A stretch of 64,000 nucleotides of DNA from a virus. Below are positions 1 through 64,000 of this stretch, one piece after another (the first letter of the stretch is position 1; each line of letters begins with the position of its first letter). The stretch is taken from positions 18,838 through 82,837 of the IMG/VR virus record IMGVR_UViG_3300040801_005525. One strand, 5' to 3'. A model generated the notes under the pieces. It ran no database searches. It was not told where the DNA came from and saw only the letters and a program-made list of their open reading frames with translations. The translations under genes and the position numbers were made by a program.

Positions 1-35
1 ACGCCGATCGCGAGGCCAAAGCCCTCCTCGAGAAG

Positions 36-1586
36 ATGAAAAAGAACCCCTCCCCACCCCCCTCTGCACCCGTGATGCACGACGATGACGTGCGCACGAT
101 CGACCACACTCCCGATCTTGCCGAGCGCACCGCGCGCCCCAACCAGCCAAAATCCCCTACGCGCGACATGGCCTTTGCTGACGGGCCACCTCCACGCAAC
201 GTGAAGATGCGACTCATCGAGTTTGCACGCTACTTCACGATCACCGAGGGCGCGCTTCGATTTCGTGGCAAGAACCCTGATTGGCCCGAGTTCCACATCG
301 AGTCGAGCGGGAGGGGAGGCAAGCCTGCGCTCATCTGGTATGGCGATGCGATCATCCCTGACGAGGGGGATGGCGGCGATGCGCCGGAGCTCGACGACGA
401 CCTGGTCGCTGACGAGGGTCTGCTCGAGGACGTGGATGACGGCGCCGACGTGTCGAGCACCGCGTCAGGGGACGCATCGGAGGTGGCGGACCTGCGCAGG
501 CAGCTCGAGCAGCTCGAAGCCAAGGTCAAGGACTTCGAGAGCGTCAAGACATCGAGGGACGCGTGGCGCGCACAGTACGAGGAGGCCGATGCACGCGCCG
601 AGCAGCTCGAGGCGCGCGTCACCGCGCTCGAAGGGGAGGTGGCACGAGGTGAGGAGAGGCTCACCCAGAGGACAAAACGCCACGAGGACGATGTGCGCGA
701 CTTCGGCGCCGAGCGCGACCGATGGAAGAAGGATGCGCTCGCGCTGCAAGAGGACATCGACGCCTGCCACGACCTGCTCGATGAGGATGAGGATGCGGCG
801 ACTTGCAATGAGGCGAGGAGCCCGAAGCTCTCACGTCGCATCACGCTCACGCTTGGGATCTTCCAGAGCATGAAGCTCGTCAGGGATGGGGAGATCGAGA
901 AGCTGACCCGTGAGAAGACCGAGCACCTCGCGCAGCTCGACGAGGCACGACAGAGTGCAAATAACTGGAAGAGCGAGTGCGAACGTGTCAGCGCACACAT
1001 GCTCGCCTGTCACAAGTTGTTCGCGCGCGAGGGCGAGCCCAAGGATGATCGTTTGCTCGAGGAGAAGGTGCGCGAACTCCTCACCTCTTATGACCTCGTG
1101 AGCGATGCACTCACGCAGGCACGTGACGAGATCAACGCGATCGAGGCGCGCCACACGGAGAGGTTCGACACGTTGTGCGCGGCATATAGGGAGGCGTGCA
1201 CACGGCACGAGGAGGCGATGGCCACGCTCCGCCATGAACTCGATGAAGCTGAAGCGCGGTTGCGGGAGCACCAGGAGACAGAGACGAACGTGCACCAGGT
1301 CAAGGAGGCTCACGGGGCAACCGAGGTGTGCGCGAGCGGTGCAGAGGGGAGGGGTGGGGATCTTCTCTCTTCTCTGATCGAGGTCAACCCGAACGACATG
1401 GTGGACTGGACCATTCATCTGGACGCGCGAGTGCATGCAGTCAGACAGTGTGCCCCTGATGAGCTCGATCCGGGGCAGCTCGTCAAGCTCGTCAATGACC
1501 TGGCGCACATGCTCGGCGAGGAGAAGAGTTACAGCATGTGCAAGCTCGCCACGGTGTATGCACACATGATGAGGAAGAGGGTATGA
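36..1586 (+). CDS. Long coiled-coil protein of unknown function (5' end uncertain)
   Basis: At least 516 residues. The reading frame is open to the left edge of the window, so the true start may lie upstream; the ATG at 36 has no clear ribosome site. A basic, Pro-rich N-terminus is followed by a small globular stretch (about 60-110, with FARYFTITEGALRF), an acidic linker (about 118-145), then a long charged coiled coil (about 148-420), and a globular C-terminus (about 445-516). No family recognised. It is the first of three rightward genes coupled by ATGA overlaps. A scaffold, partition-accessory or tethering role would be guesswork. A copy of the dispersed G-rich repeat lies in frame near the end of the coiled coil. 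Confidence 0.75.
   Translation: MKKNPSPPPSAPVMHDDDVRTIDHTPDLAERTARPNQPKSPTRDMAFADGPPPRNVKMRLIEFARYFTITEGALRFRGKNPDWPEFHIESSGRGGKPALIWYGDAIIPDEGDGGDAPELDDDLVADEGLLEDVDDGADVSSTASGDASEVADLRRQLEQLEAKVKDFESVKTSRDAWRAQYEEADARAEQLEARVTALEGEVARGEERLTQRTKRHEDDVRDFGAERDRWKKDALALQEDIDACHDLLDEDEDAATCNEARSPKLSRRITLTLGIFQSMKLVRDGEIEKLTREKTEHLAQLDEARQSANNWKSECERVSAHMLACHKLFAREGEPKDDRLLEEKVRELLTSYDLVSDALTQARDEINAIEARHTERFDTLCAAYREACTRHEEAMATLRHELDEAEARLREHQETETNVHQVKEAHGATEVCASGAEGRGGDLLSSLIEVNPNDMVDWTIHLDARVHAVRQCAPDELDPGQLVKLVNDLAHMLGEEKSYSMCKLATVYAHMMRKRV
1339..1376 (+). repeat. Dispersed G-rich/T-rich repeat, copy 1
   Basis: GTGCAGAGGGGAGGGGTGGG followed by a TC-rich tail, here inside the coding sequence of the rightward coiled-coil gene, so the transcript carries the G-rich strand. 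It is almost the exact reverse complement of the copy at 6861-6892. Confidence 0.6.
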
Positions 1587-2323
1587 CGACATTCGGCGAT
1601 GTGAGGAGTGCCATTCAGAACGGGTCGCGTTGCCCGAGCCTCGGGAGGGTGCCCGAGGAAGACAGGGCGGCGTGCATCGCTTATGTGGAGCGGGCCGGGG
1701 AGAGGGCCGTGGTGGAGTCCTCGGTGTTCATCGGCCAGGTCAGGATGCCGAGCCCCTACGTGGGGTCAGATGAGGAGGACATCGATGTGCCGTGCACAGA
1801 CATCAGCAGGATCGGGGAGTGCCACTCATGGCGCGTGCACCGGCTCGGGCTAGAGAGTGTAGCCTCATCGGAGGAGATGGACACGCGGCTCATGATGAAC
1901 AGGTGGGTGTGCGACAAGCTGCTCGATCGGCTCGATGGATGGAAGGCCGTCATCGAAGGCGAGCCTGAATTGTCTGGACTTCGAGAGCGTCTCTTCGTTC
2001 TGCCTGAACGCCTGGTCAAGCTTCTTGTCTCCGACATGGATTGGCTCGACCTCGAGTACAGGATTCGGGGGCAGTTGCTGGGTCACGCTCAACTCCTTCG
2101 CCGTGTCGCATCTGGAAGTGCAGGAGCTCTATTCTGGGACACGCTCGAACTCATGGATGCGATGATGGAGAGCGCCATGCACGGAGATCCAGTGAGTTTG
2201 GACTTCGAGATGGTGCATCTCTTCGCCAAGACCGAGGAGGCCATCGAAGACCTGAAGCTCGATCTGATGCGGTTCATTCTATGGAGCGCTGAACGAAGTG
2301 ACTTCGTCCTGAGGCCTGCATGA
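1583..2323 (+). CDS. Hypothetical protein (246 aa)
   Basis: Unrecognised, mostly helical, acidic protein starting MTTFGDVRSAIQNG. The start is fixed by an ATGA overlap with the stop of the preceding gene and an AGGAAGAGG ribosome site just upstream; a longer frame beginning at 1538 lacks such a site. The next gene starts at its own stop codon, so the three genes are probably translationally coupled and act together. No catalytic motif, signal peptide or membrane segment is visible. Confidence 0.75.
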   Translation: MTTFGDVRSAIQNGSRCPSLGRVPEEDRAACIAYVERAGERAVVESSVFIGQVRMPSPYVGSDEEDIDVPCTDISRIGECHSWRVHRLGLESVASSEEMDTRLMMNRWVCDKLLDRLDGWKAVIEGEPELSGLRERLFVLPERLVKLLVSDMDWLDLEYRIRGQLLGHAQLLRRVASGSAGALFWDTLELMDAMMESAMHGDPVSLDFEMVHLFAKTEEAIEDLKLDLMRFILWSAERSDFVLRPA

Positions 2324-2880
2324 TGTTCAACGAGGTATTCGGAGAGGTACGCGCACTGTGTGCGGAGAGGGCATGGGCCAAGGCTTATCGCGCCACACAG
2401 CACGAGGCGTTCGCACAGCCACAACGCGAGGTGCTCATCTCCTATGTGGACGAGGCTCGCGCAGGCAAGAGGTTTGACCAGCAGCTCGTCGGGCCAAGGG
2501 TGCTTGCCGCTGGAGAGGAGCATGTGTACGAACCTCTCTACGTCCCCGAAGGTCCTGTCGAGTTGATGGCCCACGTGCGGGTGACGTTCCCACGTTTTGG
2601 GAATCGCGCGCACTCATTCCTTCCTGAACGCGCCAGGGTCAAACTCGAGATCCTCGTAGGCGGCTTGAGGATGGAAGCCTTCGAGGAGGTGGAGCCTCAC
2701 GCGCACTCTGACGAGCTCGCCGTCATGCTGCTGTGTGAGGGCACACTTCCCACGTTCTCTCATCTGGAGCCAAGGTGTACATGCGAGCTGAAGTTTCTCA
2801 TTGGAGAGAGGTTCATGAACTACAAGGACGCCACGCTCACAGCCGTCACGCTCTCGCTCAATTCGGGGAGGTTCTTCTGA
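2320..2880 (+). CDS. Hypothetical protein (186 aa)
   Basis: Third gene of the rightward group, starting at an ATGA overlap with the previous stop. Residues 1-60 look helical and the rest alternates short hydrophobic strands (VELMAHVRVTFPRF, RVKLEILVGGLRM, ATLTAVTLSL), suggesting a beta-rich C-terminal domain. No known family recognised. It ends a few bases before a convergent leftward gene; no terminator hairpin is obvious in the short gap. Confidence 0.7.
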   Translation: MMFNEVFGEVRALCAERAWAKAYRATQHEAFAQPQREVLISYVDEARAGKRFDQQLVGPRVLAAGEEHVYEPLYVPEGPVELMAHVRVTFPRFGNRAHSFLPERARVKLEILVGGLRMEAFEEVEPHAHSDELAVMLLCEGTLPTFSHLEPRCTCELKFLIGERFMNYKDATLTAVTLSLNSGRFF

Positions 2881-2895
2881 TGTGAACGAGTGAGG

Positions 2896-3141
2896 CTACT
2901 CTTCTTCGTTGCGATCAGCTTGAGTTCTGCTGTCCAGGTCTGCTCGAGCATCTGCTTCTGCCTCTTCTCTTGTTTCGAAGAAAATTGTATGAAGGCATGG
3001 CCCTACCGATCCCCCGTGTGGGTTTTCGTGCAAGGGGTATGAATAATACCAGCGTTCATCATCGTCCTGGATGATGTGAACCTTGACGGTGTTTCCCTTG
3101 GCGTCGAGCATGTCTATTTCGAGCGTCCTACGTGTCCCCAT
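2896..3141 (-). CDS. Small hypothetical protein (81 aa)
   Basis: Starts at an ATG preceded by a good GAGGAG site. The sequence (strands around TLEIDMLD, VKVHIIQ, RWYYSYP, then an acidic helix rich in EEAEADARAD) suggests a small beta-hairpin domain with a charged C-terminal helix. No family recognised. It lies alone between the end of the rightward group and an AT-rich gap (3142-3386) in which no gene was found. Confidence 0.65.
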   Translation of the reverse strand: MGTRRTLEIDMLDAKGNTVKVHIIQDDDERWYYSYPLHENPHGGSVGPCLHTIFFETREEAEADARADLDSRTQADRNEEE

Positions 3142-3386
3142 GCTTAAATCTCCTCGAGAGTGTCACTATGGTCATTTTTGGAGAGGCCACGATCTCAAAA
3201 AGCGTGCCATGTGTAAAGCAACTCTGAATTCCGATAACACCTGTTATGTCCACTTTTCCTATTCACCCCTTTTATTTTGTTTTCTCTTTCTTTTTGAAGG
3301 GTTGTGCTCGACTTGAACGGTGATGAAGAGAGGCGCTGAGATGGAGCTCATCCTGAGCCCTTTTGTTTCATCGTATGACGAGCAGA

Positions 3387-3704
3387 TCATGAATCATCAT
3401 GCACGTCGTGCATGCCCGTCACATCGGAGAAGAGCTCCGGTCTGATTTCAACACGGAGGAGCTTCTCTCCAGTCGGGGTCTTTTGATAGATGGTCTTCTC
3501 AACCATCATGACACCCGGGACAAAATCCTCGAGCTCGTCACCAAAGGCACTGAACAACTCTGCTGAACTGTAACTGCGCGTGTGCTTCACGAATGTCGAG
3601 TTCGCCTCTTCCTTTGCAGCGTTGGCTTCCCTGAGCCTCTTACGTGCTCGAGGTCGTCTTCTATTCTTGTCGCGGTTACGCCTTGTGCCTCGCCGAGCTC
3701 CCAT
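3387..3704 (-). CDS. Small basic-N-terminus protein (105 aa)
   Basis: Residues 1-35 are very rich in Arg and Lys (motif RRNRDKNRRRPRARKRLRE), a likely nucleic-acid-binding tail. The remainder is acidic with short strands (LLRVEIRPELF). No family recognised. It lies 11 bp downstream of the ribbon-helix-helix gene and is probably co-transcribed with it from the promoter near 4.4 kb. Confidence 0.65.
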   Translation of the reverse strand: MGARRGTRRNRDKNRRRPRARKRLREANAAKEEANSTFVKHTRSYSSAELFSAFGDELEDFVPGVMMVEKTIYQKTPTGEKLLRVEIRPELFSDVTGMHDVHDDS

Positions 3705-3715
3705 GGGACCCCCTA

Positions 3716-3940
3716 TCAGAACACGAGCATGACTTCGCGCTCATTGCCTTCTTTGTCTCTGAGAATGACCGTGCTGCCCTGCTGTGTTTGCTCGAGCAAC
3801 GCATCGTAAAGCACCAGAGAATTGCGGATGACCTGAGTGAGAGACTCGGCCTGAGCGGTCTCTTTCACCCGCTCGAGCCGATCTCTGACGCTGGTCGAAA
3901 TACGCAGGTTGAGACGCACAGTCTCTGCGCTTTCTGCCAT
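3716..3940 (-). CDS. Ribbon-helix-helix DNA-binding protein (74 aa)
   Basis: The true start is the internal ATG at 3940, with an AAGAGG site; the longer frame to 4105 overlaps another gene. The N-terminus shows the Arc/MetJ/CopG pattern: a short strand (VRLNLRISTSV), helix 1 (RDRLERVKETAQ), the turn and helix 2 (SLTQVIRNSLVLYDALLEQ). Such proteins dimerise through the strand, which inserts in the major groove of operator DNA. The tail (STVILRDKEGNEREVMLVF) is typical of plasmid and phage RHH repressors. It lies in a short leftward operon with two or three small genes; its target is unknown, and autoregulation at the 4.39 kb promoter is a reasonable guess. Confidence 0.8.
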   Translation of the reverse strand: MAESAETVRLNLRISTSVRDRLERVKETAQAESLTQVIRNSLVLYDALLEQTQQGSTVILRDKEGNEREVMLVF

Positions 3941-3954
3941 GGTTTTGCCTCTTT

Positions 3955-4215
3955 TCAGGAGCGCCTGTACCAGAGCATGGCGAGAATGAGGACTCCAAGA
4001 CCCATGTGATGTGTCCAATCCACGACCCCCTTGCAGACCAGGACGATCATCAGGATGATGAACATCGTGATCGAGATCCAGGGAGAATGTGAGATGTAGA
4101 AGCACGCTGTGAGTAGAGGATTTCGTTGTGAGACGACCTCCATCTCAAGGCCTTTTCTGTACGCTTCACGCTCACCTTTGCTCGGGTCAAAGGGCTCCAT
4201 ATGTGGGGTGCTCAT
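3955..4215 (-). CDS. Small inner-membrane protein (86 aa), two TM segments
   Basis: Start MSTPHMEPF chosen because of a GGAG site 9 bp upstream; the longer frame to 4278 has none. An N-terminal cytoplasmic stretch with charged residues is followed by two hydrophobic helices (WISITMFIILMIVLVCKGVV, about 46-66; and LGVLILAMLWY near the end) and a short basic tail, consistent with both ends inside. No family recognised. It lies just upstream of the RHH gene in the same operon. Confidence 0.6.
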   Translation of the reverse strand: MSTPHMEPFDPSKGEREAYRKGLEMEVVSQRNPLLTACFYISHSPWISITMFIILMIVLVCKGVVDWTHHMGLGVLILAMLWYRRS

Positions 4216-4309
4216 GCTTGAGTCTCCATGGTCTATGGTGCTCTCCCTTGTCTGGGGAGAGTACCCCATGGAAACCAAGACAGAGCACGAGAGTCATCAC
4301 GAACATCAT
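4187..4309 (-). CDS. Possible tiny membrane protein (40 aa)
   Basis: A frame starting with tandem ATG codons and a weak AAGAG site encodes one hydrophobic helix (MMFVMTLVLCLGFHGVL) and a His-rich tail. It overlaps the next gene by 29 bp and sits directly downstream of a good promoter at 4390-4418, which favours it being real. A longer frame from a TTG at 4384 would begin almost at the transcription start. Evidence is thin. Confidence 0.3.
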   Translation of the reverse strand: MMFVMTLVLCLGFHGVLSPDKGEHHRPWRLKHEHPTYGAL

Positions 4310-4389
4310 GATGAACTCTTGTGTCTGCAAGCTGGGTTTCCTTCGAAGGCGCGCCCGTCTGGTTTCTCTACTTCGATGGTTCAACGTGC

Positions 4390-4418
4390 ATTATGTAGCG
4401 TTCTTTTTGCGAACTGAA
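4390..4418 (-). promoter_or_regulatory. Probable sigma70 promoter for the 4.3-3.4 kb leftward genes
   Basis: On the minus strand, TTCAGT, then 17 bases, then CATAAT (5 of 6 to the -10 consensus). It points at the small membrane-protein and RHH genes. Confidence 0.5.
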
Positions 4419-4768
4419 TCAGAAGTTAAGAGAGGTGACAGGGCGCCAGGCTCATCATCGAGCCACCAATGGAAACAAACTCTCTCTTACACTTTCTCCC
4501 CAAAGGGAGTGCTGCCGTCAGGCACATCACCAATTTAGGCGCCAGTTTTCTTCGCGTCAAGCTGTGTGAAGCAATTTGGCACCTGCTGAACAAATTAGCT
4601 CATTGAAGAGACAGAATGAGCAGGCAGGCTATGCACTAGTACGTCCCTTCCATGCCCATGATGTGACCATGTCTTCAGAAGAGCGAAGAGCCATAATTTA
4701 ACTTGACCGATGTTCAGTGTTTGGGGTGTCATGTGTCTCCATCTCGAACCCAAGCAAAGGAGCACGCC
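4419..4768. other. Intergenic region between divergent units, no gene seen
   Basis: About 350 bases separate the leftward promoter from the rightward gene at 4769. No frame with a ribosome site was found. GGGCGCCAGG and AGGCGCCAGT occur about 95 bp apart. TTGACC at 4703 could be the -35 element for the rightward gene, but no good -10 follows at the right distance. Confidence 0.4.
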
Positions 4769-5140
4769 ATGAGCCAGGATCCCATCATGCCCCAGATCCA
4801 TACCCGCAAGAAGAAGAGCACACGCGGTGTCGTCATTACCGAAACCGAGGGGCGCGTGATCGTGTGTCCCATGCCCATGATGGATGTGAGGCTCGTGCTG
4901 CGCGCCAGGTGGGAGGATGAGCCTTACATCAAGGAGCTTGGCACCACGGGCAACGCGTGTTGGATGGGGCAGCTGTGGACAACTGGACCGGATGCGCGCG
5001 CACTGCGCGATGAATGGGGGGAGGTGCTCGAGTTTGGGGAGGAGACCATGGAGCGCCTGATGCAGCTCGGCCTCGATCTGTTCGCGGGGCACTACGACGA
5101 GGACCTTCAGTACAGAGAAGATGCAACCAAGCCAGAGTGA
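4769..5140 (+). CDS. Hypothetical protein (123 aa)
   Basis: Start MSQDPIMPQI chosen for its AAAGGAGC site; the longer frame from 4703 has none. A short basic segment (HTRKKKSTRGVV) is followed by a small alpha/beta region (GRVIVCPMPMMDVRLVLRA) and helices (EWGEVLEFGEETMERLMQLG). No family recognised. It stands alone in rightward orientation and is followed by a strong terminator. Confidence 0.7.
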   Translation: MSQDPIMPQIHTRKKKSTRGVVITETEGRVIVCPMPMMDVRLVLRARWEDEPYIKELGTTGNACWMGQLWTTGPDARALRDEWGEVLEFGEETMERLMQLGLDLFAGHYDEDLQYREDATKPE

Positions 5141-5184
5141 GTAAGGGCGTGTGCCCTTCTCTACTCCCGCCTATTCAGGACCAC

Positions 5185-5220
5185 AAAGAGGCTCCGAGCA
5201 TGACTGCTCGGGGCCTCTTT
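5185..5220. terminator. Bidirectional rho-independent terminator
   Basis: Sixteen-base arms starting AAAGAGGC and ending GCCTCTTT (one G-T pair) around a short loop, with A and T runs on both sides. It separates the convergent genes ending at 5140 and 5220. Confidence 0.85.
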
Positions 5221-5564
5221 CATTTTACCTCGTGCCACATCGTCTTGGCCCGGTTCGTGTTGTTCTCCTTCTCCACGATCTCGAAGCCCCCTTCTACGCT
5301 GAACTCTCCGAGCGCCACGCGCTCGCCTTCACTAGGAGCGAGCACGAACACGCGCTCGCTCCTCTTCTCCCTGTGCACGAGCCGCACGTGCATCACGCTC
5401 CAGCCCGTCACACGCTTTGTGCGCCACGCGATGCGCGCACCCTCTCCGTCACGCTCCACGCCCTCATCGAGCAGCTCCTCGACGCCATCATGGCGCACCT
5501 CGAGCTTGAACAGGGGGCTTGTGCCCTCATGCACCTGGATGCTGTGGGGATCTTCGTCTTTCAT
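5220..5564 (-). CDS. Hypothetical protein (114 aa)
   Basis: Last gene of a leftward series that starts near 7.7 kb. The start overlaps the preceding stop (ATGA). The sequence is strand-rich (ARIAWRTKRVTGWSVMHVRL, ERVFVLAPSEGERVALGEF, GFEIVEKENN), suggesting a small beta-barrel or sandwich domain; no family recognised. Its stop codon touches the terminator. Confidence 0.65.
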   Translation of the reverse strand: MKDEDPHSIQVHEGTSPLFKLEVRHDGVEELLDEGVERDGEGARIAWRTKRVTGWSVMHVRLVHREKRSERVFVLAPSEGERVALGEFSVEGGFEIVEKENNTNRAKTMWHEVK

Positions 5565-6004
5565 ATCAACTCATCTCGATGCATGTCATACCTGTGAATG
5601 GCGCGCACGAGCTCGGGCCACTTGCGCATGCACACGCCCTCGCTCATCTGCTCGAGCACATCATAGGCCCAGCCGAAATGGTTTGCATAGACCACGTCGT
5701 CTTCGCACTCCTCGAGCAGCTCGAGCTCCTGCACCTCATAGGTGCCACCGAGCTCGCTGTTGAGGGTGAAGCTCACCCACCAGCCCTCCCCGTCTTGCTT
5801 TGGGGTGACGCACTCCATGAGCGTGCACTCGCGCCACGTGCGCACCAGGCGGGCGGTCATCCGCTCGAAGTTGATGACGCGCACGAGCTGCCCGGGGCCC
5901 TTTGGCGCGGTGAGCATGAACGCCCTGAACTCCTCCTGTTGTGCGGCGCGTCGCATGTGTGTGTCCTCGTCTCCTGTCATGATCTGTCGTGCGCGTGGGT
6001 GCAT
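5561..6004 (-). CDS. Hypothetical protein (147 aa)
   Basis: The ATG at 6004 follows a GAGAGG site; the longer frame to 6151 runs into the neighbouring DUF4942 gene. Predicted strands (QLVRVINFERMTARLVRTW, GWWVSFTLNSE) are followed by a helical, acidic second half (YEVQELELLEECEDDVVY; WAYDVLEQMSEGVCMRKWPE). No family recognised. It is coupled to the downstream gene by an ATGA overlap. Confidence 0.65.
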   Translation of the reverse strand: MHPRARQIMTGDEDTHMRRAAQQEEFRAFMLTAPKGPGQLVRVINFERMTARLVRTWRECTLMECVTPKQDGEGWWVSFTLNSELGGTYEVQELELLEECEDDVVYANHFGWAYDVLEQMSEGVCMRKWPELVRAIHRYDMHRDELI

Positions 6005-6030
6005 GGTGTCCTCTCTTTGTGTGTGGGGTG

Positions 6031-6816
6031 TCAAGATGTGTGCAGGCGCTTGCCTGCGGCTGAAGCGAGCGTACGGTTCAAGCGCTCGCGCAAGTCCTCG
6101 TCGAGTCGAAGGTGGATCGTGCCCTTCTTGAAGGGCTTCAAGGCACACCATCCAAGCTCACGCCATACCCCGAACTCGAGCCCGAGCTCGTTCAACACGT
6201 CATACTCTTCGTGGAGCGTGCCCATCGACGCCACGGCGCCGTGCAGATGCCCGAGCCTTTTTAAGTCATAGAGCCGGTCCCTGAACTGGTAGCCGATGCG
6301 TGGCACATCGGTGTAGCTATACAGCGCGTGCTCGATGATGAGGCGTGGCCCAAAGCTGGGCGCGTCATTGCTCCTGTAGCCGCGGTGGAGCGCGCGCCAC
6401 ATGTCATACACGCTCTGTGTGAGCACCTCGGGCGCGCTCGCCCTGGCCTCGAAGAGCGTGGCCATGAGGTTGTCGTGTGTGAGATCGGGGAAGCGATCAG
6501 CATACAGATCGCTCGTGAGCTTGTCGCGCTGCTCGGCGCTCATTAGCTCACCGAGCGTACGTTCGAGCAGGTGCTGCCACAGCGCGCGATCGATGTGCAA
6601 CGCCTTGACGATCGCCTCGTCACTCTCCCAGGCGCTCGCCCAACCAAGCCGCTCACCCACGACATGCCCCGCTAACCCAGAGCCTGTGATCGCCTGCATG
6701 GCGCCGTTCATCTCGACATAGGCCTCGTGCATGCGCTTTGCGGCCTCGAGCGCGCGTGTGCGTGCGTCAAGGATGCGCGTCGTCTCGCGCTGCTCCTGTG
6801 TGGTCAAGTCATCCAT
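6031..6816 (-). CDS. DUF4942-domain protein (261 aa)
   Basis: The order of short motifs matches DUF4942, a domain known mainly from plasmid and phage proteins where it is often attached to a SAM-dependent DNA methyltransferase. Seen here: IDRALWQHLLERT (about 92-104), LMSAEQRDKL, the stretch PDLTHDNLMATLFEARA, then YDMWRALHRGYRSNDAPSFG (about 141-160) with RLIIEHAL, and a C-terminal FKKGTIHLRL with LNRTLA. No methyltransferase NPPY motif is present, so this is a free-standing DUF4942. Its function is not established; a DNA-related accessory role is inferred from the family context. Start chosen at 6816 with a CGAGGA site. Confidence 0.75.
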   Translation of the reverse strand: MDDLTTQEQRETTRILDARTRALEAAKRMHEAYVEMNGAMQAITGSGLAGHVVGERLGWASAWESDEAIVKALHIDRALWQHLLERTLGELMSAEQRDKLTSDLYADRFPDLTHDNLMATLFEARASAPEVLTQSVYDMWRALHRGYRSNDAPSFGPRLIIEHALYSYTDVPRIGYQFRDRLYDLKRLGHLHGAVASMGTLHEEYDVLNELGLEFGVWRELGWCALKPFKKGTIHLRLDEDLRERLNRTLASAAGKRLHTS

Positions 6817-6860
6817 GTCATCCTCGTCGAAGTATGCGGTGCGTGTCTGTGAGTAAGGAA

Positions 6861-6892
6861 GAGAGAGAAGAAGATCCCCCCCTCCCCTCTGC
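6861..6892 (-). repeat. Dispersed G-rich/T-rich repeat, copy 2 (inverted)
   Basis: The only copy in reverse orientation: GATCCCCCCCTCCCCTCTGC preceded by an AG-rich run. It lies between the DUF4942 gene and the next leftward gene, touching the latter's stop codon. Confidence 0.6.
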
Positions 6893-7284
6893 TAGACCCC
6901 TTGTGGAGCGATGTGTCCCATCCATGCGGTGTCGATGCGGTGGAAGCTCGTGCCGTTGAAGCGGTAGAACTCGCCATCCACGCGGTAGAGGACGCCCTGA
7001 CACAGCTGCGCCCTGTGCGCATCAGCGAGCTCCCACATCGTCTCGTAGGGGTTCGAGATCTTGCGGTAGAGCCCGAGCGTGAGGAGTTGCCTTGTGGGGA
7101 GCGTGAAGCCCTGGCGTGTGGCCTCTTCGAGGTCGTGCGCGAGCGCCGTGGGGGCGAGCTCCGAGTCGAGCCACCCGGAGCGGGTGTGGTGGACATGGCC
7201 CGTGGCGTCCAGGCAGTCGAGCTGAAAGCCGCGGCCCTGTGAGGCGTGAGAGAGGCAAAGCGTTCGAGTCGTGAAGGTGTGCAT
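6892..7284 (-). CDS. Hypothetical protein (130 aa)
   Basis: Good GAGGA site before the ATG at 7284. Contains strands near the N-terminus (TLCLSHASQGRGFQLDCLDA), a helical middle (PTALAHDLEEATRQGFTLPT) and a C-terminal hairpin (GVLYRVDGEFYRFNGTSFHR) that looks like a small beta module. No family recognised. Part of the 7.7-5.2 kb leftward series. Confidence 0.65.
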   Translation of the reverse strand: MHTFTTRTLCLSHASQGRGFQLDCLDATGHVHHTRSGWLDSELAPTALAHDLEEATRQGFTLPTRQLLTLGLYRKISNPYETMWELADAHRAQLCQGVLYRVDGEFYRFNGTSFHRIDTAWMGHIAPQGV

Positions 7285-7358
7285 GATGTCCTCGCAGAGC
7301 AGAAGTCAGAGGGAGGGGGGAGAGTGGCGCCCTCCCCCCGTGTAAGAGAGGGAGAGGG

Positions 7359-7724
7359 TCAATATTGGCCGTGGAGCGCCTGCCACGCTTCGGGCTCTTC
7401 CTGCTGCCTCCTCTCCTCCTCTTCGACTTCATCCACACGCTTCTGCGTGGTCACGCCCATCCCCTCACACACTTCACAGTCCACGTCGAAGTCGTAGCCG
7501 CGCCAGTCCTGACCGCTCCAACCGCCCTTGCCCTGACAGCAGGGGCAGTCGATGACCCCGAAGCGCCTGACGATCTCGGCGAGCTGGATGTCACGGAGCG
7601 TCTCGCTCCAGAGCTCCTCTGTGGCGCGATAGTAGGCGCCCTCCCAGTCTCCCTGAGCCATGTCGCTGCGAATCTCACCGATCGTCAGGGCGTCCATCTC
7701 TTCTTGTTCTTTGTAGTCTGTCAT
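7359..7724 (-). CDS. Small protein with DnaJ-type zinc-finger repeats (121 aa)
   Basis: Start MTDYKEQEEM has a GGAG site; the 7772 start lacks one. Two CxxCxGxG-like motifs (CPCCQGKG and CEVCEGMG) are spaced as in the Cys-rich zinc-binding region of DnaJ, and both keep the Gly pairs. The rest is helical and acidic, with a Glu-rich tail (VEEEERRQQEEPEAW). No J domain is present. Such short proteins are common in phages; metal binding is likely, the role unknown. First gene downstream of the leftward promoter at 7817-7844. Confidence 0.7.
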   Translation of the reverse strand: MTDYKEQEEMDALTIGEIRSDMAQGDWEGAYYRATEELWSETLRDIQLAEIVRRFGVIDCPCCQGKGGWSGQDWRGYDFDVDCEVCEGMGVTTQKRVDEVEEEERRQQEEPEAWQALHGQY

Positions 7725-7816
7725 GAGGGGCTCCTTTGGAGCAGCGGGCCACGTTTTGTCACTCCGGGCCACGGGGGGAGGGTGGAGGGCGTCATGTCCT
7801 CCTCGCTACACCACCT

Positions 7817-7844
7817 ATTATAGTCACCCCATCGATCACGGCAA
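7817..7844 (-). promoter_or_regulatory. Sigma70 promoter for the 7.7-5.2 kb leftward genes
   Basis: Minus strand: TTGCCG, 16 bases, then a perfect TATAAT, about 90 bp ahead of the ATG at 7724. It forms a divergent pair with the rightward promoter at 7869. Confidence 0.65.
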
Positions 7845-7868
7845 GGTGGTTTTGTAAATATTTTTTCT

Positions 7869-7897
7869 TTGATTTTTATTTCTTGTCAATATATTGT
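7869..7897 (+). promoter_or_regulatory. Probable promoter of the DnaB-like ATPase gene
   Basis: TTGATT, 17 bases, TATTGT in a very AT-rich stretch (7850-7900), unlike the GC-rich surroundings, some 45 bp before the start codon. Confidence 0.5.
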
Positions 7898-7943
7898 AGT
7901 CGTGCTCTCTGACCACTCACCTTACTTCAGACCAGGAGACCTC

Positions 7944-9014
7944 ATGAGTTCCCGCATTAAATACGACTCCGCACAGGCCGCTTCATGGCTCGAAATGCTT
8001 CAGACCACCAAGAAGGGGGCGAGCGACCTCATCGGTGTGAGCAGGCCACGCTTTGACAAGATCCTCGAGCAGGGAGCGAGCGACACCGAAGCGCTCGCCA
8101 TGAAGTTTGTCGAACGTGAGCATCTTCAAGCCGCAAGGCTCGCTTCACAGATGTCCCCGATGACCGCAGTCAAGCTTGCCTTCGAGAACATCGAATCCAT
8201 CTATCGTAAGGAGGAAGGCACGACCGATCATGACACGGGGATCGAGCTTGGAGATGAGGGGAGGCTCGTGTTGCCTTCACCTGGGTTGGTCGTCGTGACA
8301 GGACCACCCTCGAGTGGAAAGTCTTCCCTGCTGCGCCAGCTCGTCTCGCAGAAACCCATGGCGAGCCAACTTGCTTATCTCTGTCTCGAACAACCCATGA
8401 CCGAAGCCGTCATCAAGCTCATGTGCCAGGTCGCGCGTATCCACTCGAGTCACATCAAGACAGCGCGCCTCAGCGAGAATGACTGGGCACGACTCATCAA
8501 GGCTGCTGGCGATCTCTCCGAGGCAAACGTGAGCATGATCGGTCAAACCTGGGCGCTCGATGACATCATCGAGCATGTGCACGCCTTACACGCCACACGC
8601 GGACTCGATGCCTTCGTGCTCGACGGCCTTGGTCTCGTCGAAGTGCACGATGCGCGATCACGATCCGAGGAGCTCGCACGTGTGGTACGCAAGCTCAAAA
8701 AGCTTGCCTATGAGCTTGGCATTCTCGTCGTCACCAGCGCCCATACTCAGAGCCAAACAGCGCGCCACAAGCGACCATCGCTCGCAGACATCGAGCAAGC
8801 TCCCGGTCCTCTTCACTACGCAGACACGATCCTCGCATTGCACCGTGAAGAGCTCTTTGACCCAAACTCTGAACTCAGGGGGATCGCGGAGCTCCATACG
8901 CTCAAGCATCCTGACGGGCAACTCAGGACAACGCCCCTGCGCTTCTTCCCCCAATACGGACGCTTCGAGCCGCTCAGTGAGAAGGATCGGCAAGATGCAT
9001 TCTCCTTCCTCTGA
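7944..9014 (+). CDS. DnaB/RecA-fold ATPase with N-terminal HTH-like segment (356 aa)
   Basis: Start MSSRIKYDS chosen for its AGGAG site. Residues 22-45 (TKKGASDLIGVSRPRFDKIL) look like a helix-turn-helix. Residues about 95-350 form a P-loop domain: Walker A GPPSSGKS (120-127), a strand LAYLCLEQPM matching the DnaB 'SLEM' region, Walker B FVLDGLGLVEV, and the ILVVTSAHTQSQ strand with His/Gln sensor. This resembles the C-terminal domain of DnaB or RSF1010 RepA-type hexameric helicases but lacks the DnaB N-terminal domain. A separate full DnaB is encoded at 57.9-59.4 kb. It may be a helicase, a plasmid-type replication ATPase, or a regulator; it has its own promoter and orientation. Confidence 0.75.
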   Translation: MSSRIKYDSAQAASWLEMLQTTKKGASDLIGVSRPRFDKILEQGASDTEALAMKFVEREHLQAARLASQMSPMTAVKLAFENIESIYRKEEGTTDHDTGIELGDEGRLVLPSPGLVVVTGPPSSGKSSLLRQLVSQKPMASQLAYLCLEQPMTEAVIKLMCQVARIHSSHIKTARLSENDWARLIKAAGDLSEANVSMIGQTWALDDIIEHVHALHATRGLDAFVLDGLGLVEVHDARSRSEELARVVRKLKKLAYELGILVVTSAHTQSQTARHKRPSLADIEQAPGPLHYADTILALHREELFDPNSELRGIAELHTLKHPDGQLRTTPLRFFPQYGRFEPLSEKDRQDAFSFL

Positions 9015-9217
9015 GCCGGAGCGTAAATAAATTTACAAACCGATTGAGCGGTAGTGACTTGCACCTGGTCGCGTCGAGGACAAAACGTGATGGATTTGGT
9101 GGGCGCCCCAAACGTCCCAGCTTTTCTGTGTGGTAAAACGTGGCGGGAAAGTTTCACCCGATGTGATGGCTATTCTGGATTTTCATTCGGGAGGGATTTC
9201 GAGGACTTATCGGCAAA

Positions 9218-9270
9218 GGTGAAATAATTACACCAAATGCATTGACAGGTGAAATGATTGCACCTATATT
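9218..9270 (+). promoter_or_regulatory. Strong promoter with two palindromic operators
   Basis: TTGACA (9242-9247), a 17-base spacer, TATATT (9265-9270). The spacer is itself the near-palindrome GGTGAAATGATTGCACC (9248-9264). A second copy, GGTGAAATAATTACACC, lies at 9218-9234, exactly 30 bp away (about three helix turns). A dimeric repressor bound in the spacer would block RNA polymerase; the second site would allow cooperative binding. Confidence 0.8.
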
Positions 9271-9310
9271 GGGTTTCAGAAGGCAATGACGCCTACCACG
9301 GAGACTCGCC

Positions 9311-9892
9311 ATGCAGACCATCATCACCCTTACCGAAGTCCGCACCCTCACAAACGGCAGCAGACTCGCCCGCTACGAGCTGCGCGGCCAGCGCTGCGCT
9401 TCTTTCGTGCCACGCCAGGGTGACGCGCTCGCATGGCTCCTCTCCTCTCTCTCGCTTACTCAGGAGCCCGCCATGCAAGACGAGCTTGCCGAGGTGCGCA
9501 GCATCATCCACGCCGCAGGCTGGGATCGATGGCGCAAGGCCATCGACGCCGTTCACACCATCAAGGGCGATGCACAGCGCACCGCACAGCTCATGGTCGA
9601 GCAGGCGCTTCGTACCGAGTGGATCGCTACACTCGACCGCGCCGAAGCGCTGCTTCAGCAGCACCTCGACGAGGAGCTTACCGAGTGGGCTGCCGACATG
9701 ACCGACGCGATGCGCGCCGAGGTCGTCGAGGTCGTCGCAGAGCGCCAGGCCGCTTTCGCAGCGCGCCGCAGCGAGATCCGAAGCACGGCGGCCCACACCC
9801 TCATCGAGACCTTTCGTAAGCTCGAGGCGCTCGCGCAAGCAGTCCGCTTCGAGGAGAGCACACGCATCTGTGACGTGCTCGGCTGCCGCTAA
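9311..9892 (+). CDS. Helical protein of unknown function (193 aa), first gene of operator-controlled cassette
   Basis: The ATG at 9311 has a GGAG site and lies about 35 bp after the operator-embedded promoter. A short strand-rich N-terminus (ITLTEVRTLTNGSRLARYEL) is followed by long amphipathic helices (about 55-185) rich in Ala, Glu and Arg, probably a helical bundle or coiled coil. No family recognised. It is followed by an HTH gene and an acidic protein, all ending at a terminator, so it belongs to a self-contained unit. Being first behind a repressible promoter suggests an inducible product. Confidence 0.75.
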   Translation: MQTIITLTEVRTLTNGSRLARYELRGQRCASFVPRQGDALAWLLSSLSLTQEPAMQDELAEVRSIIHAAGWDRWRKAIDAVHTIKGDAQRTAQLMVEQALRTEWIATLDRAEALLQQHLDEELTEWAADMTDAMRAEVVEVVAERQAAFAARRSEIRSTAAHTLIETFRKLEALAQAVRFEESTRICDVLGCR

Positions 9893-9927
9893 TCCCCACC
9901 TTGCCCCTCACTCTACAGGAGATCATC

Positions 9928-10359
9928 ATGACACACCGACTCTACGCCCCCACCGCTGCCGCGCTCACAGAGACCACCCACCAAGACATGCCCGACGACG
10001 CGCCAGAGGGTGCATTCCTCGCAAGCGGTGGACGCCTCGAGCTCGTCACCCCCCGCACCTTCTTCGTCCGTCAAGGCGGAGCATGGATCGAAATGGACCG
10101 AGACGCCTGGCACGAGGCGCGCCGAGCTGCGGTCTGGCAGGCTCGCGCCACGACACACACGAGCGAGTGGCTTGCCGAGTGGCGAGCACAGATGGGAGGA
10201 AGCGAAGCGCACCCCTTGACGCAAGAGCAGCTCGCCGAGATCCTCGGCGTCTCAGTGAGAGCCGTCAAGGGGTGGGAAAAGGACGGCTCACCTCAGCCCT
10301 ATCTGTGGCGCGCGCTCCGAGACTGGGAGGCGCACAGGTACGATGCGATCGAGGAGTAA
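9928..10359 (+). CDS. Helix-turn-helix protein, probable regulator of the cassette (143 aa)
   Basis: Start MTHRLYAPT has an AGGAG site; the upstream ATG-like start at 9901 has none. The C-terminal third (about 101-140) is a clear XRE-type HTH: LTQEQLAEILGVSVRAVKGW followed by PQPYLWRALRDWE, the pattern found in MqsA/HigA-type antitoxins and phage repressors. The N-terminal two thirds are unrecognised. As the only DNA-binding gene in the cassette it is the natural candidate to bind the GGTGAAATNATTNCACC operators, which is inference. Confidence 0.75.
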   Translation: MTHRLYAPTAAALTETTHQDMPDDAPEGAFLASGGRLELVTPRTFFVRQGGAWIEMDRDAWHEARRAAVWQARATTHTSEWLAEWRAQMGGSEAHPLTQEQLAEILGVSVRAVKGWEKDGSPQPYLWRALRDWEAHRYDAIEE

Positions 10360-10400
10360 CCGTCAGCGAGACACCCCTCGCTGACTCCACCAACAAAAAC

Positions 10401-10484
10401 GCCCCTCCGTGTGAGGGAGGGGCATCACTGCAATACGCCTCGCGGCATCACTGCAATGACTGGACTGTCAGTGTAGCGCGAGGC
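10401..10484 (+). promoter_or_regulatory. Structured leader with hairpins and a 14-bp direct repeat
   Basis: GCCCCTCC (10401) pairs with GGAGGGGC (10416). GCCTCGCG (10437) pairs with CGCGAGGC (10477) across a loop. GGCATCACTGCAAT occurs twice (10421 and 10444, 23 bp apart). No U-run follows, so attenuation, RNA regulation or protein binding is likelier than plain termination. Confidence 0.45.
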
Positions 10485-10502
10485 TCACACGAGGACAAGA
10501 CC

Positions 10503-11129
10503 ATGACTCATGAGATCATCACCCCGAACGGCACCACGTGGACCTTTACCATGGATGAGGAGACCGCGCGCGCTGGCGACGTGGATCACCATATCCTCAT
10601 CGACCCCGAAGCGCACACGGCCACCTATTCGTGGATCTCGAGGGGCTCCACAGCATCGAGCGTGTGGCATCGGCTTGAGCGATCGATCGCCGTGCCCGAA
10701 GGGTCAACCCGTGAGAGCGTCCTCGGTCTGCTCGAGGATGGCGCCTACTTCGACGCCGTGGAGGCTGCATGGCAGGGCGCGCAGTGGGATGGCTCGAATC
10801 ATCGCGGCATGTGGGACGAGGATGGCATTATGGCGCTCGCAGACTGGGAGGTGCATGGCCAGTTCGAGGTACTCTTTACCGGAGACGAGGCGCTCGACCA
10901 GCTCCTCTATGGCGCCTCCTCACGCGAACTCTTCGAGGAATGGCTCGAGCTTGGCCCCGCGAGCCACCAGAGCGACGACTTTGCCTATGACCCTGCCGAG
11001 TACGAGAAGAGCCTCTTTGCACACCTTGCGCAGCAGGATCAGGATGACTTGCGCATCGACGAAGAGGACGAGGAAGACATGGCGCTGTGGCGCGCACTCC
11101 AGAATCAGATCAATGTGCGACAATCCTGA
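10503..11129 (+). CDS. Acidic protein of unknown function (208 aa)
   Basis: The start MTHEIITPNG is preceded by GAGG and follows the structured leader; the long frame that extends back to 9870 overlaps the HTH gene and is not used. The protein is strongly acidic (tail with RIDEEDEEDMALWRALQNQ), with an alpha/beta N-terminal half (TTWTFTMDEE, HHILIDPEAHTATYSWIS) and a helical second half. The net charge is reminiscent of DNA-mimic proteins but nothing decisive is seen. Last gene of the cassette, followed by a terminator. Confidence 0.7.
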   Translation: MTHEIITPNGTTWTFTMDEETARAGDVDHHILIDPEAHTATYSWISRGSTASSVWHRLERSIAVPEGSTRESVLGLLEDGAYFDAVEAAWQGAQWDGSNHRGMWDEDGIMALADWEVHGQFEVLFTGDEALDQLLYGASSRELFEEWLELGPASHQSDDFAYDPAEYEKSLFAHLAQQDQDDLRIDEEDEEDMALWRALQNQINVRQS

Positions 11130-11154
11130 GTTTGCGCCTTGCACAAGAAACGCA

Positions 11155-11190
11155 AAGAGCCCGCGTCGTGATGACGCGGGCTCTTCTTAT
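11155..11190. terminator. Rho-independent terminator
   Basis: Perfect 13-bp stem, arms AAGAGCCCGCGTC and GACGCGGGCTCTT around loop GTGAT, then CTTATT. It closes the rightward cassette and may also stop leftward transcription from the lysis region. Confidence 0.85.
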
Positions 11191-11295
11191 TCGCTGCAAC
11201 CCGGAACCGCCCCGGGACTCGTTTTCTCCGGCTCTCACGGAGCAAAATAGCTCTTCTCATTGAGGCTTATTGCAGCACAGTTTCATCCTATCGAG

Positions 11296-11751
11296 TCACC
11301 AGCGCCACACGGCAAAGCTCACCGCGGTCGTCACGGCCACGCTCACCCCACACGGCACCCGCGCATCGAGTTCGCCCTGCGCGGCAGGCACGCACAGCGC
11401 GGTCGCGGCGCCAAAGGACGCAGCAAGAAGCACGATGCCCCAAGTCGGACGGCGTGAGAGACTGGCGATCGTGTCGTCCTTCTGAGCTTCACGTGCCGCG
11501 CAGTCCTGGGCGCGCACTGTGCAGGCGTCTTTGTCTCGCTCGCACTTGTGCTTGTCAGCGCGGCACATGTGCACCTCGCGCGCGTCCTTGACGGCTTGTC
11601 GGTAGAAGTTCTTCGTGACGATCTTGGACTCGGGAGGGGGTGACTCACTCATCAACGGCGAGGAGCTCTGCGCGAAGCTCGGCCCACTCTTGATTGAGAG
11701 GATGATCAGGATCGCTAATGTCAGGAGGATCCGGCACTGTATCGATCTCAT
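11296..11751 (-). CDS. Cys-rich secreted/membrane protein of the lysis region (151 aa)
   Basis: A clear signal peptide is present (basic MRSIQCR, hydrophobic LLTLAILIILSI, cleavage-like SFAQ), followed by a charged segment with four regularly spaced Cys (CRADKHKCERDKDACTVRAQDC) and two C-terminal hydrophobic helices (GIVLLAASFGAATAL; SVAVTTAVSFAVW). The ATG at 11751 has a GAGG site but overlaps the upstream gene out of frame by 107 bp; the alternative ATG at 11652 would remove the signal. Such nesting and architecture recall spanin pairs, but no lipobox is present, so the exact role is open. Its position at the end of the membrane-gene cluster supports a lysis-related job. Confidence 0.6.
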   Translation of the reverse strand: MRSIQCRILLTLAILIILSIKSGPSFAQSSSPLMSESPPPESKIVTKNFYRQAVKDAREVHMCRADKHKCERDKDACTVRAQDCAAREAQKDDTIASLSRRPTWGIVLLAASFGAATALCVPAAQGELDARVPCGVSVAVTTAVSFAVWRW

Positions 11752-12043
11752 GATGGTCCTCGGCGGTCATGATGGTCGGGTCGAGCACGATCGGAGGGAG
11801 TTCGATCGGAGGGAACTCGCCCTGCTCGGGACGTGGTGCTGTGGGGGGTGGGGAGGGGGTCTCTTTTCTGTCTTTGAGGAGCGTGAGCACGAACAGCGCG
11901 CCAAGTGGCGGGAGCAGGCAGGCCAAGAAGAGCTTCGCCGCCCACACACGCCTCGTCGTGGCCCACACCGTGGCGCTCATCACCACCAACACGCCCCACA
12001 GTACGAGCAGGATGAGGTGTGCCGTCGTCAGCTGGTCGATCAT
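11645..12043 (-). CDS. Small membrane protein with Pro-rich tail (132 aa)
   Basis: Start MIDQLTTAH has an excellent AGGAGG site; the start overlaps the previous stop (ATGA). Two TM helices (LILLVLWGVLVVMSATVWA, about 9-27; AKLFLACLLPPLGALFVLTL, about 35-54) precede a cytoplasmic Pro/acid-rich tail. The size and two-helix topology fit a holin-like protein but no holin family is recognised. Carries a copy of the dispersed repeat coding for KETPSPPPTAP. Confidence 0.65.
   Translation of the reverse strand: MIDQLTTAHLILLVLWGVLVVMSATVWATTRRVWAAKLFLACLLPPLGALFVLTLLKDRKETPSPPPTAPRPEQGEFPPIELPPIVLDPTIMTAEDHHEIDTVPDPPDISDPDHPLNQEWAELRAELLAVDE
11836..11875 (+). repeat. Dispersed G-rich/T-rich repeat, copy 3
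   Basis: GTGCTGTGGGGGGTGGGGAG, then GGGGTCTCTTTTCTG; read on the minus strand it encodes the Lys/Pro-rich tail segment of the membrane protein at 11645-12043. Confidence 0.65.
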
Positions 12044-12705
12044 GGCGCCCTCCTGTAGCGCACGACCGCCCACAGCTGGGCCTCGCCCGTCAGGGTGAGT
12101 GGGTGCGCGTCCACGAGGATCTTGACGCCGTTGACCATGAGCTCGGCGCCGCGCACGACCTCGCCCCGCAAGGCGCGCGCGAGCGGCCAGGACCTCGGCG
12201 GGAGCTCGTGCCCCTCCCAGTCATAGACGGGGCCGATCTGCTCGGCGAGCTCGCGCAGGGTGTCCGCGTCGAGATCCCGGTCCGTGAGCATCAGGATGTG
12301 CAGCGCGCCGCCGTTGCTGATCACGTGGGTCAAGTCGTGCGCCCACACATCCACGCCCTCATCGAAGGTCTTCAAGACCTTCTCGAAGAGCTCCCTGAGC
12401 CTGGCGCGCTCGCGGCGCTCGACCGTCAAGTCCACCTCGAGCGCGTCGATCCTGTACTTGAAGCGCAGCACGGTGCGCTCGCAGTCCTCGTCCTTCTGCT
12501 CGAGCTCTGTGAGGTGCAGCTCGCGCAGCTCACGCACCAGGCGCTCGAGCTCCTCGATGCGGTGCTGCTTGATCCTCACCTGATCTTGCAGGTCCACGGC
12601 GAGATCCATGGCGCTCGTCTCCTCGCCAAGCCCTGGCTGGCTTGCCCTGAGCGCCGCGGCAAAGTCCTCTCCCCCCAGAATCGTCTTGGTGACGTCGTCG
12701 CTCAT
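12040..12705 (-). CDS. Coiled-coil protein of unknown function (221 aa)
   Basis: Start MSDDVTKTI is set by an ATGA overlap with the preceding stop. Residues about 30-115 are a charged coiled coil (IKQHRIEELERLVRELRELH), and the C-terminal 100 residues are alpha/beta (ALHILMLTDRDLDADTLREL; GVKILVDAHPLTLTGEAQLW). No membrane segment. It sits between membrane genes in the lysis region but need not be a lysis protein. No family recognised. Confidence 0.65.
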   Translation of the reverse strand: MSDDVTKTILGGEDFAAALRASQPGLGEETSAMDLAVDLQDQVRIKQHRIEELERLVRELRELHLTELEQKDEDCERTVLRFKYRIDALEVDLTVERRERARLRELFEKVLKTFDEGVDVWAHDLTHVISNGGALHILMLTDRDLDADTLRELAEQIGPVYDWEGHELPPRSWPLARALRGEVVRGAELMVNGVKILVDAHPLTLTGEAQLWAVVRYRRAP

Positions 12706-13082
12706 CCATCTGCCTTTCTTGTCAGGGAGGGTGCCGCATCGGCGAGGTTGAGGGAGTCGGACACCTCGTCGAGCCCTCGCGCCTCGAGGGTGTGCCGCGT
12801 CTCGCGCAGCTTGTCTTGCAACTCCTCGACCTTCTGCTCGAGCGCCTTGCACCTGTCCTGATAGTAGAGCACGCGTGCCGTCTCCGAGTCCTCGAGCTCC
12901 TTGATGCGCGCAGCCTGCGCCTCGATGGTCTTGGCCTGGGTGTCGGTCGCATCCTTGGCGGAGCCACGTTTATAATCGAGCGTCCAACGCCAGCCATAGA
13001 CGAGCAAGGCCACAGCGCCACCAAGGGTCATCCCCTTTGGCGACATGATCAGTTCGAGGAGGTTTGGATCGGGCGTGGCCAT
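12702..13082 (-). CDS. Membrane-anchored coiled-coil protein, i-spanin-like (126 aa)
   Basis: Start MATPDPNLLE has an AGGAGG site. One N-terminal TM helix (MTLGGAVALLVYGWRW, about 18-33) is followed by a long soluble coiled coil (IEAQAARIKELEDSETARVL; CKALEQKVEELQDKLRETRH). This layout, at about 125-150 residues and close to the endolysin, is that of Rz-type inner-membrane spanins, which with an outer-membrane partner fuse the two membranes at the end of lysis. No sequence-level family match is claimed. The gene with a signal peptide at 11296-11751 would be the partner candidate. Confidence 0.55.
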   Translation of the reverse strand: MATPDPNLLELIMSPKGMTLGGAVALLVYGWRWTLDYKRGSAKDATDTQAKTIEAQAARIKELEDSETARVLYYQDRCKALEQKVEELQDKLRETRHTLEARGLDEVSDSLNLADAAPSLTRKADG

Positions 13083-13489
13083 CGTGGAGCCTCCTGACTG
13101 GTGTAGAGGGTGAGGGCCGCGAGCAGCGCAGCGACCCCGTAGGAGGGTGTGGAGGTGAGCCACACGGAGGTCTCGCCAAAGGCCACCACGCAGGCACACC
13201 ACCACACCAGGCAGAATGCCAGGACGATCCAGCGCACACACAGCGCCACACGACCAGGGATGATGGCGAGGATCAGGTCACACACCCCGAGGAGGAGCGG
13301 CACGAGCCCTGCGGCGCCCTGGATGCCGCCATACTCCGCCCATTCGTACATGTCGCGCAGCTCGGGCGGCAGCAGGCGCGCGCCCACCAACACCCAGAGC
13401 CCCCACCATATGAGCCAGGTCGAGTGCGCGGCGGCAGCGGGGTTGCACGCCCGCAGAATGCGTCGAGGGGTCTGGAGTAGGCGTCTCAC
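13049..13489 (-). CDS. Polytopic membrane protein (146 aa)
   Basis: GTG start at 13489 overlapping the previous stop (GTGA) with AGGAGGAGG upstream. Three to four hydrophobic helices: STWLIWWGLWVLVGARLL, AAGLVPLLLGVCDLILAIIP, WIVLAFCLVWWCACVVAF and YGVAALLAALTLY. The basic N-terminus is predicted inside. No family recognised; holin-like or other lysis-timing roles are possible from its place among lysis genes. Confidence 0.65.
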   Translation of the reverse strand: MRRLLQTPRRILRACNPAAAAHSTWLIWWGLWVLVGARLLPPELRDMYEWAEYGGIQGAAGLVPLLLGVCDLILAIIPGRVALCVRWIVLAFCLVWWCACVVAFGETSVWLTSTPSYGVAALLAALTLYTSQEAPRWPRPIQTSSN

Positions 13490-13785
13490 TTGTCCTCCTC
13501 CTTGATCGACACCTCGCCCGAGATCTCGAGCTTGGAGCCGCCCGGCCCCTCCGCACGCAGGCCCGCGTAGCGTCGCAGCCCCACGAGCGTCACCGTGCCC
13601 GCCACGCAGAGCACGGCGCCGATCAGGCCAAAGTACACATAGGGCATCAGATCCTCGCGCTGCTCTGTGGCGAGCTGGGTCAGGAGCAAGCCCGCACCGC
13701 TGGCGAGCACGACGAGGATCCCCGTGAGGATCAGGAGGTAGCCGCTTCGCTCGTGCGGCTCGTCAAGGGGTGATGGGGTGGCCAT
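13486..13785 (-). CDS. Two-TM membrane protein, holin candidate (99 aa)
   Basis: Good GAGGAG site. Two hydrophobic helices (GYLLILTGILVVLASGAGLL, about 15-34; YVYFGLIGAVLCVAGTVTLV, about 49-68) with a short loop, followed by a charged cytoplasmic tail (KLEISGEVSIKEEDK). Size and topology are those of class II holins, and it is immediately downstream of the endolysin gene. The assignment is by topology and context only. Confidence 0.6.
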   Translation of the reverse strand: MATPSPLDEPHERSGYLLILTGILVVLASGAGLLLTQLATEQREDLMPYVYFGLIGAVLCVAGTVTLVGLRRYAGLRAEGPGGSKLEISGEVSIKEEDK

Positions 13786-13811
13786 GGAGTACTCCTCTGG
13801 TGAAGCGTGAA

Positions 13812-14444
13812 TCAGCGCAGCGCGCTGCCGGTGAAGTGATGGAGCTCGAAGCGGTACGCATGCAGGCAGTCCTTGAGGGGCCGCTCGTTACGCACCACAC
13901 CCTCGCCGCGTGTTCCATCGCCGAGGGTGCCGATGGCGTTGCCCTCCACACACGCGATGACCCCTCTCTCCAGATCAGGCGGTCCCTCGGCGAGCATGAT
14001 GTGATCCCCCTCGGGCCTGTTGGTCCTCGGCGTGTCGAGGATCACGATGTCCCCGCGGATCGCGTCCTTCGGGTCGAGGCGCTCCATCCTCGGCACCCCT
14101 GCGCGCCTGTATTGCCTGTCTGAGACGAGGCGTGTGCACGAGGGGATCACGAAGGTGGCCATCAGCGGGTTGATCGACACATCGAGGCATTGCCCCGGCA
14201 TGATGAAGTCCCCGACCTCCATGCCGCAGGCCGCCACGTGGATCCCACACCACATCGTGTCGCTCGTCTCCTTGTAGCCGCCGTGTTTGTCGATGGCCCA
14301 CCCCCATCTCACCAGACGAAAGAGGCGCTCGATCTCGAGCCTGTCGCCCACATAGCCGCGCTGGATGTCCCGAATGGTGAGCTCCCAGTTGGCAAGCGCT
14401 GCGTCGACGAGGGCGTCGCGCAGCTGTTCAATGGTGATCGTCAT
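13812..14444 (-). CDS. Endolysin, CHAP/NlpC-like cysteine peptidase or amidase (210 aa)
   Basis: Catalytic triad pattern of the CHAP/NlpC fold: MWCGIHVAACG with Cys66 at the start of a helix, RGDIVIL (130-136) and GDHIMLAEG with His148 on the next strand, and VEGNA (166-170) giving the third polar residue. These enzymes cut peptide or amide bonds in peptidoglycan. The N-terminal 60 residues are helical and could be a small binding or regulatory part. No signal peptide, so export would need a holin; two candidate membrane proteins follow directly and another precedes it. GAGG lies before the ATG. Confidence 0.75.
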   Translation of the reverse strand: MTITIEQLRDALVDAALANWELTIRDIQRGYVGDRLEIERLFRLVRWGWAIDKHGGYKETSDTMWCGIHVAACGMEVGDFIMPGQCLDVSINPLMATFVIPSCTRLVSDRQYRRAGVPRMERLDPKDAIRGDIVILDTPRTNRPEGDHIMLAEGPPDLERGVIACVEGNAIGTLGDGTRGEGVVRNERPLKDCLHAYRFELHHFTGSALR

Positions 14445-14937
14445 GGGGCACCTCGTGATGGGGAGTGGGGTTAAAGCGCTCGAACAGCTGCCTGTACTGG
14501 TCAGGGAGTCGAAGTGGCATCGGCCCTTGTGACCACGCCACGCTCCCCACGAAGAAGTGAAAGATGAAGACGCAGGTCACGACCCAGTGGTGGCGAGGCT
14601 GGCCCACGCCGAGCGCCGCGCACGCAATGAGCCCTGCGCCATACACGGCGAGCGCCACGGTCACCTGCCACGGCGTGCGAAAAAGCTGGGGGCCAAACAA
14701 ATGCCCCGAGAGCACGCCGCAGCCTGCCGGGATGAACGCCACGAAAAGGCTCCACAGCGCAGTCTGTTCGCTGATGGTGTCGCCAAGCTTCGTGCTCACC
14801 GCAGGCAGGATGTCATAGAGGATCACGAGGATCGTGCCGAGGAGGAGCAGCCCGAGCGTAAACTCGAGGTAATCCCCCTTTTTGATGCGCTCCACGAGCT
14901 CTCGCTCGCTCGACTGCGTCGGGGTAGGTCTTTGCAT
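14428..14937 (-). CDS. Polytopic membrane protein (169 aa)
   Basis: GGAGAC site before the ATG. Four hydrophobic helices: FTLGLLLLGTILVILYDIL, LWSLFVAFIPAGCGVLSG, VTVALAVYGAGLIACAALG and WVVTCVFIFHFFVGSVAW, with a His-rich C-terminus. It overlaps the endolysin start by 17 bp. No family recognised; its position suggests involvement in lysis or superinfection exclusion, but this is context only. Confidence 0.65.
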   Translation of the reverse strand: MQRPTPTQSSERELVERIKKGDYLEFTLGLLLLGTILVILYDILPAVSTKLGDTISEQTALWSLFVAFIPAGCGVLSGHLFGPQLFRTPWQVTVALAVYGAGLIACAALGVGQPRHHWVVTCVFIFHFFVGSVAWSQGPMPLRLPDQYRQLFERFNPTPHHEVPHDDHH

Positions 14938-15056
14938 GAAGTCTCCGCTGAGATAGGGGGGGATGGCGCCTCAAGGGAGGACACCTCGGACAAGCCACCC
15001 GATCAGGAGCCCTGCGAGCACACACCCCATGTGCGCTCGTAAGCCCCAAAGCCTGA

Positions 15057-15371
15057 TCAGGTAGGCCCGTTTGGGTCCGTCCAGGGCACGAGGTTGAAGG
15101 CGCCCGCGAGCTCCACGAGCGAGGCATACTCCTGCTGCCCCTCGCTCCCCTCGTCGACATACGCCCATACGAGCCCCGTGATGCCCCCGAGCTGCTCGAT
15201 CTGAGCGGCAGGGGCGCTGCCTTGCCCCCCATAGTGCGTGATGGTGTGTGAGCCTGAATTCAGGGCGAGCGCCACGGTCAGGCCCGCAAGATCCGGGGCC
15301 TGGTTGAGCACATCCTGTCTGATGCGTTGAATGTCTGCGGCTGGGCCGTACAGGGCGATTTCTCGTCTCAT
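15057..15371 (-). CDS. Hypothetical protein (104 aa)
   Basis: Start MRREIALYG has a GAGAGG site; the 15440 start does not. An alpha/beta pattern is seen (REIALYGPA, helix ADIQRIRQDVLNQA, strand LTVALALNSGSHTITHYG, TGLVWAYVDEG), suggesting a compact single domain. No family recognised. Lies between lysis and tail-fibre genes. Confidence 0.6.
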   Translation of the reverse strand: MRREIALYGPAADIQRIRQDVLNQAPDLAGLTVALALNSGSHTITHYGGQGSAPAAQIEQLGGITGLVWAYVDEGSEGQQEYASLVELAGAFNLVPWTDPNGPT

Positions 15372-15402
15372 GGTGTCCTCTCCATCATGGTGGTCAATAA
15401 GG

Positions 15403-15843
15403 TCAGATCGCGGGGATCGGCTCGTAGGGCTTGACGCCAAAGTCGCGCATCACCTCGCGGCGGTCATGCAGCACGACCCAGCGCCCCTCCTGCTTGATCT
15501 TGTGTGCGAAGAGCAGCGCGATGCACCGCCCCTCAGGCCCGAGTCGTGCGATAAACGTGTCCCCTCCTCGGAACACCTCCTTGACCCCGGAGTCGGGCAG
15601 AGGCTCCGGGTAGAGCTCGCGGTACACGATCGCGAGCGAGAAGCGCGTCACGACCTCCGAGGGGATCGCGAGCTCGGCGGCGTAGTGGGTGTGCGTGTGC
15701 CCCCCCTCGTTGCTCCACTCGGGGTCAAAGTTCACGAAGTGCTCCCCGAGCTCCTTGAACGCCTCGTTCACGATGCGTTGTGCGTCCTCCCTGTCCTCGC
15801 GTGGCACGAGCACAAAGAGCCTGGTGTCATTACGTGGGGTCAT
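15403..15843 (-). CDS. Hypothetical protein next to tail fibre (146 aa)
   Basis: Starts inside the last codons of the fibre gene (14-bp overlap). Begins with a strand (TRLFVLVPRED) and helix (AQRIVNEAFKELGEHF), then a His-rich loop (GGHTHTHYAAEL) and further strands (RFSLAIVYREL, RCIALLFAHKI, RWVVLHDRREV). The fold looks alpha/beta. Translational coupling to the fibre gene hints at a fibre-assembly or chaperone role; not established. Confidence 0.6.
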   Translation of the reverse strand: MTPRNDTRLFVLVPREDREDAQRIVNEAFKELGEHFVNFDPEWSNEGGHTHTHYAAELAIPSEVVTRFSLAIVYRELYPEPLPDSGVKEVFRGGDTFIARLGPEGRCIALLFAHKIKQEGRWVVLHDRREVMRDFGVKPYEPIPAI

Positions 15844-17263
15844 CTTCTTTGCCTCCGCAGGTCCAGTTCATGTCATCGCAGTAGCGCTCCCAGCGCGTCA
15901 GCTCGGTCACCGTCATCTCGGCGCGCTTGACCCCAAAGCCCCTGAGGTCTCCCTCGAAGAAGAAGCCAAGCGAGGTGCCCCCCGAAATCCTCCTGCACCC
16001 GAGGGTGAAGGTGGTCATGGCCGTCTCGACAGAGCTCGAGCCGCTCTGTGTGACGATGGGCGTCACCTCATCAGGGGAGACCCATGCCGCGATGTCGACG
16101 CTGCGCGCGCCCGACCCCGTGGGGCCCTCGACCACCTCGATGACCGTCCAGTCGTCTGCCGGATCCACGCCAAAGAAGGTGTCGACTGTGGCGCCTGCGC
16201 GCCGAATGAAGGGGTAATGGTTGTTGAAGCGTGCATAGGCCGACACCCATGTGCCGCTGTCATCGTTGCCCGCGCTCCACATGTACCTGTAGCTCGAGGA
16301 GCCTGCGGTCATGTCGCTGTGCGCCATGGCGACCGTGTAGGTCTCCCCGGGGTTAAACCACGAGGCGATCGCGTCGATCTCGATCTTGTCGTCCACGCCA
16401 TCAGCCTCTGCGGCACCAGGCACGCCCCCTGCGTCCGCGCGATAGGTGTAGCGCGCGCTGCCCGTGCTCGTGCCGTCGATCCCGAGGTTTCGCCCGAGCC
16501 AGGAGGTGATCCCATCCCCGTCGACATAGCCCTGGTCCTCGAGATCCTGGTAGTCCCAGTACTCATCAAACAGCAGCTCGGGTGCCTGGCGCACGCTCGC
16601 CGTGGGGGCGCTCGTGGCGTCGTCGCTGCCTGCGCCATTTTCGGCAGTGACTGTACACGTCAGCTGCGCGCCCACGTCCTCGTACTGCACGACATAGGTC
16701 GAGAGCGTGGCGCCAGACAGGGCCACGCCATCACGCTTCCACTGGTAGGCATACGTGATGGGGGTGGTGCCCGTGACGCTCCCGTCGCTCACCGAGAGCG
16801 TCTGACCTTCCTTGGCCTCCCCCGAGATGACGGGGTCCACGATGAAGGCGGGCGCCTGCGCGCCCACGACCACATCCACGGGGTCACTCGTACCCGTCAC
16901 ATCGGGATCGATGCCGTTCGAGTACACCTCATTGAGGCGCACTTGCTTGCCCGCCTGGCCGCTCGAGGTCGAGAGCGTCAAGCTGTCGGTGCCATTGAGC
17001 TCGACCCACAGCCCCGAATCGAGCCGAAGCTCCCAGTAGCGCCGCACGAGGCTTGGCGCAGGTTGCCCCGCATAGGTGCCTCCTGTTCCAGTGACATCCT
17101 CCCCGGCATTGACCTCGTTCGGCGCGCTCGGGGGAGTGACGACGCTCGGCACCACGGTTTGTGCCCCGGGCACATAGTCCGTGAGCAGGACGTGGCGCGC
17201 GATGCGTGGCCCCATCGTGGATTGCGCGCTCGCCGCCCTGAATGTGCTCTGCTTGATGGTCAC
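15830..17263 (-). CDS. Tail fibre/receptor-binding protein with Ig-like and lectin-type domains (477 aa)
   Basis: GTG start with an AAGG site. Residues about 40-130 are a strand-rich N-terminal region, about 135-232 an Ig-like/PKD-type domain (EGQTLSVSDGSVTGTTPITY then YAYQWKRDG and LTCTVTAENGAG), and about 265-470 a concanavalin-A/LamG-like domain (ADGVDDKIEI, TYTVAMAHSD, DWTVIEVVEG, and the end motif FFFEGDLRGFGVKRAEMT). Such C-terminal jelly-roll lectins bind surface glycans. As the last large gene of the tail module it is the best candidate for host recognition. Confidence 0.75.
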   Translation of the reverse strand: MTIKQSTFRAASAQSTMGPRIARHVLLTDYVPGAQTVVPSVVTPPSAPNEVNAGEDVTGTGGTYAGQPAPSLVRRYWELRLDSGLWVELNGTDSLTLSTSSGQAGKQVRLNEVYSNGIDPDVTGTSDPVDVVVGAQAPAFIVDPVISGEAKEGQTLSVSDGSVTGTTPITYAYQWKRDGVALSGATLSTYVVQYEDVGAQLTCTVTAENGAGSDDATSAPTASVRQAPELLFDEYWDYQDLEDQGYVDGDGITSWLGRNLGIDGTSTGSARYTYRADAGGVPGAAEADGVDDKIEIDAIASWFNPGETYTVAMAHSDMTAGSSSYRYMWSAGNDDSGTWVSAYARFNNHYPFIRRAGATVDTFFGVDPADDWTVIEVVEGPTGSGARSVDIAAWVSPDEVTPIVTQSGSSSVETAMTTFTLGCRRISGGTSLGFFFEGDLRGFGVKRAEMTVTELTRWERYCDDMNWTCGGKEDDPT

Positions 17264-17267
17264 AGCC

Positions 17268-17651
17268 TTACCCCGCCAGCTCGATGATGGTCACAGGCTC
17301 TTCCTCGCTCGAGTAGACCTCGGCGGCGGAGAGCCTCACAGTGCACTGCACGAAGGCGGGCTCGGCATCGAGCGCCTGCGTCTGTGTGGGGGAGAGCGTC
17401 GCGCGCACATAGGGCCCCGTGCTCTGCGCCCCGTCCGTGTCGCGCAGACTGAAGATGTCGGCTTCAGGCGAGCCATTGGCCGAGTCGAACGAGACGAGCG
17501 CCTCGCCGCGCTCATCGACCACCACGAGCTTGAATGTGATGCCCGCACCTCCGGTCAACATGTCCTCACCAAAGGCATCCTTCGGGCGCCACTCGCGCGC
17601 CCAGGTGTTCCCCTTCTTGATGGTGTCTTCGGGGGCATAATAGCAGCTCAT
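17268..17651 (-). CDS. Small beta-rich virion-associated protein (127 aa)
   Basis: AGAGGAGC precedes the ATG. The pattern (KGNTWAREWRP, GAGITFKLVVVDERGEALVS, TGPYVRATLSPTQTQALDAE, FVQCTVRLSAAEV, VTIIELAG) is that of the small Ig-like tail or baseplate domains that describe a 'linear coefficient' strand pair in many phages. It ends 4 bp before the fibre start, so is probably part of the distal tail. Name not certain. Confidence 0.6.
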   Translation of the reverse strand: MSCYYAPEDTIKKGNTWAREWRPKDAFGEDMLTGGAGITFKLVVVDERGEALVSFDSANGSPEADIFSLRDTDGAQSTGPYVRATLSPTQTQALDAEPAFVQCTVRLSAAEVYSSEEEPVTIIELAG

Positions 17652-17714
17652 GGGGCTCCTCTTGGCGCAAAAAGGCCTTGGCGATCGTCACGTGTGCGAC
17701 GAATCGGTTCAGGT

Positions 17715-17748
17715 GTGCTGTGGGGGGTGGGATGGGGTCTTTTTCTAG
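17715..17748 (+). repeat. Dispersed G-rich/T-rich repeat, copy 4
   Basis: GTGCTGTGGGGGGTGGGATG, then GGGTCTTTTTCTAG; overlaps the stop codon of the leftward gene ending at 17745 and fills the gap to the next gene. Confidence 0.65.
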
Positions 17749-18371
17749 TAGATCAGGGGGAGGTCGGCGGGCTGGTACCAGGCCTCGGTGAGGTAGCCCT
17801 GATCGAGGATGGCAGGGTTGCCGCTCTGGCTGAGGGAGACCTTGTAGCGCACCTCGAAGGGCAGCGGCACGAGCTCGCCTGTGTCCACATCGACATAGCG
17901 GGTCGAGGCCACAACCATCTCGAAATACCCCTCGACCCAGACCTCTCCAACGAGGGGCTGGTCGAGCACGATCGTGTCGAGCAGCCCCTCGCCATACACC
18001 GTGTCGGCGCCATCGTGGGCGATGTGGCGCGCGCGCCAGAGCTCCACTTCGAGCTTCATGTTCGACACATAGAACTCGCACAGGAGCGCGACGTGTGTCG
18101 CCTGCGTCTTGAAGGGGCGATGGGGCCGGATGTACGCGCTCTGGCTTGTGAGGTCCGGCGCGCTCCCTGCCACATCGGGGGCGGTGGTCCACCCCGCGCT
18201 CGTGGTGATGAAGGGCTCCCCTTCATAGAGAGAGGCGATGCTCCCTGATCGGGCGTGCCGGTGGTGAGCGCGTGAGGCGAGGCGTTGCGCGCTGCGGGCC
18301 GTGATGAGCCTGCCGGGGAGCCTGTCCCCGAGCGGTTCGGGCTCGTGATGGGTGGCCATGTCAAGGGGCAT
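17745..18371 (-). CDS. Tail-module protein (208 aa)
   Basis: Two possible starts, ATG at 18371 (overlapping the previous gene by 11 bp) or ATG at 18359; neither has a strong ribosome site. The C-terminal two thirds are strand-rich (THVALLCEFYVSNMKLEVEL, GEVWVEGYFEMVVASTRYV, FEVRYKVSLSQSG), suggesting a beta-sandwich as in baseplate or fibre-attachment proteins. No family recognised. Confidence 0.6.
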   Translation of the reverse strand: MPLDMATHHEPEPLGDRLPGRLITARSAQRLASRAHHRHARSGSIASLYEGEPFITTSAGWTTAPDVAGSAPDLTSQSAYIRPHRPFKTQATHVALLCEFYVSNMKLEVELWRARHIAHDGADTVYGEGLLDTIVLDQPLVGEVWVEGYFEMVVASTRYVDVDTGELVPLPFEVRYKVSLSQSGNPAILDQGYLTEAWYQPADLPLIY

Positions 18372-20079
18372 AGTAACTCGTCACCGAGGGGAAGATCTGT
18401 AGACCACAACGCGCCAGGGTCGCCTCCGGGCCGCTCGCGTTTTCGCTCACAGGCACAGGCACAGAGACAGGGGTCGCCGCGACACGCAGAGATAAGGGGC
18501 GGTCACGCTGGGCAAGCGTCATCGCGTCGAGCTTCAGGGTGAGCTTGAAGAGCGTGAGCAGCCCGAAGTCCACCTCGTAGAGCGCGCCTTCTTTCAGGGT
18601 GGGGAAGCGTCGCGTGGTCGCGTCCGCTTCATAGCGCCAGTAGAGCTGGATGAGCGCGGGCCACACGGGCGCGAGGCTCGTGGGCACATGCTCGAAGGTC
18701 TGCACCGCCTCCACGCTCTGGATCGTGGTGAAGGCGCCCCCATCTGCGGGGGCGCGCACATCGGCCACAAACTCCCAGTCGAGCGCATGGGCCTGCTCCC
18801 TGAGCGCCTCGAGGTGGTCGACGAGCGTGTCGGCCACGAAGTACGGGAGGCATTGCAGCCACACCTCCACGGTCTCACCTGGCTCGATGAGCTTCAGGCT
18901 GCGCGTGAGCACCCGGTCTCGCCCCTCGATGCTCGGGATGCCGTGCGTGCCATCGCCGAGCAGATAGACGGCGCGCTCCTCCCGGCGCCCCATCACCTCG
19001 CCATCGCTGTAGGTCTCGCTCACCCCGTGTGCGAAGAGCTGATGGACGCGTGGTCGCGCGACCACATGCTCGAGCGAGACGGGCGGCAGCTGCTCCACCA
19101 CGCTCTTCACAGGCACGTTCGGTCGGAGCTGTCCAGGCACAGGGGTGCGCGCCCTGTGCCGCTCGCGCACATGGATGTGGCGAAGCTGCACATAGCTCGA
19201 GAGGCCCCACATCACATCGAGGTCACGCTCCCAGTTGATGCCAGAGAGGTCCGGGTAGTCATCAGGCCACACCGCCACGGCGTTGACATCCCCCTTGCTG
19301 CTCGTGACCTCGTTGACGTTGAAGAGGCGCTGATGGATGTCTGGATAGCGCGCGTTGACGAGCGCCTGAGGGAGCTGCACGAGGGTCTCGGGGCCCACCG
19401 CGCCGCCAGGCAACCCGAAGGTGAGGCGCTGGGTGGTGTAGTTCGAGATGCTCCCCCAGGAGGCGGTGTGCGGGTGAATGAAGTCCTCGTCAGCAAAGAG
19501 CACACTTCGTCCAAACTTCGCCTCACGTCGTGCGATGAGCCCGAGCGGGGTGCGCGCCGCGAGCGTGCTCGTGCGGATCCACACCCGCAGCCCTGTGTAG
19601 AGCGTGCCGCGTGGAGGGGAGGTGATGGGCACACGCACGCGCACCCCCTCATAGAGGGCACTTCCCTCGACCTTGACCACGCCACTTGTCCCAAAGCCCA
19701 CGATCTCGACCTTGAGGTAGCCAAAGGCGAGCAGGCTCCCCACATAGATGTTCTGGGAGGTGGCGAGCGTGTTGCAGTGCAGGTGCACCATGCACTCGAG
19801 CTCGGTGAGTGTCGGGGTCACCGGGTGAATGCCGGTGCCGACGCACAGCCAGCGCTCACTCGAGTATGCCCTGTCGCCCGAAAAGTTCGAGCCGCTCTGG
19901 TTGGCCGTCGCCCAGCGGTGCGCGCACGCGTTGCCCCCCTCACGCTCGAGCCACAAGAGCTGGTTCTGGAGCATGTGCGCCGCGTGCGTGTCACACGGCT
20001 CCTCGCCCTCGAGCGCCTCGTCCCCGAACATGTCCGAGTCGATGGCCTGGAAGTGCGTGCCATCGAGCTGCTCATCCAT
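18361..20079 (-). CDS. Large distal-tail structural protein (572 aa)
   Basis: Start MDEQLDGTHF has an AAAGGAGA site; it overlaps the hub gene stop by 8 bp. Long, strand-rich sequence without recognisable enzymatic motifs; local segments such as GTLYTGLRVWIRTSTLAART and KFGRSVLFADEDFIHP resemble beta domains of virion proteins. The position between the hub-like gene and the fibre argues for a distal tail or baseplate component. Confidence 0.65.
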   Translation of the reverse strand: MDEQLDGTHFQAIDSDMFGDEALEGEEPCDTHAAHMLQNQLLWLEREGGNACAHRWATANQSGSNFSGDRAYSSERWLCVGTGIHPVTPTLTELECMVHLHCNTLATSQNIYVGSLLAFGYLKVEIVGFGTSGVVKVEGSALYEGVRVRVPITSPPRGTLYTGLRVWIRTSTLAARTPLGLIARREAKFGRSVLFADEDFIHPHTASWGSISNYTTQRLTFGLPGGAVGPETLVQLPQALVNARYPDIHQRLFNVNEVTSSKGDVNAVAVWPDDYPDLSGINWERDLDVMWGLSSYVQLRHIHVRERHRARTPVPGQLRPNVPVKSVVEQLPPVSLEHVVARPRVHQLFAHGVSETYSDGEVMGRREERAVYLLGDGTHGIPSIEGRDRVLTRSLKLIEPGETVEVWLQCLPYFVADTLVDHLEALREQAHALDWEFVADVRAPADGGAFTTIQSVEAVQTFEHVPTSLAPVWPALIQLYWRYEADATTRRFPTLKEGALYEVDFGLLTLFKLTLKLDAMTLAQRDRPLSLRVAATPVSVPVPVSENASGPEATLARCGLQIFPSVTSYYAP

Positions 20080-22495
20080 GGGGGTCTCCTTTGACCGCGC
20101 CACCTGGCTCGCGGATCTGGTCAGCGTCATTGGCGTAGTAGGCGTGCGCGCGCTCGAAGCATTCGACGTGCGCGGTGTTCGCATAGGTGTCCGAGCGTGC
20201 GAGCCGCACCACGCGCTTCCAGGACACGTTCGTCATGGTCTCGCCATAAGCGGGACTCTTCACATAGAGCGTGTCGCCCACAATGTGTGCGACCGTGGCG
20301 AGCACGTTCCCCGACCACCTCACGCCCCAGGGCTCCCAGATCTCGATCTCATCGCCCACCTTGAAGCTCTGCGCGTCCGGGTCATCGAGCCCATAGAGCG
20401 CCCCTCCTGTCAGCTGCCAGAAGCCGCCGGTCTCGACCGCGGCCTCGATGCGCATCGACGGGGCCCGAAGGCGCGCGAGCAGCGCGGTGTTCCAGCTGAT
20501 GAGCAGCATCTCGAGCGCGCAGGTCAGGTTCTTGATGCCAAACCCTCTGGCGATGAGCATCCCGGTGAACCGCACGCGTGTATCGAGGTCTTCGAGCGAG
20601 GGGTTCGTGATGAGCTTCGGGCGCGCGCCAGGCACGGGTACAGGAAGCCTTGGGTCCTCGGGGAGCCCTTGCGCGAGCGTGACGAAGCTCCCGATGTCAT
20701 AGGGGTCGAGATCGAGCGTCTTCGAGTCTGGCGCCACGACCGAGAGCCTTGGGAGCGAGAGGTAGGCGAGCGCCCCCTGGGCGCGAAGCTGGGCGGAGAG
20801 CAGATCCCCTGCATCGCCGTCACCGCGCGTGATGAGCGCGCTCTTCGGGATCGTGCGCAGGTCGAGTTCGATGGCGTAGGGGGAGGCCACCTCGAGCTTC
20901 TCGCTCCCCTCGTAGTCGCCTGCGGCGCCGAGCTTCACGATGATCTCCGAGGGCGCCTCCCATGGCAGACCTCCCACCTGGGCCCTGACCTCCTCGACGG
21001 CTTGCGTGTAGGCGTCCTCGATCTTCAGGGTGCCGCCCTGTGCGGGCGAAATGATGCGTAACCCCTGAGCCTGGGCAGCGCAGAAGGTGCGCACATCGAG
21101 CGCGGCGAACCCCTTGACGCTCAGCCGGTTTGCCTCGGTGACCGCCATGAACTGCCCGGCAGGGCCCATCACCATCTCGAAGGTGTCGAACACACTTGGC
21201 ACCTCGCCATCCCAGCCGAGCAGGATCTGCTCGAGCGGCAAGGCATCCTGGCATGCCTCGATCGCCTCAGCCCATGACGCATGATCGAGCAGGTAGGACA
21301 CATCCCTGCTCCACACCGGCGTGTGCACATCGAAGCGCTCGGCATCAAAGGAAATGAGGCCCTGCAAGCTCGTGCTCGTCAGGAGCGCATACATCACCGC
21401 GGCGCGGTTGTAGGGGTTGTAGAGGGCGCGTGCACTGCTCGCGAGCGCGCTCGACGCGCTCACGGGTTGGCCTGTGCGCGCGTCGAGCTCACGCGAGATG
21501 AGGTAGACCTCGCGCACCTCCAGGCCCGCGCTCGACACGTCCTCGATCACGCCACCTGTCTCGAGCATCTGTGGACCCGAGCCGAGCAGCGCGACGCCGC
21601 CTGCAAGCTCCTTCAGGTTCCCCAGCCGGATCTCGTCCTTGCCCGGCGTGTACTTGCCAAGGAAGAGCCCCTGGCCGATCTGCAAGGCGACGATGCTGTA
21701 CTGGGTGGAGATGGTCTTCTTGACGCCAGGGAGCGCGCCGGTCATGTCGATGAAGCCCGAGGCGTAGAGCGCGCCCGTGGCGCCGATGCGTGTGAGCTTG
21801 ATGTGCGCGCGCGCGGTGAGCGTCCCCATGGCGCGCGCCATGGGCATCTGCCCGAGCGCTTCGAACCCGCTGGAGCACTGCAAGGTGAGGGTCGTGCACG
21901 TGTCGTCTGTGGCCATGGCGGTGAGCACGCCATGCCAGCGCGGCACGTACGCATGCTCCACGGGGTCATACACCACGAGCTGCACATCACGCCCTTTCTT
22001 CTGAGGCGGCCCGAGGTAGACCCCCGCGCCCACAGGGTAGGCGCTCTTTTTGGACTCCCAGAAGCCTCGCACGCTCCCGATGTAGCCGACTCCTGGCGAA
22101 TAGGCGCCGAGCTTGATGGCCTCGCGTCCGATGAAGACGACCCTGTCCTGATGGCCCTCGACCCACAGGGGGATCGTGCCCCCCTCGCGCGTGGCGGGCG
22201 CGGAGAGTGTGGCAAAAGGGATGGGCTCCTGCCACTGGAGCATCTCGACGACTTTGGTGTGCCAGGGCATCTCGAAGGCGTAGGCGCTCGTCTGCATGGT
22301 GCGCGCGATGGGGTCGACCGCATCATTCACGCTCTCAGGCATCTGCTCGAGCGTGTAGTCCTCGAGCTCCACACCCCCTGGCGCAGGCGTGATCCTGTGC
22401 CACTTTCGAAAGCCGAAGATCGTGGCCGCGAGCAGGGTCTCATCCCGCCCGAGCCCCAGGATCTTCAAGCCGTACTGGAGGTCTTGATCGCTCAC
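20072..22495 (-). CDS. Tail hub/tip-like protein (807 aa)
   Basis: GTG start at 22495 with AGG upstream. Starts QDLQYGLKILGLGRDE and contains many beta segments; the middle (about 330-520) includes EVREVYLISRELDAR and YAIELDLRTIPKSALITRGD, and a late part (about 690-770) FKVGDEIEIWEPWG followed by GDTLYVKSPAYG looks like a small barrel. In siphovirus order the gene two after the tape measure is usually the central hub/tail-tip (Tal-like) protein; length fits. No peptidase motif seen. Confidence 0.6.
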   Translation of the reverse strand: MSDQDLQYGLKILGLGRDETLLAATIFGFRKWHRITPAPGGVELEDYTLEQMPESVNDAVDPIARTMQTSAYAFEMPWHTKVVEMLQWQEPIPFATLSAPATREGGTIPLWVEGHQDRVVFIGREAIKLGAYSPGVGYIGSVRGFWESKKSAYPVGAGVYLGPPQKKGRDVQLVVYDPVEHAYVPRWHGVLTAMATDDTCTTLTLQCSSGFEALGQMPMARAMGTLTARAHIKLTRIGATGALYASGFIDMTGALPGVKKTISTQYSIVALQIGQGLFLGKYTPGKDEIRLGNLKELAGGVALLGSGPQMLETGGVIEDVSSAGLEVREVYLISRELDARTGQPVSASSALASSARALYNPYNRAAVMYALLTSTSLQGLISFDAERFDVHTPVWSRDVSYLLDHASWAEAIEACQDALPLEQILLGWDGEVPSVFDTFEMVMGPAGQFMAVTEANRLSVKGFAALDVRTFCAAQAQGLRIISPAQGGTLKIEDAYTQAVEEVRAQVGGLPWEAPSEIIVKLGAAGDYEGSEKLEVASPYAIELDLRTIPKSALITRGDGDAGDLLSAQLRAQGALAYLSLPRLSVVAPDSKTLDLDPYDIGSFVTLAQGLPEDPRLPVPVPGARPKLITNPSLEDLDTRVRFTGMLIARGFGIKNLTCALEMLLISWNTALLARLRAPSMRIEAAVETGGFWQLTGGALYGLDDPDAQSFKVGDEIEIWEPWGVRWSGNVLATVAHIVGDTLYVKSPAYGETMTNVSWKRVVRLARSDTYANTAHVECFERAHAYYANDADQIREPGGAVKGDPHG

Positions 22496-22507
22496 ACACG
22501 CACCTGT

Positions 22508-23422
22508 TCAGGAGTGGACATAGGTCGAGGCGAGCACCTCACACCGGAGTTCGAGCTGGTAGAGCTCCCCTTTGGCCTCGACAGGGCGCTCGCCGATGCA
22601 GGCCGTGAACCTGTTGCGCTGCTCGGCATCATCGATCCTCAGGGCCTCGACCCCCGTGGCGGGGAGCTCGAGGGTGTGGGTCGAGGCCGCGTTGTGCACC
22701 ACGAGCATCGGCTCCATGCGGGAGAGCGTGTGGCGCCAGAGCTGCTGGAAGGTGTTGTTCCCATCGTAGCGCGCCGCGCACACCTTGCGCGCCATGGCCG
22801 GAAACTCGGCGTTCCTCGTGTGGCGCACCATCCCGCCTGGCATCTTCCTGTAGAGCAAGGTGCGCAGCACCTTCGTGCCCCAGCGCCAGTTGCCAAGGGC
22901 GTGGTCATACTGCTCGTGCACCTCGTCCTGGAGCTTGAACGAGGCGCGACGGTGCGTGGTGAGGTTCCCCTCGATGGCATAGGGCGTGAGGTAAGGCCCA
23001 CCAAACGCGACAATCACATCCTCGGGGTGCTCCGGCGTGAGCGCGCTCATGCCGAGCAGGCCCACAGGAAGCGTCCAGTTCGGGTGGGTCACAAACCAGG
23101 TGTAGGTCGGGTTCGCGGCGAGCGTGAGCGCGAAGCCGGTGCCAGGCATGCGTGAGAGGCGAGGGGTGCGCACGGCGATCTGCACGCTCGTCAGGTTCGA
23201 GTAGATCGCCTGGCTGATCGCCTGCACCAGCGCCTTGAAGAAGGAGGGGTAGGCGGTGCTCCACATCGGCGAGTTGCCGCGGTCCATCCACAGCCAGTAG
23301 CGCCCCACGGGGAGCGTGATGGTGAAGATCTGGCCGCCAAAGTCGATCACAAGAGTGTTGTTCGCGCTCGTCAGGAGCACGCTCCCCACGATCCAGTCAG
23401 CTTCAAAGGGCGCACGGGCCAT
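22508..23422 (-). CDS. Distal tail protein-like (304 aa)
   Basis: The start MARAPFEADW has AGGAGGG 9 bp upstream; the ATG-like codon at 23443 is inside the tape-measure stop region. Strands at the N-terminus (GSVLLTSANNTLVIDFGGQI, FTITLPVGRYWLWMD) are followed by mixed alpha/beta sequence. Directly after the tape measure this is where Dit-type proteins, which join tube and tip, are encoded. No direct sequence match is claimed. Confidence 0.6.
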   Translation of the reverse strand: MARAPFEADWIVGSVLLTSANNTLVIDFGGQIFTITLPVGRYWLWMDRGNSPMWSTAYPSFFKALVQAISQAIYSNLTSVQIAVRTPRLSRMPGTGFALTLAANPTYTWFVTHPNWTLPVGLLGMSALTPEHPEDVIVAFGGPYLTPYAIEGNLTTHRRASFKLQDEVHEQYDHALGNWRWGTKVLRTLLYRKMPGGMVRHTRNAEFPAMARKVCAARYDGNNTFQQLWRHTLSRMEPMLVVHNAASTHTLELPATGVEALRIDDAEQRNRFTACIGERPVEAKGELYQLELRCEVLASTYVHS

Positions 23423-23439
23423 GAGGCAAAGCCCTCCTG

Positions 23440-26400
23440 TCAAGCCGAGCGCGCGAGCGTGCGGCGGGTGTCCTGATCGCTGGCTTGCCTGATCTCGCGC
23501 GCGATCTGCGGCGCGCTTTGCAGGAGCGTCGCGTTGTCAAAGCTGATCTGGTAGGTGATCGAGGTGGGCGCCTCGAGCTGGTCACGCAGCGCCCTGGCGT
23601 AGGCCTCGGCGCTCTTGGTGCGCTCGACTTCCAGGTCAAGCCGCGTGGCACGTGCAGCGCCCGCACCCGCCCCGCTCGCGCCCCCTCCGGAGCCTCCCGC
23701 CCCCGAGGCCCCGGCCACGCCCGCCACGATGCCATACTTGAGCGCGCTCGCCCCATGCAGCGCGGCGCCCTGCGCGAACGCAGGCACACCCGTCGTGGCG
23801 AACAGCGCGAGGTTCGCGAGCGCGGCGGCGCTCTCGATGAAGACCTGCGTCTTCGCGCGCTTCTTCGCATCCTTGATGAACACGTCGGCGAGCTCGCTGC
23901 CGATGCCTGCCACCGCAGACAGCGCGCTCTGGGTGAGCTTTGCCGCATCGGCCGCCGTCTTCTGGCTCGCCGCATACTCGAAGGTCTGCGCGGTCAGCGC
24001 ACCCACGCTCTCAGTCACGCTCGAGAGCACCCCGAGGCGCTCCTGAAGCTGGGCCTGGTTGCGCTGCTCGAGCTCGAACTCCTGCTCGAGCTGCTCGATC
24101 CTGCGGTCGAGGAAGTCCGTGCTCCCCCCGCGCGCAGCCACGTTGTCCCGGTTGGCGCGCAGCTCATCGATGCCCGATTGACGCTCGGCGAGCAGGTCTC
24201 GGCTCAAGCTCGAGGTGTCCACCGAGAACCCCTGCACGGCGCCCTGCGTGACCGCATCGGGGACGAGGCGAGCGCGCTGCTTCTCGATCTCGAAGAGCTC
24301 GCGCGTGGCGGTCATCTCGGCGTTCCGGATGCGGAGCGCTTGCTCCTCTTGCGTGAGCGCGCTCTGCCTGATCTGGGTGATCTGTTGCGCGAGTTCGAGA
24401 TCGATGAGGCGCATGGCCTGCGCTTCTCCCGCAAGCCGCGCCGATTCGATGCGCGCGCTCTGAAGCGCCTCGACCTCGGCGCGCTCCAGGGCGGCGAGCT
24501 CCGTGAGCCTCGCCTGGTTGACGAGGTACTCCTCCTCGACACGACCACGCGCGCCGAGCTCCTCGTTCTGCCTGATCTGGGCGATGCGGCTCCGGGTCTC
24601 GAGTTCGATGGCCTCGCGCTGCTTGCCCTGGGCGCGCAAGATCGCCACCTGGCGACGCGTGGACTCTTCGGCGCGCTCCTGCTCGATGGCCTCGAGTTCA
24701 TCGGTGAGCTCTCGCTCGATCCGCACACGCTCGGCCACGAACTCATCGTTCAAGAGCTTCAAGAACCTCTCCTGCTTCTCCTCCTTGACGCGCGCGAGCT
24801 CCTCCTCGTTGGCGAGGATCTTCTCGTCGAGTTCGAGCTGTTTCAAAGCGGCGCGTGCCCTGGCCTCCTCCTGCCGTGTGCTTGCCGAGGCCAACTCTCT
24901 GTTCAGGATGAGCAGCTGCTCGCGATGAAAGATCTCTGCGTCGGTGATGTAGTCGATGCGCGCGCGAGAGGACGCAGGGGGTGTATCCCCCTCATCGGGC
25001 ACCACAGGGGCTCTGGGCTGTCGCACCACGTTCCCGAAGCCCTCGAGCACGGCCGCCGAGCCTGAGGCCGTCAGGCTGGTCGTGAGCTCATATTGTGTGG
25101 CGAGCGCACGGTTCGAGGCGATGATGGCCTCCTCCATCTCGCGGTAGCGCTCGGAGAGCGTCGAGAGCGACTGCCCTGCCACAAACGCGATCTCGGGCTG
25201 GGTGCGAAGCCGCTCGTTCACACCGCTCACACGCTCACTTGCCGCGGCGAGCGCCTCGCCGAACTCATCCCCGATCTTCGCGCTCGCGGCGTACGCCCTG
25301 CCCGACTCATCGACGAGTCGGTTGGTGTCCTCGAGGACCACGCCGATGTCCTCGAGGTTGTCCTCGAAGTTCGTGGTGAAGTCGTCGATGTTCTGGGCGG
25401 CCTCGGAGAAGTCGAAGGTCAACGCGTTGAAGAAGGCGCGCGTGGCGAGCGTCCCGTTCTCGAGCGTGCGCAGGTAGATGCGCCCCGCGCGCGTCACGAC
25501 ACCAAGACCCTGCGCCACCTCGATGAGCCCGCCACCGAGGCGCGCGAGCACAGGGATGGCGAGGCTCCCCGCATCGAGCAGCGCGACGAGCACATCGACC
25601 CCCTCCTCGGCGAGCACGTCGAACTGCTCGAAGAGCGCGTTGTTCTTCTGGAGTTCCTGCCCTTGCCCGGAGAGCGCGATCGCGCTCTCCTTGACCACAG
25701 GCAAGAAGCGCTTGCCGATCGTGATGGCGTTGGCCTCCATGACGCTCAGGAAGATCCTGCCCTGTGCGCTCGCCGTGTCGTTGACCGTGGCGTTGAACTC
25801 GCGCGCGGTGCCCTCGGCGGCCTTGAAGCGCGCCGTGTAGCGATCGAGCACGCCCGTGCCCTGATTCAAGACGGTGATGAGCGAACGGCCCGCCACCTCC
25901 CCAAACAACCGAAGCACATCGGCGTTCGAGATGCCTGCGGCCTCGAGGTCGCGCAGCACATCGGCGAGCTGGCGCACGCTCCCGTCGCTGTTCTTGACCT
26001 CGACGTTGTACTTCTTCAGGACCGCCTGGCCCTCGGCCGTGGTCTTTTGCAGGCGAGAGAGCGCGTTGGCCGTGGCGCGGCCTGCGCGGGTGGACTTGAT
26101 GCCCGAGTTCGCGAGCGCGGCGAGGATCGCGGCGGTGCCCTCGAGCGTCTGGTTCGAGGCGCTCGCAATGCCCGCGGTGTAGCTAAACGCGTTGCCGAGC
26201 TCCTCGACGTTCGTGTTCGCCCCGGTCGACGCGCTCACGAGCACATCGTTGACGCGCGCGAGGTCTTTGACCTCGAGGTTCAAGCCCGTGAGGATGTTCG
26301 TGGAGATGTCTGCGGCGCGCGCGAGATCGAGGTTCCCTGCGGCGGCGAGCTCGAGGCTCCCGGGCAGCGCCCCCACGCTCTTCTGGGCGTCGAGCCCTGC

Positions 26401-26988
26401 CTGGGAGAGGAATTGCAGGGCGCTTGCGGCCTCACGTGCGGTGAAAAGCGTCCTCTGAGACTGCTCGAGCGCGGCCTCATCAAAGAGCGCGAAGTTCCCC
26501 CCTCCGCTGATGGCGTCGACACGCGCGAGCTGCTGGGTGTATTCGGCGGCCGTCTCCACGCTCGACTGCAAGGCGCGTCCCTGCACGAGCACCGCGTCGG
26601 TCAGGACGCGGATGCCCCCTTCGACGAGCTGAATGCCTGCGTAGACCCCCGTGTAGCGTCTGGCCACGATCCCGAGCGCGTCAGACTGCCCACGGTAGGC
26701 GCGCGTGCTCTGACGGATCGCGCGCACCTCGGCCTGGGAGAGCCTGTTCTTGGCCGTGGCGGTCTTCAAGAGCTCTTGCACGGCGCGGCGCTGGTCTCGC
26801 GCGGCCTTGAACTGTGCGTTCGCGGCGCGGGCGGCCTCCTGGCTCGAGCGCGTGACGCGCTTGTTCGCACGCGCCACGGTCGCCAGATCGCTCACCAACT
26901 CCCCGTACTCGCCCTTGAACGCGGCGAGCGTGCGCGTGGCCTGATCGGCATCGGCTGTGACCTCGAGCTCGAGGTATTCGGCGCGCAT
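23440..26988 (-). CDS. Tape-measure protein (1182 aa)
   Basis: Start MRAEYLELEV has AGGAGG. The largest gene, almost wholly helical. The TP901-type core is clear at about 120-330 (STNILTGLNLEV, DVLVSASTGANTNVEELGNA, ANSGIKSTRAGRATANALSR). A long coiled coil (about 680-960; EEELARVKEEKQERFLKLLN) and a Gly/Ala-rich hydrophobic patch (about 1060-1130) follow. It spans the tail lumen, and its length sets tail length: at about 0.15 nm per residue a tail of roughly 170-180 nm would be expected. Preceded by the frameshifted chaperone gene, as usual. Confidence 0.9.
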   Translation of the reverse strand: MRAEYLELEVTADADQATRTLAAFKGEYGELVSDLATVARANKRVTRSSQEAARAANAQFKAARDQRRAVQELLKTATAKNRLSQAEVRAIRQSTRAYRGQSDALGIVARRYTGVYAGIQLVEGGIRVLTDAVLVQGRALQSSVETAAEYTQQLARVDAISGGGNFALFDEAALEQSQRTLFTAREAASALQFLSQAGLDAQKSVGALPGSLELAAAGNLDLARAADISTNILTGLNLEVKDLARVNDVLVSASTGANTNVEELGNAFSYTAGIASASNQTLEGTAAILAALANSGIKSTRAGRATANALSRLQKTTAEGQAVLKKYNVEVKNSDGSVRQLADVLRDLEAAGISNADVLRLFGEVAGRSLITVLNQGTGVLDRYTARFKAAEGTAREFNATVNDTASAQGRIFLSVMEANAITIGKRFLPVVKESAIALSGQGQELQKNNALFEQFDVLAEEGVDVLVALLDAGSLAIPVLARLGGGLIEVAQGLGVVTRAGRIYLRTLENGTLATRAFFNALTFDFSEAAQNIDDFTTNFEDNLEDIGVVLEDTNRLVDESGRAYAASAKIGDEFGEALAAASERVSGVNERLRTQPEIAFVAGQSLSTLSERYREMEEAIIASNRALATQYELTTSLTASGSAAVLEGFGNVVRQPRAPVVPDEGDTPPASSRARIDYITDAEIFHREQLLILNRELASASTRQEEARARAALKQLELDEKILANEEELARVKEEKQERFLKLLNDEFVAERVRIERELTDELEAIEQERAEESTRRQVAILRAQGKQREAIELETRSRIAQIRQNEELGARGRVEEEYLVNQARLTELAALERAEVEALQSARIESARLAGEAQAMRLIDLELAQQITQIRQSALTQEEQALRIRNAEMTATRELFEIEKQRARLVPDAVTQGAVQGFSVDTSSLSRDLLAERQSGIDELRANRDNVAARGGSTDFLDRRIEQLEQEFELEQRNQAQLQERLGVLSSVTESVGALTAQTFEYAASQKTAADAAKLTQSALSAVAGIGSELADVFIKDAKKRAKTQVFIESAAALANLALFATTGVPAFAQGAALHGASALKYGIVAGVAGASGAGGSGGGASGAGAGAARATRLDLEVERTKSAEAYARALRDQLEAPTSITYQISFDNATLLQSAPQIAREIRQASDQDTRRTLARSA

Positions 26989-27013
26989 GGGGAGGCGGCC
27001 TCCTGGCAAGGGG

Positions 27014-27057
27014 GTGCTGTGGGGGGGATAGGGAGGGGGTTATTTGTATTTTTTCTT
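27014..27057 (+). repeat. Dispersed G-rich/T-rich repeat, copy 5
   Basis: GTGCTGTGGGGGGGATAGGG, then AGGGGGTTATTTGTATTTTTTCTT; it fills the gap between the tail chaperone extension and the tape measure and runs into the last codons of the former. Consensus of the family on the plus strand: GTGCWGWGGGGGGWGGGG, up to ten bases, TCTTTTTTCTT. Confidence 0.7.
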
Positions 27058-27477
27058 GAGCTCGTCGTGGACCTCGGCTTCGGCCGCAAGCCAGATGTCA
27101 TCGCCGATGTCGGCAAGCTCGGTGATCCAGTAGGGCTTGTGGTAAAGGTCCCCCAGTCGACCTGGCCTGATGAGCTTGAGATAGGTGTGGGCCAGGTCCC
27201 CGGCTCGACCATAGTCATGAGGGCGCCGCTCGGGATCAGGCACATCAAAGCCTTCGGCCTGTCCGAGCTCGCGCCACAGGTCCATCTCAGGAAGCCTCAT
27301 GAGCTCGTCATGCAGCGCTTCACACTCCTCACAAGGGAAGAGGTCTGTGCCGCAGAAGGGGTCGTGGTCGTTTCGAAGGTGCGCCACATCCATGGCGAGG
27401 CGCTCCTTGCTCTGGGCGTGCTCCTCGGGGACCGACTTGCTCCTGAGGAGCGCGCGTTCAAGCAGGTCGGTCAGGTT
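27040..27477 (-). CDS. Tail assembly chaperone extension (T domain), made by -1 frameshift
   Basis: About 145 residues, beginning NLTDLLERALL, with no start codon or ribosome site of its own that makes sense. It is reached by a -1 shift at the A9 run at the end of the upstream gene, giving a G-T fusion of about 397 residues. This G/GT arrangement just before the tape-measure gene is conserved in lambda and many siphoviruses, where the minor fusion product coats the tape measure during tail assembly. Contains a Cys pair (FPCEECEAL) and ends DELKKKYK. Confidence 0.8.
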   Translation of the reverse strand, partial: NLTDLLERALLRSKSVPEEHAQSKERLAMDVAHLRNDHDPFCGTDLFPCEECEALHDELMRLPEMDLWRELGQAEGFDVPDPERRPHDYGRAGDLAHTYLKLIRPGRLGDLYHKPYWITELADIGDDIWLAAEAEVHDELKKKYK

Positions 27478-28232
27478 TTTTTTTCCTCGGCATCGAGCCC
27501 TTCTGCAATGGCATACCCGAGCGACACGAGGTTCTTGAGCATCATGGCGCTGTCCCCGAGGCGCAGCAGCACGCCGTTCTGACGATACTCCTCGCTCTCC
27601 TCGCGCCAGATGACAGGCACGCGGTCGTTGCTGCCCTCCGAGCGCTTGGTGAAGTTCGACAGGCGGGTGACATACTTCATGGCGAGCGCGAGGTGGTGTT
27701 TGACATCCTCGAACTCGAGCACGTGGAATACACCACGACGCGGCGCCCATTGAACGTGTGCGTGACCATGCGCATCAAGCTCGACTTCCTCGAGGAAGAG
27801 GTCCGGATCTTCAAAGGCTTCCTCCTCCTCCTCGGACGGGTTGGGCTCCTGAGAGGGAGAGTCTGTCTCGGCATCCTCTTCGGCCTTTGCAGAGGCTTCG
27901 ACCTCGGCCTGATCCTCAGAAGGCGCTTCATCCTTTGGTGCGAAGTGGCTCCACGGTGCCACCTTGATTTTGATGCGTGCGCCCGGTTCGCCCTGCACCT
28001 CGATCTCCACGAAGCGCCCATGCAATAACTCGCTGAGACGCTCGAGCTCTCCATCAATGAGCTCCTCCTCCTTGCGCTGGACAATCTGGTCCTGCCGACG
28101 CCACTTCTGGCGATCCTCCAGCGTCACGGGATTGAACCAGATCTTGGGTACGCTGCGTTGGTCGTACTTCTCCGCATCGCGGTACTGCAACGGAACGAAG
28201 CTCTTCTCGTCATCGATAAAAAATTCAGCCAT
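27471..28232 (-). CDS. Tail assembly chaperone (G product, 253 aa)
   Basis: Start MAEFFIDDEKS; a GTG six codons upstream (28250) is also possible and neither start has a strong ribosome site. Features: strands near the N-terminus, an Arg/Lys/Glu helix (VTLEDRQKWRRQDQIVQRK), a long acidic low-complexity linker (about 108-165), and a helical C-terminal part (FEDVKHHLALAMKYVTRLSN, SAMMLKNLVSLGYAIAEGL). It ends at the slippery A run, so most ribosomes make this product and a few make the G-T fusion. Located between tube and tape-measure genes. Confidence 0.8.
   Translation of the reverse strand: MAEFFIDDEKSFVPLQYRDAEKYDQRSVPKIWFNPVTLEDRQKWRRQDQIVQRKEEELIDGELERLSELLHGRFVEIEVQGEPGARIKIKVAPWSHFAPKDEAPSEDQAEVEASAKAEEDAETDSPSQEPNPSEEEEEAFEDPDLFLEEVELDAHGHAHVQWAPRRGVFHVLEFEDVKHHLALAMKYVTRLSNFTKRSEGSNDRVPVIWREESEEYRQNGVLLRLGDSAMMLKNLVSLGYAIAEGLDAEEKKT
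27474..27484 (-). other. Programmed -1 ribosomal frameshift site
   Basis: On the minus strand the zero-frame codons are GAG GAA AAA AAA ACC TGA, containing nine A in a row (27476-27484), a classic A AAA AAA slip. After -1 slippage, reading continues AAC CTG ACC into the T frame. Confidence 0.85.
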
Positions 28233-28342
28233 CACATCACGCAAATACACACGAGCAAGGAAGCGACAGACCTGATGGACATGCCGCTTCCTTGCCCATG
28301 CTTGTGGGGGTTATGGGGAGAGGGAGAGGGGCAGGGGGAGGA

Positions 28343-29374
28343 TCAGGCGAGCTTCTCGAAGCGCATCAGGTAGTTGTCATCGCCGTTCAGAGCCTGGGCG
28401 AGGTAGTCCACGGTGAACTGCTTTCTGGAGTTGCCGCTGCCCGGCTGCATCGTGGTCCAGCGCATGTTCGGGAAGCTGATGCGGAAGAGGTTCACGCCGT
28501 CGTTGATCTCGAGCACGAAGTCCAGATCGAGGTCGTTGTTGTGCACGCGCTTGACCCAGTTGCCAGGGCCGGTGTCCGCGATGAGCGTGTCGAGGAACTT
28601 CAGGGTGAGCTGGCCACCCATCTCGCCCGGGTCCATGATGATCTCGCTCACGCCCTCATCACACGCCTCGATGTCCTCGGTGTTGTCCTCGAACGTGTTG
28701 TTCGGCGAGAACGTGAACGCGTCGATCCCGAGGTCGAAGTACGCGTCCGCGCTGTCACGCTCCTTGACCTTGGCGCTGACGCACTTGCCCTTGAAGAATC
28801 CCACCCCAAGGCCCTTGGTGGCAGGCCCAGGGATCGTGGCCACCCCTGCAAACTCCTCATAGAACCCGTGCAGGGCACGCAGGGTCAGGTCGAGGATCAC
28901 AGCCCCCGTGCCCTGGATCTGAAGGTTGAAGGTGCCGCGCGTGCCGAGGTGTTTCTGGCGGGCGAGGTTCCCGTTGCCATCCTCTCGCCACAGCCCATAG
29001 AACACGGAGTCCGGCCAGTTCGCACTCGTCGGGCCATACTCGGCGTAGTTCCCCACGCCAGCAGACCCCTCGGTGTCCTTGATGATGGCGCCGCAGGCTT
29101 GCAAAGCGGCATCCGAGGCGCTGATGGCGGCGACCTGATCGACCAGGAACCCGAGCTTGTTCTGGAAGGTCAGCCCGAGGTAGCCATGTTCGCGATCGCC
29201 CGCACTCGAGGTGGGGTAGAGCTCGAACTCCTCGTCATTCTCGAAGGTGTCCTGGTGATCATAGCCAGGCTGCCCCGCGAGACGCATCGCGTCCACGGGC
29301 TCGGTGTCGGTGCCATAGGCCGCAGGGTTCGTGATGCCGAGCACCGCGCCGTATTCTTCATAGACTCTGCCCAT
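28343..29374 (-). CDS. Major tail tube protein (343 aa)
   Basis: GAGGA before the ATG. A single large soluble, strand-rich protein (GTFNLQIQGTGAVILDLTLR, KCVSAKVKERDSADAYFDLG, DLDLDFVLEINDGVNLFRIS) located immediately before the tail chaperone genes, the standard place of the tail tube subunit. No sheath gene follows, consistent with a non-contractile tail. The sequence does not closely recall a named tube family, so the call rests on order, size and composition. Confidence 0.7.
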   Translation of the reverse strand: MGRVYEEYGAVLGITNPAAYGTDTEPVDAMRLAGQPGYDHQDTFENDEEFELYPTSSAGDREHGYLGLTFQNKLGFLVDQVAAISASDAALQACGAIIKDTEGSAGVGNYAEYGPTSANWPDSVFYGLWREDGNGNLARQKHLGTRGTFNLQIQGTGAVILDLTLRALHGFYEEFAGVATIPGPATKGLGVGFFKGKCVSAKVKERDSADAYFDLGIDAFTFSPNNTFEDNTEDIEACDEGVSEIIMDPGEMGGQLTLKFLDTLIADTGPGNWVKRVHNNDLDLDFVLEINDGVNLFRISFPNMRWTTMQPGSGNSRKQFTVDYLAQALNGDDNYLMRFEKLA

Positions 29375-29417
29375 GGGGGTGTCCTCTGGTTCGTGGGGGA
29401 TGGTGGGGGAGGTGGGT

Positions 29418-30125
29418 TTAGAGGTTCGGGACGTACTGGTGCTGCTCGATGCGAAGCTCGAGGTAGACGATGTTGATGGCGAGCTGCTGCACCTGCCCCA
29501 CGGCGTTCCTCACGGAGGTGGAGAACTGCACGGTGAGGTCGTCGACGATCTTCAGGTCCTGGCACACAGGCGAGTGCTTGCAGCGCGCAAGGAGCATGTA
29601 TTTGAGCGCGCCGATGTAACACATCGCCCGGTGGGAGAGGATCTCCTCGTCCTCGAGTAGGCGCCCCACAAACACCTCGCCTGGCGGCAGCTGGTCAGGC
29701 GCCCTGCCCTGCGCGTCTTCCTCCTCATCACGCACGGGCTCGTGCCCTCCCGCAGACAGCATCAGCGCGACGCCAAAGGAGAGCTCCACGCGTGACTCGA
29801 ACGAGCCGCCGTTCGACAGGCTTCGCGCCCCCTCGTCTTCCTGGGTGGGCAGCGTGGGCCCCACGAACAGACACGTCGACTCGCTGCGGGGCGAGAGGTT
29901 GTCGGGCGTGGGCTGCACCTGCGTGATGATGCGCTTTGGCGCCGGGAGATAGAGCCCGTTTGTGGTGGAGTACGGCAGGCCGTCAGCGTTCTCCTCCACG
30001 TCATAGAGCGCGTGAAGGTCTGCCTCGAAGTGGTGGCGCAGCTGGTAGCGCAGGTAAGCATTCGTGCCCCTCCACCCCTCGTCCACGCCCACCTCATAAC
30101 CATTCTGTAAGGGGCTGGCGGGCAT
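29418..30125 (-). CDS. Tail terminator-like protein (235 aa)
   Basis: Lies between the tail-completion and tube genes, where tail terminator (gpU-like) or similar neck proteins are encoded. Helical N-terminus (AYLRYQLRHHFEADLHALYD), then alternating strands, with a C-terminal segment VGQVQQLAINIVYLELRIEQ. Has a Cys pair (RCKHSPVCQDLK). No direct family match seen. Confidence 0.6.
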   Translation of the reverse strand: MPASPLQNGYEVGVDEGWRGTNAYLRYQLRHHFEADLHALYDVEENADGLPYSTTNGLYLPAPKRIITQVQPTPDNLSPRSESTCLFVGPTLPTQEDEGARSLSNGGSFESRVELSFGVALMLSAGGHEPVRDEEEDAQGRAPDQLPPGEVFVGRLLEDEEILSHRAMCYIGALKYMLLARCKHSPVCQDLKIVDDLTVQFSTSVRNAVGQVQQLAINIVYLELRIEQHQYVPNL

Positions 30126-30141
30126 CTGAACGGCTCACGGG

Positions 30142-30696
30142 TCAGGGGGTGAGTGCAGGGATGGGGGTGTTCGCGGGGAGGCCTCGCCTCAAGACATCCG
30201 TGAAGACGTCTTTGGCGAGCTCGCGCTTCTGTGCGGCGCGCATCGCAAACGGGTTTCTCCCCGGATAAGGCTCGCCAAACTGGTTGGTGCCCCCTCTGAA
30301 GAGCTTGACGATGTGGGGGTGCACGGCGCCAAACTTCACGCTGCGGTCGTTCACCTCGAACACGTGGCCGGGGTCATTGGGGTCGGTGAGCGCGGGGAAG
30401 AGCCTCTCCTTGCCCCCCTTCTCCCAGCGCAGAAGATCGAGGTGCCCGAGGATCGCGCGCTTGTAGGCGGCATACTTCGGGTTGTAGCCCGCCCAAGGGG
30501 TGCCGCCGTGGGCGCCTGCGGTGGCAAACTGGCGCCTCAGGTGCGCGAGCAGGTAGCGGTGGGTGTGCATGAGCGGGCGGCGCATCGACTTGAGCGCGCG
30601 GATCATGCGAGACAGGGTCCGCTGGGTGTGCGCGGTCTTCGCGCGGTCGATCTTGATATCGATGACAGGGAGGAAGGTGGCGTTGGCGAGGCTCAT
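30142..30696 (-). CDS. Tail-completion/virion morphogenesis protein, Phage_tail_S-like (184 aa)
   Basis: The motif series GGTPWAGYNPKYAAYKR, then LDLLRWEKGG, VNDRSVKFGAVHPHIVKLF and YPGRNPFAM fits the gpS/gp10-type family, in which W-x-x-L/Y-N/S-P-x-Y-x-x-x-K is the hallmark and a late Pro-x-R-P/N-F stretch is typical. These proteins complete the tail or head-tail neck. ATGA coupling to the preceding connector gene. Confidence 0.7.
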   Translation of the reverse strand: MSLANATFLPVIDIKIDRAKTAHTQRTLSRMIRALKSMRRPLMHTHRYLLAHLRRQFATAGAHGGTPWAGYNPKYAAYKRAILGHLDLLRWEKGGKERLFPALTDPNDPGHVFEVNDRSVKFGAVHPHIVKLFRGGTNQFGEPYPGRNPFAMRAAQKRELAKDVFTDVLRRGLPANTPIPALTP

Positions 30697-31106
30697 GACA
30701 GCCCCCTGCCAATCACGCGACGCGTGCGGCGTGCGCAGGGAGGCTCGGCATCGCCCATCTCACGAAGGTGCGCGTGCTCAAGCTCGGCTTCGAGTGCCTC
30801 GGCTTCCCTGCGCAGCCGCTCTGTGCTCTCCCCGCTCATGCCAAAGCGCCGATCCACCTCATAGGCGGCCGCGGCGATGATCCCGGCCTTGAGCTTCTCG
30901 TGGGCATCGGGGTGCTCATCGAGGTCACCGAGGATGAAATCTCGCGAGGTGAGGATCGTGTTGAAGCGCGCCGCAGCGCGCACAATGAGCCCCTCGACCT
31001 GCTCGAGGTTCAGGCGCTGTGAGGTCGCCGTGATGGTCGCCCCATCGACGTGGCTTGCCTCGAGGACCTGTGTGGCCGTGACGCCATGTGTCAAGACTTC
31101 GCCCAT
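30693..31106 (-). CDS. Head-tail connector-like helical protein (137 aa)
   Basis: Mostly helical (LEQVEGLIVRAAARFNTILT, HEKLKAGIIAAAAYEVDRRF, ERLRREAEALEAELEHAHLR). Size, helical content and position between the gp6-like adaptor and the tail-completion gene suggest a neck protein of the Mu gp36/DUF1320 type; not certain. Confidence 0.55.
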   Translation of the reverse strand: MGEVLTHGVTATQVLEASHVDGATITATSQRLNLEQVEGLIVRAAARFNTILTSRDFILGDLDEHPDAHEKLKAGIIAAAAYEVDRRFGMSGESTERLRREAEALEAELEHAHLREMGDAEPPCARRTRRVIGRGLS

Positions 31107-31107
31107 G

Positions 31108-31593
31108 CTAGAACCCCGGCGTCATGCGGTAGGGCGCCCAGAAGGTGCGCTTGATCTCGCGTTCGGTGTAGACACGTCGTCCCTTGTGTAAGGACTGCGC
31201 GCTCGTGTGGAACGAGGTCGTCTCTTTCGTGCCATCGCCAAGATCACGCGTGATCGACTTGATGGTCTGCCCCTCGCGTAGCTCACCCACGAGCTTCCCG
31301 CTCTCCGTGCTCGTGAAGTAGTGCCGGTCGGCATCTTCATCGATCTTGATGGCGTCAAAGCGTGTGCGCACCCACTCCACGACCCCGTTTCTGACGCGCG
31401 CGGGGATCTTCATCTCCACGCCATCTGCGTCGACAAAGGGGTTGTTGCAGTAGGTGTCTGCGACCTCCAGCGCCTCCTCGACGAACAGGGTGAGCTGCGC
31501 ATCCCACACGGCGTCATCCTTGGCGAGACGCAGCAGCGGCTTGACGAAGGCGAGGTCGATCCCCGAACGGTCTGTGACGGCGGTGCAGGGCAT
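31108..31593 (-). CDS. Head-tail adaptor, gp6/Phage_connect-like (161 aa)
   Basis: The N-terminal half has the connector pattern: DLAFVKPLLRLAKDDAVWDA, helix LTLFVEEALEVADTYCNNPF, then IPARVRNGVVEWVRTRFDAI. Helical adaptor proteins of this type form the ring below the portal. The C-terminal 60 residues (strand-rich, RRVYTEREIKRTFW) are an extra. GAGG precedes the ATG. Confidence 0.65.
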   Translation of the reverse strand: MPCTAVTDRSGIDLAFVKPLLRLAKDDAVWDAQLTLFVEEALEVADTYCNNPFVDADGVEMKIPARVRNGVVEWVRTRFDAIKIDEDADRHYFTSTESGKLVGELREGQTIKSITRDLGDGTKETTSFHTSAQSLHKGRRVYTEREIKRTFWAPYRMTPGF

Positions 31594-31626
31594 GGGGTGC
31601 GCCTCGGTGTGTGCTGGGGTGATAAG

Positions 31627-31899
31627 CTACTTGGGGGCGTCTTCGCCCTGCGCGGCTTGTGCAGAAGGGGGTGGGGTCTCTTTTTTCTTCTTCTCGAGGG
31701 CGAGCTCTTTCTTGAGCGCCTCGGCCCTGGGCTTGAGCTCGGCGTAGCGCGCCTTGTCCTCGGGCGGGATCACGACACCCTCACGGATGAGCGCGGCGAC
31801 CTTGATGGGCTGTTTCAGGGTGCAGTACTCGTACTGCTCGAACACACGGCCCGAGACTTTGCGCTGCACGGTGAAGATGGGGAGAGAGGGGGTGGCCAT
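31627..31899 (-). CDS. Small head-module protein (90 aa)
   Basis: The start MATPSLPIF has GAGGA upstream. A small strand-rich N-terminus (VQRKVSGRVFEQYEYCTLKQ) is followed by a charged helix and a Lys/Pro-rich tail (LALEKKKKETPPPSAQAAQ) coded by a copy of the dispersed repeat. No family recognised; located between the capsid and adaptor genes. Confidence 0.6.
   Translation of the reverse strand: MATPSLPIFTVQRKVSGRVFEQYEYCTLKQPIKVAALIREGVVIPPEDKARYAELKPRAEALKKELALEKKKKETPPPSAQAAQGEDAPK
31659..31690 (+). repeat. Dispersed G-rich/T-rich repeat, copy 6
   Basis: GTGCAGAAGGGGGTGGGGTC followed by TCTTTTTTCTTC; encodes the C-terminal KKKKETPPPSAQA of the small head-module protein. Confidence 0.65.
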
Positions 31900-31980
31900 C
31901 GCATGTCCTCGCTGTGTAGGGGGAAAGGAGAGGGTGTGTCGTGAGAAGCCTTGAAGCTCAGGGCTTCTCACGACACGAGA

Positions 31981-32397
31981 TCAGATCAGCCCGTGCTCGG
32001 TGAGGAAGGCCTCACGGCGAGCCGCGAGCTCTTCTTGCGTGCCCTTGCCAGAGAGGCCCTCGACGGCGGCGACCGCGCTCCGCAAGGCGCCGAAGTCCTC
32101 GATGTCCACATCGATGAGCTTCTGGATCTCGGGGGTGACCACGAAGTCCTTGTCAGGCTCTCCCTTCTTATGCGCGCCTTCCTCGGACTGCGCGGGGGGT
32201 GCAGGCGGGGCCGTGGGCTCTGACCTCGAGGAGGTGGGCCTCGCCAGGAACTCGGCGGGGCAGTCGATGATGCCCTGCGCGTGAAGGTACATGAGCGTGG
32301 AGGGGTGGCGCTCTGGACACGCGTCGCCACTCTTGTACGAGACACCCTGCATGGTGTGCTTGGTGCGAAAGACAGGGCCAGTTTGCTTGGTCGTCAT
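31981..32397 (-). CDS. Small head-module protein (138 aa)
   Basis: N-terminal strands (GPVFRTKHTMQGVSYKSGD), a Pro-rich linker (about 57-75) and a helical C-terminus (EIQKLIDVDIEDFGALRSAV; EELAARREAFLTEHGLI). Just downstream of the major capsid gene, so possibly a capsid accessory or decoration protein; no family recognised. Confidence 0.6.
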   Translation of the reverse strand: MTTKQTGPVFRTKHTMQGVSYKSGDACPERHPSTLMYLHAQGIIDCPAEFLARPTSSRSEPTAPPAPPAQSEEGAHKKGEPDKDFVVTPEIQKLIDVDIEDFGALRSAVAAVEGLSGKGTQEELAARREAFLTEHGLI

Positions 32398-32494
32398 GGG
32401 GATGGACTCTTCTTTTAAGGGAGGGGGAAAGGGGACTCATGACGAGGCAGGCGATGGTCTCACCTGCCTCGTCACGTTCGGCGAGCGCGCGGCA

Positions 32495-34015
32495 TCAACC
32501 CGCCTGAGGCGCCTCGTTGAAGCTGCCGCGACGGAAGGCCTGGGGCTGCTCGACGATGAGCACCTCGAGCTGCTCGGCGAGCATGACGACCATGTTCTTC
32601 ACGAAGAAGTCCGCGTGCTGCTCGGCGACCCTCAGGGTCATCTCCTCGTTGTAATAGACAGGCGCCTGGTTGAAGTCCCCCACGAGGAAGTCACCACGCT
32701 TCAGGAGCCCGCACAGGATCACGCGCACGTTCCAGAGCATCATCTGCCCGTTCTGGTTGGTGTAGCTCATGCCCATGATGTACTGCCCGTGGTCATCCTT
32801 GGCGAGCTCGATGTCCTCGGCATCGAACGGGTTCAGGACCACGTAGTTCGGCATCACGCCGAGGTCATACAGGCCGGTCATCGCGCGGCGCACCGCGTCA
32901 CGCTTGGTGTCGCCCACGACCCCATTGCTCCACAGGTAGGCCGGGATGTTCGTGTTCGAGAAGAACCCGAGCATGTTCCCGTTCTGCCCGTCGCCATAGA
33001 GGTAGTTGTACACGGCGCTCTTGCGCACCTTGACGGGGAGCTTGCGCTCGATGGAGTCGACGATGGTCGAGGCGGTCTTGAGCAGACGATTCGAGACAGG
33101 GATCCAGCCTGCGATCGTCTCGAGTTGAGAGCTCTTCTCCTCGTACTTCGCCTCGAGCTCGGGCTTGAGCTCGGTCTCTGCGGTGTACGCAAACTTGTCC
33201 GCGGTGACCTCCACGCCCTGGGCATGGGCGGCGGTGAACGCGTCGACGGTGATGACGTTCGTCGCCACGTTGATGGCGGAGATGGTACGCTCCTCGCCCC
33301 CGACGCTGATCTTTGTGCCCACCACGAAGGCGCGCGCGTTGCTCACCGTGAGCGTCGTGTCGGCGATGGCCACGGCGGCGGCGAGCTTGTCGATGAGCTT
33401 GATGGGGGTGGTCTCCTCGATCCACTGCACCTCGCCTGCGCTGGTCTCGATGCGGGGGAGGATGTCATCCAGGCCGATCATCGTCTCTAGTGCGTCGACG
33501 ACCTTGCCGGTGCGCTCCACGTCCTCGATGGGGTTGCCGTTTGCATCCGTGCTCGTGAGCGCGGCGCGGGTCACCGGCTTGCGAGGCATGTCACGGGTCT
33601 TGATGGTGATGGCGCCGCTTCGCTGACCTGACTTCAGGCTCTCGAACAGCTCGCTCTCGACCATGATCTGGCCTGCGCGCTTGCGCTGACCTGCCTCGGG
33701 CGTGCGGGCGTGCTTCTGGATGAGCTTCTCGAGGTCATCAAGACGCGTCATCACCTCGCCGCCTGCCTTCTCGTCGTCGAGCTCGGCAAGCCGGGTCTTC
33801 AATGTCTCGACCTCCGAGGAGAGCTTGGTGACCTGCTCGGTGGACAGCGTGCTCGCCTCCTGGGCAGCGCGGCTCGACTCCGCGGCCTTTTCGCTTGCCT
33901 CACGAGCCTGGGTGAGCTGGGTGGTGACGGTGGTGGACAGGGTGGTCACGCTCGCGAGGATCGTGTCCATGTCTGCGTTTCGGGTCGAAGTGGGTGCGGT
34001 GTTGGTGTCGCCCAT
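32495..34015 (-). CDS. Major capsid protein, HK97 fold (506 aa)
   Basis: Residues about 15-110 are a charged coiled coil, the delta/scaffold domain expected to be removed by the protease encoded upstream. The mature part begins near 115-125. The family signature appears in WIEETTP, then TAETELKPELEAKYEEKSSQ, AGWIPVSNRLLK, a YLYGDGQNGNMLGFF loop, LYDLGVMPNYVVLNPFDAED and, near the end, NMVVMLAEQLEVLIVEQPQA. Residues about 208-273 are an extra beta-rich insertion (TLTVSNARAFVVGTKISVGG and a similar second half) not part of the basic fold, probably surface-exposed. GGAG before the ATG. Confidence 0.92.
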   Translation of the reverse strand: MGDTNTAPTSTRNADMDTILASVTTLSTTVTTQLTQAREASEKAAESSRAAQEASTLSTEQVTKLSSEVETLKTRLAELDDEKAGGEVMTRLDDLEKLIQKHARTPEAGQRKRAGQIMVESELFESLKSGQRSGAITIKTRDMPRKPVTRAALTSTDANGNPIEDVERTGKVVDALETMIGLDDILPRIETSAGEVQWIEETTPIKLIDKLAAAVAIADTTLTVSNARAFVVGTKISVGGEERTISAINVATNVITVDAFTAAHAQGVEVTADKFAYTAETELKPELEAKYEEKSSQLETIAGWIPVSNRLLKTASTIVDSIERKLPVKVRKSAVYNYLYGDGQNGNMLGFFSNTNIPAYLWSNGVVGDTKRDAVRRAMTGLYDLGVMPNYVVLNPFDAEDIELAKDDHGQYIMGMSYTNQNGQMMLWNVRVILCGLLKRGDFLVGDFNQAPVYYNEEMTLRVAEQHADFFVKNMVVMLAEQLEVLIVEQPQAFRRGSFNEAPQAG

Positions 34016-34144
34016 GATGTGTGATCTCCGTGGGGTTTGTACGAAAAAACCCCACGTCCTGGACCTGAACGCGGTCCGGGAGGTGAGGCGGCTGGGGTGA
34101 AGGAAGGAAGAAAGAGAGGTGGGTGAAAGAGAGGTGAGGGTGGC

Positions 34145-34948
34145 CTACATGATGGCGAGCTGCGCGTGCGCGAGCTCGAGCGAGAGCAAGACCTTCTTGG
34201 CGGCCTGATCTCGAGCGCGCTCATCCATCTGCGCGACCTCGGCGCGCACGGCGGGGGGCACGGCGGGCACCTCGATGGGCACATCCTTGCCCGACTTGAT
34301 GGCGTCGAGCTCGGCCTTCAAGGTCTGCATCATCTCGAAGAGCTGCGCGTGGGCCTGCTCGGGGGCATGCGCCGCGAGCGCGGCGAAGCGCGCGCCCTTG
34401 TCGCGAAGGCTTCGCACGCTCTCCACGGTCGCCTGATCGTTGGCGGGGTAGGTCACCACGCTGTACTCGGCAAGGCGCGCCACGAGGATCTCCTCGGTGG
34501 CGTTCTGGTAGATGGGGTTGAACCACATGTCCCACCAGTCCTCGGGCGGCTCGATGAGATCCCCTGTGGTGTCATCACGCCACCGTGAGACGAGCGTCCA
34601 GAACCCGATCGAGAGCCCGTCGATGCTGCCATCGTTCAGGAGGATCAAGGCGTCCTTGCCGCGCGTCGTCTGGCTGACCTTCGCCTCGCCGAGCAGGCCC
34701 TTGTCGTCCTCCTCGAGCGAGAGGATCTTGCCGATGGGCTCATCGGTCTTGTGCTGCCACAGGAACTTGACCTTCCCCTCCTTGAACTCCTTGTCGATCG
34801 TCTCGGTGAAGGCGCCCTTGATGAGCTTCGTGCCCCAGGAGTCCTTGACGTCGAACACGCTCGCGTAGCCCGAGACGATGCCCTCCTTGAGCTTCTCGAG
34901 CCCATCGGGCGCGAGTCTGCAATTCCACTGTCGCTGGTGGTCGATCAT
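34145..34948 (-). CDS. Prohead maturation protease, HK97 family (267 aa)
   Basis: Family U35/herpesvirus-protease-like fold: VSGYASVFDVKDSWGTKLIK (26-45), LWQHKTDEPIGKI with the catalytic His66, and GSIDGLSIGF (107-116) with the catalytic Ser113, then AEYSVVTYPAN. It cuts the delta domain of the capsid protein during maturation. The C-terminal 80 residues are helical (QLFEMMQTLKAELDAIKSGK), probably scaffold-like. Order portal-protease-capsid is the usual one. Confidence 0.9.
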   Translation of the reverse strand: MIDHQRQWNCRLAPDGLEKLKEGIVSGYASVFDVKDSWGTKLIKGAFTETIDKEFKEGKVKFLWQHKTDEPIGKILSLEEDDKGLLGEAKVSQTTRGKDALILLNDGSIDGLSIGFWTLVSRWRDDTTGDLIEPPEDWWDMWFNPIYQNATEEILVARLAEYSVVTYPANDQATVESVRSLRDKGARFAALAAHAPEQAHAQLFEMMQTLKAELDAIKSGKDVPIEVPAVPPAVRAEVAQMDERARDQAAKKVLLSLELAHAQLAIM

Positions 34949-34983
34949 GATGACGTCATCCTGTGAGGAGAGAAGAGGAGCGC

Positions 34984-36309
34984 TCAGGGCGCGATCGAGG
35001 GGAGCCCGAGCTCGAGGTAGTCGTTGATCTGGTCGTTGGTGTACCCGAGCTTCTTGAGCCGAAGCGCGCTGTTGAGCTTGGCGTCGAGCACCGCTTGCAT
35101 CGCGGGGATGCGGGTCTCATCGGGCACGATCACCAGGTCCTCGCCGAACTCGTAGGCGAGGTCCGAGGTGAGCATCTGGCAGATGCGGCGCAGGTAGGCC
35201 ATGACCGTCTGGAGCCAGAAGATGTCGAAGGCGCCCTGCACGTTCGAGTAGTTGGCGTTCTCGAAGTAGGTGGCCACAGGGGGCGGCACGTGGAAGAGCG
35301 CGAGCAGGTCATGGCGGTAGTGCACGCGCTGCTCGAGGAACTGCATCTCGCGCGGGGACAGAGAGAGCCCGTGGATCGTGGCCCCGTTATCGAGGATCAG
35401 GACCTTGCCGTCCTGCTCCGCGTCGGTCGTGGCATCGAGCCGCTCACGACGCTCGTTGTAGGCGAACTCGTTGAGCTCCTCTTCGAACATCACCGCGGCG
35501 CTTGGCCTGCCCTGGCGCCCTGCGACCTTCTTCTGGTAGCCGAGCGCCTCGGTGTCCGAGTCGACGGCGAGCGCCGCGCTCCGCAGCACGCTCGAACCCC
35601 ACCACGGGTTGCACGGGTCAGGGAGCATGATGTGCCCGACATCCTCGGGGTTCCAGCGCTCGACGACCTGGCTCCTCGCGATGGTCGAGCGGCGCCTGTA
35701 GTGGTCGAGGATGGCGCGTGAGCCCTGGCGCGCCTCGATGGGCGTCATGTCATCGGGGCTCACCTGATCGAGCTCGATGGGCAGCCCGTCGCTGCTTCGC
35801 AGGGCCTTCAAGAAGAGCCCGTTTCCCGCGAGCAGGATGTGCTGGACCATGCGCTCGATGAAGTCGGACTGGGGCTGGTAGGTGTTGGGCTGGTCGATCA
35901 CGTGTTGCAGGCGCTGCGCGCTGACCTTGTTCGTGGTGATGACCTTGCCATCACGCTGGCGCCGGCGCACGACGAGCGGCACCGTGGCGACGTTCTGCGC
36001 GATCAGATCGACGCACAGCCTCACCACCGCGGCCTTGTGAAAGCCGTCACGCGTGGCAAGCTTCAGGCTCATCGCCCCATCCCTGTGGGAGAGCGAGGAG
36101 GTGGTCGACGAGGAGACCGGGCGATGGGCCGTCAGGCTCAGGCCGAGCGTCCCCGTGCCGATCGGGGGGTTCAAGTCCGAGCGCAGCCGGGCGGGGCCAG
36201 CTTCCGCATGCACGGAGGGAGAAGATGCCCCGTCTGCGAGCTGGCGCGCCCTGTAGGCCCACACCGACTCCCCCTGTCGCCACGCCGCGATACGCTCTGA
36301 AAAGCTCAT
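34984..36309 (-). CDS. Portal protein, HK97 type (441 aa)
   Basis: Start MSFSERIAAW, behind an AGGGCACC site; the 36453 frame start would overlap the terminase. Family marks: AAVVRLCVDLIAQNVATVPL, the NTYQPQSDFIERMVQHILLA GNG region, DVGHIMLPDP, WWGSSVLRSAALAVDSD, GRPSAAVMF and the crown-like PREMQFLEQRVHYRHDLLAL FHVPPP. It forms the dodecameric ring at the head vertex, binding the large terminase encoded next to it. Confidence 0.9.
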   Translation of the reverse strand: MSFSERIAAWRQGESVWAYRARQLADGASSPSVHAEAGPARLRSDLNPPIGTGTLGLSLTAHRPVSSSTTSSLSHRDGAMSLKLATRDGFHKAAVVRLCVDLIAQNVATVPLVVRRRQRDGKVITTNKVSAQRLQHVIDQPNTYQPQSDFIERMVQHILLAGNGLFLKALRSSDGLPIELDQVSPDDMTPIEARQGSRAILDHYRRRSTIARSQVVERWNPEDVGHIMLPDPCNPWWGSSVLRSAALAVDSDTEALGYQKKVAGRQGRPSAAVMFEEELNEFAYNERRERLDATTDAEQDGKVLILDNGATIHGLSLSPREMQFLEQRVHYRHDLLALFHVPPPVATYFENANYSNVQGAFDIFWLQTVMAYLRRICQMLTSDLAYEFGEDLVIVPDETRIPAMQAVLDAKLNSALRLKKLGYTNDQINDYLELGLPSIAP

Positions 36310-36352
36310 GGTGCCCTGGGCAAAAGAAGGAGAGGTGAGAGAGGGGCGCGAT

Positions 36353-37969
36353 CTAAGTCCAGCCGATGTGTGCGGTGCGCCTCGGCGCGATGACGTCATC
36401 GGCGAACGCGTAGACGAGCGCATCGGCGTGATCAGGAGACTGCGAGGAGCCACGGCGGCGCTTCATCTCATCCTTGCGCTCGACCTGGATGAGCCCTGCC
36501 GTGCTGCGCTTCTCCTTGAGCCAGGAGAGCTGGTCGATGAGCTTGGGGTCATTCGGGATGCTGATGCACTCCTCGAGCGGGTAGCCTGCGCCCCGGGTCA
36601 CGTTCTCATAGGTCTTTCGGAAGCGCTCGCGCACGTTCCAATAGAGCTCGGCCCTCAGGTTCACAAAGAGCTCGTGACTGCGGCGCCCGTCAGGCCACCT
36701 TCGCCGCGTGGCCTTCGCCGAGAACTTGATGCCCTGCGCCTTGAAGTGCGCGGGGAGGTCGTGCAGGGCGAGCTGATGGGGCGGGAGATCCCCGAGCGCC
36801 ACGCGCAGCGCCTCACCCACGCCGAGCACGTCATAGGAGAGGCAGGAGGCCCCCTCCTCCCCGCAACGCTGCAAGATCCGCTCGGCGCTCTCCTCAGGCA
36901 AGAGTCCATGCCAGCTCTCCCCCTCGAAGACGAGCGGCCCGCAGCGTGGGTAGAGCACGTTCGAGTCTCCTGTCAGGCCCACGTCGAAGCCTGCCGAGAT
37001 GTGCGCGCCGCCCGAGACCTTGAACCCCACGGCCGCCTTGACCCAGGCTGGCGGGATGACGCTCCCCTCGGCGCTCCCGAGGAAGTCCATCATGACCTCC
37101 TGGGCAAAGCCTCTGGGGTCATGGGCGCTCTCTTGCCTCATGCGCTCGAGCCAGTGCGCATCCCTCCAGGGCACACAGTCCCAGGGCATCTCGAAGAGGC
37201 GGGTGACGCCCTGCTTGATGCGCTGGGCAAAGGGATTATCGAGCCCGTTGGGGGTCGAGATCTCGATCAGGACCTCGGTGTTGTTCAGGATCCCGCGCAG
37301 GCGCTCCAAAGGGTTGTCGCTCTTGGCGGCCTCGTCCCACACGTAGATCGAGGCGCGGCCCCCCACGCCCATGTTCTTGCCGATCTCGCCGGTGATCGAG
37401 CTGCCGGTGTCCGGGAACACGATCGCGAGCTTCTTGGAGTGGTCATCGCGCTTGAAGCCTGGCGCGACCACGGCCATGAACCACTTGGGCAAGCGCGCCA
37501 TGAGGATGCGCGCCTTCTCGAACAGGCTGTCGGGATCCCCCAGGACATCGAGGCTCTTCTCGGTGCGTGACCCGAAGGTGGCCTTGAAGCCCTTCTGGAA
37601 GAGCCCGGCCCACACCGAGTAGGCGATGAGCACCCAGGAGGCGCCCACGCCGCGGCATTTGAGGATCGAGGCGTTCAATTTGTCGCGGCGCCACAGCCCG
37701 ATCTCGATGAGGAGCTCGCGCTGGCGCTCATAGAGCTCGAAGGGCACATAGCCCGGGACATCCTTGCCGGGGTTGCGTGGGTCATAGGTCCAGGCGAAGT
37801 GATCGATGAAGAAGGCCACATCCCTGCGACACTTCTCGATGACCTTGGCCTGGAAGTCGGGATCCCCCTCGCAGCGCCTCTGGAACTTCAGGCGTTTTTC
37901 TGCGGCCTGTCGCCAGAGGTCATGCGCACGCGCATCGCTCGTCTTGAGGCTCGCGAGCTCCTGCACCAT
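36353..37969 (-). CDS. Terminase large subunit (538 aa)
   Basis: Packaging motor and nuclease. ATPase: an atypical P-loop, ILKCRGVGASWVLIAY (102-117; K104 early, Ser at the end instead of GKS/T, as in some Mu-like terminases), Walker B IYVWDEAA with the catalytic Glu, and coupling motif ISTPNG. Nuclease (RNase H fold): AGFDVGLTGDS, LSYDVLGVGEAL and a late Asp pair DHADALVYAF provide the metal-binding acids. The gene overlaps neither neighbour and follows the small terminase by 8 bp. Confidence 0.9.
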   Translation of the reverse strand: MVQELASLKTSDARAHDLWRQAAEKRLKFQRRCEGDPDFQAKVIEKCRRDVAFFIDHFAWTYDPRNPGKDVPGYVPFELYERQRELLIEIGLWRRDKLNASILKCRGVGASWVLIAYSVWAGLFQKGFKATFGSRTEKSLDVLGDPDSLFEKARILMARLPKWFMAVVAPGFKRDDHSKKLAIVFPDTGSSITGEIGKNMGVGGRASIYVWDEAAKSDNPLERLRGILNNTEVLIEISTPNGLDNPFAQRIKQGVTRLFEMPWDCVPWRDAHWLERMRQESAHDPRGFAQEVMMDFLGSAEGSVIPPAWVKAAVGFKVSGGAHISAGFDVGLTGDSNVLYPRCGPLVFEGESWHGLLPEESAERILQRCGEEGASCLSYDVLGVGEALRVALGDLPPHQLALHDLPAHFKAQGIKFSAKATRRRWPDGRRSHELFVNLRAELYWNVRERFRKTYENVTRGAGYPLEECISIPNDPKLIDQLSWLKEKRSTAGLIQVERKDEMKRRRGSSQSPDHADALVYAFADDVIAPRRTAHIGWT

Positions 37970-37976
37970 GGTGGAC

Positions 37977-38483
37977 TCACTTCAACCCGTCAGCGAGCTC
38001 ACGGTCGAGCTCGTCATCAGTGAGCTCGGCGGCAGCCTTCTGCTGGGCGAGCGTGGCGCTCGCGATCGCCCCGGAGTGCTCGACCTTGTAGGAGGAGCGA
38101 AGGTGCGGGAAGAGCCTCTCACCAAGCCACGCATCGGCCTTCCAGTCCACGAGCGCCTTGGCGTGGGACTTCTCGAGGATCTTTGCGGTGAGGTGTTGCT
38201 CGGCGACGGCTCGCGCGTGCGCGCAGCTGTAATAAAACTCGAGGTAGACGGCTTCACTGGCGGCCTCGGGCGTCGCACACACGACCTCTTCATCGAGGGT
38301 GGGGTCGGCTTCAAAGAGCGCCATGAGGCGCTCGGCCTCCTTCTTGCCTCGCGACATCCAGCGGTGGTAGGCCTGGCGGGTGATGCGATGGAGCCCACAC
38401 ACGACCTCGATGCTCACGGTCTTCTTGAGCTCCTCGGCGATCGCCGAGGTCAGCTCGGGGGTGCATTTGGTGGGTCGGGCCAT
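37977..38483 (-). CDS. Terminase small subunit (168 aa)
   Basis: N-terminal HTH: MARPTKCTPELTSAIAEELK, then SIEVVCGLHRITRQAYHRWM, typical of terminase small subunits that bind the packaging site. A helical middle follows (SEAVYLEFYYSCAHARAVAE; LEKSHAKALVDWKADAWLGE), and a C-terminal helix (LTDDELDRELADGLK) likely contacts the large subunit. First of the packaging-head genes and directly before the large subunit. Confidence 0.85.
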   Translation of the reverse strand: MARPTKCTPELTSAIAEELKKTVSIEVVCGLHRITRQAYHRWMSRGKKEAERLMALFEADPTLDEEVVCATPEAASEAVYLEFYYSCAHARAVAEQHLTAKILEKSHAKALVDWKADAWLGERLFPHLRSSYKVEHSGAIASATLAQQKAAAELTDDELDRELADGLK

Positions 38484-38515
38484 GGTGGTGTGAGGGGGTG
38501 TGGAGGAGAGGGGTT

Positions 38516-38710
38516 TTAGTCGCAGAGGATGTCGCGGGTGTCGAGGTAGTCCCGCACCCTCTCGCTGTGGGGGGGTGGGGGTCCTTTTTTCTTGATCCAG
38601 TGAAGGAGCACATCACGGGAGAGGCCAAGCGAGGCAGCCAGATCATCGAGGTCAAGGAGCCCTAACCGATGAGCCCTGCGCACTCTGCATACAAGACAGC
38701 ACGAGCTCAT
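38516..38710 (-). CDS. Small HTH protein (64 aa)
   Basis: The start MSSCCLVCRV has GGAGCGC upstream; a longer frame to 38938 is possible but adds a non-conserved-looking stretch. Contains CCLVC and an HTH (LLDLDDLAASLGLSRDVLLH then WIKKKG), resembling small XRE-type phage regulators. Its position at the head of the late operon suggests a late-gene regulator or packaging accessory. Its KKKGPPPP comes from a copy of the dispersed repeat. Confidence 0.6.
   Translation of the reverse strand: MSSCCLVCRVRRAHRLGLLDLDDLAASLGLSRDVLLHWIKKKGPPPPHSERVRDYLDTRDILCD
38564..38593 (+). repeat. Dispersed G-rich/T-rich repeat, copy 7
   Basis: GCTGTGGGGGGGTGGGGGTC, then CTTTTTTCTT; in frame in the small HTH gene, where it encodes KKKGPPPP. 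Confidence 0.65.
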
Positions 38711-39101
38711 GGCGGTCAGCGCTCCTTTTTGGTCTTCGATGATGAAGAGGAGGGAGATCGAGCGTGAGCATCCTATGGGGAGGGGAACCACGTCACGAGG
38801 GTCACAGGTGGAGAACCCTGTGCGCAAAAGGCTCTGGCTCGTGTAGAGAGAAGGAAGCCAAAGCCCTGAAGAAATGTGACGCGAGGCCCTTGCCCGCAAG
38901 ATGTTCAGCACGATCCTTTCTAAGGAGAGAGATGGCATGGTGAGTCCGTATCGCCTGGCCTGCTCATCCCGTGGTGTGTGAGGTCTGCGCCTCTACCCTA
39001 CTGCAACACACCCACGCGTCACGTGCATAATTAATCCATAAAAATCAAAAACTTACACAAATAAACAAGACTTCTTTGTGCCGTCTAGATTCCTGACGGC
39101 A
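38711..39101. other. Non-coding region upstream of the late operon, probable promoter region and hairpin
   Basis: About 390 bases with no convincing gene on either strand. The stretch 39020-39080 is very AT-rich (TAATTAATCC..., AAAAATCAAAAACTTACACA) in otherwise GC-rich DNA and is the best place for the promoter of the leftward packaging and head genes, although no clean -35/-10 pair can be fixed. TGCCGTC and GACGGCA (about 39078-39100) form a hairpin right after the stop of the gene ending at 39102, a possible terminator. Confidence 0.45.
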
Positions 39102-39407
39102 TCAGGGAGGCGGGGGGCTCTGCGGCGTGAGCTCGAGCGAGAGCTCCAGGATGCTGATCAGGGCGCGAGTGCGATCGAGCTCGTCCACGAGCCGGGCCTC
39201 TTCGGCCTTCAACACCTCGAGATCACGCTGCGTCTGGCGGGGGCCATAACCGAGCACACGCTCGGTGCGCTTCCAGTCGAGCACCTTGCTCACCAGGTCA
39301 CGCACACTCTTTGGGGGGTTGCGGTGCAGATAGCCCGCCCAGAGTCGCGCGGGTTGAGTGCGCAGCTTCAGGACGACGCGCGCGTAAAGGTAGCGGTCTT
39401 TCTTCAT
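39102..39407 (-). CDS. Hypothetical protein (101 aa)
   Basis: Start overlaps the upstream stop (ATGA). Basic N-terminal half (KKDRYLYARVVLKLRTQPAR) and a coiled-coil C-terminal half (LEVLKAEEARLVDELDRTRA). No family recognised. Last gene of the 49-39 kb leftward series, followed by a hairpin. Confidence 0.6.
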   Translation of the reverse strand: MKKDRYLYARVVLKLRTQPARLWAGYLHRNPPKSVRDLVSKVLDWKRTERVLGYGPRQTQRDLEVLKAEEARLVDELDRTRALISILELSLELTPQSPPPP

Positions 39408-39988
39408 CTCACATCCTCTCTTCGTTGCCGGGCAAGGCGTCTTCGCTCCTCGGCGAGCGCGTCATCGAGCAGCGCCATCACTTCATCGCTCCATCCAAGG
39501 ATCTCCTCATCGGGGAGGTGCGCGAGCTCGGGGTGCCGTGTGCGGTGGTTCTTGAGCACGCGCCCCCTCGTGCAGAAGGTCTGCTTGGGAAAGGGAGGGG
39601 CGAGCTTGGCGTGGTCGCTCAACCCGAGCCGACGGCGCTCCTTGCGCCACTCATCGAGCGTGCCCTGCTGGTGGTTCTCACGCAGCTCCCTGGGAAGCCT
39701 TGGCCGATCGCGCAGCCCGTGCACCCAGTCATCGGCGAAGACCTGCCCCTTGTGGGGAGGGATGGTCCTGGCGAAGCGCGCGAAGAAGTGGGAGAAGTCA
39801 GCCAGGTCAGGCGCCCACCACGGCTCGGGGTCAGGCGGCGTGGAGGTGTCGATCTTCTGGCGCGCGGTGTCGAACGCGTTGATGGCGCACTGCTCCTGCA
39901 AGAGCAGGTACACCAGGACGAAGTGCAGGCCGTTGTGGATGTCTGCGAGCGCGCAGATCTTGACGTCATCGTGCATGGGGCATGTCAC
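39404..39988 (-). CDS. Hypothetical protein (194 aa)
   Basis: GTG start without a clear ribosome site; ATG at 39976 is an alternative. A helical N-terminus (HFVLVYLLLQEQCAINAFDT) is followed by Trp/Pro-rich sequence (PDPEPWWAPDLADFSHFFAR) and a basic C-terminus (ALAEERRRLARQRREDVR). No family recognised. Confidence 0.6.
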   Translation of the reverse strand: MTCPMHDDVKICALADIHNGLHFVLVYLLLQEQCAINAFDTARQKIDTSTPPDPEPWWAPDLADFSHFFARFARTIPPHKGQVFADDWVHGLRDRPRLPRELRENHQQGTLDEWRKERRRLGLSDHAKLAPPFPKQTFCTRGRVLKNHRTRHPELAHLPDEEILGWSDEVMALLDDALAEERRRLARQRREDVR

Positions 39989-40006
39989 ATGAGGGAGGAG
40001 TGAGAG

Positions 40007-40228
40007 TCAGGGCAAGGGCGCGCATCCAGCGCGGGCAAGAAGATGGGCACAGTGATCGACGGCCTCGGCGAGGCTGCACAGCCCGAGGGTCGCAGCGCGG
40101 GACGATTCAGCGAGCTGCTCGAGCACAAAGAGGGTGCGCGCCCAGCGCACATCAGGGCGCCTGTCGATCCATCGCGCAAGCCCTTCGCGCAAGAGTGGCT
40201 CTCTCCAGTGATGTCTCGTGTCAATCAT
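40007..40228 (-). CDS. Small hypothetical protein (73 aa)
   Basis: Start MIDTRHHWRE with an AGGGAGAG site, overlapping the previous stop by 8 bp. All-helical sequence (LREGLARWIDRRPDVRWART; FVLEQLAESSRAATLGLCSL). No family recognised. Confidence 0.55.
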   Translation of the reverse strand: MIDTRHHWREPLLREGLARWIDRRPDVRWARTLFVLEQLAESSRAATLGLCSLAEAVDHCAHLLARAGCAPLP

Positions 40229-41015
40229 CGAACTCTCCCTGTGCCACGAGCAAGAGCAAGTCTCTGTGCTGTTGATGTGCTTCATCGACGGTCAAACACT
40301 GAACTTGTTCCACAAGGCATCCTCCATGCTTTGTGCCCAGGCCACCTCGCCATACAGATGAGCTGTACACGTACACATCACGAGTTCGAGAGGTGAAGGG
40401 GGTGTAGTCACGTGCGTCTCGGACGCATCGAAGCGTGGACACTGTCAGATCACCCACGCGAAACCTCCAACCAGGATATTTGACTCGCGAGAGATCCGCA
40501 GGATCGTGCATCCGCAGCATCGGGGGCTGGCGCTGAGCTCGAGCTTTCACCCATTCAATAAGTCGCACGCTCTTTTCTCTGCCATGGTCTGGACTGCGAA
40601 GCCTCCTACAGAGCGCACATGACCTTTCACACTCACGGCCCGGCACATGCTTGAGATGAAGCACAGCATCAAGGCGCTGAGGTTTCACGAAGACCCTGAT
40701 ATACACGGATGCGCCGCGCTCTTCATCGAACGTCCTAACATCTTCGACGAGTTCCACGGTCACGCCGAGATACGCATCGAGGTAAGGCTCGATGTGTGCG
40801 ATCAACCAGCGAATGGCATCATCACGCTCATCAGACCACGCGATCTCAAGATAGCCCCCGTGCACGTCTCGCTCTTCATCCCACGTCACCTCACAGGTCA
40901 AGACATCCAGGCCCTGCCCACCACACGCATGCATGAGCGCCTGCCTGACCTGCATCGCATCTACAGACGTGACAACATAGGGCACGTTATCGATGACCTT
41001 CACGATACGCTTCAC
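40221..41015 (-). CDS. Hypothetical protein (264 aa)
   Basis: GTG start inside a GTGA overlap with GGGAGGGTGG upstream. Two parts: residues 1-115 with ferredoxin-like alternation (KRIVKVIDNVPYVVTSVDAM, VTVELVEDVRTFDEERGASV, YIRVFVKPQ), a Cys-rich bridge (GRECERSCALCRR) that may bind metal, and a C-terminal strand-rich region. The last part (LTVDEAHQQHRDLLLLVAQG) looks like a capping helix. Unknown function. Confidence 0.6.
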   Translation of the reverse strand: MKRIVKVIDNVPYVVTSVDAMQVRQALMHACGGQGLDVLTCEVTWDEERDVHGGYLEIAWSDERDDAIRWLIAHIEPYLDAYLGVTVELVEDVRTFDEERGASVYIRVFVKPQRLDAVLHLKHVPGRECERSCALCRRLRSPDHGREKSVRLIEWVKARAQRQPPMLRMHDPADLSRVKYPGWRFRVGDLTVSTLRCVRDARDYTPFTSRTRDVYVYSSSVWRGGLGTKHGGCLVEQVQCLTVDEAHQQHRDLLLLVAQGEFDD

Positions 41016-41548
41016 ACCCACCCTCCCCGCTCACAAGCCTCGCCGCTGACACGCCTTCGCATCCACGCGATCGCGCGCCCATCACACTCCACCTTTCGAA
41101 GGGTGGTGCAGCGATGCCTCGCGAGGAATCCCTTGATGCCCTCGACCCATTCGCCTGGCGTCTCGTCATAGAAGATCGAGCCCCCACCCACGTACTCGAT
41201 GCACTCGTGGGAGAGGCCTATCCCCTCCTCTTCGCCGTTGATGACCACGCAGGACGAACCAGACACAGACTCATCCTCGGGCCACCACGTCACGTCGAAC
41301 GGGATGCCACGACGCACCGCGTCGATGAGGAGCTCGCACACGATGGCGAGCTCGCGCTCTGCTGCGCTCTGTGGCCAGGGCGTGCAGGTACGCCAAGGGG
41401 TGGGGAAGGTCGCACATCTGCCATCCCACGCATGCCCACATACCTGGAGTCGTGCACACCGCATGACCACGGCGTCACGAGGGCAGGGTTGAGGCACAGG
41501 TTCACTCAGCACACCACAGTCCCCTTGAATGCGACACACTACCCCCAT
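41012..41548 (-). CDS. Hypothetical protein (178 aa)
   Basis: ATG at 41548 shares its A with the previous TGA stop and has AAGGAGG at good spacing; the GTG at 41551 would be too close. A Cys-rich N-terminus (CRIQGDCGVL; CARLQVCGHAWDGRC) is followed by an alpha/beta region (ERELAIVCELLIDAVRRGIP, FDVTWWPEDE). No family recognised. Confidence 0.6.
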   Translation of the reverse strand: MGVVCRIQGDCGVLSEPVPQPCPRDAVVMRCARLQVCGHAWDGRCATFPTPWRTCTPWPQSAAERELAIVCELLIDAVRRGIPFDVTWWPEDESVSGSSCVVINGEEEGIGLSHECIEYVGGGSIFYDETPGEWVEGIKGFLARHRCTTLRKVECDGRAIAWMRRRVSGEACERGGWV

Positions 41549-41973
41549 CACTCCTCCTTCACGCTCGACAAAGAACCCGACTCGGGCCTCTCCTTGTGAG
41601 CACGAACCATTGCCTCATAGCGCGCAATGACTTTCTCCCTGGTACCGTTGTCCTCCAAACCCCGAAGCGTCACAAACTTCCTGGCGTGCCACCACGCTAC
41701 CCAGGACATCAGCAATGCGAACCCAACGCAAATCAATGTCGAGATGAGCCTTGCTGTATGGTTGGGCGCAAAGGGACACACCACAAGCCCGGCTACCCAT
41801 AGGATCAGAGCAAAGAGGCTCGCAAAGATCATGTCTCCAGCAAGACCCCCCTCCCATCCGATCCACCAACGCACCCACCACACCGGATGGACCTGACGCG
41901 CTGTGTCGAGAGCCACCCCGCGCTCGAGCTTCTTGAGGCGCCTTGTCGTGCGCCATGCCTGCCACAAATTCAC
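41548..41973 (-). CDS. Membrane protein (141 aa), two TM segments
   Basis: GTG start with AAGGAGG five bases upstream, overlapping the stop of the small basic gene (GTGA). Two TM helices: DMIFASLFALILWVAGLVVC and LISTLICVGFALLMSWVAWW. Basic N-terminus (RTTRRLKKLERG). No family recognised. Confidence 0.6.
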   Translation of the reverse strand: MNLWQAWRTTRRLKKLERGVALDTARQVHPVWWVRWWIGWEGGLAGDMIFASLFALILWVAGLVVCPFAPNHTARLISTLICVGFALLMSWVAWWHARKFVTLRGLEDNGTREKVIARYEAMVRAHKERPESGSLSSVKEE

Positions 41974-42143
41974 TCTTCCTCCTTGATGTGTTCGAGCTCG
42001 CCGCACGCTGTCTCATGCGTCGCAGCGTGAAGGTGTTCGTTATGCTCCTGATTCTGCTCTTGTTTCAGAACCTTCGCGTTCCTCTTTCTTCCTCGGGAGC
42101 GTGGCCTGTCCCGACTCCTCCTTTTCTTTCGTCGTGTCGCCAT
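41970..42143 (-). CDS. Small highly basic protein (57 aa)
   Basis: A short gene between two coupled neighbours: ATG at 42143 directly after the previous TAG, with AGGAGGAA upstream, and its TGA overlaps the next GTG. The first 25 residues are extremely basic (MATRRKKRRSRDRPRSRGRK), and the rest is Gln/Glu/His-rich. Nucleic-acid binding is likely from charge alone. Coupling on both sides is the main argument that it is real. Confidence 0.6.
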   Translation of the reverse strand: MATRRKKRRSRDRPRSRGRKRNAKVLKQEQNQEHNEHLHAATHETACGELEHIKEEE

Positions 42144-42428
42144 CTATTCCTCCTCTCGATAGGCGAGGATCGTCCTGTGCGTCTCCTCGCTCGATGTATC
42201 AGGAGTCACCTCGGCGTGCTCATCGAGCACCTCACGGGGACTCGCACTCATGACCTCCCAGGGATCGGTCGCATAGCGTGCGGTGACATACTCGGGCGTG
42301 ATGCTCAGCTCGGCGCTCGGCCAGCGCCTCGCCATGTACGCCACCACGGCCTCTTGCGAGGTACACAGGGCAAGGAGCCCACCCTCCCGCGTCGCCGAGT
42401 TGTAGACAGTCACAGGCCAGATCTTCAC
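42144..42428 (-). CDS. Hypothetical protein (94 aa)
   Basis: GTG start at 42428 with GAGGAGGGG, overlapping the previous stop (GTGA). Strands and a helix (KIWPVTVYNSATREGGLLAL; SQEAVVAYMARRWPSAELSI) suggest a small alpha/beta domain. No family recognised. Confidence 0.6.
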   Translation of the reverse strand: MKIWPVTVYNSATREGGLLALCTSQEAVVAYMARRWPSAELSITPEYVTARYATDPWEVMSASPREVLDEHAEVTPDTSSEETHRTILAYREEE

Positions 42429-42925
42429 ATCCCCTCCTCGATCTGCACGAGCACGGGCTGTCGTGTCACAGGGCACATCGTGTAGTGCGTATGCGGCATG
42501 GGCACATGACCGAGCAACGCGAACACCTCGAGGTCTGAGTGATCCTCACCACATCGCGCGCAGCATCGAATGCCCATCTTGTGCGTGGCAACGGGCATCT
42601 TGTGCACCTCGGGCAACTTCATGTGGTCGATCAACTGCCCGCCACGCTCCCTGATGTACCCCATCATGAGGGTGGCGAGCCCTCCTGACATGGCCGCACG
42701 ACTCAGAGGCTCTGGCGGATGAGGCTCGATGCGCGCGATGAGCTCGAGCGCATCGCGCATTCTGTTGATGCAGGAAGCCACCTCCTGCCACGCGAGCTCG
42801 ACCTGGTCACTCGTCTTGGGCCACAACCGGCTCTTGGTCTTGAAGCCGCACGCCGTGCACTGGCTATCCCCATCAGGGCGCCTCTCCATCACGATCTGGT
42901 CACTCCCACACTCCGGACAATTCAT
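42425..42925 (-). CDS. Zinc-ribbon protein, ead/Ea22-like context (166 aa)
   Basis: N-terminal zinc ribbon MNCPECGSDQIVMERR plus CTACGFK; a central helix (QEVASCINRMRDALELIARI); and a second Cys/His cluster (CCARCGEDHSDLEVFALLGH, then PHTHYTMCP). Two metal sites are likely. Typical of small phage early proteins of unknown role. ATGA couplings on both sides. Confidence 0.65.
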   Translation of the reverse strand: MNCPECGSDQIVMERRPDGDSQCTACGFKTKSRLWPKTSDQVELAWQEVASCINRMRDALELIARIEPHPPEPLSRAAMSGGLATLMMGYIRERGGQLIDHMKLPEVHKMPVATHKMGIRCCARCGEDHSDLEVFALLGHVPMPHTHYTMCPVTRQPVLVQIEEGM

Positions 42926-43320
42926 GCGGTCTTCTCCTCTTCCATGTCTTTCCCGAGCCCTTCCTCGAGCTGTTCAATGACCCGTGAGAGCGTCCAGTGC
43001 GCCTCTTTGAGATCTTGCAGCGCGCCCTTCCCGCCTGAGCGCTTACCAAGGCACAAGAGCTTCTTGATGGCATGCGCCACGCCATAGTCTGTCACGTGAT
43101 AGGCCGCGCACACGTCGTACACATCGATCTGCACGCCACGAATGATCTTGTTGTACGGGTTCTGCTTCTTTGCCCGGTCGATGTCGAACCCCACAGGGGC
43201 AGGCTGTGCAGGCACCGCTTCCGCGAACAAGGGGCGGTTGCATTGATGACACACCTCACCCTCCTCGCCCATCAAGGGCGGCGCGCCGCACCCCGCGCAA
43301 CGGATCTTGAACTCACTCAT
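42922..43320 (-). CDS. Zinc-binding phage early protein (132 aa)
   Basis: CAGCGAPP and CHQCNRP form a zinc site. The C-terminal half contains YNKIIRGVQIDVYDVCAAYH, then VAHAIKKLLCLGKRSGGKGA and LQDLKEAHWTLSRVIEQLEE, a motif order seen in a widespread family of phage early proteins of unknown function. ATGA coupling on both sides. Confidence 0.7.
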   Translation of the reverse strand: MSEFKIRCAGCGAPPLMGEEGEVCHQCNRPLFAEAVPAQPAPVGFDIDRAKKQNPYNKIIRGVQIDVYDVCAAYHVTDYGVAHAIKKLLCLGKRSGGKGALQDLKEAHWTLSRVIEQLEEGLGKDMEEEKTA

Positions 43321-43709
43321 CCCTTCACCTTTCCAAAGATCGTCCTGTCATCGATGTCTTGAGCTGCAAACCAGTCTCGAAGACGCCCTGCTGACGCACA
43401 CGAGAGGGGCGCGTGGAGCTTGAAGCACCCGCTCACGAGCTCCATCGTGAATGCCACCCCCTCCCCCACCTGCACCCGGCGCATCACGAGCACGTCCCCG
43501 TTGCCAAGTGGGAGCTTGATCTCGCCCTCGGGCTGGGGCGCAAGCCAGGGCTCAGGGTCATACGTGAACCCGTGTGGGAGGTTCAGCCTGGCGAGCGCTT
43601 GCGCGGGGGTCTCCCAGAGGTGATCACACGCGCTGCATTCACAGTGCATCTCATGGTCGTGGTCCCCCACCGCCCCACACTCTGGGCATGTCATCATGTG
43701 CGGAGTCAT
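43317..43709 (-). CDS. Zinc-ribbon protein (130 aa)
   Basis: N-terminal MTCPECGAVGDHDHEMHCEC with CSACDHLW gives two Cys pairs for zinc. The rest is strand-rich (GEIKLPLGNGDVLVMRRVQV; VAFTMELVSGCFKLHAPL). No further family recognised. Two alternative Met starts (residues 5 and 6) lie just inside. Confidence 0.6.
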   Translation of the reverse strand: MTPHMMTCPECGAVGDHDHEMHCECSACDHLWETPAQALARLNLPHGFTYDPEPWLAPQPEGEIKLPLGNGDVLVMRRVQVGEGVAFTMELVSGCFKLHAPLSCASAGRLRDWFAAQDIDDRTIFGKVKG

Positions 43710-43712
43710 GCA

Positions 43713-43943
43713 CTATCCCTCGCTGAGCCTTCGAAACTCTGCCTTGAATGCCAAGAAATCGAACGCCTCCTTGGTCTTGTCTGGATGCACGACGAGTACG
43801 CCTGTCATCGTGAACTTGAGCCGGGTGAGACACGTCGTGATGTAGATGAACCTTTCGATCACCACGCGCTCTCCCGTACTCCTGCACTCGTACTCCCCAC
43901 CCTCCTCGAGGAAGTTCAAGGGATCTGGCACACCGCGATTCAT
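43713..43943 (-). CDS. Small hypothetical protein (76 aa)
   Basis: Start overlaps the RNA ligase stop (ATGA, GGGAGG upstream). Small strand-rich sequence (YECRSTGERVVIERFIYITT; LKFTMTGVLVVHPD) with a C-terminal helix. No family recognised. Translational coupling suggests it is made with the RNA ligase. Confidence 0.6.
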   Translation of the reverse strand: MNRGVPDPLNFLEEGGEYECRSTGERVVIERFIYITTCLTRLKFTMTGVLVVHPDKTKEAFDFLAFKAEFRRLSEG

Positions 43944-45181
43944 GCATCCTCCCTGGGCGGGCACATCGCCCTGAACCCCTTGCAGGGCTCGAAGCGACAC
44001 GCCACGTCATGGAGCGTCACGTGCTTGCCGCGCGCCATGTCCATCACGACAGGGAGAAGCTCAGCGTGCGCCTCCTTGCACCTGAGCGCGAGGCCCTTGA
44101 AGTAGTCATGATCGCGTGGCGCATCACCCCACAGAGTGTCCCAGCGAAGGAGCATGCCTCCCGCACACGCTTTCAAGCCCGTCACGCCGATCTTCCACAC
44201 CTTGAACGCCTCGAAGTGCGCGGCGTACTCCGCCATGAGCTCCTCCTCGTGCAACCCCTGCTCGAGCAGGTAGGTCTTGAACGCCTCCCATGTGTCGAGC
44301 TGGGCGTTCCAGCACGTCTCCACCACGCGCTTGTAGGAGCAGTCGAACTTGAGCGCATGCATGCGCACGTAGGCTTGCGTCTTGACCTTGACCCGGTGCA
44401 CGACCTCGCCGTTTTGCTCGAGCTGCACGACGAGCCCCTCGTGCAAGCCGCTCTTCATCTCGACTGAAAAGATGGCATCCTCGATGCTGCCGCTGTAACG
44501 CTCGGGCAAGGGAAGGGCGAGGTGCACGCTCAACCCCTCCATCGCCTCAAAGCCCATGTAGTGACCCCATGGATGCTCGGCGTCAGGGTGCACATAGACG
44601 GCATGGAGCACGAGCCCCGTCAACTGCCCGTAGCGCGTGATGATCCTGTTCTCGGGGTGAATGAGCTCACAGATGAGCGTCTTGCCGTACACGTACCTGG
44701 GGTCGAGCGCGCTCGCGTCATGCGAGGTGAGGATCGCGCGCGCCGCTTCCACGAAGCTCCACCCGGTCAAACCCTGTGTGCCCTCCCCTGCCCCGCGTGT
44801 GGCGAGCAGCACCTCTCCCTCATGCTCGAAGATCTGGATCATCGTGCCATCGAGCTTCTCGCAGAGCACGGCCTGGGCGCCCTCGTCGAGCAGGGTGTCG
44901 TGCAGGGTCGTGGCCGCCTGATGCAGCCCCAGGTTGTACATCTTGACGAGCGGGAGGCTCACCACGCGGTAGGGATCGCGCGCGTACACGATGCCCTTTG
45001 AGAGCAGCTCGTGAGGCTTCGCTGGCTCGGGGAGTTGCGGGCCACAGGTCGCCACGATCAGGCCATGGGCCATCTCGCGCTTCTTGATGCGGGGATCGGC
45101 GTCGATCTCGCGGAGCACACCGTGAGGGCACTCGGTCAAGGTCCTGAGCAGGTAGGGGATGTGCAGGGGGTGGAAGTCCAT
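43940..45181 (-). CDS. RNA ligase, T4 Rnl1-like (413 aa)
   Basis: Nucleotidyltransferase of the ATP-dependent RNA ligase superfamily. Motif I is CEKLDGTM with the adenylated Lys109; before it lies PYRVVSLPLVKMYNLG, as in T4 Rnl1. Then the GYGxx-like GKTLICELIHPENRI, motif IIIa/IV-type LHEGLVVQLE and motif V RVKVKTQAYV are all present. The C-terminal 130 residues are helical. Rnl1-type enzymes reseal tRNAs cut by host anticodon nucleases, usually with a kinase-phosphatase partner; none is seen in this window. Start MDFHPLHIPY, just after an intergenic repeat; weak ribosome site. Confidence 0.85.
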   Translation of the reverse strand: MDFHPLHIPYLLRTLTECPHGVLREIDADPRIKKREMAHGLIVATCGPQLPEPAKPHELLSKGIVYARDPYRVVSLPLVKMYNLGLHQAATTLHDTLLDEGAQAVLCEKLDGTMIQIFEHEGEVLLATRGAGEGTQGLTGWSFVEAARAILTSHDASALDPRYVYGKTLICELIHPENRIITRYGQLTGLVLHAVYVHPDAEHPWGHYMGFEAMEGLSVHLALPLPERYSGSIEDAIFSVEMKSGLHEGLVVQLEQNGEVVHRVKVKTQAYVRMHALKFDCSYKRVVETCWNAQLDTWEAFKTYLLEQGLHEEELMAEYAAHFEAFKVWKIGVTGLKACAGGMLLRWDTLWGDAPRDHDYFKGLALRCKEAHAELLPVVMDMARGKHVTLHDVACRFEPCKGFRAMCPPREDA

Positions 45182-45208
45182 GATGACCGTGGTGTAAGTG
45201 GGAGGGGG

Positions 45209-45235
45209 TGTGGGGGGGTGGGGTTCTTTTTTCTT
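45209..45235 (+). repeat. Dispersed G-rich/T-rich repeat, copy 8
   Basis: GTGTGGGGGGGTGGGGTTCT followed by TTTTTCTT; fills the gap between the 806-aa gene and the RNA ligase. Confidence 0.65.
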
Positions 45236-45245
45236 GTCAGGGGAT

Positions 45246-47666
45246 TTAGCGCTTGCGCTGCTGCTTTCTCGCCTGTCTGGCTTTTCTCTTCTTCTCCCGA
45301 CGCTTCCTCTTCCTGTTCGAGCCATGGAGCGCGCAGTCAACTCTGGCGATCTGCTCACGGTGTGCGCCGAGCGTCTCGAGGCCCTTCGCCACGCTCGAAA
45401 GCGCCGCAGAGAACGCCTCGCCGATGGAGGGGATGCGCTCATCCCCTGTCCTGTCCTGGGGGATGGGTTCGACGCGCTCCATGTGATCGAGGGCAGCCAT
45501 GATGCGTCTCCCGGTATCGGTGATGGCCGGGGTCATGAGCGCACGCTGGGTCATGATCCTGTGTGGGCCTGGCTGACGGAGCTTGGCGAACGCGTTCCCC
45601 AGCGCAGTGACCTGGTCGTTTGTGCGTGTGGAGGTGTCAGCGAGCACCTGACTCATCCGGGCTGCGTCTTCCTCGGAGATGGGGTTGGCGAGATGGCGAA
45701 GTCGCGCTATGGGGTCATCACTCCCGGGCGGAGTCTGGATGCCCACACTCACAAAGGAGGGGCCAGCAACACGCCCCTGGATGTACCTGACCCCCTCCTC
45801 GTTGAGCTTCACCTCGGCGCTCATGCCATGCTCATCCTGGCGCACACTCGTCACCTCACCAAGCGGTTCTCCCTGCCCGTTGAGCTGCCTGACGACTCGA
45901 GGATGCTCTCGAGAGCCATCCAGATGAAGGATGTCCACCTCATCACCGGGCTCGACATGGTGGGCACGTCCTGCGACGCCACGAAGCTCGAAGGTGCCTT
46001 GTTCGGGGTCGAGTCGGCAGAAGAACACCTGCCCCTGTGCGCTCACGAACTCCAGCTCGTCTTTGGCAAGCTCTTGCGAGCTTCGTATATCGGCGCCGAG
46101 CATGGCCCCGTGGACATCGAGCGTCGTCCCCTCACCCACGCGCACCTCGGTGATGCGTGCCTCGGCAAGTCGCCTCGCCCTGGTTAGCGCGAGCGCCGCG
46201 AGTGAGGAAGTGTCATGGGCGTGCGTGGCCTCCAGATAGGTGCCTTCGACCTCATCCTCGTCGAAGACATACACGCCAGGCAGAGGACGGTCCGCTCTTG
46301 TCAGCTGCTCGACATGCATGTCCGGACCCGAAGCAAAATCAAGGTCACAGGTCAGGGGCTCGTCGCCATCGATCACGTCGCGCAAAGCATGTGCATAGGC
46401 TCGTGCCGATGCCTCGCGTTGCTCTGAAGACGAGGGCAACTTTGGCCCAACCTCATCCCACACGAGCCGGTGATGCATATCGAGAGGCGTGGTCCGCAGA
46501 TCCGTTTTATCCTGAACATAAAGCTCCAGGAGGAGGAGGCGGCGCAGCGGTGCAAGATGATCTCGACACTGTATGAACGCACGACCTGGTCTTGTGCCGA
46601 ACAGGCGGATCAGGTGTGCATCGCTCACGCGCTCTCGCACCGTATCGATGAGCAGGTCGGTCAGGTCGCGCAGATGTCCATTGCGACGAAACAGGCGCAC
46701 ACCAAGCGCCTCGAACTCACGAGTGAGAGGAGAACTCGGGGTGATGCCGAGGAACCTCTTATGGGCATCTCGCCACACACCTCTGAGCGAGCGCCCGTGA
46801 CGTCCCATGTCAGCAAGCGCGCCCATCAACACCCCTGCACCCTCCGCGCTGTCTGCAAGAGGCGCAACGCCCACATCGCTGCGCTCAAAGACATCGACCA
46901 TCTCCTCGGTTGAGATGTTCGCCCCCCTCGAGATGATGTCGATGACGCGGCGCTCATGCGCAAGGGATCTGGCAGGGCTCACGTGCTCTCTTACATCGAG
47001 CTCTTGGGCACGCACTGGAATTCCGCTGTGCAGAAGCGCGGCGTGCAAATGTCCCGCCATGGCATCGTCAGGGCTGTGCCAGGTCGAACCCATGGCACGC
47101 ACGGTGAGCATACGTCCCTCGTCCCATCCATCGAGTTCATTCATGATGGCCTTGATGCGTGTCACCACAGCGAGCGGCACATAGCCATGGTGAGTCACCT
47201 CACCTGCGCCCTCCATGAACGCGAGGCCATCGCGTGTCTCGACGATGTCCACGGGCAGCCGGCCCGACCTGGTCATCGAGGCGCCCTGAAGCTCACACGC
47301 ATCCCAGACATCGAGCACCTCACGACGACCACGGGGGAGGTTCGAACCCGTGCTTTCGGCCTCGGCGCGTGCGCTCCGCACCTCTCCGGCGAGCTGCGCG
47401 ATCACCCCATCGAGGCTCGCGCAGGCACACACCTGACCATCCTGACCTGTGACCTGCCATGCCCCTTCCGACACGGACACCGTGCAGCTGCGCCGGGCAG
47501 GCAGGGCGAGGCGCGCCCACATCTCACCTGTGTCGGCGAGGTAGGGGTCATCCTTCCTGCGCGCGAGCCGGTGCGCTTGCCACGAGACGAGCAGCGCGGG
47601 AAGCCTCGTGAGCAGGTCATCGAACAGGAGCGCGTCACGCTCATGATGTGTGGGGTCACAGGTCAA
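45246..47666 (-). CDS. Large protein of unknown function (806 aa)
   Basis: TTG start at 47666 overlapping the previous TGA, with GAGGAGC upstream. No recognised domain. Residues 1-100 are alpha/beta; about 240-420 helical (ARSLAHERRVIDIISRGANI; LRDLTDLLIDTVRERVSDAH); about 440-640 mixed with strands (GTTLDVHGAMLGADIRSS; PGDEVDILHLDGS); about 650-690 GMSAEVKLNEEGVRYIQGRV; and a very basic C-terminus (RKRKRREKKRKARQARKQQR), probably nucleic-acid-binding. It sits amid early genes yet is as long as a polymerase. No polymerase, helicase or nuclease motif was found by eye. Confidence 0.65.
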   Translation of the reverse strand: MTCDPTHHERDALLFDDLLTRLPALLVSWQAHRLARRKDDPYLADTGEMWARLALPARRSCTVSVSEGAWQVTGQDGQVCACASLDGVIAQLAGEVRSARAEAESTGSNLPRGRREVLDVWDACELQGASMTRSGRLPVDIVETRDGLAFMEGAGEVTHHGYVPLAVVTRIKAIMNELDGWDEGRMLTVRAMGSTWHSPDDAMAGHLHAALLHSGIPVRAQELDVREHVSPARSLAHERRVIDIISRGANISTEEMVDVFERSDVGVAPLADSAEGAGVLMGALADMGRHGRSLRGVWRDAHKRFLGITPSSPLTREFEALGVRLFRRNGHLRDLTDLLIDTVRERVSDAHLIRLFGTRPGRAFIQCRDHLAPLRRLLLLELYVQDKTDLRTTPLDMHHRLVWDEVGPKLPSSSEQREASARAYAHALRDVIDGDEPLTCDLDFASGPDMHVEQLTRADRPLPGVYVFDEDEVEGTYLEATHAHDTSSLAALALTRARRLAEARITEVRVGEGTTLDVHGAMLGADIRSSQELAKDELEFVSAQGQVFFCRLDPEQGTFELRGVAGRAHHVEPGDEVDILHLDGSREHPRVVRQLNGQGEPLGEVTSVRQDEHGMSAEVKLNEEGVRYIQGRVAGPSFVSVGIQTPPGSDDPIARLRHLANPISEEDAARMSQVLADTSTRTNDQVTALGNAFAKLRQPGPHRIMTQRALMTPAITDTGRRIMAALDHMERVEPIPQDRTGDERIPSIGEAFSAALSSVAKGLETLGAHREQIARVDCALHGSNRKRKRREKKRKARQARKQQRKR

Positions 47667-48085
47667 AAGAGCTCCTCGAGTTCATCATCGAGTGCCGCAC
47701 CAAAGGTCTGATCCCACAACCAGCCATCACGTTCTTCGTCCTCTCGCTCGATACGATCGCGGTGCGTGGAAGGATGATCCTCCTCGGCGAGTTCAAAGCT
47801 CACATACCGAAACCCGCGCGTGACGCGTTGTGTTCCAGGGTCGAAGGGCTCCTCGAAGACGACCGCGTCGATGCACTCCCACTCGATGCGGCCAAGCTCG
47901 ACATACTTGATCTCGGCACACCCGACGACCATGCCATCGAGTTGGAAGAAGATGAGGTCGCCCGGGTGGACGCCCCTGGGCAGTCGGCCCATCTCCCACC
48001 ATGCGTAACCCTCATCGGGCTCGAGCTTGTCCTCGATCAGATGGGTGCCCTCGTCTTTCGGGCAGATGACACAGATGTCACTCAT
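47663..48085 (-). CDS. Possible PUA/ASCH-like fold protein (140 aa)
   Basis: ATGA coupled on both sides. The stretch RGVHPGDLIFFQLDGMVVGC, followed by AEIKYVELG and VVFEEPFDPGTQRVTRGF, resembles the 'PGD-hhhh...h.G.a.h' core of ASCH/EVE-type PUA-like domains, which bind modified or structured nucleic acids. N-terminal CVICPKDEG has a Cys pair. The acidic C-terminus is Asp/Glu-rich. Family assignment is tentative. Confidence 0.5.
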   Translation of the reverse strand: MSDICVICPKDEGTHLIEDKLEPDEGYAWWEMGRLPRGVHPGDLIFFQLDGMVVGCAEIKYVELGRIEWECIDAVVFEEPFDPGTQRVTRGFRYVSFELAEEDHPSTHRDRIEREDEERDGWLWDQTFGAALDDELEELF

Positions 48086-48339
48086 CGCTCCTCTCCTCTC
48101 TTGCTGTCAGGTGGAAAGTCCTCGTCATCGCGCACGTTGCGCGCCGCCAGAAACCACGTCATCGTCCACAGCCATGTCATGGCGGCGAGCAGGAAAGTGA
48201 GCACAGCCCAGATGAGCCATGAGGTCACGTGCGCATAGACGAGCAGCCCCGTGCCGACGAACACGGGCACAGCACTCACACACGTCACGCCGAGACTCAC
48301 GCTCCGGCGCACGAACTCCCTTGTCTCCTCGTTGGTCAT
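48082..48339 (-). CDS. Small membrane protein (85 aa), two TM segments
   Basis: ATG at 48339 with GTGGAG; a GTG at 48348 is possible. TM helices: VTCVSAVPVFVGTGLLVYAH and WLIWAVLTFLLAAMTWLWTM, with a charged C-terminal tail. No family recognised. Confidence 0.55.
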   Translation of the reverse strand: MTNEETREFVRRSVSLGVTCVSAVPVFVGTGLLVYAHVTSWLIWAVLTFLLAAMTWLWTMTWFLAARNVRDDEDFPPDSKRGEER

Positions 48340-48357
48340 CGTCTCCACGTCCTTCTT

Positions 48358-48549
48358 TCAGCCCTGTTCACGGTAGCGCCTGTGCAGCGCGCCAAAGGTC
48401 CATATCCACGCCAGACACAGGCAAGAGAGGATCCCGGTGCCAAGCAACGAGCATAGCCAGTGCAGATCGAATCTCGCTACAAAGAGCGCACACAACATGC
48501 CCACAGGCAACGTCTCCATGTAGGCGTACAGCCATGCTCGCCAACTCAT
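48358..48549 (-). CDS. Small membrane protein (63 aa), two TM segments
   Basis: Start overlaps the DUF4326 gene stop (ATGA). Hydrophobic helices (LPVGMLCALFVARF; WLCSLLGTGILSCLCLAWIW) joined by a short loop. No family recognised. Confidence 0.55.
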   Translation of the reverse strand: MSWRAWLYAYMETLPVGMLCALFVARFDLHWLCSLLGTGILSCLCLAWIWTFGALHRRYREQG

Positions 48550-49019
48550 GCCATCTTCCCTTCTAGCCTCGCCCTGAGCACCGGATCCACGACATCCTGT
48601 CCCTCGGCTATCCCGAGCACAGCTCTGTACCTCGCGATGAACCCCGCGAGCACACGGCGTGGGTCATCCGAGTCCGCACACGCGGCGAGGATGTCCCCGT
48701 GACACGCCTGTGGCGCGCAAAAGCACGCGAGCAGCTGGCCGCGCAGCTCATGGACTTCATCGATCAGGCCCGTGCGCTTCACATGCTCACAGTAGGGCCA
48801 CAGGCACCTCGCCTCGCTCACCGGCGTACGCGGCTTCTCGAGGGGGAAGGGGTTTCCCCAACGGGTCGGGCGCCCTCCCCTACCGCGTCCGATGTAGAGA
48901 TGTGACGCCTTCTCGTGGCGCGCCCTATGAACCGTGGTGACGCGTGTGGCCTCTTGCGGCACACAGGCGGCGCACGCTCGAGACGCGTGAGCCGTCACGT
49001 TGACCTGCTCGGTGCTCAT
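48546..49019 (-). CDS. DUF4326 protein (157 aa)
   Basis: The DUF4326 signature is clear: YIGRGRGGRPTRWGNPFPLE (about 42-61) and LRGQLLACFCAPQACHGDIL (about 92-111), with the conserved RWGNPF and C-x-C-x(4)-CH. The N-terminus includes CAACVP. Metal binding is likely; function is not established, though such proteins are frequent in phages. First gene downstream of the promoter module at 49057-49145, with GGAGC before the ATG. Confidence 0.75.
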   Translation of the reverse strand: MSTEQVNVTAHASRACAACVPQEATRVTTVHRARHEKASHLYIGRGRGGRPTRWGNPFPLEKPRTPVSEARCLWPYCEHVKRTGLIDEVHELRGQLLACFCAPQACHGDILAACADSDDPRRVLAGFIARYRAVLGIAEGQDVVDPVLRARLEGKMA

Positions 49020-49056
49020 GATGGATGCTCCGTATGTGCTTGAAATTCACAGGGAT

Positions 49057-49145
49057 CATTCGATCAAAATCAGCCCTGTGTGTCAATGATGAACTGAGCA
49101 TAATGCTCAGTTTACACAGAGTTCACACTGTAAATGATTTACAGT
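49057..49145 (-). promoter_or_regulatory. Promoter module 1: TTGACA-N17-TCGAAT with two palindromic boxes
   Basis: Minus strand -35 TTGACA (49081-49086), 17 bases, -10 TCGAAT (49058-49063), about 40 bp before the DUF4326 gene. Seven bases upstream of the -35 lies palindrome A, CTGAGCATAATGCTCAG on the plus strand (49094-49110); further upstream palindrome B, ACTGTAAATGATTTACAGT (49127-49145). The same layout with identical 17-bp spacing occurs at 55613-55708. Confidence 0.75.
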
Positions 49146-49412
49146 ATGTGTAAGCCTTGCAAAGCCCTGTATCGCCTCCCGAACGCGATGCACATCATCC
49201 CAAGGCAGCGCTCGAACCAGCTCGAGCTCGATCCCTGGACACCTCGCGAGCACCGTCTCGACAAACTCCTCGACCTCCTCGAAGGTGTTCATCAGAAACA
49301 CCTCCCCTTCCCTCCCATCGCGCAGCGCCATGAGCGCCTCCTTGCCCTGAAGGATCACGCCATCAGGGGTGAGGAACGCGCTGATCGTGCTCCTGAGCTC
49401 ACCACCCTGCAT
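49107..49412 (-). CDS. Hypothetical protein (101 aa)
   Basis: Start at tandem ATG codons with AGGAGGTCG upstream; overlaps the RusA gene stop. Alpha/beta protein (FLTPDGVILQGKEALMALRD; EEVEEFVETVLARCPGIELE). No family recognised. Its last codons overlap palindrome A of the promoter module. Confidence 0.6.
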   Translation of the reverse strand: MQGGELRSTISAFLTPDGVILQGKEALMALRDGREGEVFLMNTFEEVEEFVETVLARCPGIELELVRALPWDDVHRVREAIQGFARLTHTVNHLQCELCVN

Positions 49413-49761
49413 CATCGACCTCCTGCACGCGTATCTCGACGCGTGGTGTATCCGCTCGCGTGAAGCGCCTGACCCGCAGTTCGCACACCTGCCTGTCGTT
49501 GTCATAGAGCACACCTTCGAGCGCGTCCTGGATCCCCTTGGCGTAGTTGTCCACATCGCCCATGCGGCTCCGGTTCGTAAGGTACACATCGATGTGCAGG
49601 GTCACGAACGCCTTGCCCCAGGAGCGCGCGCCCTCACACAGCGCCGCACCCCCGACCGTGCGCTTCCACACCGTATAGGCAGCCGTGTTTCTTCGCCCCT
49701 TGCCCGCGGTGCGATCCCAGGTCTTTGGGCGCCCTGGGAGTGTCATCTGGAAGGTGCGCAT
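49399..49761 (-). CDS. rusA: RusA-type Holliday-junction resolvase (120 aa)
   Basis: Small endodeoxyribonuclease of the RusA family: N-terminal strand TFQMTLPGRPKTWDRTAGKG; VTLHIDVYL; and the diagnostic GDVDNYAKGIQDALEGVLYD (68-87) with D69, D71 and D79, followed by NDRQVCELRVRRF. The Asp residues bind the metals that cut four-way DNA junctions. Useful for recombination-dependent replication and for clearing branches before packaging. ATG at 49761 shares its A with the methyltransferase stop. Confidence 0.85.
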   Translation of the reverse strand: MRTFQMTLPGRPKTWDRTAGKGRRNTAAYTVWKRTVGGAALCEGARSWGKAFVTLHIDVYLTNRSRMGDVDNYAKGIQDALEGVLYDNDRQVCELRVRRFTRADTPRVEIRVQEVDDAGW

Positions 49762-50360
49762 CACATGCTCACATCGCCATAGGGGAGAAAGAGCTCGCGG
49801 AAGCGCAGCCGCCCCAGTGTGCCGCCAATGTAGGTGACCTGCGTCTCGTGCGGCACGCGCTTGAACTGACGCTCGCCCTCATGCTCGGTATAGAACTCCA
49901 CGCGCTCTGAGAGCTTGCAGTGCGCAAACCCCGCGAGCACGCGCCCCCAGCGCGTCGCGTTCACGCTCTTGGTGACGAGGATGAGCTCGTTGACCTCCCC
50001 GTTGATGTAGGCCTCGACCGCGCGCGCGAGCCACACGCCCATGGAGCTCTTCTTGACGCCAAAGCGCGTGGTCATCCGGCAGTAGGGCGGGTTCAGGAAC
50101 ACGGTCGTCTCCCGCCCATGGGTCTGCCAGCACTTCGTGAGGCCATCGTCCTCGGCGGTGAAGAACGTGCGCGCCCCGACGACCTCCTGGGCCTTTTTGC
50201 AGCTCGCCGGGTCGAGGTCGATGCGTCCACCGAGCGCCTCACGGCTCAGGGTCACGAGCCAGGCGGGGGTGTACCACTCGATGTCTTTGGAGAGGTGTTG
50301 GGCGTTGGCGGCCAAGGGGATCTCGTGTGCTGTGGGGGGAAGGGAGTGCAGGGGTGACAC
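49761..50360 (-). CDS. dam: DNA N6-adenine methyltransferase, Dam family (199 aa)
   Basis: Phage Dam family (PF05869-type): EWYTPAWLVTLSREAL near the N-terminus, IDLDPASCKKAQEVV, the ARTFFTAEDDGLTKCW loop, and the catalytic VFLNPPYCR (NPPY). The late part has LILVTKSVNATRWGRVL and VTYIGG. These enzymes methylate adenine in DNA, commonly GATC. GTG at 50360 chosen as the start, but no ribosome site supports it; the frame is open further upstream into a Lys/Pro-rich segment. GATC motifs recur in the replication origin at 61.07 kb. Confidence 0.8.
   Translation of the reverse strand: MSPLHSLPPTAHEIPLAANAQHLSKDIEWYTPAWLVTLSREALGGRIDLDPASCKKAQEVVGARTFFTAEDDGLTKCWQTHGRETTVFLNPPYCRMTTRFGVKKSSMGVWLARAVEAYINGEVNELILVTKSVNATRWGRVLAGFAHCKLSERVEFYTEHEGERQFKRVPHETQVTYIGGTLGRLRFRELFLPYGDVSM
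50327..50354 (+). repeat. Dispersed G-rich/T-rich repeat, copy 9 (short)
   Basis: GTGCTGTGGGGGGAAGGGAG, without the T-rich tail, near the methyltransferase start; another copy follows 30 bp on. Confidence 0.5.
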
Positions 50361-50385
50361 CGTCGCGAAGGCATCGGTGCGGGGG

Positions 50386-50425
50386 GTGCAGAGGGGAGGA
50401 GGGGTCTTACTCTTCTTCTTTTTTG
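50386..50425 (+). repeat. Dispersed G-rich/T-rich repeat, copy 10
   Basis: GTGCAGAGGGGAGGAGGGGT, then CTTACTCTTCTTCTTTTTT; overlaps the stop codon and last codons of the gene at 50407-50850. Confidence 0.65.
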
Positions 50426-50850
50426 GGGTCGGGTTTCTGGGCAGGATGGGGTGGCGCGGGGGAGGGCGCAGGCGGCACGGCCTGAGGAGGGCCGGGGAGC
50501 ACATGGCGACGAAAGGGTGGGGGAGAGGGGCGCTGGGGTCGGGGTGTCGTCTTCACGTCGGCATCCTTTGAGGAGAAGGACTCGCGCGCGGCGAGGCCGT
50601 GGAGATCAGAGCAGGGAGGGAGGTGATGAAAGCGCTGCACGGCAGCGAGCTCGCGGGTCAGGTAGGTCACCTGGGCACACAGGGCGTCGTGGGTGGCGCC
50701 GAGCTCCTCGACGAGCTTCAGGATGTGCTTGCAGGTGTAGGCGATGCCTGGCTCACGCCGCTCGAGCACGCGCAGGTCTTGCTTGATGCGCTCGCCTGGG
50801 GTCATCGATGCGTCAGGGGTTGTGTCGGACAAAGCGAGGTATCGATCCAT
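50407..50850 (-). CDS. Hypothetical protein with Pro-rich C-terminus (147 aa)
   Basis: CAGGAG before the ATG; overlaps the previous gene by 38 bp. Helical residues about 15-75 (MTPGERIKQDLRVLERREPG, EELGATHDALCAQVTYLTRE), then a disordered Pro-rich tail of about 65 residues ending in a KKEEE run. No family recognised. Confidence 0.6.
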   Translation of the reverse strand: MDRYLALSDTTPDASMTPGERIKQDLRVLERREPGIAYTCKHILKLVEELGATHDALCAQVTYLTRELAAVQRFHHLPPCSDLHGLAARESFSSKDADVKTTPRPQRPSPPPFRRHVLPGPPQAVPPAPSPAPPHPAQKPDPKKEEE

Positions 50851-51034
50851 CGAGCAGCTCCTGCCAGCGGGTCAGCGGTTGGTTGTAGGTCTTGCCGGTC
50901 TGGATGTCGTGGTAGATGACCTCCTTCTGACCGTCTTCATTCGTCGAGAGCATCCACACCCGGTAGAGCCTGCCCTTGTAGTGGCGCCAGAGCTCGTTGC
51001 GATGAGGGGGAATGGGGGTGTCCGGTGTGATCAT
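50813..51034 (-). CDS. DUF1653-like small protein (73 aa)
   Basis: LWRHYKGRLYRVWMLSTNED then QKEVIYHDIQTGKTYNQPLT and RWQELLDG follow the DUF1653 pattern (RHYKG..Y.V......E..VVY......W.RP...F). The family has a small barrel-like fold of unknown function. ATGA coupling to the upstream gene. Confidence 0.65.
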   Translation of the reverse strand: MITPDTPIPPHRNELWRHYKGRLYRVWMLSTNEDGQKEVIYHDIQTGKTYNQPLTRWQELLDGSIPRFVRHNP

Positions 51035-51750
51035 GACTCCTCATCGCGTGCAGGGGGTGCCTCGCGCGTATCGATCATCCCATCGCAACCCATTGAGTCG
51101 ACCGTCCATACAACAGGGAGTGGCTCGAGGATGGTCCCATGTGAACACTCCAGGTAGCCGCCTTCAGTGCCGAGGTTGATGATATGGCCCTCGAGCTTCG
51201 CAGGCGCGAGGTCGACGCGCATGAAGTTCAACTCAGGCATATCGGGTTCTGTGTCCCACAGACTCTTCTCATGGATGCGCTCGAAGCGGAACTCATAGGC
51301 GTCTTCGATGCTCTGTGACAGGAGCTCAGCCGCCTGGTCGAGTTGGGCATCCGTCATGTGCGCAACAGGGTTGTATGGTCCCACGAGCGCACACTCCGGA
51401 TACAGCGTGCGGCCCCATTCGAGGGTGCAGGACAGGGGCGTGGCATCGTGCTTGATCTCGAACTCGTGCACGCCCGTCGACTCGTGCTCGAGGTCAGACA
51501 CGCGCGCCTTGAGCGCCTCGATCTCTTCAGCGAGCGTGGGCATCGCGCGCGTCACCCCGAGTGGTACGAACCGCTCGCGGAACGCATGTACCGGGAGCAC
51601 GTGCTTGCCGCCATGCTCGTCCTCATAGAGCACACCGATGTGCGAGCGCAGGCCGCCGTGGATGAGCGGCGCGTCGACGAGCTCGAGCGCGGTGACAATC
51701 AGGCCCGTGGAAGACTCCTTCCACGCCTCGTTTTCCGTGAAGCTGAACAT
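51031..51750 (-). CDS. Hypothetical protein (239 aa)
   Basis: GAGAGG before the ATG. Strand-rich N-terminus (GLIVTALELVDAPLIHGGLR, SHIGVLYEDEHGGKHVLPVH), a short coiled coil (LAEEIEALKARVSDLEHEST), and an alpha/beta C-terminal part. No family recognised. Confidence 0.6.
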   Translation of the reverse strand: MFSFTENEAWKESSTGLIVTALELVDAPLIHGGLRSHIGVLYEDEHGGKHVLPVHAFRERFVPLGVTRAMPTLAEEIEALKARVSDLEHESTGVHEFEIKHDATPLSCTLEWGRTLYPECALVGPYNPVAHMTDAQLDQAAELLSQSIEDAYEFRFERIHEKSLWDTEPDMPELNFMRVDLAPAKLEGHIINLGTEGGYLECSHGTILEPLPVVWTVDSMGCDGMIDTREAPPARDEES

Positions 51751-51771
51751 GGTGGGTTTCCTCTCGTGGAG

Positions 51772-52428
51772 TCAGTCGACCCACACGATGCGGCTCTTGC
51801 CGCCGTGTAGGTGGTTGTGCTCGAGGTCTTTCATGCTGTCGTACACGCTCACGCTCGCGGCCCTGGTGCGCCAGCGCATCACGCACTTCCCGTCCCCGAA
51901 CTTCACGCCCTCGGCGATCAAACCTGTCCCGCTCACGCCGCTCACGTCGTCATCACGCCACAGCTCGAAGCGCGTGCAGGGCGCATCCTGCATGAAGTCG
52001 GGGAAGCTCTGGATGACACGCGGCTTGCCGAGGTCATTCGCCCATCTGGCCGCGGCCGAGACGACACGCTCACGAAGCATCTTCCAGTCCTCGGGGTCAT
52101 AGGGCTTCGAGTCTGTGCGACCCACCCTGAACTTGCCGTTACTGGGCGCGCTCACGTACCAGTTCTTGAAGCGCCCCTCCTCGCACGGCTCGATGACCTC
52201 GAGCGTGCCTCCATACAGCTTGCCCATCCAGCCAAGCGTCACCCAGCAGGGGTGATCATCTGGGGTGCGCCACACGAGCGCGCGCCACGCAGGCAGCTTG
52301 AGCTCGATGAAGGCGTGCAGTGGGATCGACTTCATCTTCGACCCACGCGGCATATAGTGCACCTGACCGTCCTCATCCAGGACCCCCTGTATGGTCGGGG
52401 TGGCGAACTTGAGCAAGATCCTGGTCAT
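51772..52428 (-). CDS. Conserved hypothetical protein (218 aa)
   Basis: Start MTRILLKFAT in an ATGA overlap. The C-terminal 65 residues (FELWRDDDVSGVSGTGLIAE, GVKFGDGKCVMRWRTRAASV, and the HGGKSRIVWVD end) match a motif order common in phages and bacteria: 'R-DxDVSGVSGTG-hAEGV-F-DG-hhhRW ... HGxxTRIVWxD'. Such proteins are usually annotated only as conserved hypothetical. The N-terminal part is a separate domain. Confidence 0.65.
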   Translation of the reverse strand: MTRILLKFATPTIQGVLDEDGQVHYMPRGSKMKSIPLHAFIELKLPAWRALVWRTPDDHPCWVTLGWMGKLYGGTLEVIEPCEEGRFKNWYVSAPSNGKFRVGRTDSKPYDPEDWKMLRERVVSAAARWANDLGKPRVIQSFPDFMQDAPCTRFELWRDDDVSGVSGTGLIAEGVKFGDGKCVMRWRTRAASVSVYDSMKDLEHNHLHGGKSRIVWVD

Positions 52429-52823
52429 GTCAAAACCTGTACGCTGACCCAGATGCACACGAGGTGCAGGGTGTTGTCGACGACGATGACGCTCCATGGC
52501 GCCATGTGCTGCTTGAATCCCTTCTGGCCAATACGGTCCATGAGCTTTGGAGCCAGGTCGAAGCGGTCGATGATGAAATGAGGCACGAGGATCGAGAGGT
52601 AGAACCAGGGCGAAAGCGCAGCCTTCGTGCACACCACGAAAGCGAGCGTGTAGAGCAACACGTGCAGCCCACACACGAGCGAGATACGGCGAAGCTTCTT
52701 CGCGCGCAGCACGTCATCACCCTCCATCATCACAGCGCGGCGATGTTTGCCCTGGGCGATGAAGTCGTTCTGAAGCAGGTAGTCCCCTGCCATGTGTGCC
52801 ACGATGAGTTCGAATCCAAGCAT
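52425..52823 (-). CDS. DUF3307-family membrane protein (132 aa)
   Basis: MLGFELIVAHMAGDYLLQND, with FIAQGKHRR, and later LVCGLHVLLYTLAFVV and PHFIIDRFDLAPK follow the DUF3307 pattern (H-x-x-x-D-Y-x-L-Q ... H...Y). Three to four TM segments. Function unknown. ATG shares the A of the preceding TGA stop; AGGAG lies upstream. Confidence 0.7.
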   Translation of the reverse strand: MLGFELIVAHMAGDYLLQNDFIAQGKHRRAVMMEGDDVLRAKKLRRISLVCGLHVLLYTLAFVVCTKAALSPWFYLSILVPHFIIDRFDLAPKLMDRIGQKGFKQHMAPWSVIVVDNTLHLVCIWVSVQVLT

Positions 52824-53050
52824 CAGGTCTCCTTCTTTTCTTTGGGTACCGGGCGATAGCGCACGGGCCTGACGGGCTCCACGACACGACAAAGGACGGT
52901 GCCTTTCTCATCGATGAGCCTTCGCACGCCCATCGTGACGCCCTGTCCTGTGGTGGGGTTCACGAGCTGGAGCTTGCCCTCGATGAGCACGGGGTAGAGC
53001 CCGTCGAGCGGTTTGGTCGTGTCGTAGTAGCGTGGCTTCTCATCACTCAA
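52823..53050 (-). CDS. Small hypothetical protein (75 aa)
   Basis: TTG start in a TTGA overlap with AAGGAGG at optimal spacing. Small strand-rich sequence (GLYPVLIEGKLQLVNPTTGQ; TVLCRVVEPVRPVRYRPVP). No family recognised. Confidence 0.55.
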   Translation of the reverse strand: MSDEKPRYYDTTKPLDGLYPVLIEGKLQLVNPTTGQGVTMGVRRLIDEKGTVLCRVVEPVRPVRYRPVPKEKKET

Positions 53051-53337
53051 TGCAGACCTCCTTGTGGTGCAGGCTCGAGCCTCTCAAGACGGGCGAGCAG
53101 CACCTTGATGGCGGCATGGTCCTCCTTGTGACGCGCGATGAGCTGGTTGATGTAGATCGGCACGTCGAGCCCGATGAGCTCCACGCTCACCCACCCGAGG
53201 CACACCTGGAGCTGGCGCTCGTGCGTGGCCACAAAACACCCGGCGAAGTGCGCGCCGAGACAGACATGGAGCGTGACGCCTTTTTGTGGGTCAGCATCCT
53301 TTGGAGCAGGCCTCGTGTATCCAAGAATCCGCCCCAT
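53047..53337 (-). CDS. Small hypothetical protein (96 aa)
   Basis: ATG at 53337 with GAGGAG; a GTG at 53340 is an alternative. Strand-rich first half (GVTLHVCLGAHFAGCFVATH; QVCLGWVSVELIG) and a C-terminal helix (AAIKVLLARLERLEP). No family recognised. Confidence 0.55.
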   Translation of the reverse strand: MGRILGYTRPAPKDADPQKGVTLHVCLGAHFAGCFVATHERQLQVCLGWVSVELIGLDVPIYINQLIARHKEDHAAIKVLLARLERLEPAPQGGLH

Positions 53338-53711
53338 CACGCAGACTCCTCGAGCAAGGCGAGCACGCGGCCATGAATGGCCATGGCCCTGTACTCCTCG
53401 CGCTCACTGAGCTGCGCGTGGATGCGGCGGAGCACATCGAGCAGCGCCTCGCCACGGATGATGAGCCCCTCGCGCTGACAGCGCTCGATCTCGACGACGA
53501 GCGCCTCCACATCGAGCATGGACACGGTGTCTCCCTCGACCTCGAGGAACACGTGCCCCTTGCACCACAGCTCGGCGCTCACCTCGTCCATGTGGCGCGA
53601 CTTGACGCGCACCCCTCGGTGCGTGTCGCGCCTGAAAGGACCGAGGGTCGAGTCACGCAGGGAAGCGCCAGCGAGCGCGCCAAGGAGAAGTGTACGGGAG
53701 GATGAGTGCAT
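53337..53711 (-). CDS. Hypothetical protein (124 aa)
   Basis: Starts one base after the previous TAG; GGAG lies upstream. A weakly hydrophobic N-terminus (RTLLLGALAGASL), a strand (HVFLEVEGDTVSML) and C-terminal helices (LVVEIERCQREGLIIRGEAL). No family recognised. Confidence 0.55.
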   Translation of the reverse strand: MHSSSRTLLLGALAGASLRDSTLGPFRRDTHRGVRVKSRHMDEVSAELWCKGHVFLEVEGDTVSMLDVEALVVEIERCQREGLIIRGEALLDVLRRIHAQLSEREEYRAMAIHGRVLALLEESA

Positions 53712-53912
53712 CTAGAGGGCTCCACGGAAGGCAAGGATGAGTTCGAGGGCACACAGGGCGATCAGCGTGAACACGCACACCGCGATCCACCCGCCCCAGA
53801 TGACAAACCCCTGGTCTCGAGGCAGGGCATAGAGTGTCAGACCAATGAGCGTGGCGCTCACCACGCACTGTGAGACGATGAGCGCAGACTTGAGGGTCGA
53901 AGGGGAGGCCAT
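53712..53912 (-). CDS. Small membrane protein (66 aa), two TM segments
   Basis: ATG at 53912 with GGAGG, sharing its A with the preceding TGA. TM helices: ALIVSQCVVSATLIGLTLYA and IAVCVFTLIALCALELILAF. No family recognised. Confidence 0.55.
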   Translation of the reverse strand: MASPSTLKSALIVSQCVVSATLIGLTLYALPRDQGFVIWGGWIAVCVFTLIALCALELILAFRGAL

Positions 53913-54505
53913 CACCGCAAACCTCCCTTGATGTGCCGGTAGCGCTCCACCTCGCGCAGCACATCAGGCACGGCGCGGTGCGTGGAGAGCTCTTCGGTGT
54001 GTTCGACCTGGTAGGGTGTTTCTCGAGCAAGGGTCTCGCAGCTCGTGATGTCCACGTGGCGATAGCTCATGTGCTCGAGCACGCGCGGCATGTGGGCAGC
54101 GAGGAAGCGGCGCTCGAAGTCCGGGTTTCTCCCCCCGAGGTGCACGCGCGACAGGGGCACGTCACATTGCAGGATGGCGCCGAGGAGGCGCTGCTCGACG
54201 ACGCGGCACGAGAGGGTGGGTTGGGTGGCGAGGGCGTCGAGCAGGCCAGAGCGTGTGTGCGTCTCCTTGACCCAGGGGTTATGTTCGACGCGTGCGCGGC
54301 CTGCCTTCGAGAGGGGGAGCCAGGCGTGGAGGTGCACGCCCTGGTCGCCAAGATGTGGGGCACCGGGCATGCTCACGGGCTCGCCCCACACGTCGGTCAA
54401 CAGGAGCGCCACCTCGAGGATCTCGTCGAGCTCGGCGTCAAGTCCTGTGGTCTCGACATCGAGCCACGCGATCAGCGCGCAGGTCTTGTCCTCACTCCCC
54501 TTCAT
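53912..54505 (-). CDS. DEDDh-type 3'-5' exonuclease (197 aa)
   Basis: The start MKGSEDKTCA has GGAGC and overlaps the previous stop by 14 bp. ExoI motif LIAWLDVETTGLDAELDEIL with D16 and E18; ExoII region LGGRNPDFERRFLAAHMPRV with its Asp; and ExoIII H176-x(4)-D181 (HRAVPD). The pattern FLDxETTGLD with a short C-terminus resembles oligoribonuclease and DnaQ-like phage exonucleases. Substrate (DNA proofreading, RNA or nanoRNA) cannot be told from sequence. No polymerase is encoded in this window. Confidence 0.8.
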   Translation of the reverse strand: MKGSEDKTCALIAWLDVETTGLDAELDEILEVALLLTDVWGEPVSMPGAPHLGDQGVHLHAWLPLSKAGRARVEHNPWVKETHTRSGLLDALATQPTLSCRVVEQRLLGAILQCDVPLSRVHLGGRNPDFERRFLAAHMPRVLEHMSYRHVDITSCETLARETPYQVEHTEELSTHRAVPDVLREVERYRHIKGGLR

Positions 54506-54884
54506 CGCACGCTCCAGACAAGCGGGGCACCTCGTTGTACTCGAGGTGGCCGAGCAGCGCGCCGAGGCGCTCGAAGCGGCGAATCGGATGCACAGGCTCC
54601 CCATCGACCATGCGCGACACCTCCCAGGCCTTGAGCTCGTTGTGGGTGATGAAGAACTCGAGCCCGGAGAGCTCCACCATAGCGAGCACCTCGGCCTCGT
54701 CATCTGGCTTCCCCATCTCACGCAGCGCGGGCATCGCCCGCATGTGCCAGCTGAGCTCCTCACGCGGGGTGTTGTAGTTCACGTTGTAGGTGTTGGGCTC
54801 GAGCAGCGCATACCCCTTGGGCCAGAGTCCGGACGCTGTACTCGGCTTGCCGGTGGGTGCAGAGGGGGGTGGGGTTTTACTCAT
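54492..54884 (-). CDS. Hypothetical protein (130 aa)
   Basis: Start in an ATGA overlap. Disordered N-terminus (SKTPPPSAPTGKPSTASG, coded by a copy of the dispersed repeat), then helices (REELSWHMRAMPALREMGKP; RRFERLGALLGHLEYNEVPR). No family recognised. Confidence 0.55.
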   Translation of the reverse strand: MSKTPPPSAPTGKPSTASGLWPKGYALLEPNTYNVNYNTPREELSWHMRAMPALREMGKPDDEAEVLAMVELSGLEFFITHNELKAWEVSRMVDGEPVHPIRRFERLGALLGHLEYNEVPRLSGACDEGE

Positions 54885-54899
54885 GGATTTTTCTCTTTT
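54857..54899 (+). repeat. Dispersed G-rich/T-rich repeat, copy 11
   Basis: GTGCAGAGGGGGGTGGGGTT followed by TTACTCATGGATTTTTCTCTTTT; encodes SKTPPPSAP at the N-terminus of the gene at 54492-54884 and spans its start codon. Confidence 0.65.
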
Positions 54900-55186
54900 G
54901 AGCCTGCACCAGACGTGACAGCTATTCTGGATGGGACAAAGTGAGCACGGCGACGGGAGGCGTCCTCGCGAGAGGGGAAGCTGTGGAGGCAGAAGATGTG
55001 ATGGGCCTGACCGAGCACATAGGGGGCAGTCCTCTCGCCCTTGAGCAGGGTCTTCAGGGTGCCAGCCTGGCAGTCGAGCAGACCTGCCACAGCGTCTTCG
55101 CCCCAGAGCGTGACGGCGCGGCGCGTGGCGAGCGCGACCTCACGGCGATAGGGGCTCGTGCTGGGATGAAGGGGTGGAAAGGTCAT
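54881..55186 (-). CDS. Possible HTH-type DNA-binding protein (101 aa)
   Basis: ATG at 55186 or GTG at 55234; neither has a ribosome site. The middle reads like a helix-turn-helix (RREVALATRRAVTLWGEDAV, then AGLLDCQAGTLKTLLKGER), similar to non-binding-looking antirepressor or transcription-factor helices. No family recognised. First gene of the 55-49 kb leftward series, but about 420 bases after its nearest promoter. Confidence 0.5.
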   Translation of the reverse strand: MTFPPLHPSTSPYRREVALATRRAVTLWGEDAVAGLLDCQAGTLKTLLKGERTAPYVLGQAHHIFCLHSFPSREDASRRRAHFVPSRIAVTSGAGSKEKNP

Positions 55187-55612
55187 GGAGAGTGTGCCGA
55201 CTTTGAAGAGAGGGTCTCTCGTGGCGACGCCCACGATTCGTGATGAAAGGGAACCTGTCGTGGTGTGCGAGGGGGTGATTCATGCTGGCCAAAGCACAAG
55301 GAGGGTTGTGGTTTGGTGTCCCTTGCACGTTCACGAAGACCTTGCTGTGGCACGAGTCCGAGGGCTCATCGCCGGAGAGAGGCCTCTCTCTTCAAAGAGG
55401 CTACCGAAGTATGTGTGGTGTGATTACTTCATGAGTGTGCTCCGTATGGGTTGCTGCACGCTTGACCGCTGGCGTGTACAGGGCCGTCATGGGTTCACAC
55501 CTGGCCTTGACCTCTTCTCCCCTCGAAAGGGGAGGCTCATGAACGAAAGAGGCGACGGACGCACAGGATACGCTGACGAGGGATGGATTGTGTCGTGTCC
55601 GAAGTACCCCTC
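55187..55612 (-). other. Long leader region, no confident gene
   Basis: About 425 bases between promoter module 2 and the first downstream leftward gene. Minus-strand frames are short (17-29 codons) and a rightward 169-codon frame ends in the palindromes, so is suspect. Hairpins CTCCCC-TTTC-GAGGGGAG and GCCTCT...AGAGGC are seen on the leftward transcript, so a structured 5' leader or small RNA is possible. Confidence 0.4.
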
Positions 55613-55708
55613 CATTCGATCAAAAATGGGGATCGGTGTCAACGGTGAACTGAGCATTATGCTCAGTTCACCGTTGAGCCATGATGAACTGTAAACCGTT
55701 TACAGTTC
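55613..55708 (-). promoter_or_regulatory. Promoter module 2: TTGACA-N17-TCGAAT with two palindromic boxes
   Basis: Minus strand -35 TTGACA (55637-55642), 17 bases, -10 TCGAAT (55614-55619). Palindrome A, CTGAGCATTATGCTCAG, is at 55650-55666 within a 39-bp perfect-except-centre palindrome (55639-55677) that reaches the -35. Palindrome B (55686-55708) is ACTGTAAACCGTTTACAGT and overlaps the stop of the next gene. The two modules share CATTCGATCAAAA exactly 37 bp from the A box. Confidence 0.8.
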
Positions 55709-56756
55709 ACATGCCCATCGCGAGCGCGGTCACGACCATCTTGAGCACCTCGAACGCGAGGTTCACACCGATCCCCTGAGCGAGCACAGGCCAGTTCTCC
55801 ATGTGCTTGTAGTAGTGGAACGCGTTCTTGATTGCCTGCATGCTCATGCCATCGTTTTGAGCGTGGGCCACGCACTCCCTGGCCACATCGATGGAGGTCT
55901 TGTTCGTCACATCGACTCGCTCGAGGTAACTCAGGAGCTTGATCATGTCCGCATGAGAGCCATCCTCTTGGCGGTCATTCATCGTGCCCTGCATCAAGTG
56001 CACAAGGTGTCCTTGATAAATGCTGGGATCTTCGATCTTCTCGAATGGAGAGTAGTGTACGGATTGCACCTGAGATACATCACCCAAAGCGCTGGCAACC
56101 TGAAATGTGTTGTGTGATGCGCTATTCTCTATGGTGATGGTCTGAGACTGGTCGATATGAGAGCGCTGTTCACGACGCAACTCATGAGCGATGTACTCAT
56201 CGGCATCCCAACCCTCCTCAACATGCTGGGCAATATCTCGAATCATAAGGCCCAAACCATGCAGCTTTGAAAAACGAAATGGAGCTGTGCCAGCCGCAGA
56301 GAGAACCTTCACTGCGCCTATCCCTTCAAGAACTTCAACAGAGTCATGGATATGATTGATATGATCCTGGCTGAGCTCATCGACCTTCAGATTGAGTGCT
56401 CGGACGATATCACGGCGGTCTACATATCCGCCGTGACGATCACGCAAAGCAATCACAATGGCGTTGAGGATCTCCACAGCAGGGTCAATGGCAGGTCGAC
56501 CGAAAGCTTCTACCCCCTCCATGGTGATTTGATAGCTTCCTTTTCCCTTGATGATAAGCCTTTCCTCAACCAGTTGGGCGAGAGCCCACGAGAGCACCTG
56601 GGGAGCATCAGGGCCATCATCAGGGTCTGGCCTGACCACACTCCAACCGTTGCCCGCTTGGACAAACTCCTCAAGGAGTTCTCGCTTCTTTGCTTTGACT
56701 CGACGTCGAATGGGTTCAACTGACTCCTCTCCACCCTGTTCCTGTTTCACACTCAT
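55707..56756 (-). CDS. Winged-helix-like regulatory protein (349 aa)
   Basis: ATG at 56756 in an ATGA overlap. N-terminal half reads as tandem winged helices (VLSWALAQLVEERLIIKGKG; VEILNAIVIALRDRHGGYVD, then RRDIVRALNLKVDELSQDHI). The middle has SQTITIENSASHNTFQVASA, a polar repeat-like strand of the type seen in some sensor proteins; the C-terminus is hydrophobic (GVNLAFEVLKMVVTALAMGM), perhaps membrane-associated. The gene is visibly less GC-rich than its neighbours, suggesting separate acquisition. Probable regulator; target unknown. Confidence 0.6.
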   Translation of the reverse strand: MSVKQEQGGEESVEPIRRRVKAKKRELLEEFVQAGNGWSVVRPDPDDGPDAPQVLSWALAQLVEERLIIKGKGSYQITMEGVEAFGRPAIDPAVEILNAIVIALRDRHGGYVDRRDIVRALNLKVDELSQDHINHIHDSVEVLEGIGAVKVLSAAGTAPFRFSKLHGLGLMIRDIAQHVEEGWDADEYIAHELRREQRSHIDQSQTITIENSASHNTFQVASALGDVSQVQSVHYSPFEKIEDPSIYQGHLVHLMQGTMNDRQEDGSHADMIKLLSYLERVDVTNKTSIDVARECVAHAQNDGMSMQAIKNAFHYYKHMENWPVLAQGIGVNLAFEVLKMVVTALAMGM

Positions 56757-57298
56757 GCCCACCCCTTTCGCGTCTTGCCAGCCTGAGGCCAGCTTTTGTT
56801 TCGCTTGTCAGCCCAGTGCCGAATCCCTCCTGTCTCGTGCTCGACAAAGATCTCACCCTCATCGATCAGGGCAATCAGGGACTTGTGGAACCGATCGAGG
56901 TGACGCCCCTCTGGCCATCCACACGCCTGCATCAGGCGCCCTGTCGTGGGCGCTGAAGGAGCCTGCGCAATGGCTTCGAGGATCAGCGCCCTGAAGCGTG
57001 CGCGCTCCTCACGTCTTGCTCGAGCAGCCTCGCGCCTGAGGCGGCGAACGCGCTGCTTGTCCGTCTCCTCCTCGTCTTCCTGGGACTTGACCTCCCACGC
57101 CCGCCAACTTCTTGCGCCGAGCTTGATGACGAGGCCTTGCTCGGCGAGCTGCTGAACCTCACGGTGCAGGGCAATCAACCCCACCCCACGACGATCGATC
57201 TTTTGAATTTGACGAAGGGTCAGTGTCTCGGGCGCAGCCGTGCGCAAGATCTCCAGCACAATCCGTGTGCCGGGGGAATCGGGTGAGTCCTGCATCAT
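56753..57298 (-). CDS. Winged-helix protein (181 aa)
   Basis: ATG at 57298 with AGAGAGAAGG upstream; an ATG at 57316 is possible. N-terminal winged helix (VLEILRTAAPETLTLRQIQK, LHREVQQLAEQGLVIKLGAR, SWRAWEV), a long basic coiled-coil linker (KQRVRRLRREAARARREERA), and a second wHTH-like C-terminal domain (LILEAIAQAPSAPTTGRLMQ ... ALIDEGEIFVEHE). Resembles phage regulators or replisome-organiser relatives. Downstream of a promoter and a large hairpin. Confidence 0.6.
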   Translation of the reverse strand: MMQDSPDSPGTRIVLEILRTAAPETLTLRQIQKIDRRGVGLIALHREVQQLAEQGLVIKLGARSWRAWEVKSQEDEEETDKQRVRRLRREAARARREERARFRALILEAIAQAPSAPTTGRLMQACGWPEGRHLDRFHKSLIALIDEGEIFVEHETGGIRHWADKRNKSWPQAGKTRKGWA

Positions 57299-57332
57299 GC
57301 CTTCTCTCTTGCTCATGATGTGTATGTCATAT

Positions 57333-57384
57333 CCCATGCCAGGCAGGCGCCATCTCTCCAAAAATGGAGCCCGCCTGGCATGGG
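57333..57384. promoter_or_regulatory. Large inverted repeat in the leader of the winged-helix operon
   Basis: Arms CCCATGCCAGGC (57333-57344) and GCCTGGCATGGG (57373-57384), with an inner CTCCA-AAAA-TGGAG stem. It lies between the promoter at 57412 and the start at 57298, so could be an operator for a dimeric repressor or a leader hairpin. Confidence 0.65.
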
Positions 57385-57411
57385 TGCGTAGTCCACAAGA
57401 CTACTGTACAT

Positions 57412-57442
57412 ATTATCAGATGCGCAAGAGGCTTATCGTCAA
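57412..57442 (-). promoter_or_regulatory. Probable promoter of the winged-helix genes
   Basis: Minus strand TTGACG, 19-base spacer, GATAAT (5 of 6). Spacing is 2 bp long; a TAATAT alternative lies just beyond. Confidence 0.4.
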
Positions 57443-57477
57443 GGGACGAAAGATGGGGATGTGCCCTCGACACCTCC

Positions 57478-57801
57478 TCACTCTTTGACGCGCCCCGTGG
57501 CGCGGTTGTACGCCTCGCGCAGCTCGGCGTGAATGCGGCCAGGGTGTGCAGGATTACTCGGATCGATGAGGTAATAGGTCGAATGCACGCCATAGTCCGA
57601 GTCGATGGCGTCACGACGAAGCATCAGGATGACGCGGTCGCCATCGAGTCCAAAGCGCCTGATCTCGCTCACGGGGATGTCCTGAATCTGGTCGTCTTCG
57701 GCCTCGAACGTGATGACCACGAGGTCGCCCTCGTTGGTGATGCAGCGCACAGGGTCGCTCATCCTCTCGATGTGCTCGAACGTGTCTTCAAGGGTGTGCA
57801 T
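57478..57801 (-). CDS. Hypothetical protein (107 aa)
   Basis: GAGAAGAGAG precedes the ATG. Strand-rich first half (VRCITNEGDLVVITFEAEDD; GDRVILMLRRDAID) and a C-terminal tail with helices. No family recognised. Follows the replication genes. Confidence 0.6.
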   Translation of the reverse strand: MHTLEDTFEHIERMSDPVRCITNEGDLVVITFEAEDDQIQDIPVSEIRRFGLDGDRVILMLRRDAIDSDYGVHSTYYLIDPSNPAHPGRIHAELREAYNRATGRVKE

Positions 57802-57841
57802 GGCTCTCTTCTCCTTTGCATGCTCCCGCCATGCACGGCGT

Positions 57842-57872
57842 GTGCAGAGGGGGGAGGGGGGTAGTTTTCTTC
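57842..57872 (+). repeat. Dispersed G-rich/T-rich repeat, copy 12
   Basis: GTGCAGAGGGGGGAGGGGGG, then TAGTTTTCTTC; between the DnaB gene and the 107-aa gene. Confidence 0.65.
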
Positions 57873-57905
57873 AGGATGCTCAAGCACGCTGGCGCGCAAG
57901 CGCTC

Positions 57906-59441
57906 TCACATCCAATCGTTGTCATCCTGCACCACGTTGAGGTGCAGCACGTGTTTTCCTTGTTCATTTTGCTGAACACGGTCAGCGCGAAAGTCTGAGC
58001 CATAGCGCCCATCGAGGTCTGCGATCTTGCCGGTCTTGCCATCGAAGAAGAGCTTCGTGGTGCCGATGGCGCCTTCTCGATACTTGCGGGTGATGATCTC
58101 CATCACGCCCACGTCCTCGGTGTTCGGGTCATACACCTCATCACGGTAGATGAAGCTGATGATGTCGCCATCCTGCTCGAGCTGACCGGCTGCTTTCAGG
58201 TCAGACATCCAGGGGCGCTTGTCGGTGCGATCCTCACACTTCCTGTTGGGCTGGGCGAGCGCCGTGATGTTGCACTCGAACTCGCCAGCGAGCTCTTTCA
58301 AGGTGCGTGAGGTGTTCGCCACGAGGTCCACATCAGAGGCATTCGGCATGGCCCTGTTGCGCACGATCTGGGCGTAGTCGATGAACACGACATCGAGCCC
58401 TCCTGGCATCTCGGCCACCTTCCGGATCTGACGTCGAATCCTTGAGATGTCACACCCCGGAGCATAGTCGATGGCGACCTGAGCCTCGATGAGCTTGCCT
58501 GTCTCGTGCACGAACTTCGTCCACTGTTGCCTGCTCACGCTCTTGTTTTTGAGCGCGCTCCTCGAGAGTCCCGAACGTGAGTAGAGGATGCGCTGATACC
58601 ACTGCGACGGCTTCATCTCGAGCGAGAAGATGAGCACGCGCTTGCCCTGATCGAGCGCGAGGTTTGCCGCAAGCGTACCCGCGAGCGCGCTCTTTCCCAT
58701 CGAAGGTCTCCCACCAAGGTAGATGAGCTCGGTGGGCACGAACATGCCGTCATCAAAGAACTCATCGAGCGTCTTGATGCCTGTCGGCAAGCCTCGCATG
58801 ATGTGGGTCTGCTCACCCTTGTAGGTCGCTTCAGTGTCCTCGAACACGATCTTTGCGCCCTGCTTCCCCCAGCACAACTCCTCCTTGCCGTCATGCTCGG
58901 CGAGCAGCTCGACGAGCTTCCCCACGAGTTCCACAAAGCCCGGGTAGTCGTTCAAGTTGTCTGCGGCCTTCTGGATCAGACGCCTCGCCGCTTTGATGAA
59001 TTGCCAGAGCTTGGCTTTGCGTGAGATGATCGTGGCGTAGTAGCTGACATTCGTGGCGCTGGGAATCTCCGAGGAGAGGCGCGCCAGATAGTTTGGCCCA
59101 CCCACCGCATCAGAGAGCCCGTCAGCCTTGAGGTGATCGTGGACCGTGATGACGTCGATGGCTTCCTGCTTGTGGTAGAGTTCGAGCATCGCCCGGTAGA
59201 TGTGGCGATGACTCTCACGGTAGAACATCGTGGGGTCGAGCTCGCTCTCACAATACTCCATGACCGTATTATCAAGGAAAATCGCGCCGAGCGCGCTGCG
59301 CTCGGCCTCCTCGTTGTGGGGAGGGATGATGAGCTCGCCATCCCCGAGCGCCTGCTCGAGCGAGGCGATTTTCTTCTTGGCCTGCTCGAGGTCTTTCAAG
59401 ACGTGCTCGAGCTTGGGCTGGGGTGTCGCAGTCTGGTTCAT
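57906..59441 (-). CDS. dnaB: Replicative DNA helicase, DnaB family (511 aa)
   Basis: Start MNQTATPQPK, AGGAGGGAA upstream, in an ATGA overlap with the loader gene. Full DnaB architecture: N-terminal domain from about 38 (IPPHNEEAERSALGAIFLDN ... HLKADGLSDAVGGPNYLARL), linker, and RecA-type helicase domain with Walker A GRPSMGKS (244-251), SLEM (273-276), Walker B DVVFIDYAQIV, and the AGQLEQDGDIISFIYRD stretch with the Q and arginine finger region. The extra N-terminal coiled coil (LEQAKKKIASLEQALG) is unusual. It unwinds DNA at the fork; it is loaded by the neighbouring AAA+ protein. Confidence 0.92.
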   Translation of the reverse strand: MNQTATPQPKLEHVLKDLEQAKKKIASLEQALGDGELIIPPHNEEAERSALGAIFLDNTVMEYCESELDPTMFYRESHRHIYRAMLELYHKQEAIDVITVHDHLKADGLSDAVGGPNYLARLSSEIPSATNVSYYATIISRKAKLWQFIKAARRLIQKAADNLNDYPGFVELVGKLVELLAEHDGKEELCWGKQGAKIVFEDTEATYKGEQTHIMRGLPTGIKTLDEFFDDGMFVPTELIYLGGRPSMGKSALAGTLAANLALDQGKRVLIFSLEMKPSQWYQRILYSRSGLSRSALKNKSVSRQQWTKFVHETGKLIEAQVAIDYAPGCDISRIRRQIRKVAEMPGGLDVVFIDYAQIVRNRAMPNASDVDLVANTSRTLKELAGEFECNITALAQPNRKCEDRTDKRPWMSDLKAAGQLEQDGDIISFIYRDEVYDPNTEDVGVMEIITRKYREGAIGTTKLFFDGKTGKIADLDGRYGSDFRADRVQQNEQGKHVLHLNVVQDDNDWM

Positions 59442-60247
59442 GACTTCCCTCCTGGCACGAGTTCGAGGCGCCATGCACGGGCGAGCCTGATGTCTTGATC
59501 TGGCTTTGCTGCCATCTCTCCACGAATACGGTCGTGATACTGCCCATCAATGGCGAAGTGTCCAGCCTGCTTCAGGTCACCAAAGGACGCGTTCGACACG
59601 ATCATCACGCTCACCCCGAGGTCATAGAGTTCGGCGAGCAGCCCCCGCCAGCGCGACTTGGCCCACTCGGGCTGCTCGCCCCGCCCCATCTCGTCGATGC
59701 ACACCAGGTGGTGGCGCTTGATGTCCTGTTCGAACGCGTCGGCATCCTTTGACCCGAGGACCCTCATGGCCTGAGGTTCGGTGATGTACATCATCCTCGG
59801 CGCGCCGAGGTGGGGCACCTCATGAGCGCTGTTTCGTTTGATGTGAGCTCTGGCAATGAGCTCGATGCACTTGAGCATCGCCATGGTCTTGCCTGTGCCG
59901 TAGTCGCCCTGGATCCATGTGATGCGTGGCGGGTCCTCGCTGCCAAAAGCCTTGGCGTACGCGTAGGCCATGTGCTCAGGCTTGAACGGAATGCCACGCA
60001 TCTTGGCGAGCAGTTTCGCAGGCGCTTTGCTCTGTGCGAGCACGTGGGCAAGGCTTGCGTTGCAGCGCTCGACGCGCTTTGCGGCAAGAAAACCCGTCTC
60101 GCATGGCTCACATGACCCGAACACATACCATCCTCCTGTCAGCGGATCAGGCATCGGCTCGATGTACTCACGCTCACACACAGGACAGAGCTGTGGTGCA
60201 GGCTTGGGCTGGAGTTTGGGGAGGATGTCTTGCTTGTCTTCAATCAC
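59438..60247 (-). CDS. AAA+ helicase loader, DnaC-like (269 aa)
   Basis: GTG start at 60247 in a GTGA overlap. An N-terminal zinc finger (CPVC 21-24, CEPC 46-49) is followed by an AAA+ domain: Walker A GDYGTGKT (114-121), Walker B LVCIDEMGRG, sensor I VMIVSNAS, and the late RGEMAAKPDQ arginine region. Size, motif order and place between the initiator and DnaB identify a DnaC/DnaI-type loader that opens the DnaB ring at the origin. Confidence 0.88.
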   Translation of the reverse strand: MIEDKQDILPKLQPKPAPQLCPVCEREYIEPMPDPLTGGWYVFGSCEPCETGFLAAKRVERCNASLAHVLAQSKAPAKLLAKMRGIPFKPEHMAYAYAKAFGSEDPPRITWIQGDYGTGKTMAMLKCIELIARAHIKRNSAHEVPHLGAPRMMYITEPQAMRVLGSKDADAFEQDIKRHHLVCIDEMGRGEQPEWAKSRWRGLLAELYDLGVSVMIVSNASFGDLKQAGHFAIDGQYHDRIRGEMAAKPDQDIRLARAWRLELVPGGKS

Positions 60248-61518
60248 TGCACACCCCCTTTGAGCGCTTCGATGCGCGCGAGCACAGCCTCCCGAGCCTC
60301 GAGCCAACGTGCATTGATGGCATATGGCTCAAGCCAATCCCACGCCTCATCATTGTCCTTGAAGCCTGCTTCACCAAGCAATTCATGGACCTCATACCGC
60401 AGGTGCGAGCCGCCCTCGATGGCCTCGATGGTGACGTCTGCGGCATCGAGGCAGCGCTTGGGCGCGGATGATGGTGTGACGCTCACCTTGTTCCAGCTCG
60501 CCGGGTTCGCCAGCCGCTTCTTGGCGTAGTTGAACAAATGACGGGTGGCACGCTCCCGACAGGTCGCGATCTGCTCCTCGACCTGCGCGAAGAACGCCTC
60601 CTCCCCGAGCAGCGCCACGATGGATGCGATGCCTTGCTCGAACTCCTCGAGGTCTTTGCATGTCTGGCTCCTCAGCACACACCCGTGCCAGGCGAGCAGC
60701 GCCAACGCGTAGCGTGCAGGGTGTCCAATCGCTTCGATGCGCGCTCTGCACCCAGGCTTGTTCGGTACGATCCAATCAAAGTCCTCTGGGCGCACACTTT
60801 GCTCATCCGGCGCCGCGGCACCTTTCACCGACTCATCCAGGCTCGACGGTGCTGTCGCCTGATACGCGGCCTGGGGGACCACTTCATCGACGTCGATGGT
60901 CCTTCGGTCTTCACGAAGGGTCAGCTCGATGACCTCTGCCTTCATGTCCTCGTGATGAAGCTCGAAAGAAGAATCAGAAGAAAATCCATCCCCACCCCCA
61001 TCAGCACACTCGTCGGGTTTTGCACTCCCCCTCGATTCTGTTGTGGGGGGTAGGGGGGGATTATTGATCTGTTTTACTGATCTGTTTATTGGATCGGTTA
61101 TGTCCGAAACTGAGTTTCGCACTCTCCGAAGCTCAGTTTCAGTCCTCTCCGAAACTGAGCTTCGCACTTCGGAAGGATCAGAGGTGCGAAACTGAGTTTC
61201 GCACTCTCCGAAGCTCAGTTTCGCACCCTCCGAAACTAAGCTTCGGACATGTTCGGGTATGGTGAGTGTGTATTGGTAGCGTTCGCCTGGCATACGTGCC
61301 ACGCGAATCCACCCCTCTTCGATGAGGCGTTTTCTGACTTTGGTGAGGTAGCGGGGGTTGCAGCGTACGGCCTTGGCGAGCTGCTTGTCGGAGGGGTAAC
61401 ATTTTCCTCCGGTCTTCCAGTCTGCCCAAAAATTTATCAGACAGTAGAGCACCGTTGTATCGGTGGTGCTCGATGGCCCGTGGTCACGCACGGCCATCAA
61501 ATAATTGTCTCTGAACAT
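60244..61518 (-). CDS. Replication initiator, lambda O-like, with origin inside its gene (424 aa)
   Basis: Start MFRDNYLMAV at 61518 has GAAGGAACGACG at ideal spacing; starts at 61551 or 61578 are possible. Residues about 20-80 form a winged helix (TVLYCLINFWADWKTGGKCY; PSDKQLAKAVRCNPRYLTKV, RKRLIEEGW), the DNA-binding type of O/RepA/DnaD-like initiators. A low-complexity middle (about 105-145) is coded by the iterons, as in lambda O. The C-terminal part is helical and would contact the helicase or loader; loader and DnaB genes follow at once. Role inferred from architecture and context. Confidence 0.75.
   Translation of the reverse strand: MFRDNYLMAVRDHGPSSTTDTTVLYCLINFWADWKTGGKCYPSDKQLAKAVRCNPRYLTKVRKRLIEEGWIRVARMPGERYQYTLTIPEHVRSLVSEGAKLSFGECETQFRTSDPSEVRSSVSERTETELRRVRNSVSDITDPINRSVKQINNPPLPPTTESRGSAKPDECADGGGDGFSSDSSFELHHEDMKAEVIELTLREDRRTIDVDEVVPQAAYQATAPSSLDESVKGAAAPDEQSVRPEDFDWIVPNKPGCRARIEAIGHPARYALALLAWHGCVLRSQTCKDLEEFEQGIASIVALLGEEAFFAQVEEQIATCRERATRHLFNYAKKRLANPASWNKVSVTPSSAPKRCLDAADVTIEAIEGGSHLRYEVHELLGEAGFKDNDEAWDWLEPYAINARWLEAREAVLARIEALKGGVQ
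61037..61075 (+). repeat. Dispersed G-rich/T-rich repeat, copy 13
   Basis: CTGTTGTGGGGGGTAGGGGG, then GATTATTGATCTG; lies beside the first GATC 13-mer of the origin, inside the initiator gene. Confidence 0.6.
61066..61244. other. Replication origin: six iterons next to three GATC 13-mers
   Basis: Three tandem 13-mers start at 61066, 61079 and 61092: GATCTGTTTTACT, GATCTGTTTATTG, GATCGGTTATGTC; the first two match the E. coli DUE 13-mer pattern GATCTNTTNTTTT well. They abut six 13-bp palindromic iterons, consensus GAARCTSAGYTTC, at 61106, 61128, 61151, 61188, 61210 and 61232 (spacings 22, 23, 37, 22, 22), i.e. two groups of three in helical phase. All lie within the initiator gene, as in lambda. 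Confidence 0.85.
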
Positions 61519-61629
61519 CGTCGTTCCTTCGAGTTTTTCGTTTCTCTTCATGCCCAGCATCTCCTCCACCCGAGTCAACAGGTGGTTTCTACAGGAGGTT
61601 GCTGCGCGCTTCTGGTCTTACCTTAAAGT

Positions 61630-61652
61630 CAAGTTGCGATTTCTGCAACTTG
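61630..61652. promoter_or_regulatory. Inverted repeat upstream of the initiator gene
   Basis: CAAGTTGC-gatttct-GCAACTTG, 8-bp perfect arms, in the gap between the HTH gene and the initiator. Could be an operator or a terminator stem; no T run follows. Confidence 0.5.
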
Positions 61653-61658
61653 GAAAGT

Positions 61659-62060
61659 CTAACCATCTTCCTCCTTCGCGTTGGTCCAGTGGTACACATT
61701 GACACCTGCCGACCTGATATGCCGACCTCTGCTCGTCACAGAAATAATTCCAAGTGATTGACATTCCTTGGTTTTTACATCGACGGTCCTCTTTGAAATC
61801 CGTGCCATTGGAGCAAGATTACTTTGCGTGATCGAGGCGAGATCCTCGTCGCCCATCTCCAAAATCAGTGCGATCAGGAATGTGATGGTCGACGCACTGG
61901 TGATTCGCTCATCAGACACAACTTGACCTATGCGCTCCCAGACCTTATTCTTTCCAGGAGCGTTGTTCCAGACGCCGAGTTTTTCAAAGCCGCCGCCTTC
62001 TTCCACAGAGGCGGCGGTCTTGTTTTCTTGGCCAGCAAGATCGTCGGATTCGTGACTCAT
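61659..62060 (-). CDS. Winged-helix DNA-binding protein (133 aa)
   Basis: Start MSHESDDLAG with AAGGAGGTCAG. After an acidic N-terminus, residues about 45-125 look like a wHTH: VWERIGQVVSDERITSASTI, TFLIALILEMGDEDLASITQ, SNLAPMARISKRTVDVKTKE CQSLGIISVTSRGRHIRS. Such proteins precede initiator genes in phage replication modules as repressors or co-initiators. Its own upstream region holds a perfect inverted repeat, suggesting autoregulation. Confidence 0.65.
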   Translation of the reverse strand: MSHESDDLAGQENKTAASVEEGGGFEKLGVWNNAPGKNKVWERIGQVVSDERITSASTITFLIALILEMGDEDLASITQSNLAPMARISKRTVDVKTKECQSLGIISVTSRGRHIRSAGVNVYHWTNAKEEDG

Positions 62061-62106
62061 CTGACCTCCTTCAAGCCTAAAAACGCCCAAAAACGCTGCC
62101 AAGTAG

Positions 62107-62128
62107 TTTTTGAAATTTCGTTCAAAAA
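62107..62128. promoter_or_regulatory. AT-rich inverted repeat upstream of the HTH gene
   Basis: TTTTTGAA-ATTTCG-TTCAAAAA, 8-bp perfect arms, next to two direct TTTTCCGA repeats. Probable operator in the replication-module promoter region; no clean -35/-10 pair could be fixed. Confidence 0.55.
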
Positions 62129-62219
62129 AATTTTCCGATAGCCGATTTTCCGAGGAAACACTTTTGGTTGGAACGTGACCATCCTCGGTTTTGAAAGTTT
62201 TGATCGTGATACGAGCGTG

Positions 62220-62257
62220 AAAAAGGGCGCCGATCGGGATGATCGGCGCCCTTTTTT
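62220..62257. terminator. Bidirectional rho-independent terminator
   Basis: Perfect stem AAAAAGGGCGCCGATC / GATCGGCGCCCTTTTT around loop GGGAT, with A and T runs on both sides. It insulates the par operon from the replication module. Confidence 0.9.
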
Positions 62258-62388
62258 GGATCGGTCTGGATCGATGTGGTGCGTGAGTCGTGTGGCTTGC
62301 CGAGATCGGTGCCTCGGATCACCTGGCCGCTCTGGCGCGCGCCTCGCTCGTGCTGTGACGTGTCCCCCATGCCTGTTCATGGGTCGTG

Positions 62389-63474
62389 TCATAGCAGGCC
62401 CTCCATGCTCTTGATGAGCGCGGACAGGCTCTTTGCTTCGACAGGGGTCTCGGCAGGGAGCGGCTTGATGGACCACAACACCCAGAGCTTGCCTTCAGCC
62501 TGGCAGTACTCGCGCGCGGGCACCTTCTGTTGCTCGAAGAGCGCGACCTTGCTCCCGAGCTCCGCGGGGGAGGGGAGCGGCGTGATGACACACTGCCCCT
62601 TCAGGGCAGCCTGTACGGCCTTTCGCCAGGCCGAGTCCGAGGGCTCCCTGAACGCGTTGACGGGCGGGAGAGGAGAGGTCGTCTCGTGCACCTCCTCCTC
62701 CTGTGCCTGTGTGCCAGGTTCGGAGCTCACCGGCGCGTCGAGCGGCACGAGCTGCTCGCCCTGATCGGCGCGCTTGAACACGCCAGTGGGCTGTGCATTG
62801 ACCTCGACCAAAGTGTCAGGCGTCTGAGCATTATGCTCAGATTCCACAGAGGCCGATTTCCTGTTCGACTCTCTGATCCCTGAGACATCGCGTGCCGTCC
62901 CATCCGCGCTCATGACCTTGTCGCGCTCGGGGATGATGTCCTGGTCGACCATCTCGCGGCGCACCTTGCTCACGAAGGTCTGAGACACGCGGCACTTCTG
63001 CGCGATCATGCGGTCAGACCACTTCCTCCACTCCTTGTCGCCAAGCGCCTTCTCCACCACACGGCGCTTATCAGAGCGCGTGCGACGAAGGCCGTGCTTG
63101 TCGTTGACCTGGAAGCTGTAGAGCAGCGCGTCGCGCAGCGTGCCTCGGTGACGCTTGACCTGGAAGTGCGTGATGCCCTTCTTCTTGGCGGCCTTGTAGC
63201 GGTGCCACCCATCCACGAGCCAGATCGTGTCACCCTTCTCGAACACCACGAGCGAGGGCCACTCGTCGCCAGACTGGTCGACGACGATCCCGTCGCTCCT
63301 GACCTTCATGTTCTGGGCGTACTCCTTGACGGCGTTGTCATCCTCGCTGACGCGCGGCTGGAGCTGGCGCTTCAGGGTCACCTCCTCGAGCGCGACCCTG
63401 TCTCGTTTGTCGCGCCCTGCCATCTGACCCACCACCCCGAGGCCCTTGTCACTCTTCTTGCGTGTTGCACCCAT
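62389..63474 (-). CDS. parB: ParB-like partition protein (361 aa)
   Basis: Start MGATRKKSDKG, 8 bp after the ParA stop. N-terminal ParB/Srx-type domain: QLQPRVSEDDNAVKEYAQNM, then a motif DGWHRYKAAKKKGI in place of the usual GxxR GERRYRA, and VKRHRGTLRDALLYSFQVND. A central HTH follows (WSDRMIAQKCRVSQTFVSKV). A divergent variant of the family; the C-terminal half is an acidic, Pro-rich linker and a terminal domain (REYCQAEGKLWVLWSIKPLP). ParA-ParB order and spacing indicate a segregation operon. Palindrome A lies inside the gene. Confidence 0.8.
   Translation of the reverse strand: MGATRKKSDKGLGVVGQMAGRDKRDRVALEEVTLKRQLQPRVSEDDNAVKEYAQNMKVRSDGIVVDQSGDEWPSLVVFEKGDTIWLVDGWHRYKAAKKKGITHFQVKRHRGTLRDALLYSFQVNDKHGLRRTRSDKRRVVEKALGDKEWRKWSDRMIAQKCRVSQTFVSKVRREMVDQDIIPERDKVMSADGTARDVSGIRESNRKSASVESEHNAQTPDTLVEVNAQPTGVFKRADQGEQLVPLDAPVSSEPGTQAQEEEVHETTSPLPPVNAFREPSDSAWRKAVQAALKGQCVITPLPSPAELGSKVALFEQQKVPAREYCQAEGKLWVLWSIKPLPAETPVEAKSLSALIKSMEGLL
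62824..62840. promoter_or_regulatory. Third copy of palindrome A, inside parB
   Basis: CTGAGCATTATGCTCAG, identical to the box at 55650, coding for EHNAQ. There is no promoter in register here, so it may be a partition site, a repressor decoy or an internal silencer. Confidence 0.6.
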
Positions 63475-63481
63475 AATGTCT

Positions 63482-64000
63482 TTAAATCCTTTGCGAAAAC
63501 CATTCGCTGACTGTGCGGTAATCCTGCGCGCCCTTGCTGTCCGGGGCATACTGGTAGATCGGTGTGGCATAGCCCATCGACTCGGCGAACACAATCGAGT
63601 GGTTGATTGGCGGGCTCGTCTGGCCCTCGTACTCGGTGTTCAGGTGTTCGACGACCTGGCTGGCGTGGTTCGTGCGCCCGTGGAGCATCGTCGGCACGAA
63701 CCCGAGCGTGAAGAGGTCGGGGTTCTCATGCTCCCTGACCTCCTCGATGGTCTGAAGCAAGTCATACATGCCGAGCAGCGCGATCGACATGCACTGCACC
63801 GGGATGATCACGGCGTCACTTGCAATCAACACGTTCTGCGTGATCACGCCGAGCTCGGGCGGGGAGTCGATGATGATGTGGTCATACTGCGTGGTGAAGC
63901 CTCGCAGAGTGTCACGCAGGCGTGTGAGCGCCACAGGCCTCTGCGCGAGCTCCGTGGAGACGCGCGCGAGCTGCCTGCCGCCTTCGATCAGGTCCACGCC
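63482..64000 (-). CDS. parA: ParA-type partition ATPase, N-terminus cut off by the window edge
   Basis: 173 residues visible; the frame is open to the right edge. Contains the Walker A' partner motifs downstream of the P-loop: HIIIDSPPELGVITQNVLIA (Walker B region with the D-x-P-P motif) and VIIPVQCMSIALLGMYDLLQ, followed by LFTLGFVPTMLHGRTNHASQ and the C-terminal helix. The deviant Walker A motif lies outside the window. ParA uses ATP-dependent DNA binding to move ParB-bound plasmids. It sits upstream of ParB on the same strand. Confidence 0.85.
   Translation of the reverse strand, partial: GVDLIEGGRQLARVSTELAQRPVALTRLRDTLRGFTTQYDHIIIDSPPELGVITQNVLIASDAVIIPVQCMSIALLGMYDLLQTIEEVREHENPDLFTLGFVPTMLHGRTNHASQVVEHLNTEYEGQTSPPINHSIVFAESMGYATPIYQYAPDSKGAQDYRTVSEWFSQRI

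Follow-up and report, generated by a model that had tools for sequence, protein, structure and literature searches.

The window analyzed here, a stretch of 64,000 nucleotides (bases 18838-82837 of an 82,837-base IMG/VR virus record), contains two matched promoter modules, each with a pair of palindromes upstream, and one of these palindromes is found again inside a parB gene, which raises the question of which protein reads the palindromes and what it does at the two promoters. Both ends of the record fall within a single parA gene, with codons 1-75 at bases 1-225 and the other 172 at the far end, and the two halves join in frame across the ends into a ParA of 247 aa; this record therefore most likely represents a circular, essentially complete genome. 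Genes for a terminase, a portal, and a tape measure protein identify it as a phage genome. The right half is a single long series of minus-strand genes. It starts with parA, parB, a winged-helix gene, an O-like initiator gene with iteron-like repeats, and DnaC-like and DnaB-like genes, continues with two genes that have weak winged-helix signals, module 2, and a block containing a DnaQ-like exonuclease, a Dam-like methylase, and RusA, and ends with module 1, followed by a DUF4326 gene and others. The features concerned are the following (window coordinates; palindromes carry no strand).

48546-49019, minus strand: DUF4326 gene, the first behind promoter 1
49058-49086, minus strand: promoter 1, TTGACA-N17-TCGAAT with an extended -10 TG (-35 at 49086-49081, -10 at 49063-49058)
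49090-49114: box A1, TGAACTG-AGCATAATGCT-CAGTTTA, centered at -51 of promoter 1
49127-49145: box B1, ACTG-TAAATGATTTA-CAGT, centered at -85 of promoter 1
54881-55234, minus strand: 117-aa ORF, putatively coding, the first plausible one behind promoter 2, after a long leader
55614-55642, minus strand: promoter 2, TTGACA-N17-TCGAAT with an extended -10 TG (-35 at 55642-55637, -10 at 55619-55614)
55639-55677: box A2, a perfect 39-bp palindrome around TGAACTG-AGCATTATGCT-CAGTTCA, centered at -51 of promoter 2
55685-55709: box B2, TGAACTG-TAAACCGTTTA-CAGTTCA, centered at -90 of promoter 2
62389-63474, minus strand: parB, encoding a predicted ParB/StrR-like DNA-binding protein of 361 aa
62823-62841: site C in parB (codons 212-217), TCTG-AGCATTATGCT-CAGA, with the 17-bp core of A1 and A2
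62947-63021, minus strand: HTH-coding part of parB, recognition helix VSQTFVSKV
63482-64000, minus strand: parA, C-terminal 172 codons (N-terminal 75 codons at the other contig end, bases 1-225)

The two modules are built as the first-pass annotation had described them, with a common -35, -10, 17-bp spacer, core, and palindromes A and B in the same order. On the minus strand, each reads box B, box A, TTGACA, 17 bp, and TCGAAT, with the extended -10 TG, and the promoter core CATTCGATCAAAA lies at 49057-49069 and 55613-55625. The -35 is good and the -10, TCGAAT, is weak in both promoters, neither of which was listed by a sigma-70 scan. Transcription would start at about 49051 from promoter 1 and at about 55607 from promoter 2, the start being set 7 nt past the -10 for all register figures; by this measure the distance from A to the promoter is constant (-51 in both modules) and that of B is variable (-85 and -90). 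The modules are 80% identical over 59 bp, with the boxes kept and the A-B distance different by 5 bp, indicating that their match is not the product of a simple recent duplication. A third promoter-like copy, TTGAC-N17-TGATCGAATG, is located on the contig (L008) at 3405-3433, outside the window, and has no A or B boxes, which are therefore not a fixed part of this promoter type. In addition, the stop codon of the upstream gene falls inside A in module 1 and inside B in module 2, and the register of the modules therefore follows the promoter, not the end of the upstream gene. Behind promoter 2, a region of 963 nt (54744-55706) has little coding signal and is possibly a long leader that includes the 117-aa ORF; it contains 12-bp complementary arms at 55201-55212 and 55386-55397.

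Boxes A and B represent a single type of site, ACTG-N11-CAGT. They had first been taken as unrelated palindromes, a view at odds with their common arms and same N11 spacing; A2 and B2 have identical 7-bp arms and are equally spaced. The motif occurs exactly four times in the genome, as A1, B1, A2, and B2, with 1.3 occurrences expected by chance; among 30 Markov genomes the highest count was 4. In 100 dinucleotide shuffles, the 25-bp A pattern was matched 0 times when as many as 3 mismatches were tolerated, and for the box B pattern 0.02 matches are expected by chance. The 17-bp A core, CTGAGCATWATGCTCAG, is present in exactly three copies in the whole 82,837-base record, the third of which, at 62824-62840, confirms the reported recurrence of palindrome A inside parB. 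The best match in the genome to the canonical parS, TGTTTCACGTGAAACA, has 4 mismatches; a canonical parS is not required for divergent ParBs.

The parB product belongs to a ParB/StrR-like family that is common in phages. The only family match obtained in Pfam, NCBIfam, and PHROGs was phrog_1033, and its top tblastn hits are phage and plasmid proteins of the ParB-N/HTH type, several carrying an annotation as streptomycin biosynthesis regulators. In an AlphaFold model of its N-terminal half, pLDDT is mostly >90 over residues ~31-180, and a Foldseek search with this model returned Noc, ParB, and KorB at E values of 1e-6 to 1e-4; the predicted architecture is a ParB-CTPase fold plus an HTH. parA lies directly upstream, and its product matches phrog_164 (E 2e-28) and AAA_31 (E 1e-14) on its two halves, as a Walker-type ATPase does; a gene pair of this kind belongs to type I ParABS partition systems. 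The N-terminal extension of ParB, KKSDKGLGVVGQM, resembles the ParA-binding motif (L/F/I)G(K/R)G(L/F/I) without fitting it strictly, and the solitary homologs L142 and L176 start without an extension of this kind. ParA is encoded directly upstream in few homolog loci, one clear and one weak; the clear one, L151 (6134-7557; 36% identity), resembles the window in having an N-terminal extension, and its in-gene palindrome, AACTGGGGAAATCCCCGGTT, is weak. Between parB and the replication genes, a strong and bidirectional-looking terminator hairpin (AAAAAGGGCGCC...GGCGCCCTTTTT) is located at 62220-62256.

A palindrome within the ParB-like gene is not peculiar to this phage. The sample consisted of 160 homolog loci; beyond these and the 79 described below, the family has several hundred further matching loci. 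Of the 40 ACTG-N11-CAGT sites in the 160 loci, 28 are at the ParB-like gene, which makes up 13% of the bases, and most of these are 407 to 426 nt past the match start, just behind the HTH codons. Spacings of 9 and 10 gave a weaker excess at the ParB-like gene and most other spacings none, and a search for palindromes of any sequence gave the same peak behind the HTH codons. A strong palindrome is present at -10 to +60 nt of the HTH end in 71 of the 135 homologs with distinct HTH sequences, compared with 0 to 8 (0-6%) in each of sixteen other 70-nt intervals of the same 135 loci. Since the sequences differ between homologs, a single conserved peptide does not account for these palindromes. Another 79 loci, picked by HTH similarity, had fewer strong palindromes, and their F-V helices again often occurred with AACGTT or AACNGTT. 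Site C, within the gene and 3' of the HTH, is at +117 nt, farther away than the +5 to +17 nt usual in homologs. Two homolog loci (L040 and L074) each carry two neighboring palindromes that agree in their arms and differ in their cores, like A and B in the window. The first-pass annotation had proposed looking in relatives for the palindromes upstream of early genes; in nine relatives, searched as whole records including one 4.5-Mb genome assembly, no copy was found beyond the in-gene palindrome, and promoter copies are therefore not a habit of the family. One ParB-like gene from a Planctomycetes genome (L032, 6405-6559) contains three identical in-gene palindromes at an exact spacing of 66 nt (22 codons).

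The core of the palindrome tracks the recognition helix across homologs. DHK helices occur with GGGG..CCCC in 6/6 cases (0/92 others), DKT/DKF helices with CGGA..TCCG in 6/6 (2/92 others), and F/L/M/Y-V helices with AAC(N)GTT in 23/55 (1/43 others), counts that are descriptive because palindrome thresholds and helix classes were chosen after part of the data had been seen. Cleaner tests are the 70-nt comparison given above and a nearest-helix permutation test, in which nearest non-identical helices have 3.29 of 5 dyad-flanking bases in common versus 1.89 for random pairs, a value reached by 0 of 300 permutations; because the homologs are related by descent, these association tests are not fully independent and their exact significance is uncertain. 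A StrR-like gene on a Streptomyces plasmid (L275, annotated as "streptomycin biosynthesis protein") carries GTTCAACTG-N11-CAGTTGAAC directly after its first HTH, and this palindrome fits the published StrR site, GTTCGActG(N)11CagTcGAAc (PMC8306873). On the simplest reading, the in-gene palindrome would be the target of the gene's own product.

The StrR family, which has StrR as its founding member and consists of pathway activators in Streptomyces, resembles the window ParB in having an N-terminal ParB-like domain and a central HTH; the ACTG-N11-CAGT architecture is common to the StrR site and all four phage boxes, and the copy within parB has its counterpart in the StrR-like gene L275. Unlike StrR, which activates an antibiotic gene cluster, the window ParB is paired with ParA in a most likely circular phage genome, and the outer arms (TGAACTG) and cores of the phage sites differ from the StrR site.

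The helices nearest to VSQTFVSKV are associated with half-sites such as GTTTTCAGT, GTTAACAGT, and GTTTGCAGT. Judged against random 5-mers, the window helix predicts the B2 half-site GTTTACAGT (p 0.0075-0.0175) and, weakly, that of B1, ATTTACAGT (p 0.05-0.12), but not the A half-site ATGCTCAGT (p 0.3-0.55), and B is therefore better supported as a ParB site. The A/C core AGCATWATGCT is found in no homolog examined; the best match to A is the site of L142 (7/9 half-site bases), and the L142 helix, VSQHFVSNL, comes second in similarity to that of the window in one ranking. From the helix code we infer that ParB binds B. It may also bind A and C, a weaker proposal for which the common arms, the spacing, and the copy in parB provide the tie.

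With a probability of roughly 0.6, A, B, and the site in parB are binding sites of a ParABS-type ParB that also regulates two operons. ParB dimers would bind ACTG-N11-CAGT palindromes, in which all sites have the outer arms in common and the recognition helix reads the core. Within the gene, the site would be ancestral in the family and serve as a loading site, in autoregulation, or as a centromere, and in this phage two more A sites and two B sites would have been placed upstream of two promoters feeding DNA-metabolism genes. Bound beside these weak promoters (-51, -85/-90), ParB would regulate them, with activation in the manner of StrR the more likely mode, and partition state would thereby be coupled to early-gene expression during a circular, plasmid-like phase of the phage, which presumably has a plasmid-like life style. 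The regulon proposed in the first-pass annotation retains its link between the early genes and the partition locus, but its binding protein, left unnamed there, is probably the window ParB, to which the in-gene palindromes and the helix-site match point. The alternative offered there, that A is a parS site, holds up and probably forms one explanation together with the regulon link; A and C would then be the parS of this system, with B1 and B2 as further candidates.

We would give even odds to the wider claim that the cognate site is carried inside its own gene, behind the HTH codons, across the whole ParB/StrR-like branch and that this phage has duplicated it into promoters, along with a second box, to yield a regulon. 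With the site in this place, protein and site would move as one cassette, and the site would be predictable from the helix. In the open-access papers searched, no description was found of such a site across the family or of phage promoters that use it. If true, what was a self-contained partition cassette has become a regulon joining DNA segregation to the transcription of early genes, and the phage would be a natural case of a partition protein turned early-gene regulator. A phage ParB-like family of mostly unknown function would gain a probable binder and a testable site, its sites being readable from sequence, and the helix-to-core table, if correct, would predict the sites of many orphan ParB-like and StrR-like regulators.

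As to the sign of regulation, activation is more likely. A good -35 and a weak -10, with A extending from about -63 to -39 and adjoining the -35, are compatible with an activator. The main rival is repression by occlusion or spreading, in which ParB bound beside the -35 would silence both operons in the prophage-plasmid state and titration would relieve them as copy number rises. A indeed lies directly upstream of the -35, which the 39-bp palindrome of module 2 overlaps, a raised ParB level is reported to repress parS-adjacent promoters in P. aeruginosa (PMC5521831), and KorB of RK2, a ParB-family CTPase and transcriptional regulator, represses together with KorA (PMC11790492). KorB is like the proposed phage ParB in being a transcriptional regulator of the ParB family, with a different operator. 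However, the weak -10 TCGAAT, the site centered at -51, and the activator relatives in the StrR family all suggest activation, and we regard repression as unlikely, if the most serious competitor of an activating ParB.

Next in rank, and unlikely as well, is the explanation that only B is a ParB site, with A and C bound by another protein, either of the host (a regulator) or of the phage (winged-helix or HTH), and the likeness of the arms partly a coincidence. It would account for a helix code that fits B and not the A core and for an A core that is strictly preserved in three copies and distinct from that of B, and the phage encodes several other HTH proteins that could fill the role; the identical 7-bp arms and equal spacing of A2 and B2, the third A copy within parB, and the paired palindromes of L040 and L074 nevertheless argue for a common binder.

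It is improbable that the A sites are centromeres only, located upstream of promoters without any transcriptional effect. parS lies within the parT coding sequence in SCP2 ParATS of Streptomyces (PMC12260392), and in SCP1 ParABS of Streptomyces parB1/parB2 contain parS, with three identical inverted repeats per system (PMC13245405). The phage and SCP1 both have three identical sites with one inside parB, which speaks for a purely centromeric role, but the SCP1 sites are arranged around the par operon, whereas the other two phage copies are at promoters ~7 and 14 kb away and are accompanied by a second box type. The identical -51 register to two matched promoters, the only places where B boxes occur, also speaks for a role in transcription. 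Phage N15 has several ParB/SopB sites dispersed over its plasmid-prophage, some of them near regulatory regions; unlike this phage, it has a ParB of a different family and a different site.

The A boxes might instead be operators of the O-like initiator, whose iterons also contain AACTGAG, a word that occurs nine times in the genome, always within A boxes or the repeats of the O gene. We consider this very improbable, since AACTGAG straddles the dyad in the repeats but forms the arm in A, so that the geometry differs, and since it is absent from site C (TCTGAG). The repeats themselves, six near-palindromic units of ~20 bp (CGAARCTSAGYTTCG) at 61100-61250 in the O-like initiator gene, form a candidate replication origin. 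Least probable of all is that the palindromes act in RNA, as terminator or processing hairpins for the genes upstream: module 2 has a long perfect stem and each module is at the 3' end of a gene, but there is no T tract, the boxes are absent from the terminator scan, the register is set by the promoter and not by where the upstream gene stops, and the identical core recurs inside parB.

Searches with DnaB and ParB peptides in viral contigs and with ParB peptides in genome contigs found no close relatives of the phage, and Rfam gave no match. The exact A core had 4 matches in viral contigs, judged to be terminator hairpins or chance; in one of them (L006), an unrelated phage, the site is flanked by terminase and portal genes. 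A pattern of A arm plus -35 had 9 matches in viral contigs, all judged to be chance. For RHH and winged-helix proteins as binders of the boxes, no supporting sequence evidence was found. A divergent region on the contig (L008) at 1724-2088, beside a small Cro/CI-like gene, contains repeated TCGATC words, of which TCGATC-N7-GATCGA at 1876-1894 is a perfect instance, along with a good promoter at 1961-1988. GATCGAATG, common to this region and the promoter core of the modules, has 4 occurrences, one of them beside the repressor gene; that CATTCGATCAAAA might be an operator half of the Cro/CI-like repressor is suggestive only.

Follow-up and report, generated by a model that had tools for sequence, protein, structure and literature searches.

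Where does a tailed phage that encodes its own initiator, helicase loader and DnaB begin to copy its DNA, and does a run of short palindromes buried within the initiator gene mark the place? The window analysed here is a stretch of 64,000 nucleotides (bases 18,838-82,837 of an 82,837-bp virus record; coordinates below are those of the window unless stated otherwise), and the phage was judged to be tailed from the families found for capsid, prohead protease and minor tail proteins, together with TerL matches. From the sequence we conclude that this ParAB-encoding phage very probably carries a lambda/SPP1-type origin inside its initiator gene and would replicate by a theta-type mode. We read the locus as an in-gene origin because its repeat array is beyond chance, is unique in the record and is placed as the lambda ori is, and because the genes follow the order initiator-loader-DnaB.

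The initiator gene is an open frame of 444 amino acids from a TTG codon (60244-61578, minus strand), an ATG a few codons inside this frame being the likelier start. Residues 35-187 match the PHROG family 'replication initiation O-like' (phrog_391, E 4.2e-8), and phrog_270 is also matched (E 1.4e-5). The N-terminal part is of winged-helix type (HTH_36, E 1.3e-4, under the cut-off of that family), and a predicted model of residues 1-122 contains helices followed by two strands, at low confidence (pLDDT 56). The loader and DnaB that the first-pass annotation had placed beside the initiator were recovered by PHROG and Pfam profiles as a DnaC-like helicase loader (59438-60307, minus strand; phrog_50, E 6.9e-10) and a replicative DnaB helicase (57906-59474, minus strand; PF03796, E 1.2e-66; phrog_19 also matched). 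Just upstream of the initiator lies a small winged-helix-like gene of 147 amino acids (61659-62102, minus strand), whose matches are both weak (phrog_678, E 0.0099; HTH_Crp_2, E 0.014) and whose product is possibly a regulator; the idea that it and the initiator are paralogs was dropped, BLASTP giving it no support. Beyond it are a ParB-like partition protein (62389-63594, minus strand; phrog_1033, E 2.4e-16) and ParA (63482-64000, minus strand; phrog_164, E 3.7e-29), the latter running off the contig end. Elsewhere in the window, a second DnaB-like gene (7869-9014, plus strand; PF03796, E 7e-32) matches the C-terminal helicase domain only; the phage encodes two DnaB-type proteins. No RNA family reached its gathering score in the window.

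Six 15-bp palindromes lie inside the initiator gene, with starts at 61105, 61127, 61150, 61187, 61209 and 61231, and span about nucleotides 334-474 of the gene. Five of the six fit CGAARCTNAGYTTCG exactly, a palindrome with the 13-bp core GAARCTNAGYTTC. In gene order, iteron 1 (CGAARCTNAGYTTCG, 61231-61245) is followed by iteron 2 (61209-61223), iteron 3 (61187-61201), which forms the core of a perfect 21-bp palindrome (61184-61204), iteron 4 (61150-61164), which follows a spacing 15 bp longer and hence a half-turn phase shift, iteron 5 (61127-61141), which deviates at its last base (CGAAGCTCAGTTTCA), and iteron 6 (61105-61119), which is closest to the AT-rich stretch; none is assigned a strand. 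Centre to centre, the iterons are 22, 23, 37, 22 and 22 bp apart (2.10, 2.19, 3.52, 2.10 and 2.10 turns), and the array is thus made of two groups of three that sit half a turn apart. The first-pass annotation had described six helically phased 13-bp iterons within the initiator coding sequence. All six copies indeed fall in the O-like gene and the 13-bp unit is the palindromic core, to which a C-G flank is to be added; since the two groups are half a turn apart, the phasing holds only inside each of them.

The six-copy array is far beyond chance. The longest array of 15-mers in the initiator gene (up to 3 mismatches) has 6 copies, whereas no more than 3 were reached in 200 synonymous recodings or in 100 codon shuffles, and no more than 2 in 20 dinucleotide shuffles. 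A 14-base form of the iteron, searched with at most one mismatch, occurs at six places in the 82,837-bp record, on both strands at each and all within the array (reversed control, 0 and 1). The frame changes at each step of the array, and stops occur in both of the other frames; the repeats are therefore a DNA-level feature and not the by-product of a repeated peptide.

The array is also placed as a known origin is. One and the same detector located the window iterons at gene nucleotides 339-465, with the AT-richest 40 bp at nucleotide 478, just past the last repeat, and in lambda O it located four iterons at nucleotides 349-416, with the AT-richest 40 bp at nucleotide 436; these four are the iterons annotated in NC_001416. 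With 15-mers the lambda array has four copies against a maximum of 2 in dinucleotide shuffles, and with 12-mers it ties with codon shuffles. The lambda-type layout previously claimed for this locus is accordingly sustained by the position within the gene, by the order of iterons then AT-rich DNA, as in the lambda ori, by a gene order like that of SPP1 genes 38-39-40, and by a 22-23 bp spacing of different iterons in a probable relative and in some phages related to it, as described below. GC skew displayed no clean turning point at the origin.

When viral_contigs was scanned for exact 8-residue peptides from the initiator, loader, DnaB, capsid and ParB, no close relative was confirmed, and a base-by-base alignment of the origin is therefore impossible. 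A TerL scan of the same collection gave four loci in three records, in none of which (0 of 3) was the initiator matched. By tblastn the initiator had no match in phages (E 0.01) or plasmids (E 0.1), nor the loader in phages (E 0.01). The origin pattern gave 0 matches in viral_contigs, and four genome_contigs stretches that contain it were judged not to be origins after 500-1100 bases of each and some of their ORFs had been read. Caudovirus D_HF5_3 is a probable distant relative of the window phage, judging from protein similarity: its initiator matches that of the window at 28% over 144 amino acids (BLASTP, E 7.5e-6 within a 15-protein set) and, like it, matches phrog_270 (E 2.6e-49). In the phage collection, the first 126 residues of the window initiator retrieved D_HF5_3 at E 0.7, and the full protein had no match at E 0.01. 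The D_HF5_3 gene contains four iterons 23, 22 and 23 bp apart, unrelated in sequence to those of the window.

Arrays of this kind were sought in 19 comparison genes, a non-random set picked from phage matches. Five of them (CRP5, OlisA2, BP10, MrSmee and D_HF5_3) have arrays of at least four copies, more than in any of 40 codon shuffles; the 4-5 copies in lambda, Staphylococcus phage 96 (a DnaD-like gene) and Funu2 are equalled by shuffles, and in the other 11 arrays do not exceed shuffles, making 14 of 19 without an array beyond them. In CRP5, OlisA2 and BP10 the array is followed by the AT-richest 40 bp, which is not the case for MrSmee and D_HF5_3. The D_HF5_3 initiator itself matches 274 phage records, 11 of which were fetched, chosen for variety; five match over most of the initiator length, whereas Beakin, ReT1v-1, PFR1, Splinter, phiPsal1 and Rousseau match over no more than about 70-130 residues, in its C-terminal half. 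Arrays beyond 40 shuffles were found in six of the 11 (Pseudomonas phage 5400, Lactococcus phage CAP, SfV, Splinter, phiPsal1 and Rousseau). Spacings are 18, 22, 22 and 22 bp in 5400 and 22, 23, 22 and 23 bp in CAP; a 22-23 bp spacing is plain also in Splinter (three copies), phiPsal1 has 15 bp, and SfV and Rousseau are mixed. Conservation of spacing, which the first-pass annotation had named as a check, was thus seen among distant relatives only, and in part: it is kept in D_HF5_3, 5400 and CAP, while five of the 11 relatives of D_HF5_3 lack an array beyond shuffles. Purine repeats of the GGGAACA or GAGGAACA type occur in the middle of the initiator genes of P12026 (L022), Beakin (L168), ReT1v-1 (L169) and PFR1 (L170), and are possibly an alternative opening or G-rich element.

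Adjoining iteron 6 is the likely DNA unwinding element (61061-61104, plus strand), made up of the three tandem 13-mers starting with GATC that had been noted before (at 61066, 61079 and 61092) and lying in the AT-richest 40 bp of the gene. Two of these are alike at 12 of 13 positions in the best register and the third is degenerate. The oriC of E. coli has three 13-mers of consensus GATCTnTTnnTTT, and RK2 has four, one strand of which is bound by the RK2 initiator, according to the portion of the article consulted (PMC4081077). Counted by eye, the window 13-mers match GATCTnTTnnTTT at 8, 9 and 7 of its 10 fixed positions. The record contains a single equally spaced GATC triple (11-16 bp) in AT-rich DNA, and 30 simulated records (third-order Markov) contain none; when the AT condition is dropped, three are counted in the record. 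Three GATC within 30 bp are expected about 9 times in the record and so are in themselves not unusual at the origin, and GATC is common in this genome, with 539 sites against 581 expected from trinucleotides.

The first-pass annotation had gone further, to oriC-like 13-mers whose GATC starts suggest Dam control. Hemimethylation gates re-initiation at P1 oriR and E. coli oriC, and a corresponding reading for the phage would have its GATC 13-mers methylated by its own Dam-family enzyme, with hemimethylation gating re-initiation in the same manner. The resemblance to GATCTnTTnnTTT, as that consensus is given in the portion of the article cited above, speaks for it, as do the rarity of the equally spaced AT-rich triple in simulations, the presence of a Dam-family gene and the GATC repeats of one other initiator gene (L102, below). 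The Dam-family methyltransferase reported at 49.8 kb is indeed encoded there (49761-50504; PF05869, E 6.5e-9, with an NPPY motif), but it scores 37 against the 97-bit NCBIfam cut-off for TIGR01712 and so falls below it. Among 14 other initiator genes with the C-tract described below (D_HF5_3 and 13 from IMG/VR), a single one, L102, has GATC repeats within 60 nt before the tract, namely five GATC at the corresponding place; five second-batch initiators have none in the 45 nt before it. PF05869 methyltransferases were found in 0 of the 13 IMG/VR records behind these initiators, many of which are fragments. Moreover, no exact DnaA box (TTWTNCACA) occurs in the 82,837 bp, with one-mismatch sites present at 60-64 kb, and three GATC in 30 bp would be expected some nine times per record. 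SeqA is a gammaproteobacterial protein, and the host of the window phage may belong to another group. The two densest GATC spots of the record lie elsewhere, in regulatory-looking DNA, and can be counted in favour of Dam control (corrected P about 0.03 and 0.09, respectively). One, L009:1865-1922 (record coordinates), ranks first in the record for GATC density at the 60-bp scale, with six GATC in 60 bp of AT-rich intergenic DNA and repeats in a 13-bp register; it adjoins a small HTH repressor-like frame and resembles an immunity switch. The other, 62202-62317, has seven GATC in 120 bp upstream of the 147-amino-acid gene and the initiator, and includes a perfect hairpin with 16-bp arms (62220-62256). 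The oriC-like, Dam-controlled reading hence stands at resemblance (no exact DnaA box, a GATC count in itself not unusual, L102 alone of 14), and we consider it unlikely.

The palindromes themselves admit other explanations, each of which has to account for where they lie. They might be an operator array only, through which the initiator or the 147-amino-acid winged-helix-like protein shuts down its own operon with no origin role; palindromic sites would suit a dimeric repressor, and a small winged-helix-like gene does lie upstream, but the array lies at about nt 330-475 of the gene, and its position, spacing and AT-rich neighbour are those of known origins, which makes this quite improbable. 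Autoregulation could nonetheless exist alongside an origin. Palindromic tandem sites are usual for partition systems, and the ParB gene is about 1.1 kb away, so the array might also be a parS cluster, that is, a ParB centromere whose sites happen to fall in the initiator gene; in keeping with this, no other array of at least three copies is among those listed for 61550-64000. Against a centromere, the array is placed as in-gene origins are, beside AT-rich 13-mers and as in D_HF5_3 and lambda, and no copy of the palindrome lies outside the initiator gene in the record, the DNA upstream of parA being off the contig; we hold this to be very improbable.

The palindromes might, finally, be a mobile palindromic (REP-like) repeat or a simple low-complexity linker, without function. 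Like paired palindromes were met beside a RAYT-like gene of a Patescibacteria MAG and at the start of a recombinase gene of Plantactinospora (both genes assigned by reading). The mobile-repeat idea was rejected because, among 149 genomes of the Plantactinospora phylum, the motif occurs in 2 (Plantactinospora itself being one) and the reversed control in 7; nor are there further copies in the record, while arrays exist at the corresponding place in unrelated initiators. This reading is extremely improbable. The Patescibacteria locus (L012:4684-5460) comprises the RAYT-transposase-like gene with a paired AAACTTAGTTTCG/CGAAACTAAGTTTCG palindrome, iteron-like, at its 3' end.

The new part of this analysis, absent from the first-pass annotation, is a C-tract plus G-run beside the 13-mers. 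On the initiator sense strand, which reads CCCCCCCTACCCCCCAC a few bases past the last GATC, the C-tract CCCCCCTACCCCCCAC (61043-61058, minus strand) is followed by GGGGG (61027-61031, minus strand). D_HF5_3 also carries CCCCCCTACCCCCCAC after its iterons, in a different reading frame from the window, and is the only one of the 19 comparison genes to do so, the tract being missing in the other 18, lambda included. It is likewise missing in all 11 D_HF5_3 relatives, where the best matches cover 9-11 of 16 positions, within the range of shuffles. A scan of viral_contigs for the 16-mer CCCCCCTACCCCCCAC gave at least 119 stretches. The first 80 loci contain 82 matches in 71 distinct contexts and 32 same-strand ORFs of at least 189 amino acids, 25 of which were profiled, the other seven being near-duplicates (L100, L112, L114, L115, L117, L118 and L122). 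Thirteen of the 25 match PHROG replication initiation, O-like, DnaD-like loader or primosomal families, counting L121, in which HNH endonuclease matches outscore the initiator-type one, as well as L075 and L105, each assigned on one primosomal or DnaD-like match; among random ORFs from the same loci the figure is 0 of 20 (Fisher 1e-4). One of the 10 antisense ORFs profiled at the C-tract is an initiator (L066). The remaining 39 stretches added 10 same-strand ORFs of at least 189 amino acids, five of which match initiators by phmmer with a reference set that included the first-batch initiators. With 28 named-phage initiators as sole queries, six of 31 distinct ORFs with the 16-mer matched against 0 of 541 without it (Fisher 1.6e-8).

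Among the matches listed, the C-tract lies mid-gene in 18 initiator-type genes and in all three reading frames (in the first 13, PLPPT in 7, PPTPH in 4 and PPYPP in 2); the peptide is therefore not what its conservation preserves. A G-run of at least 4 lies within 16 nt downstream in 12 of these 18 initiators and in 3 of 81 other distinct contexts (Fisher 7e-9), the three being unclassified ORFs (L045, L052 and L094), and the window GGGGG falls in the same interval of up to 16 nt. Internal conservation of the 16-mer is no evidence, because the query fixed its sequence; the evidence consists of the enrichment in initiators, the G-run, which is outside the query, and the three frames. Most matches lie outside initiators, which make up 14 of the 71 first-batch contexts with L066 counted, the others including terminase gene starts, the antisense of a virion protein and several recurring short-ORF or noncoding contexts. 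In one recurring context, ...CCGGAA...TGA...GAAATG-CCCCCCTACCCCCCAC-GA..., seen with short or no ORFs on several IMG/VR contigs, the loci are L046, L053, L061, L081, L084, L093, L098, L154, L158 and others. Clear arrays precede the C-tract in only some of the 13 first-batch initiators, and the folding predicted for single strands is modest (z -1.5 and -2.5 for the two strands of the window, and from -2.0 to -3.9 in three other cases). The 16-mer is present in 1 of 198 genomes of the Plantactinospora phylum (reversed control, 0), in a frame that does not read as an initiator (by reading, no family profiles). No description of the C-tract or its peptides was found in the literature, mostly that outside subscription journals; literal matches to motif or peptides, among those listed, concern animal mitochondria and a sarcoma and are unrelated. 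We propose, at about even odds, that the C-tract and G-run form a so far undescribed DNA element which many in-gene phage origins share, situated just past the AT-rich or purine-rich opening stretch and kept at the DNA level across initiator families with unrelated iterons. On the opened strand it might fold, into a C/G hairpin or a G-rich structure, and so delimit the bubble or guide helicase loading or priming.

If the locus is an in-gene origin, initiator dimers would use their winged-helix part to bind the palindromes, wrapping the array and melting the 13-mers of the AT-rich stretch, after which the loader would put DnaB on the opened strand; the half-turn shift in mid-array is ill-suited to one continuous wrap. 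The C-tract and G-run beyond the 13-mers could also act in cis, delimiting or structuring the opened region, perhaps as a C/G hairpin or a G-rich folded strand that aids loading or priming. The coding sequence of the origin would at the same time serve as a linker between the two halves of the initiator protein.

The locus offers a compact, testable origin for a ParAB-bearing phage with no close relatives found in the collections searched. It suggests that in-gene origins, as in lambda and SPP1, are recognizable in distant phages by the spacing and position of their repeats and not by sequence. If the C-tract and G-run are a real origin element, they would provide a sequence handle to locate origins in uncultured phages and would point to a post-opening step missing from the lambda model.

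Lambda and SPP1 already provide examples of origins inside initiator genes. The corresponding sites of RK2 and oriC are outside the initiator gene, and unlike oriC the window record is without exact DnaA boxes. What the window has in common with oriC and RK2 oriV is tandem 13-mers in an AT-rich opening region, those of oriC starting with GATC, as far as the consulted portion of the article describes them (PMC4081077). RepA/parABS mycobacteriophages such as Miko likewise combine an initiator with ParAB, a likeness by description; in the view of the authors their origin is immediately upstream of repA or inside it, as in lambda, and they state, in the section available, that the regions examined have no repeated motifs (PMC7157519). 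In D_HF5_3, Pseudomonas phage 5400, Lactococcus phage CAP, Streptococcus phage OlisA2 and others, repeats 22-23 bp apart (with one 18-bp step in 5400) lie mid-initiator-gene as in the window, but the repeat sequences differ, and of these phages D_HF5_3 alone carries the C-tract. The O gene of Stx phages holds six iterons, the same number as in the window, together with an AT-rich tract, on the evidence of an excerpt (PMC7466680). In SPP1, oriL (direct repeats and an AT-rich DUE) is inside gene 38, with the loader gp39 and the DnaB-type helicase gp40 next, going by the part of the source at hand (PMC6316719); the origin within the initiator gene and the order initiator-loader-DnaB are shared with the window, by description and not by sequence. 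SPP1 has, in addition, a second origin, oriR. As in lambda (about nucleotides 349-433 of O), tandem palindromic iterons about two turns apart are followed by AT-rich DNA inside an O-type gene. Unlike in lambda, whose iterons are unrelated in sequence, the window array shifts by half a turn at its middle, its AT-rich part consists of GATC 13-mers followed by the C-tract and G-run, and the phage encodes its own DnaB plus loader.
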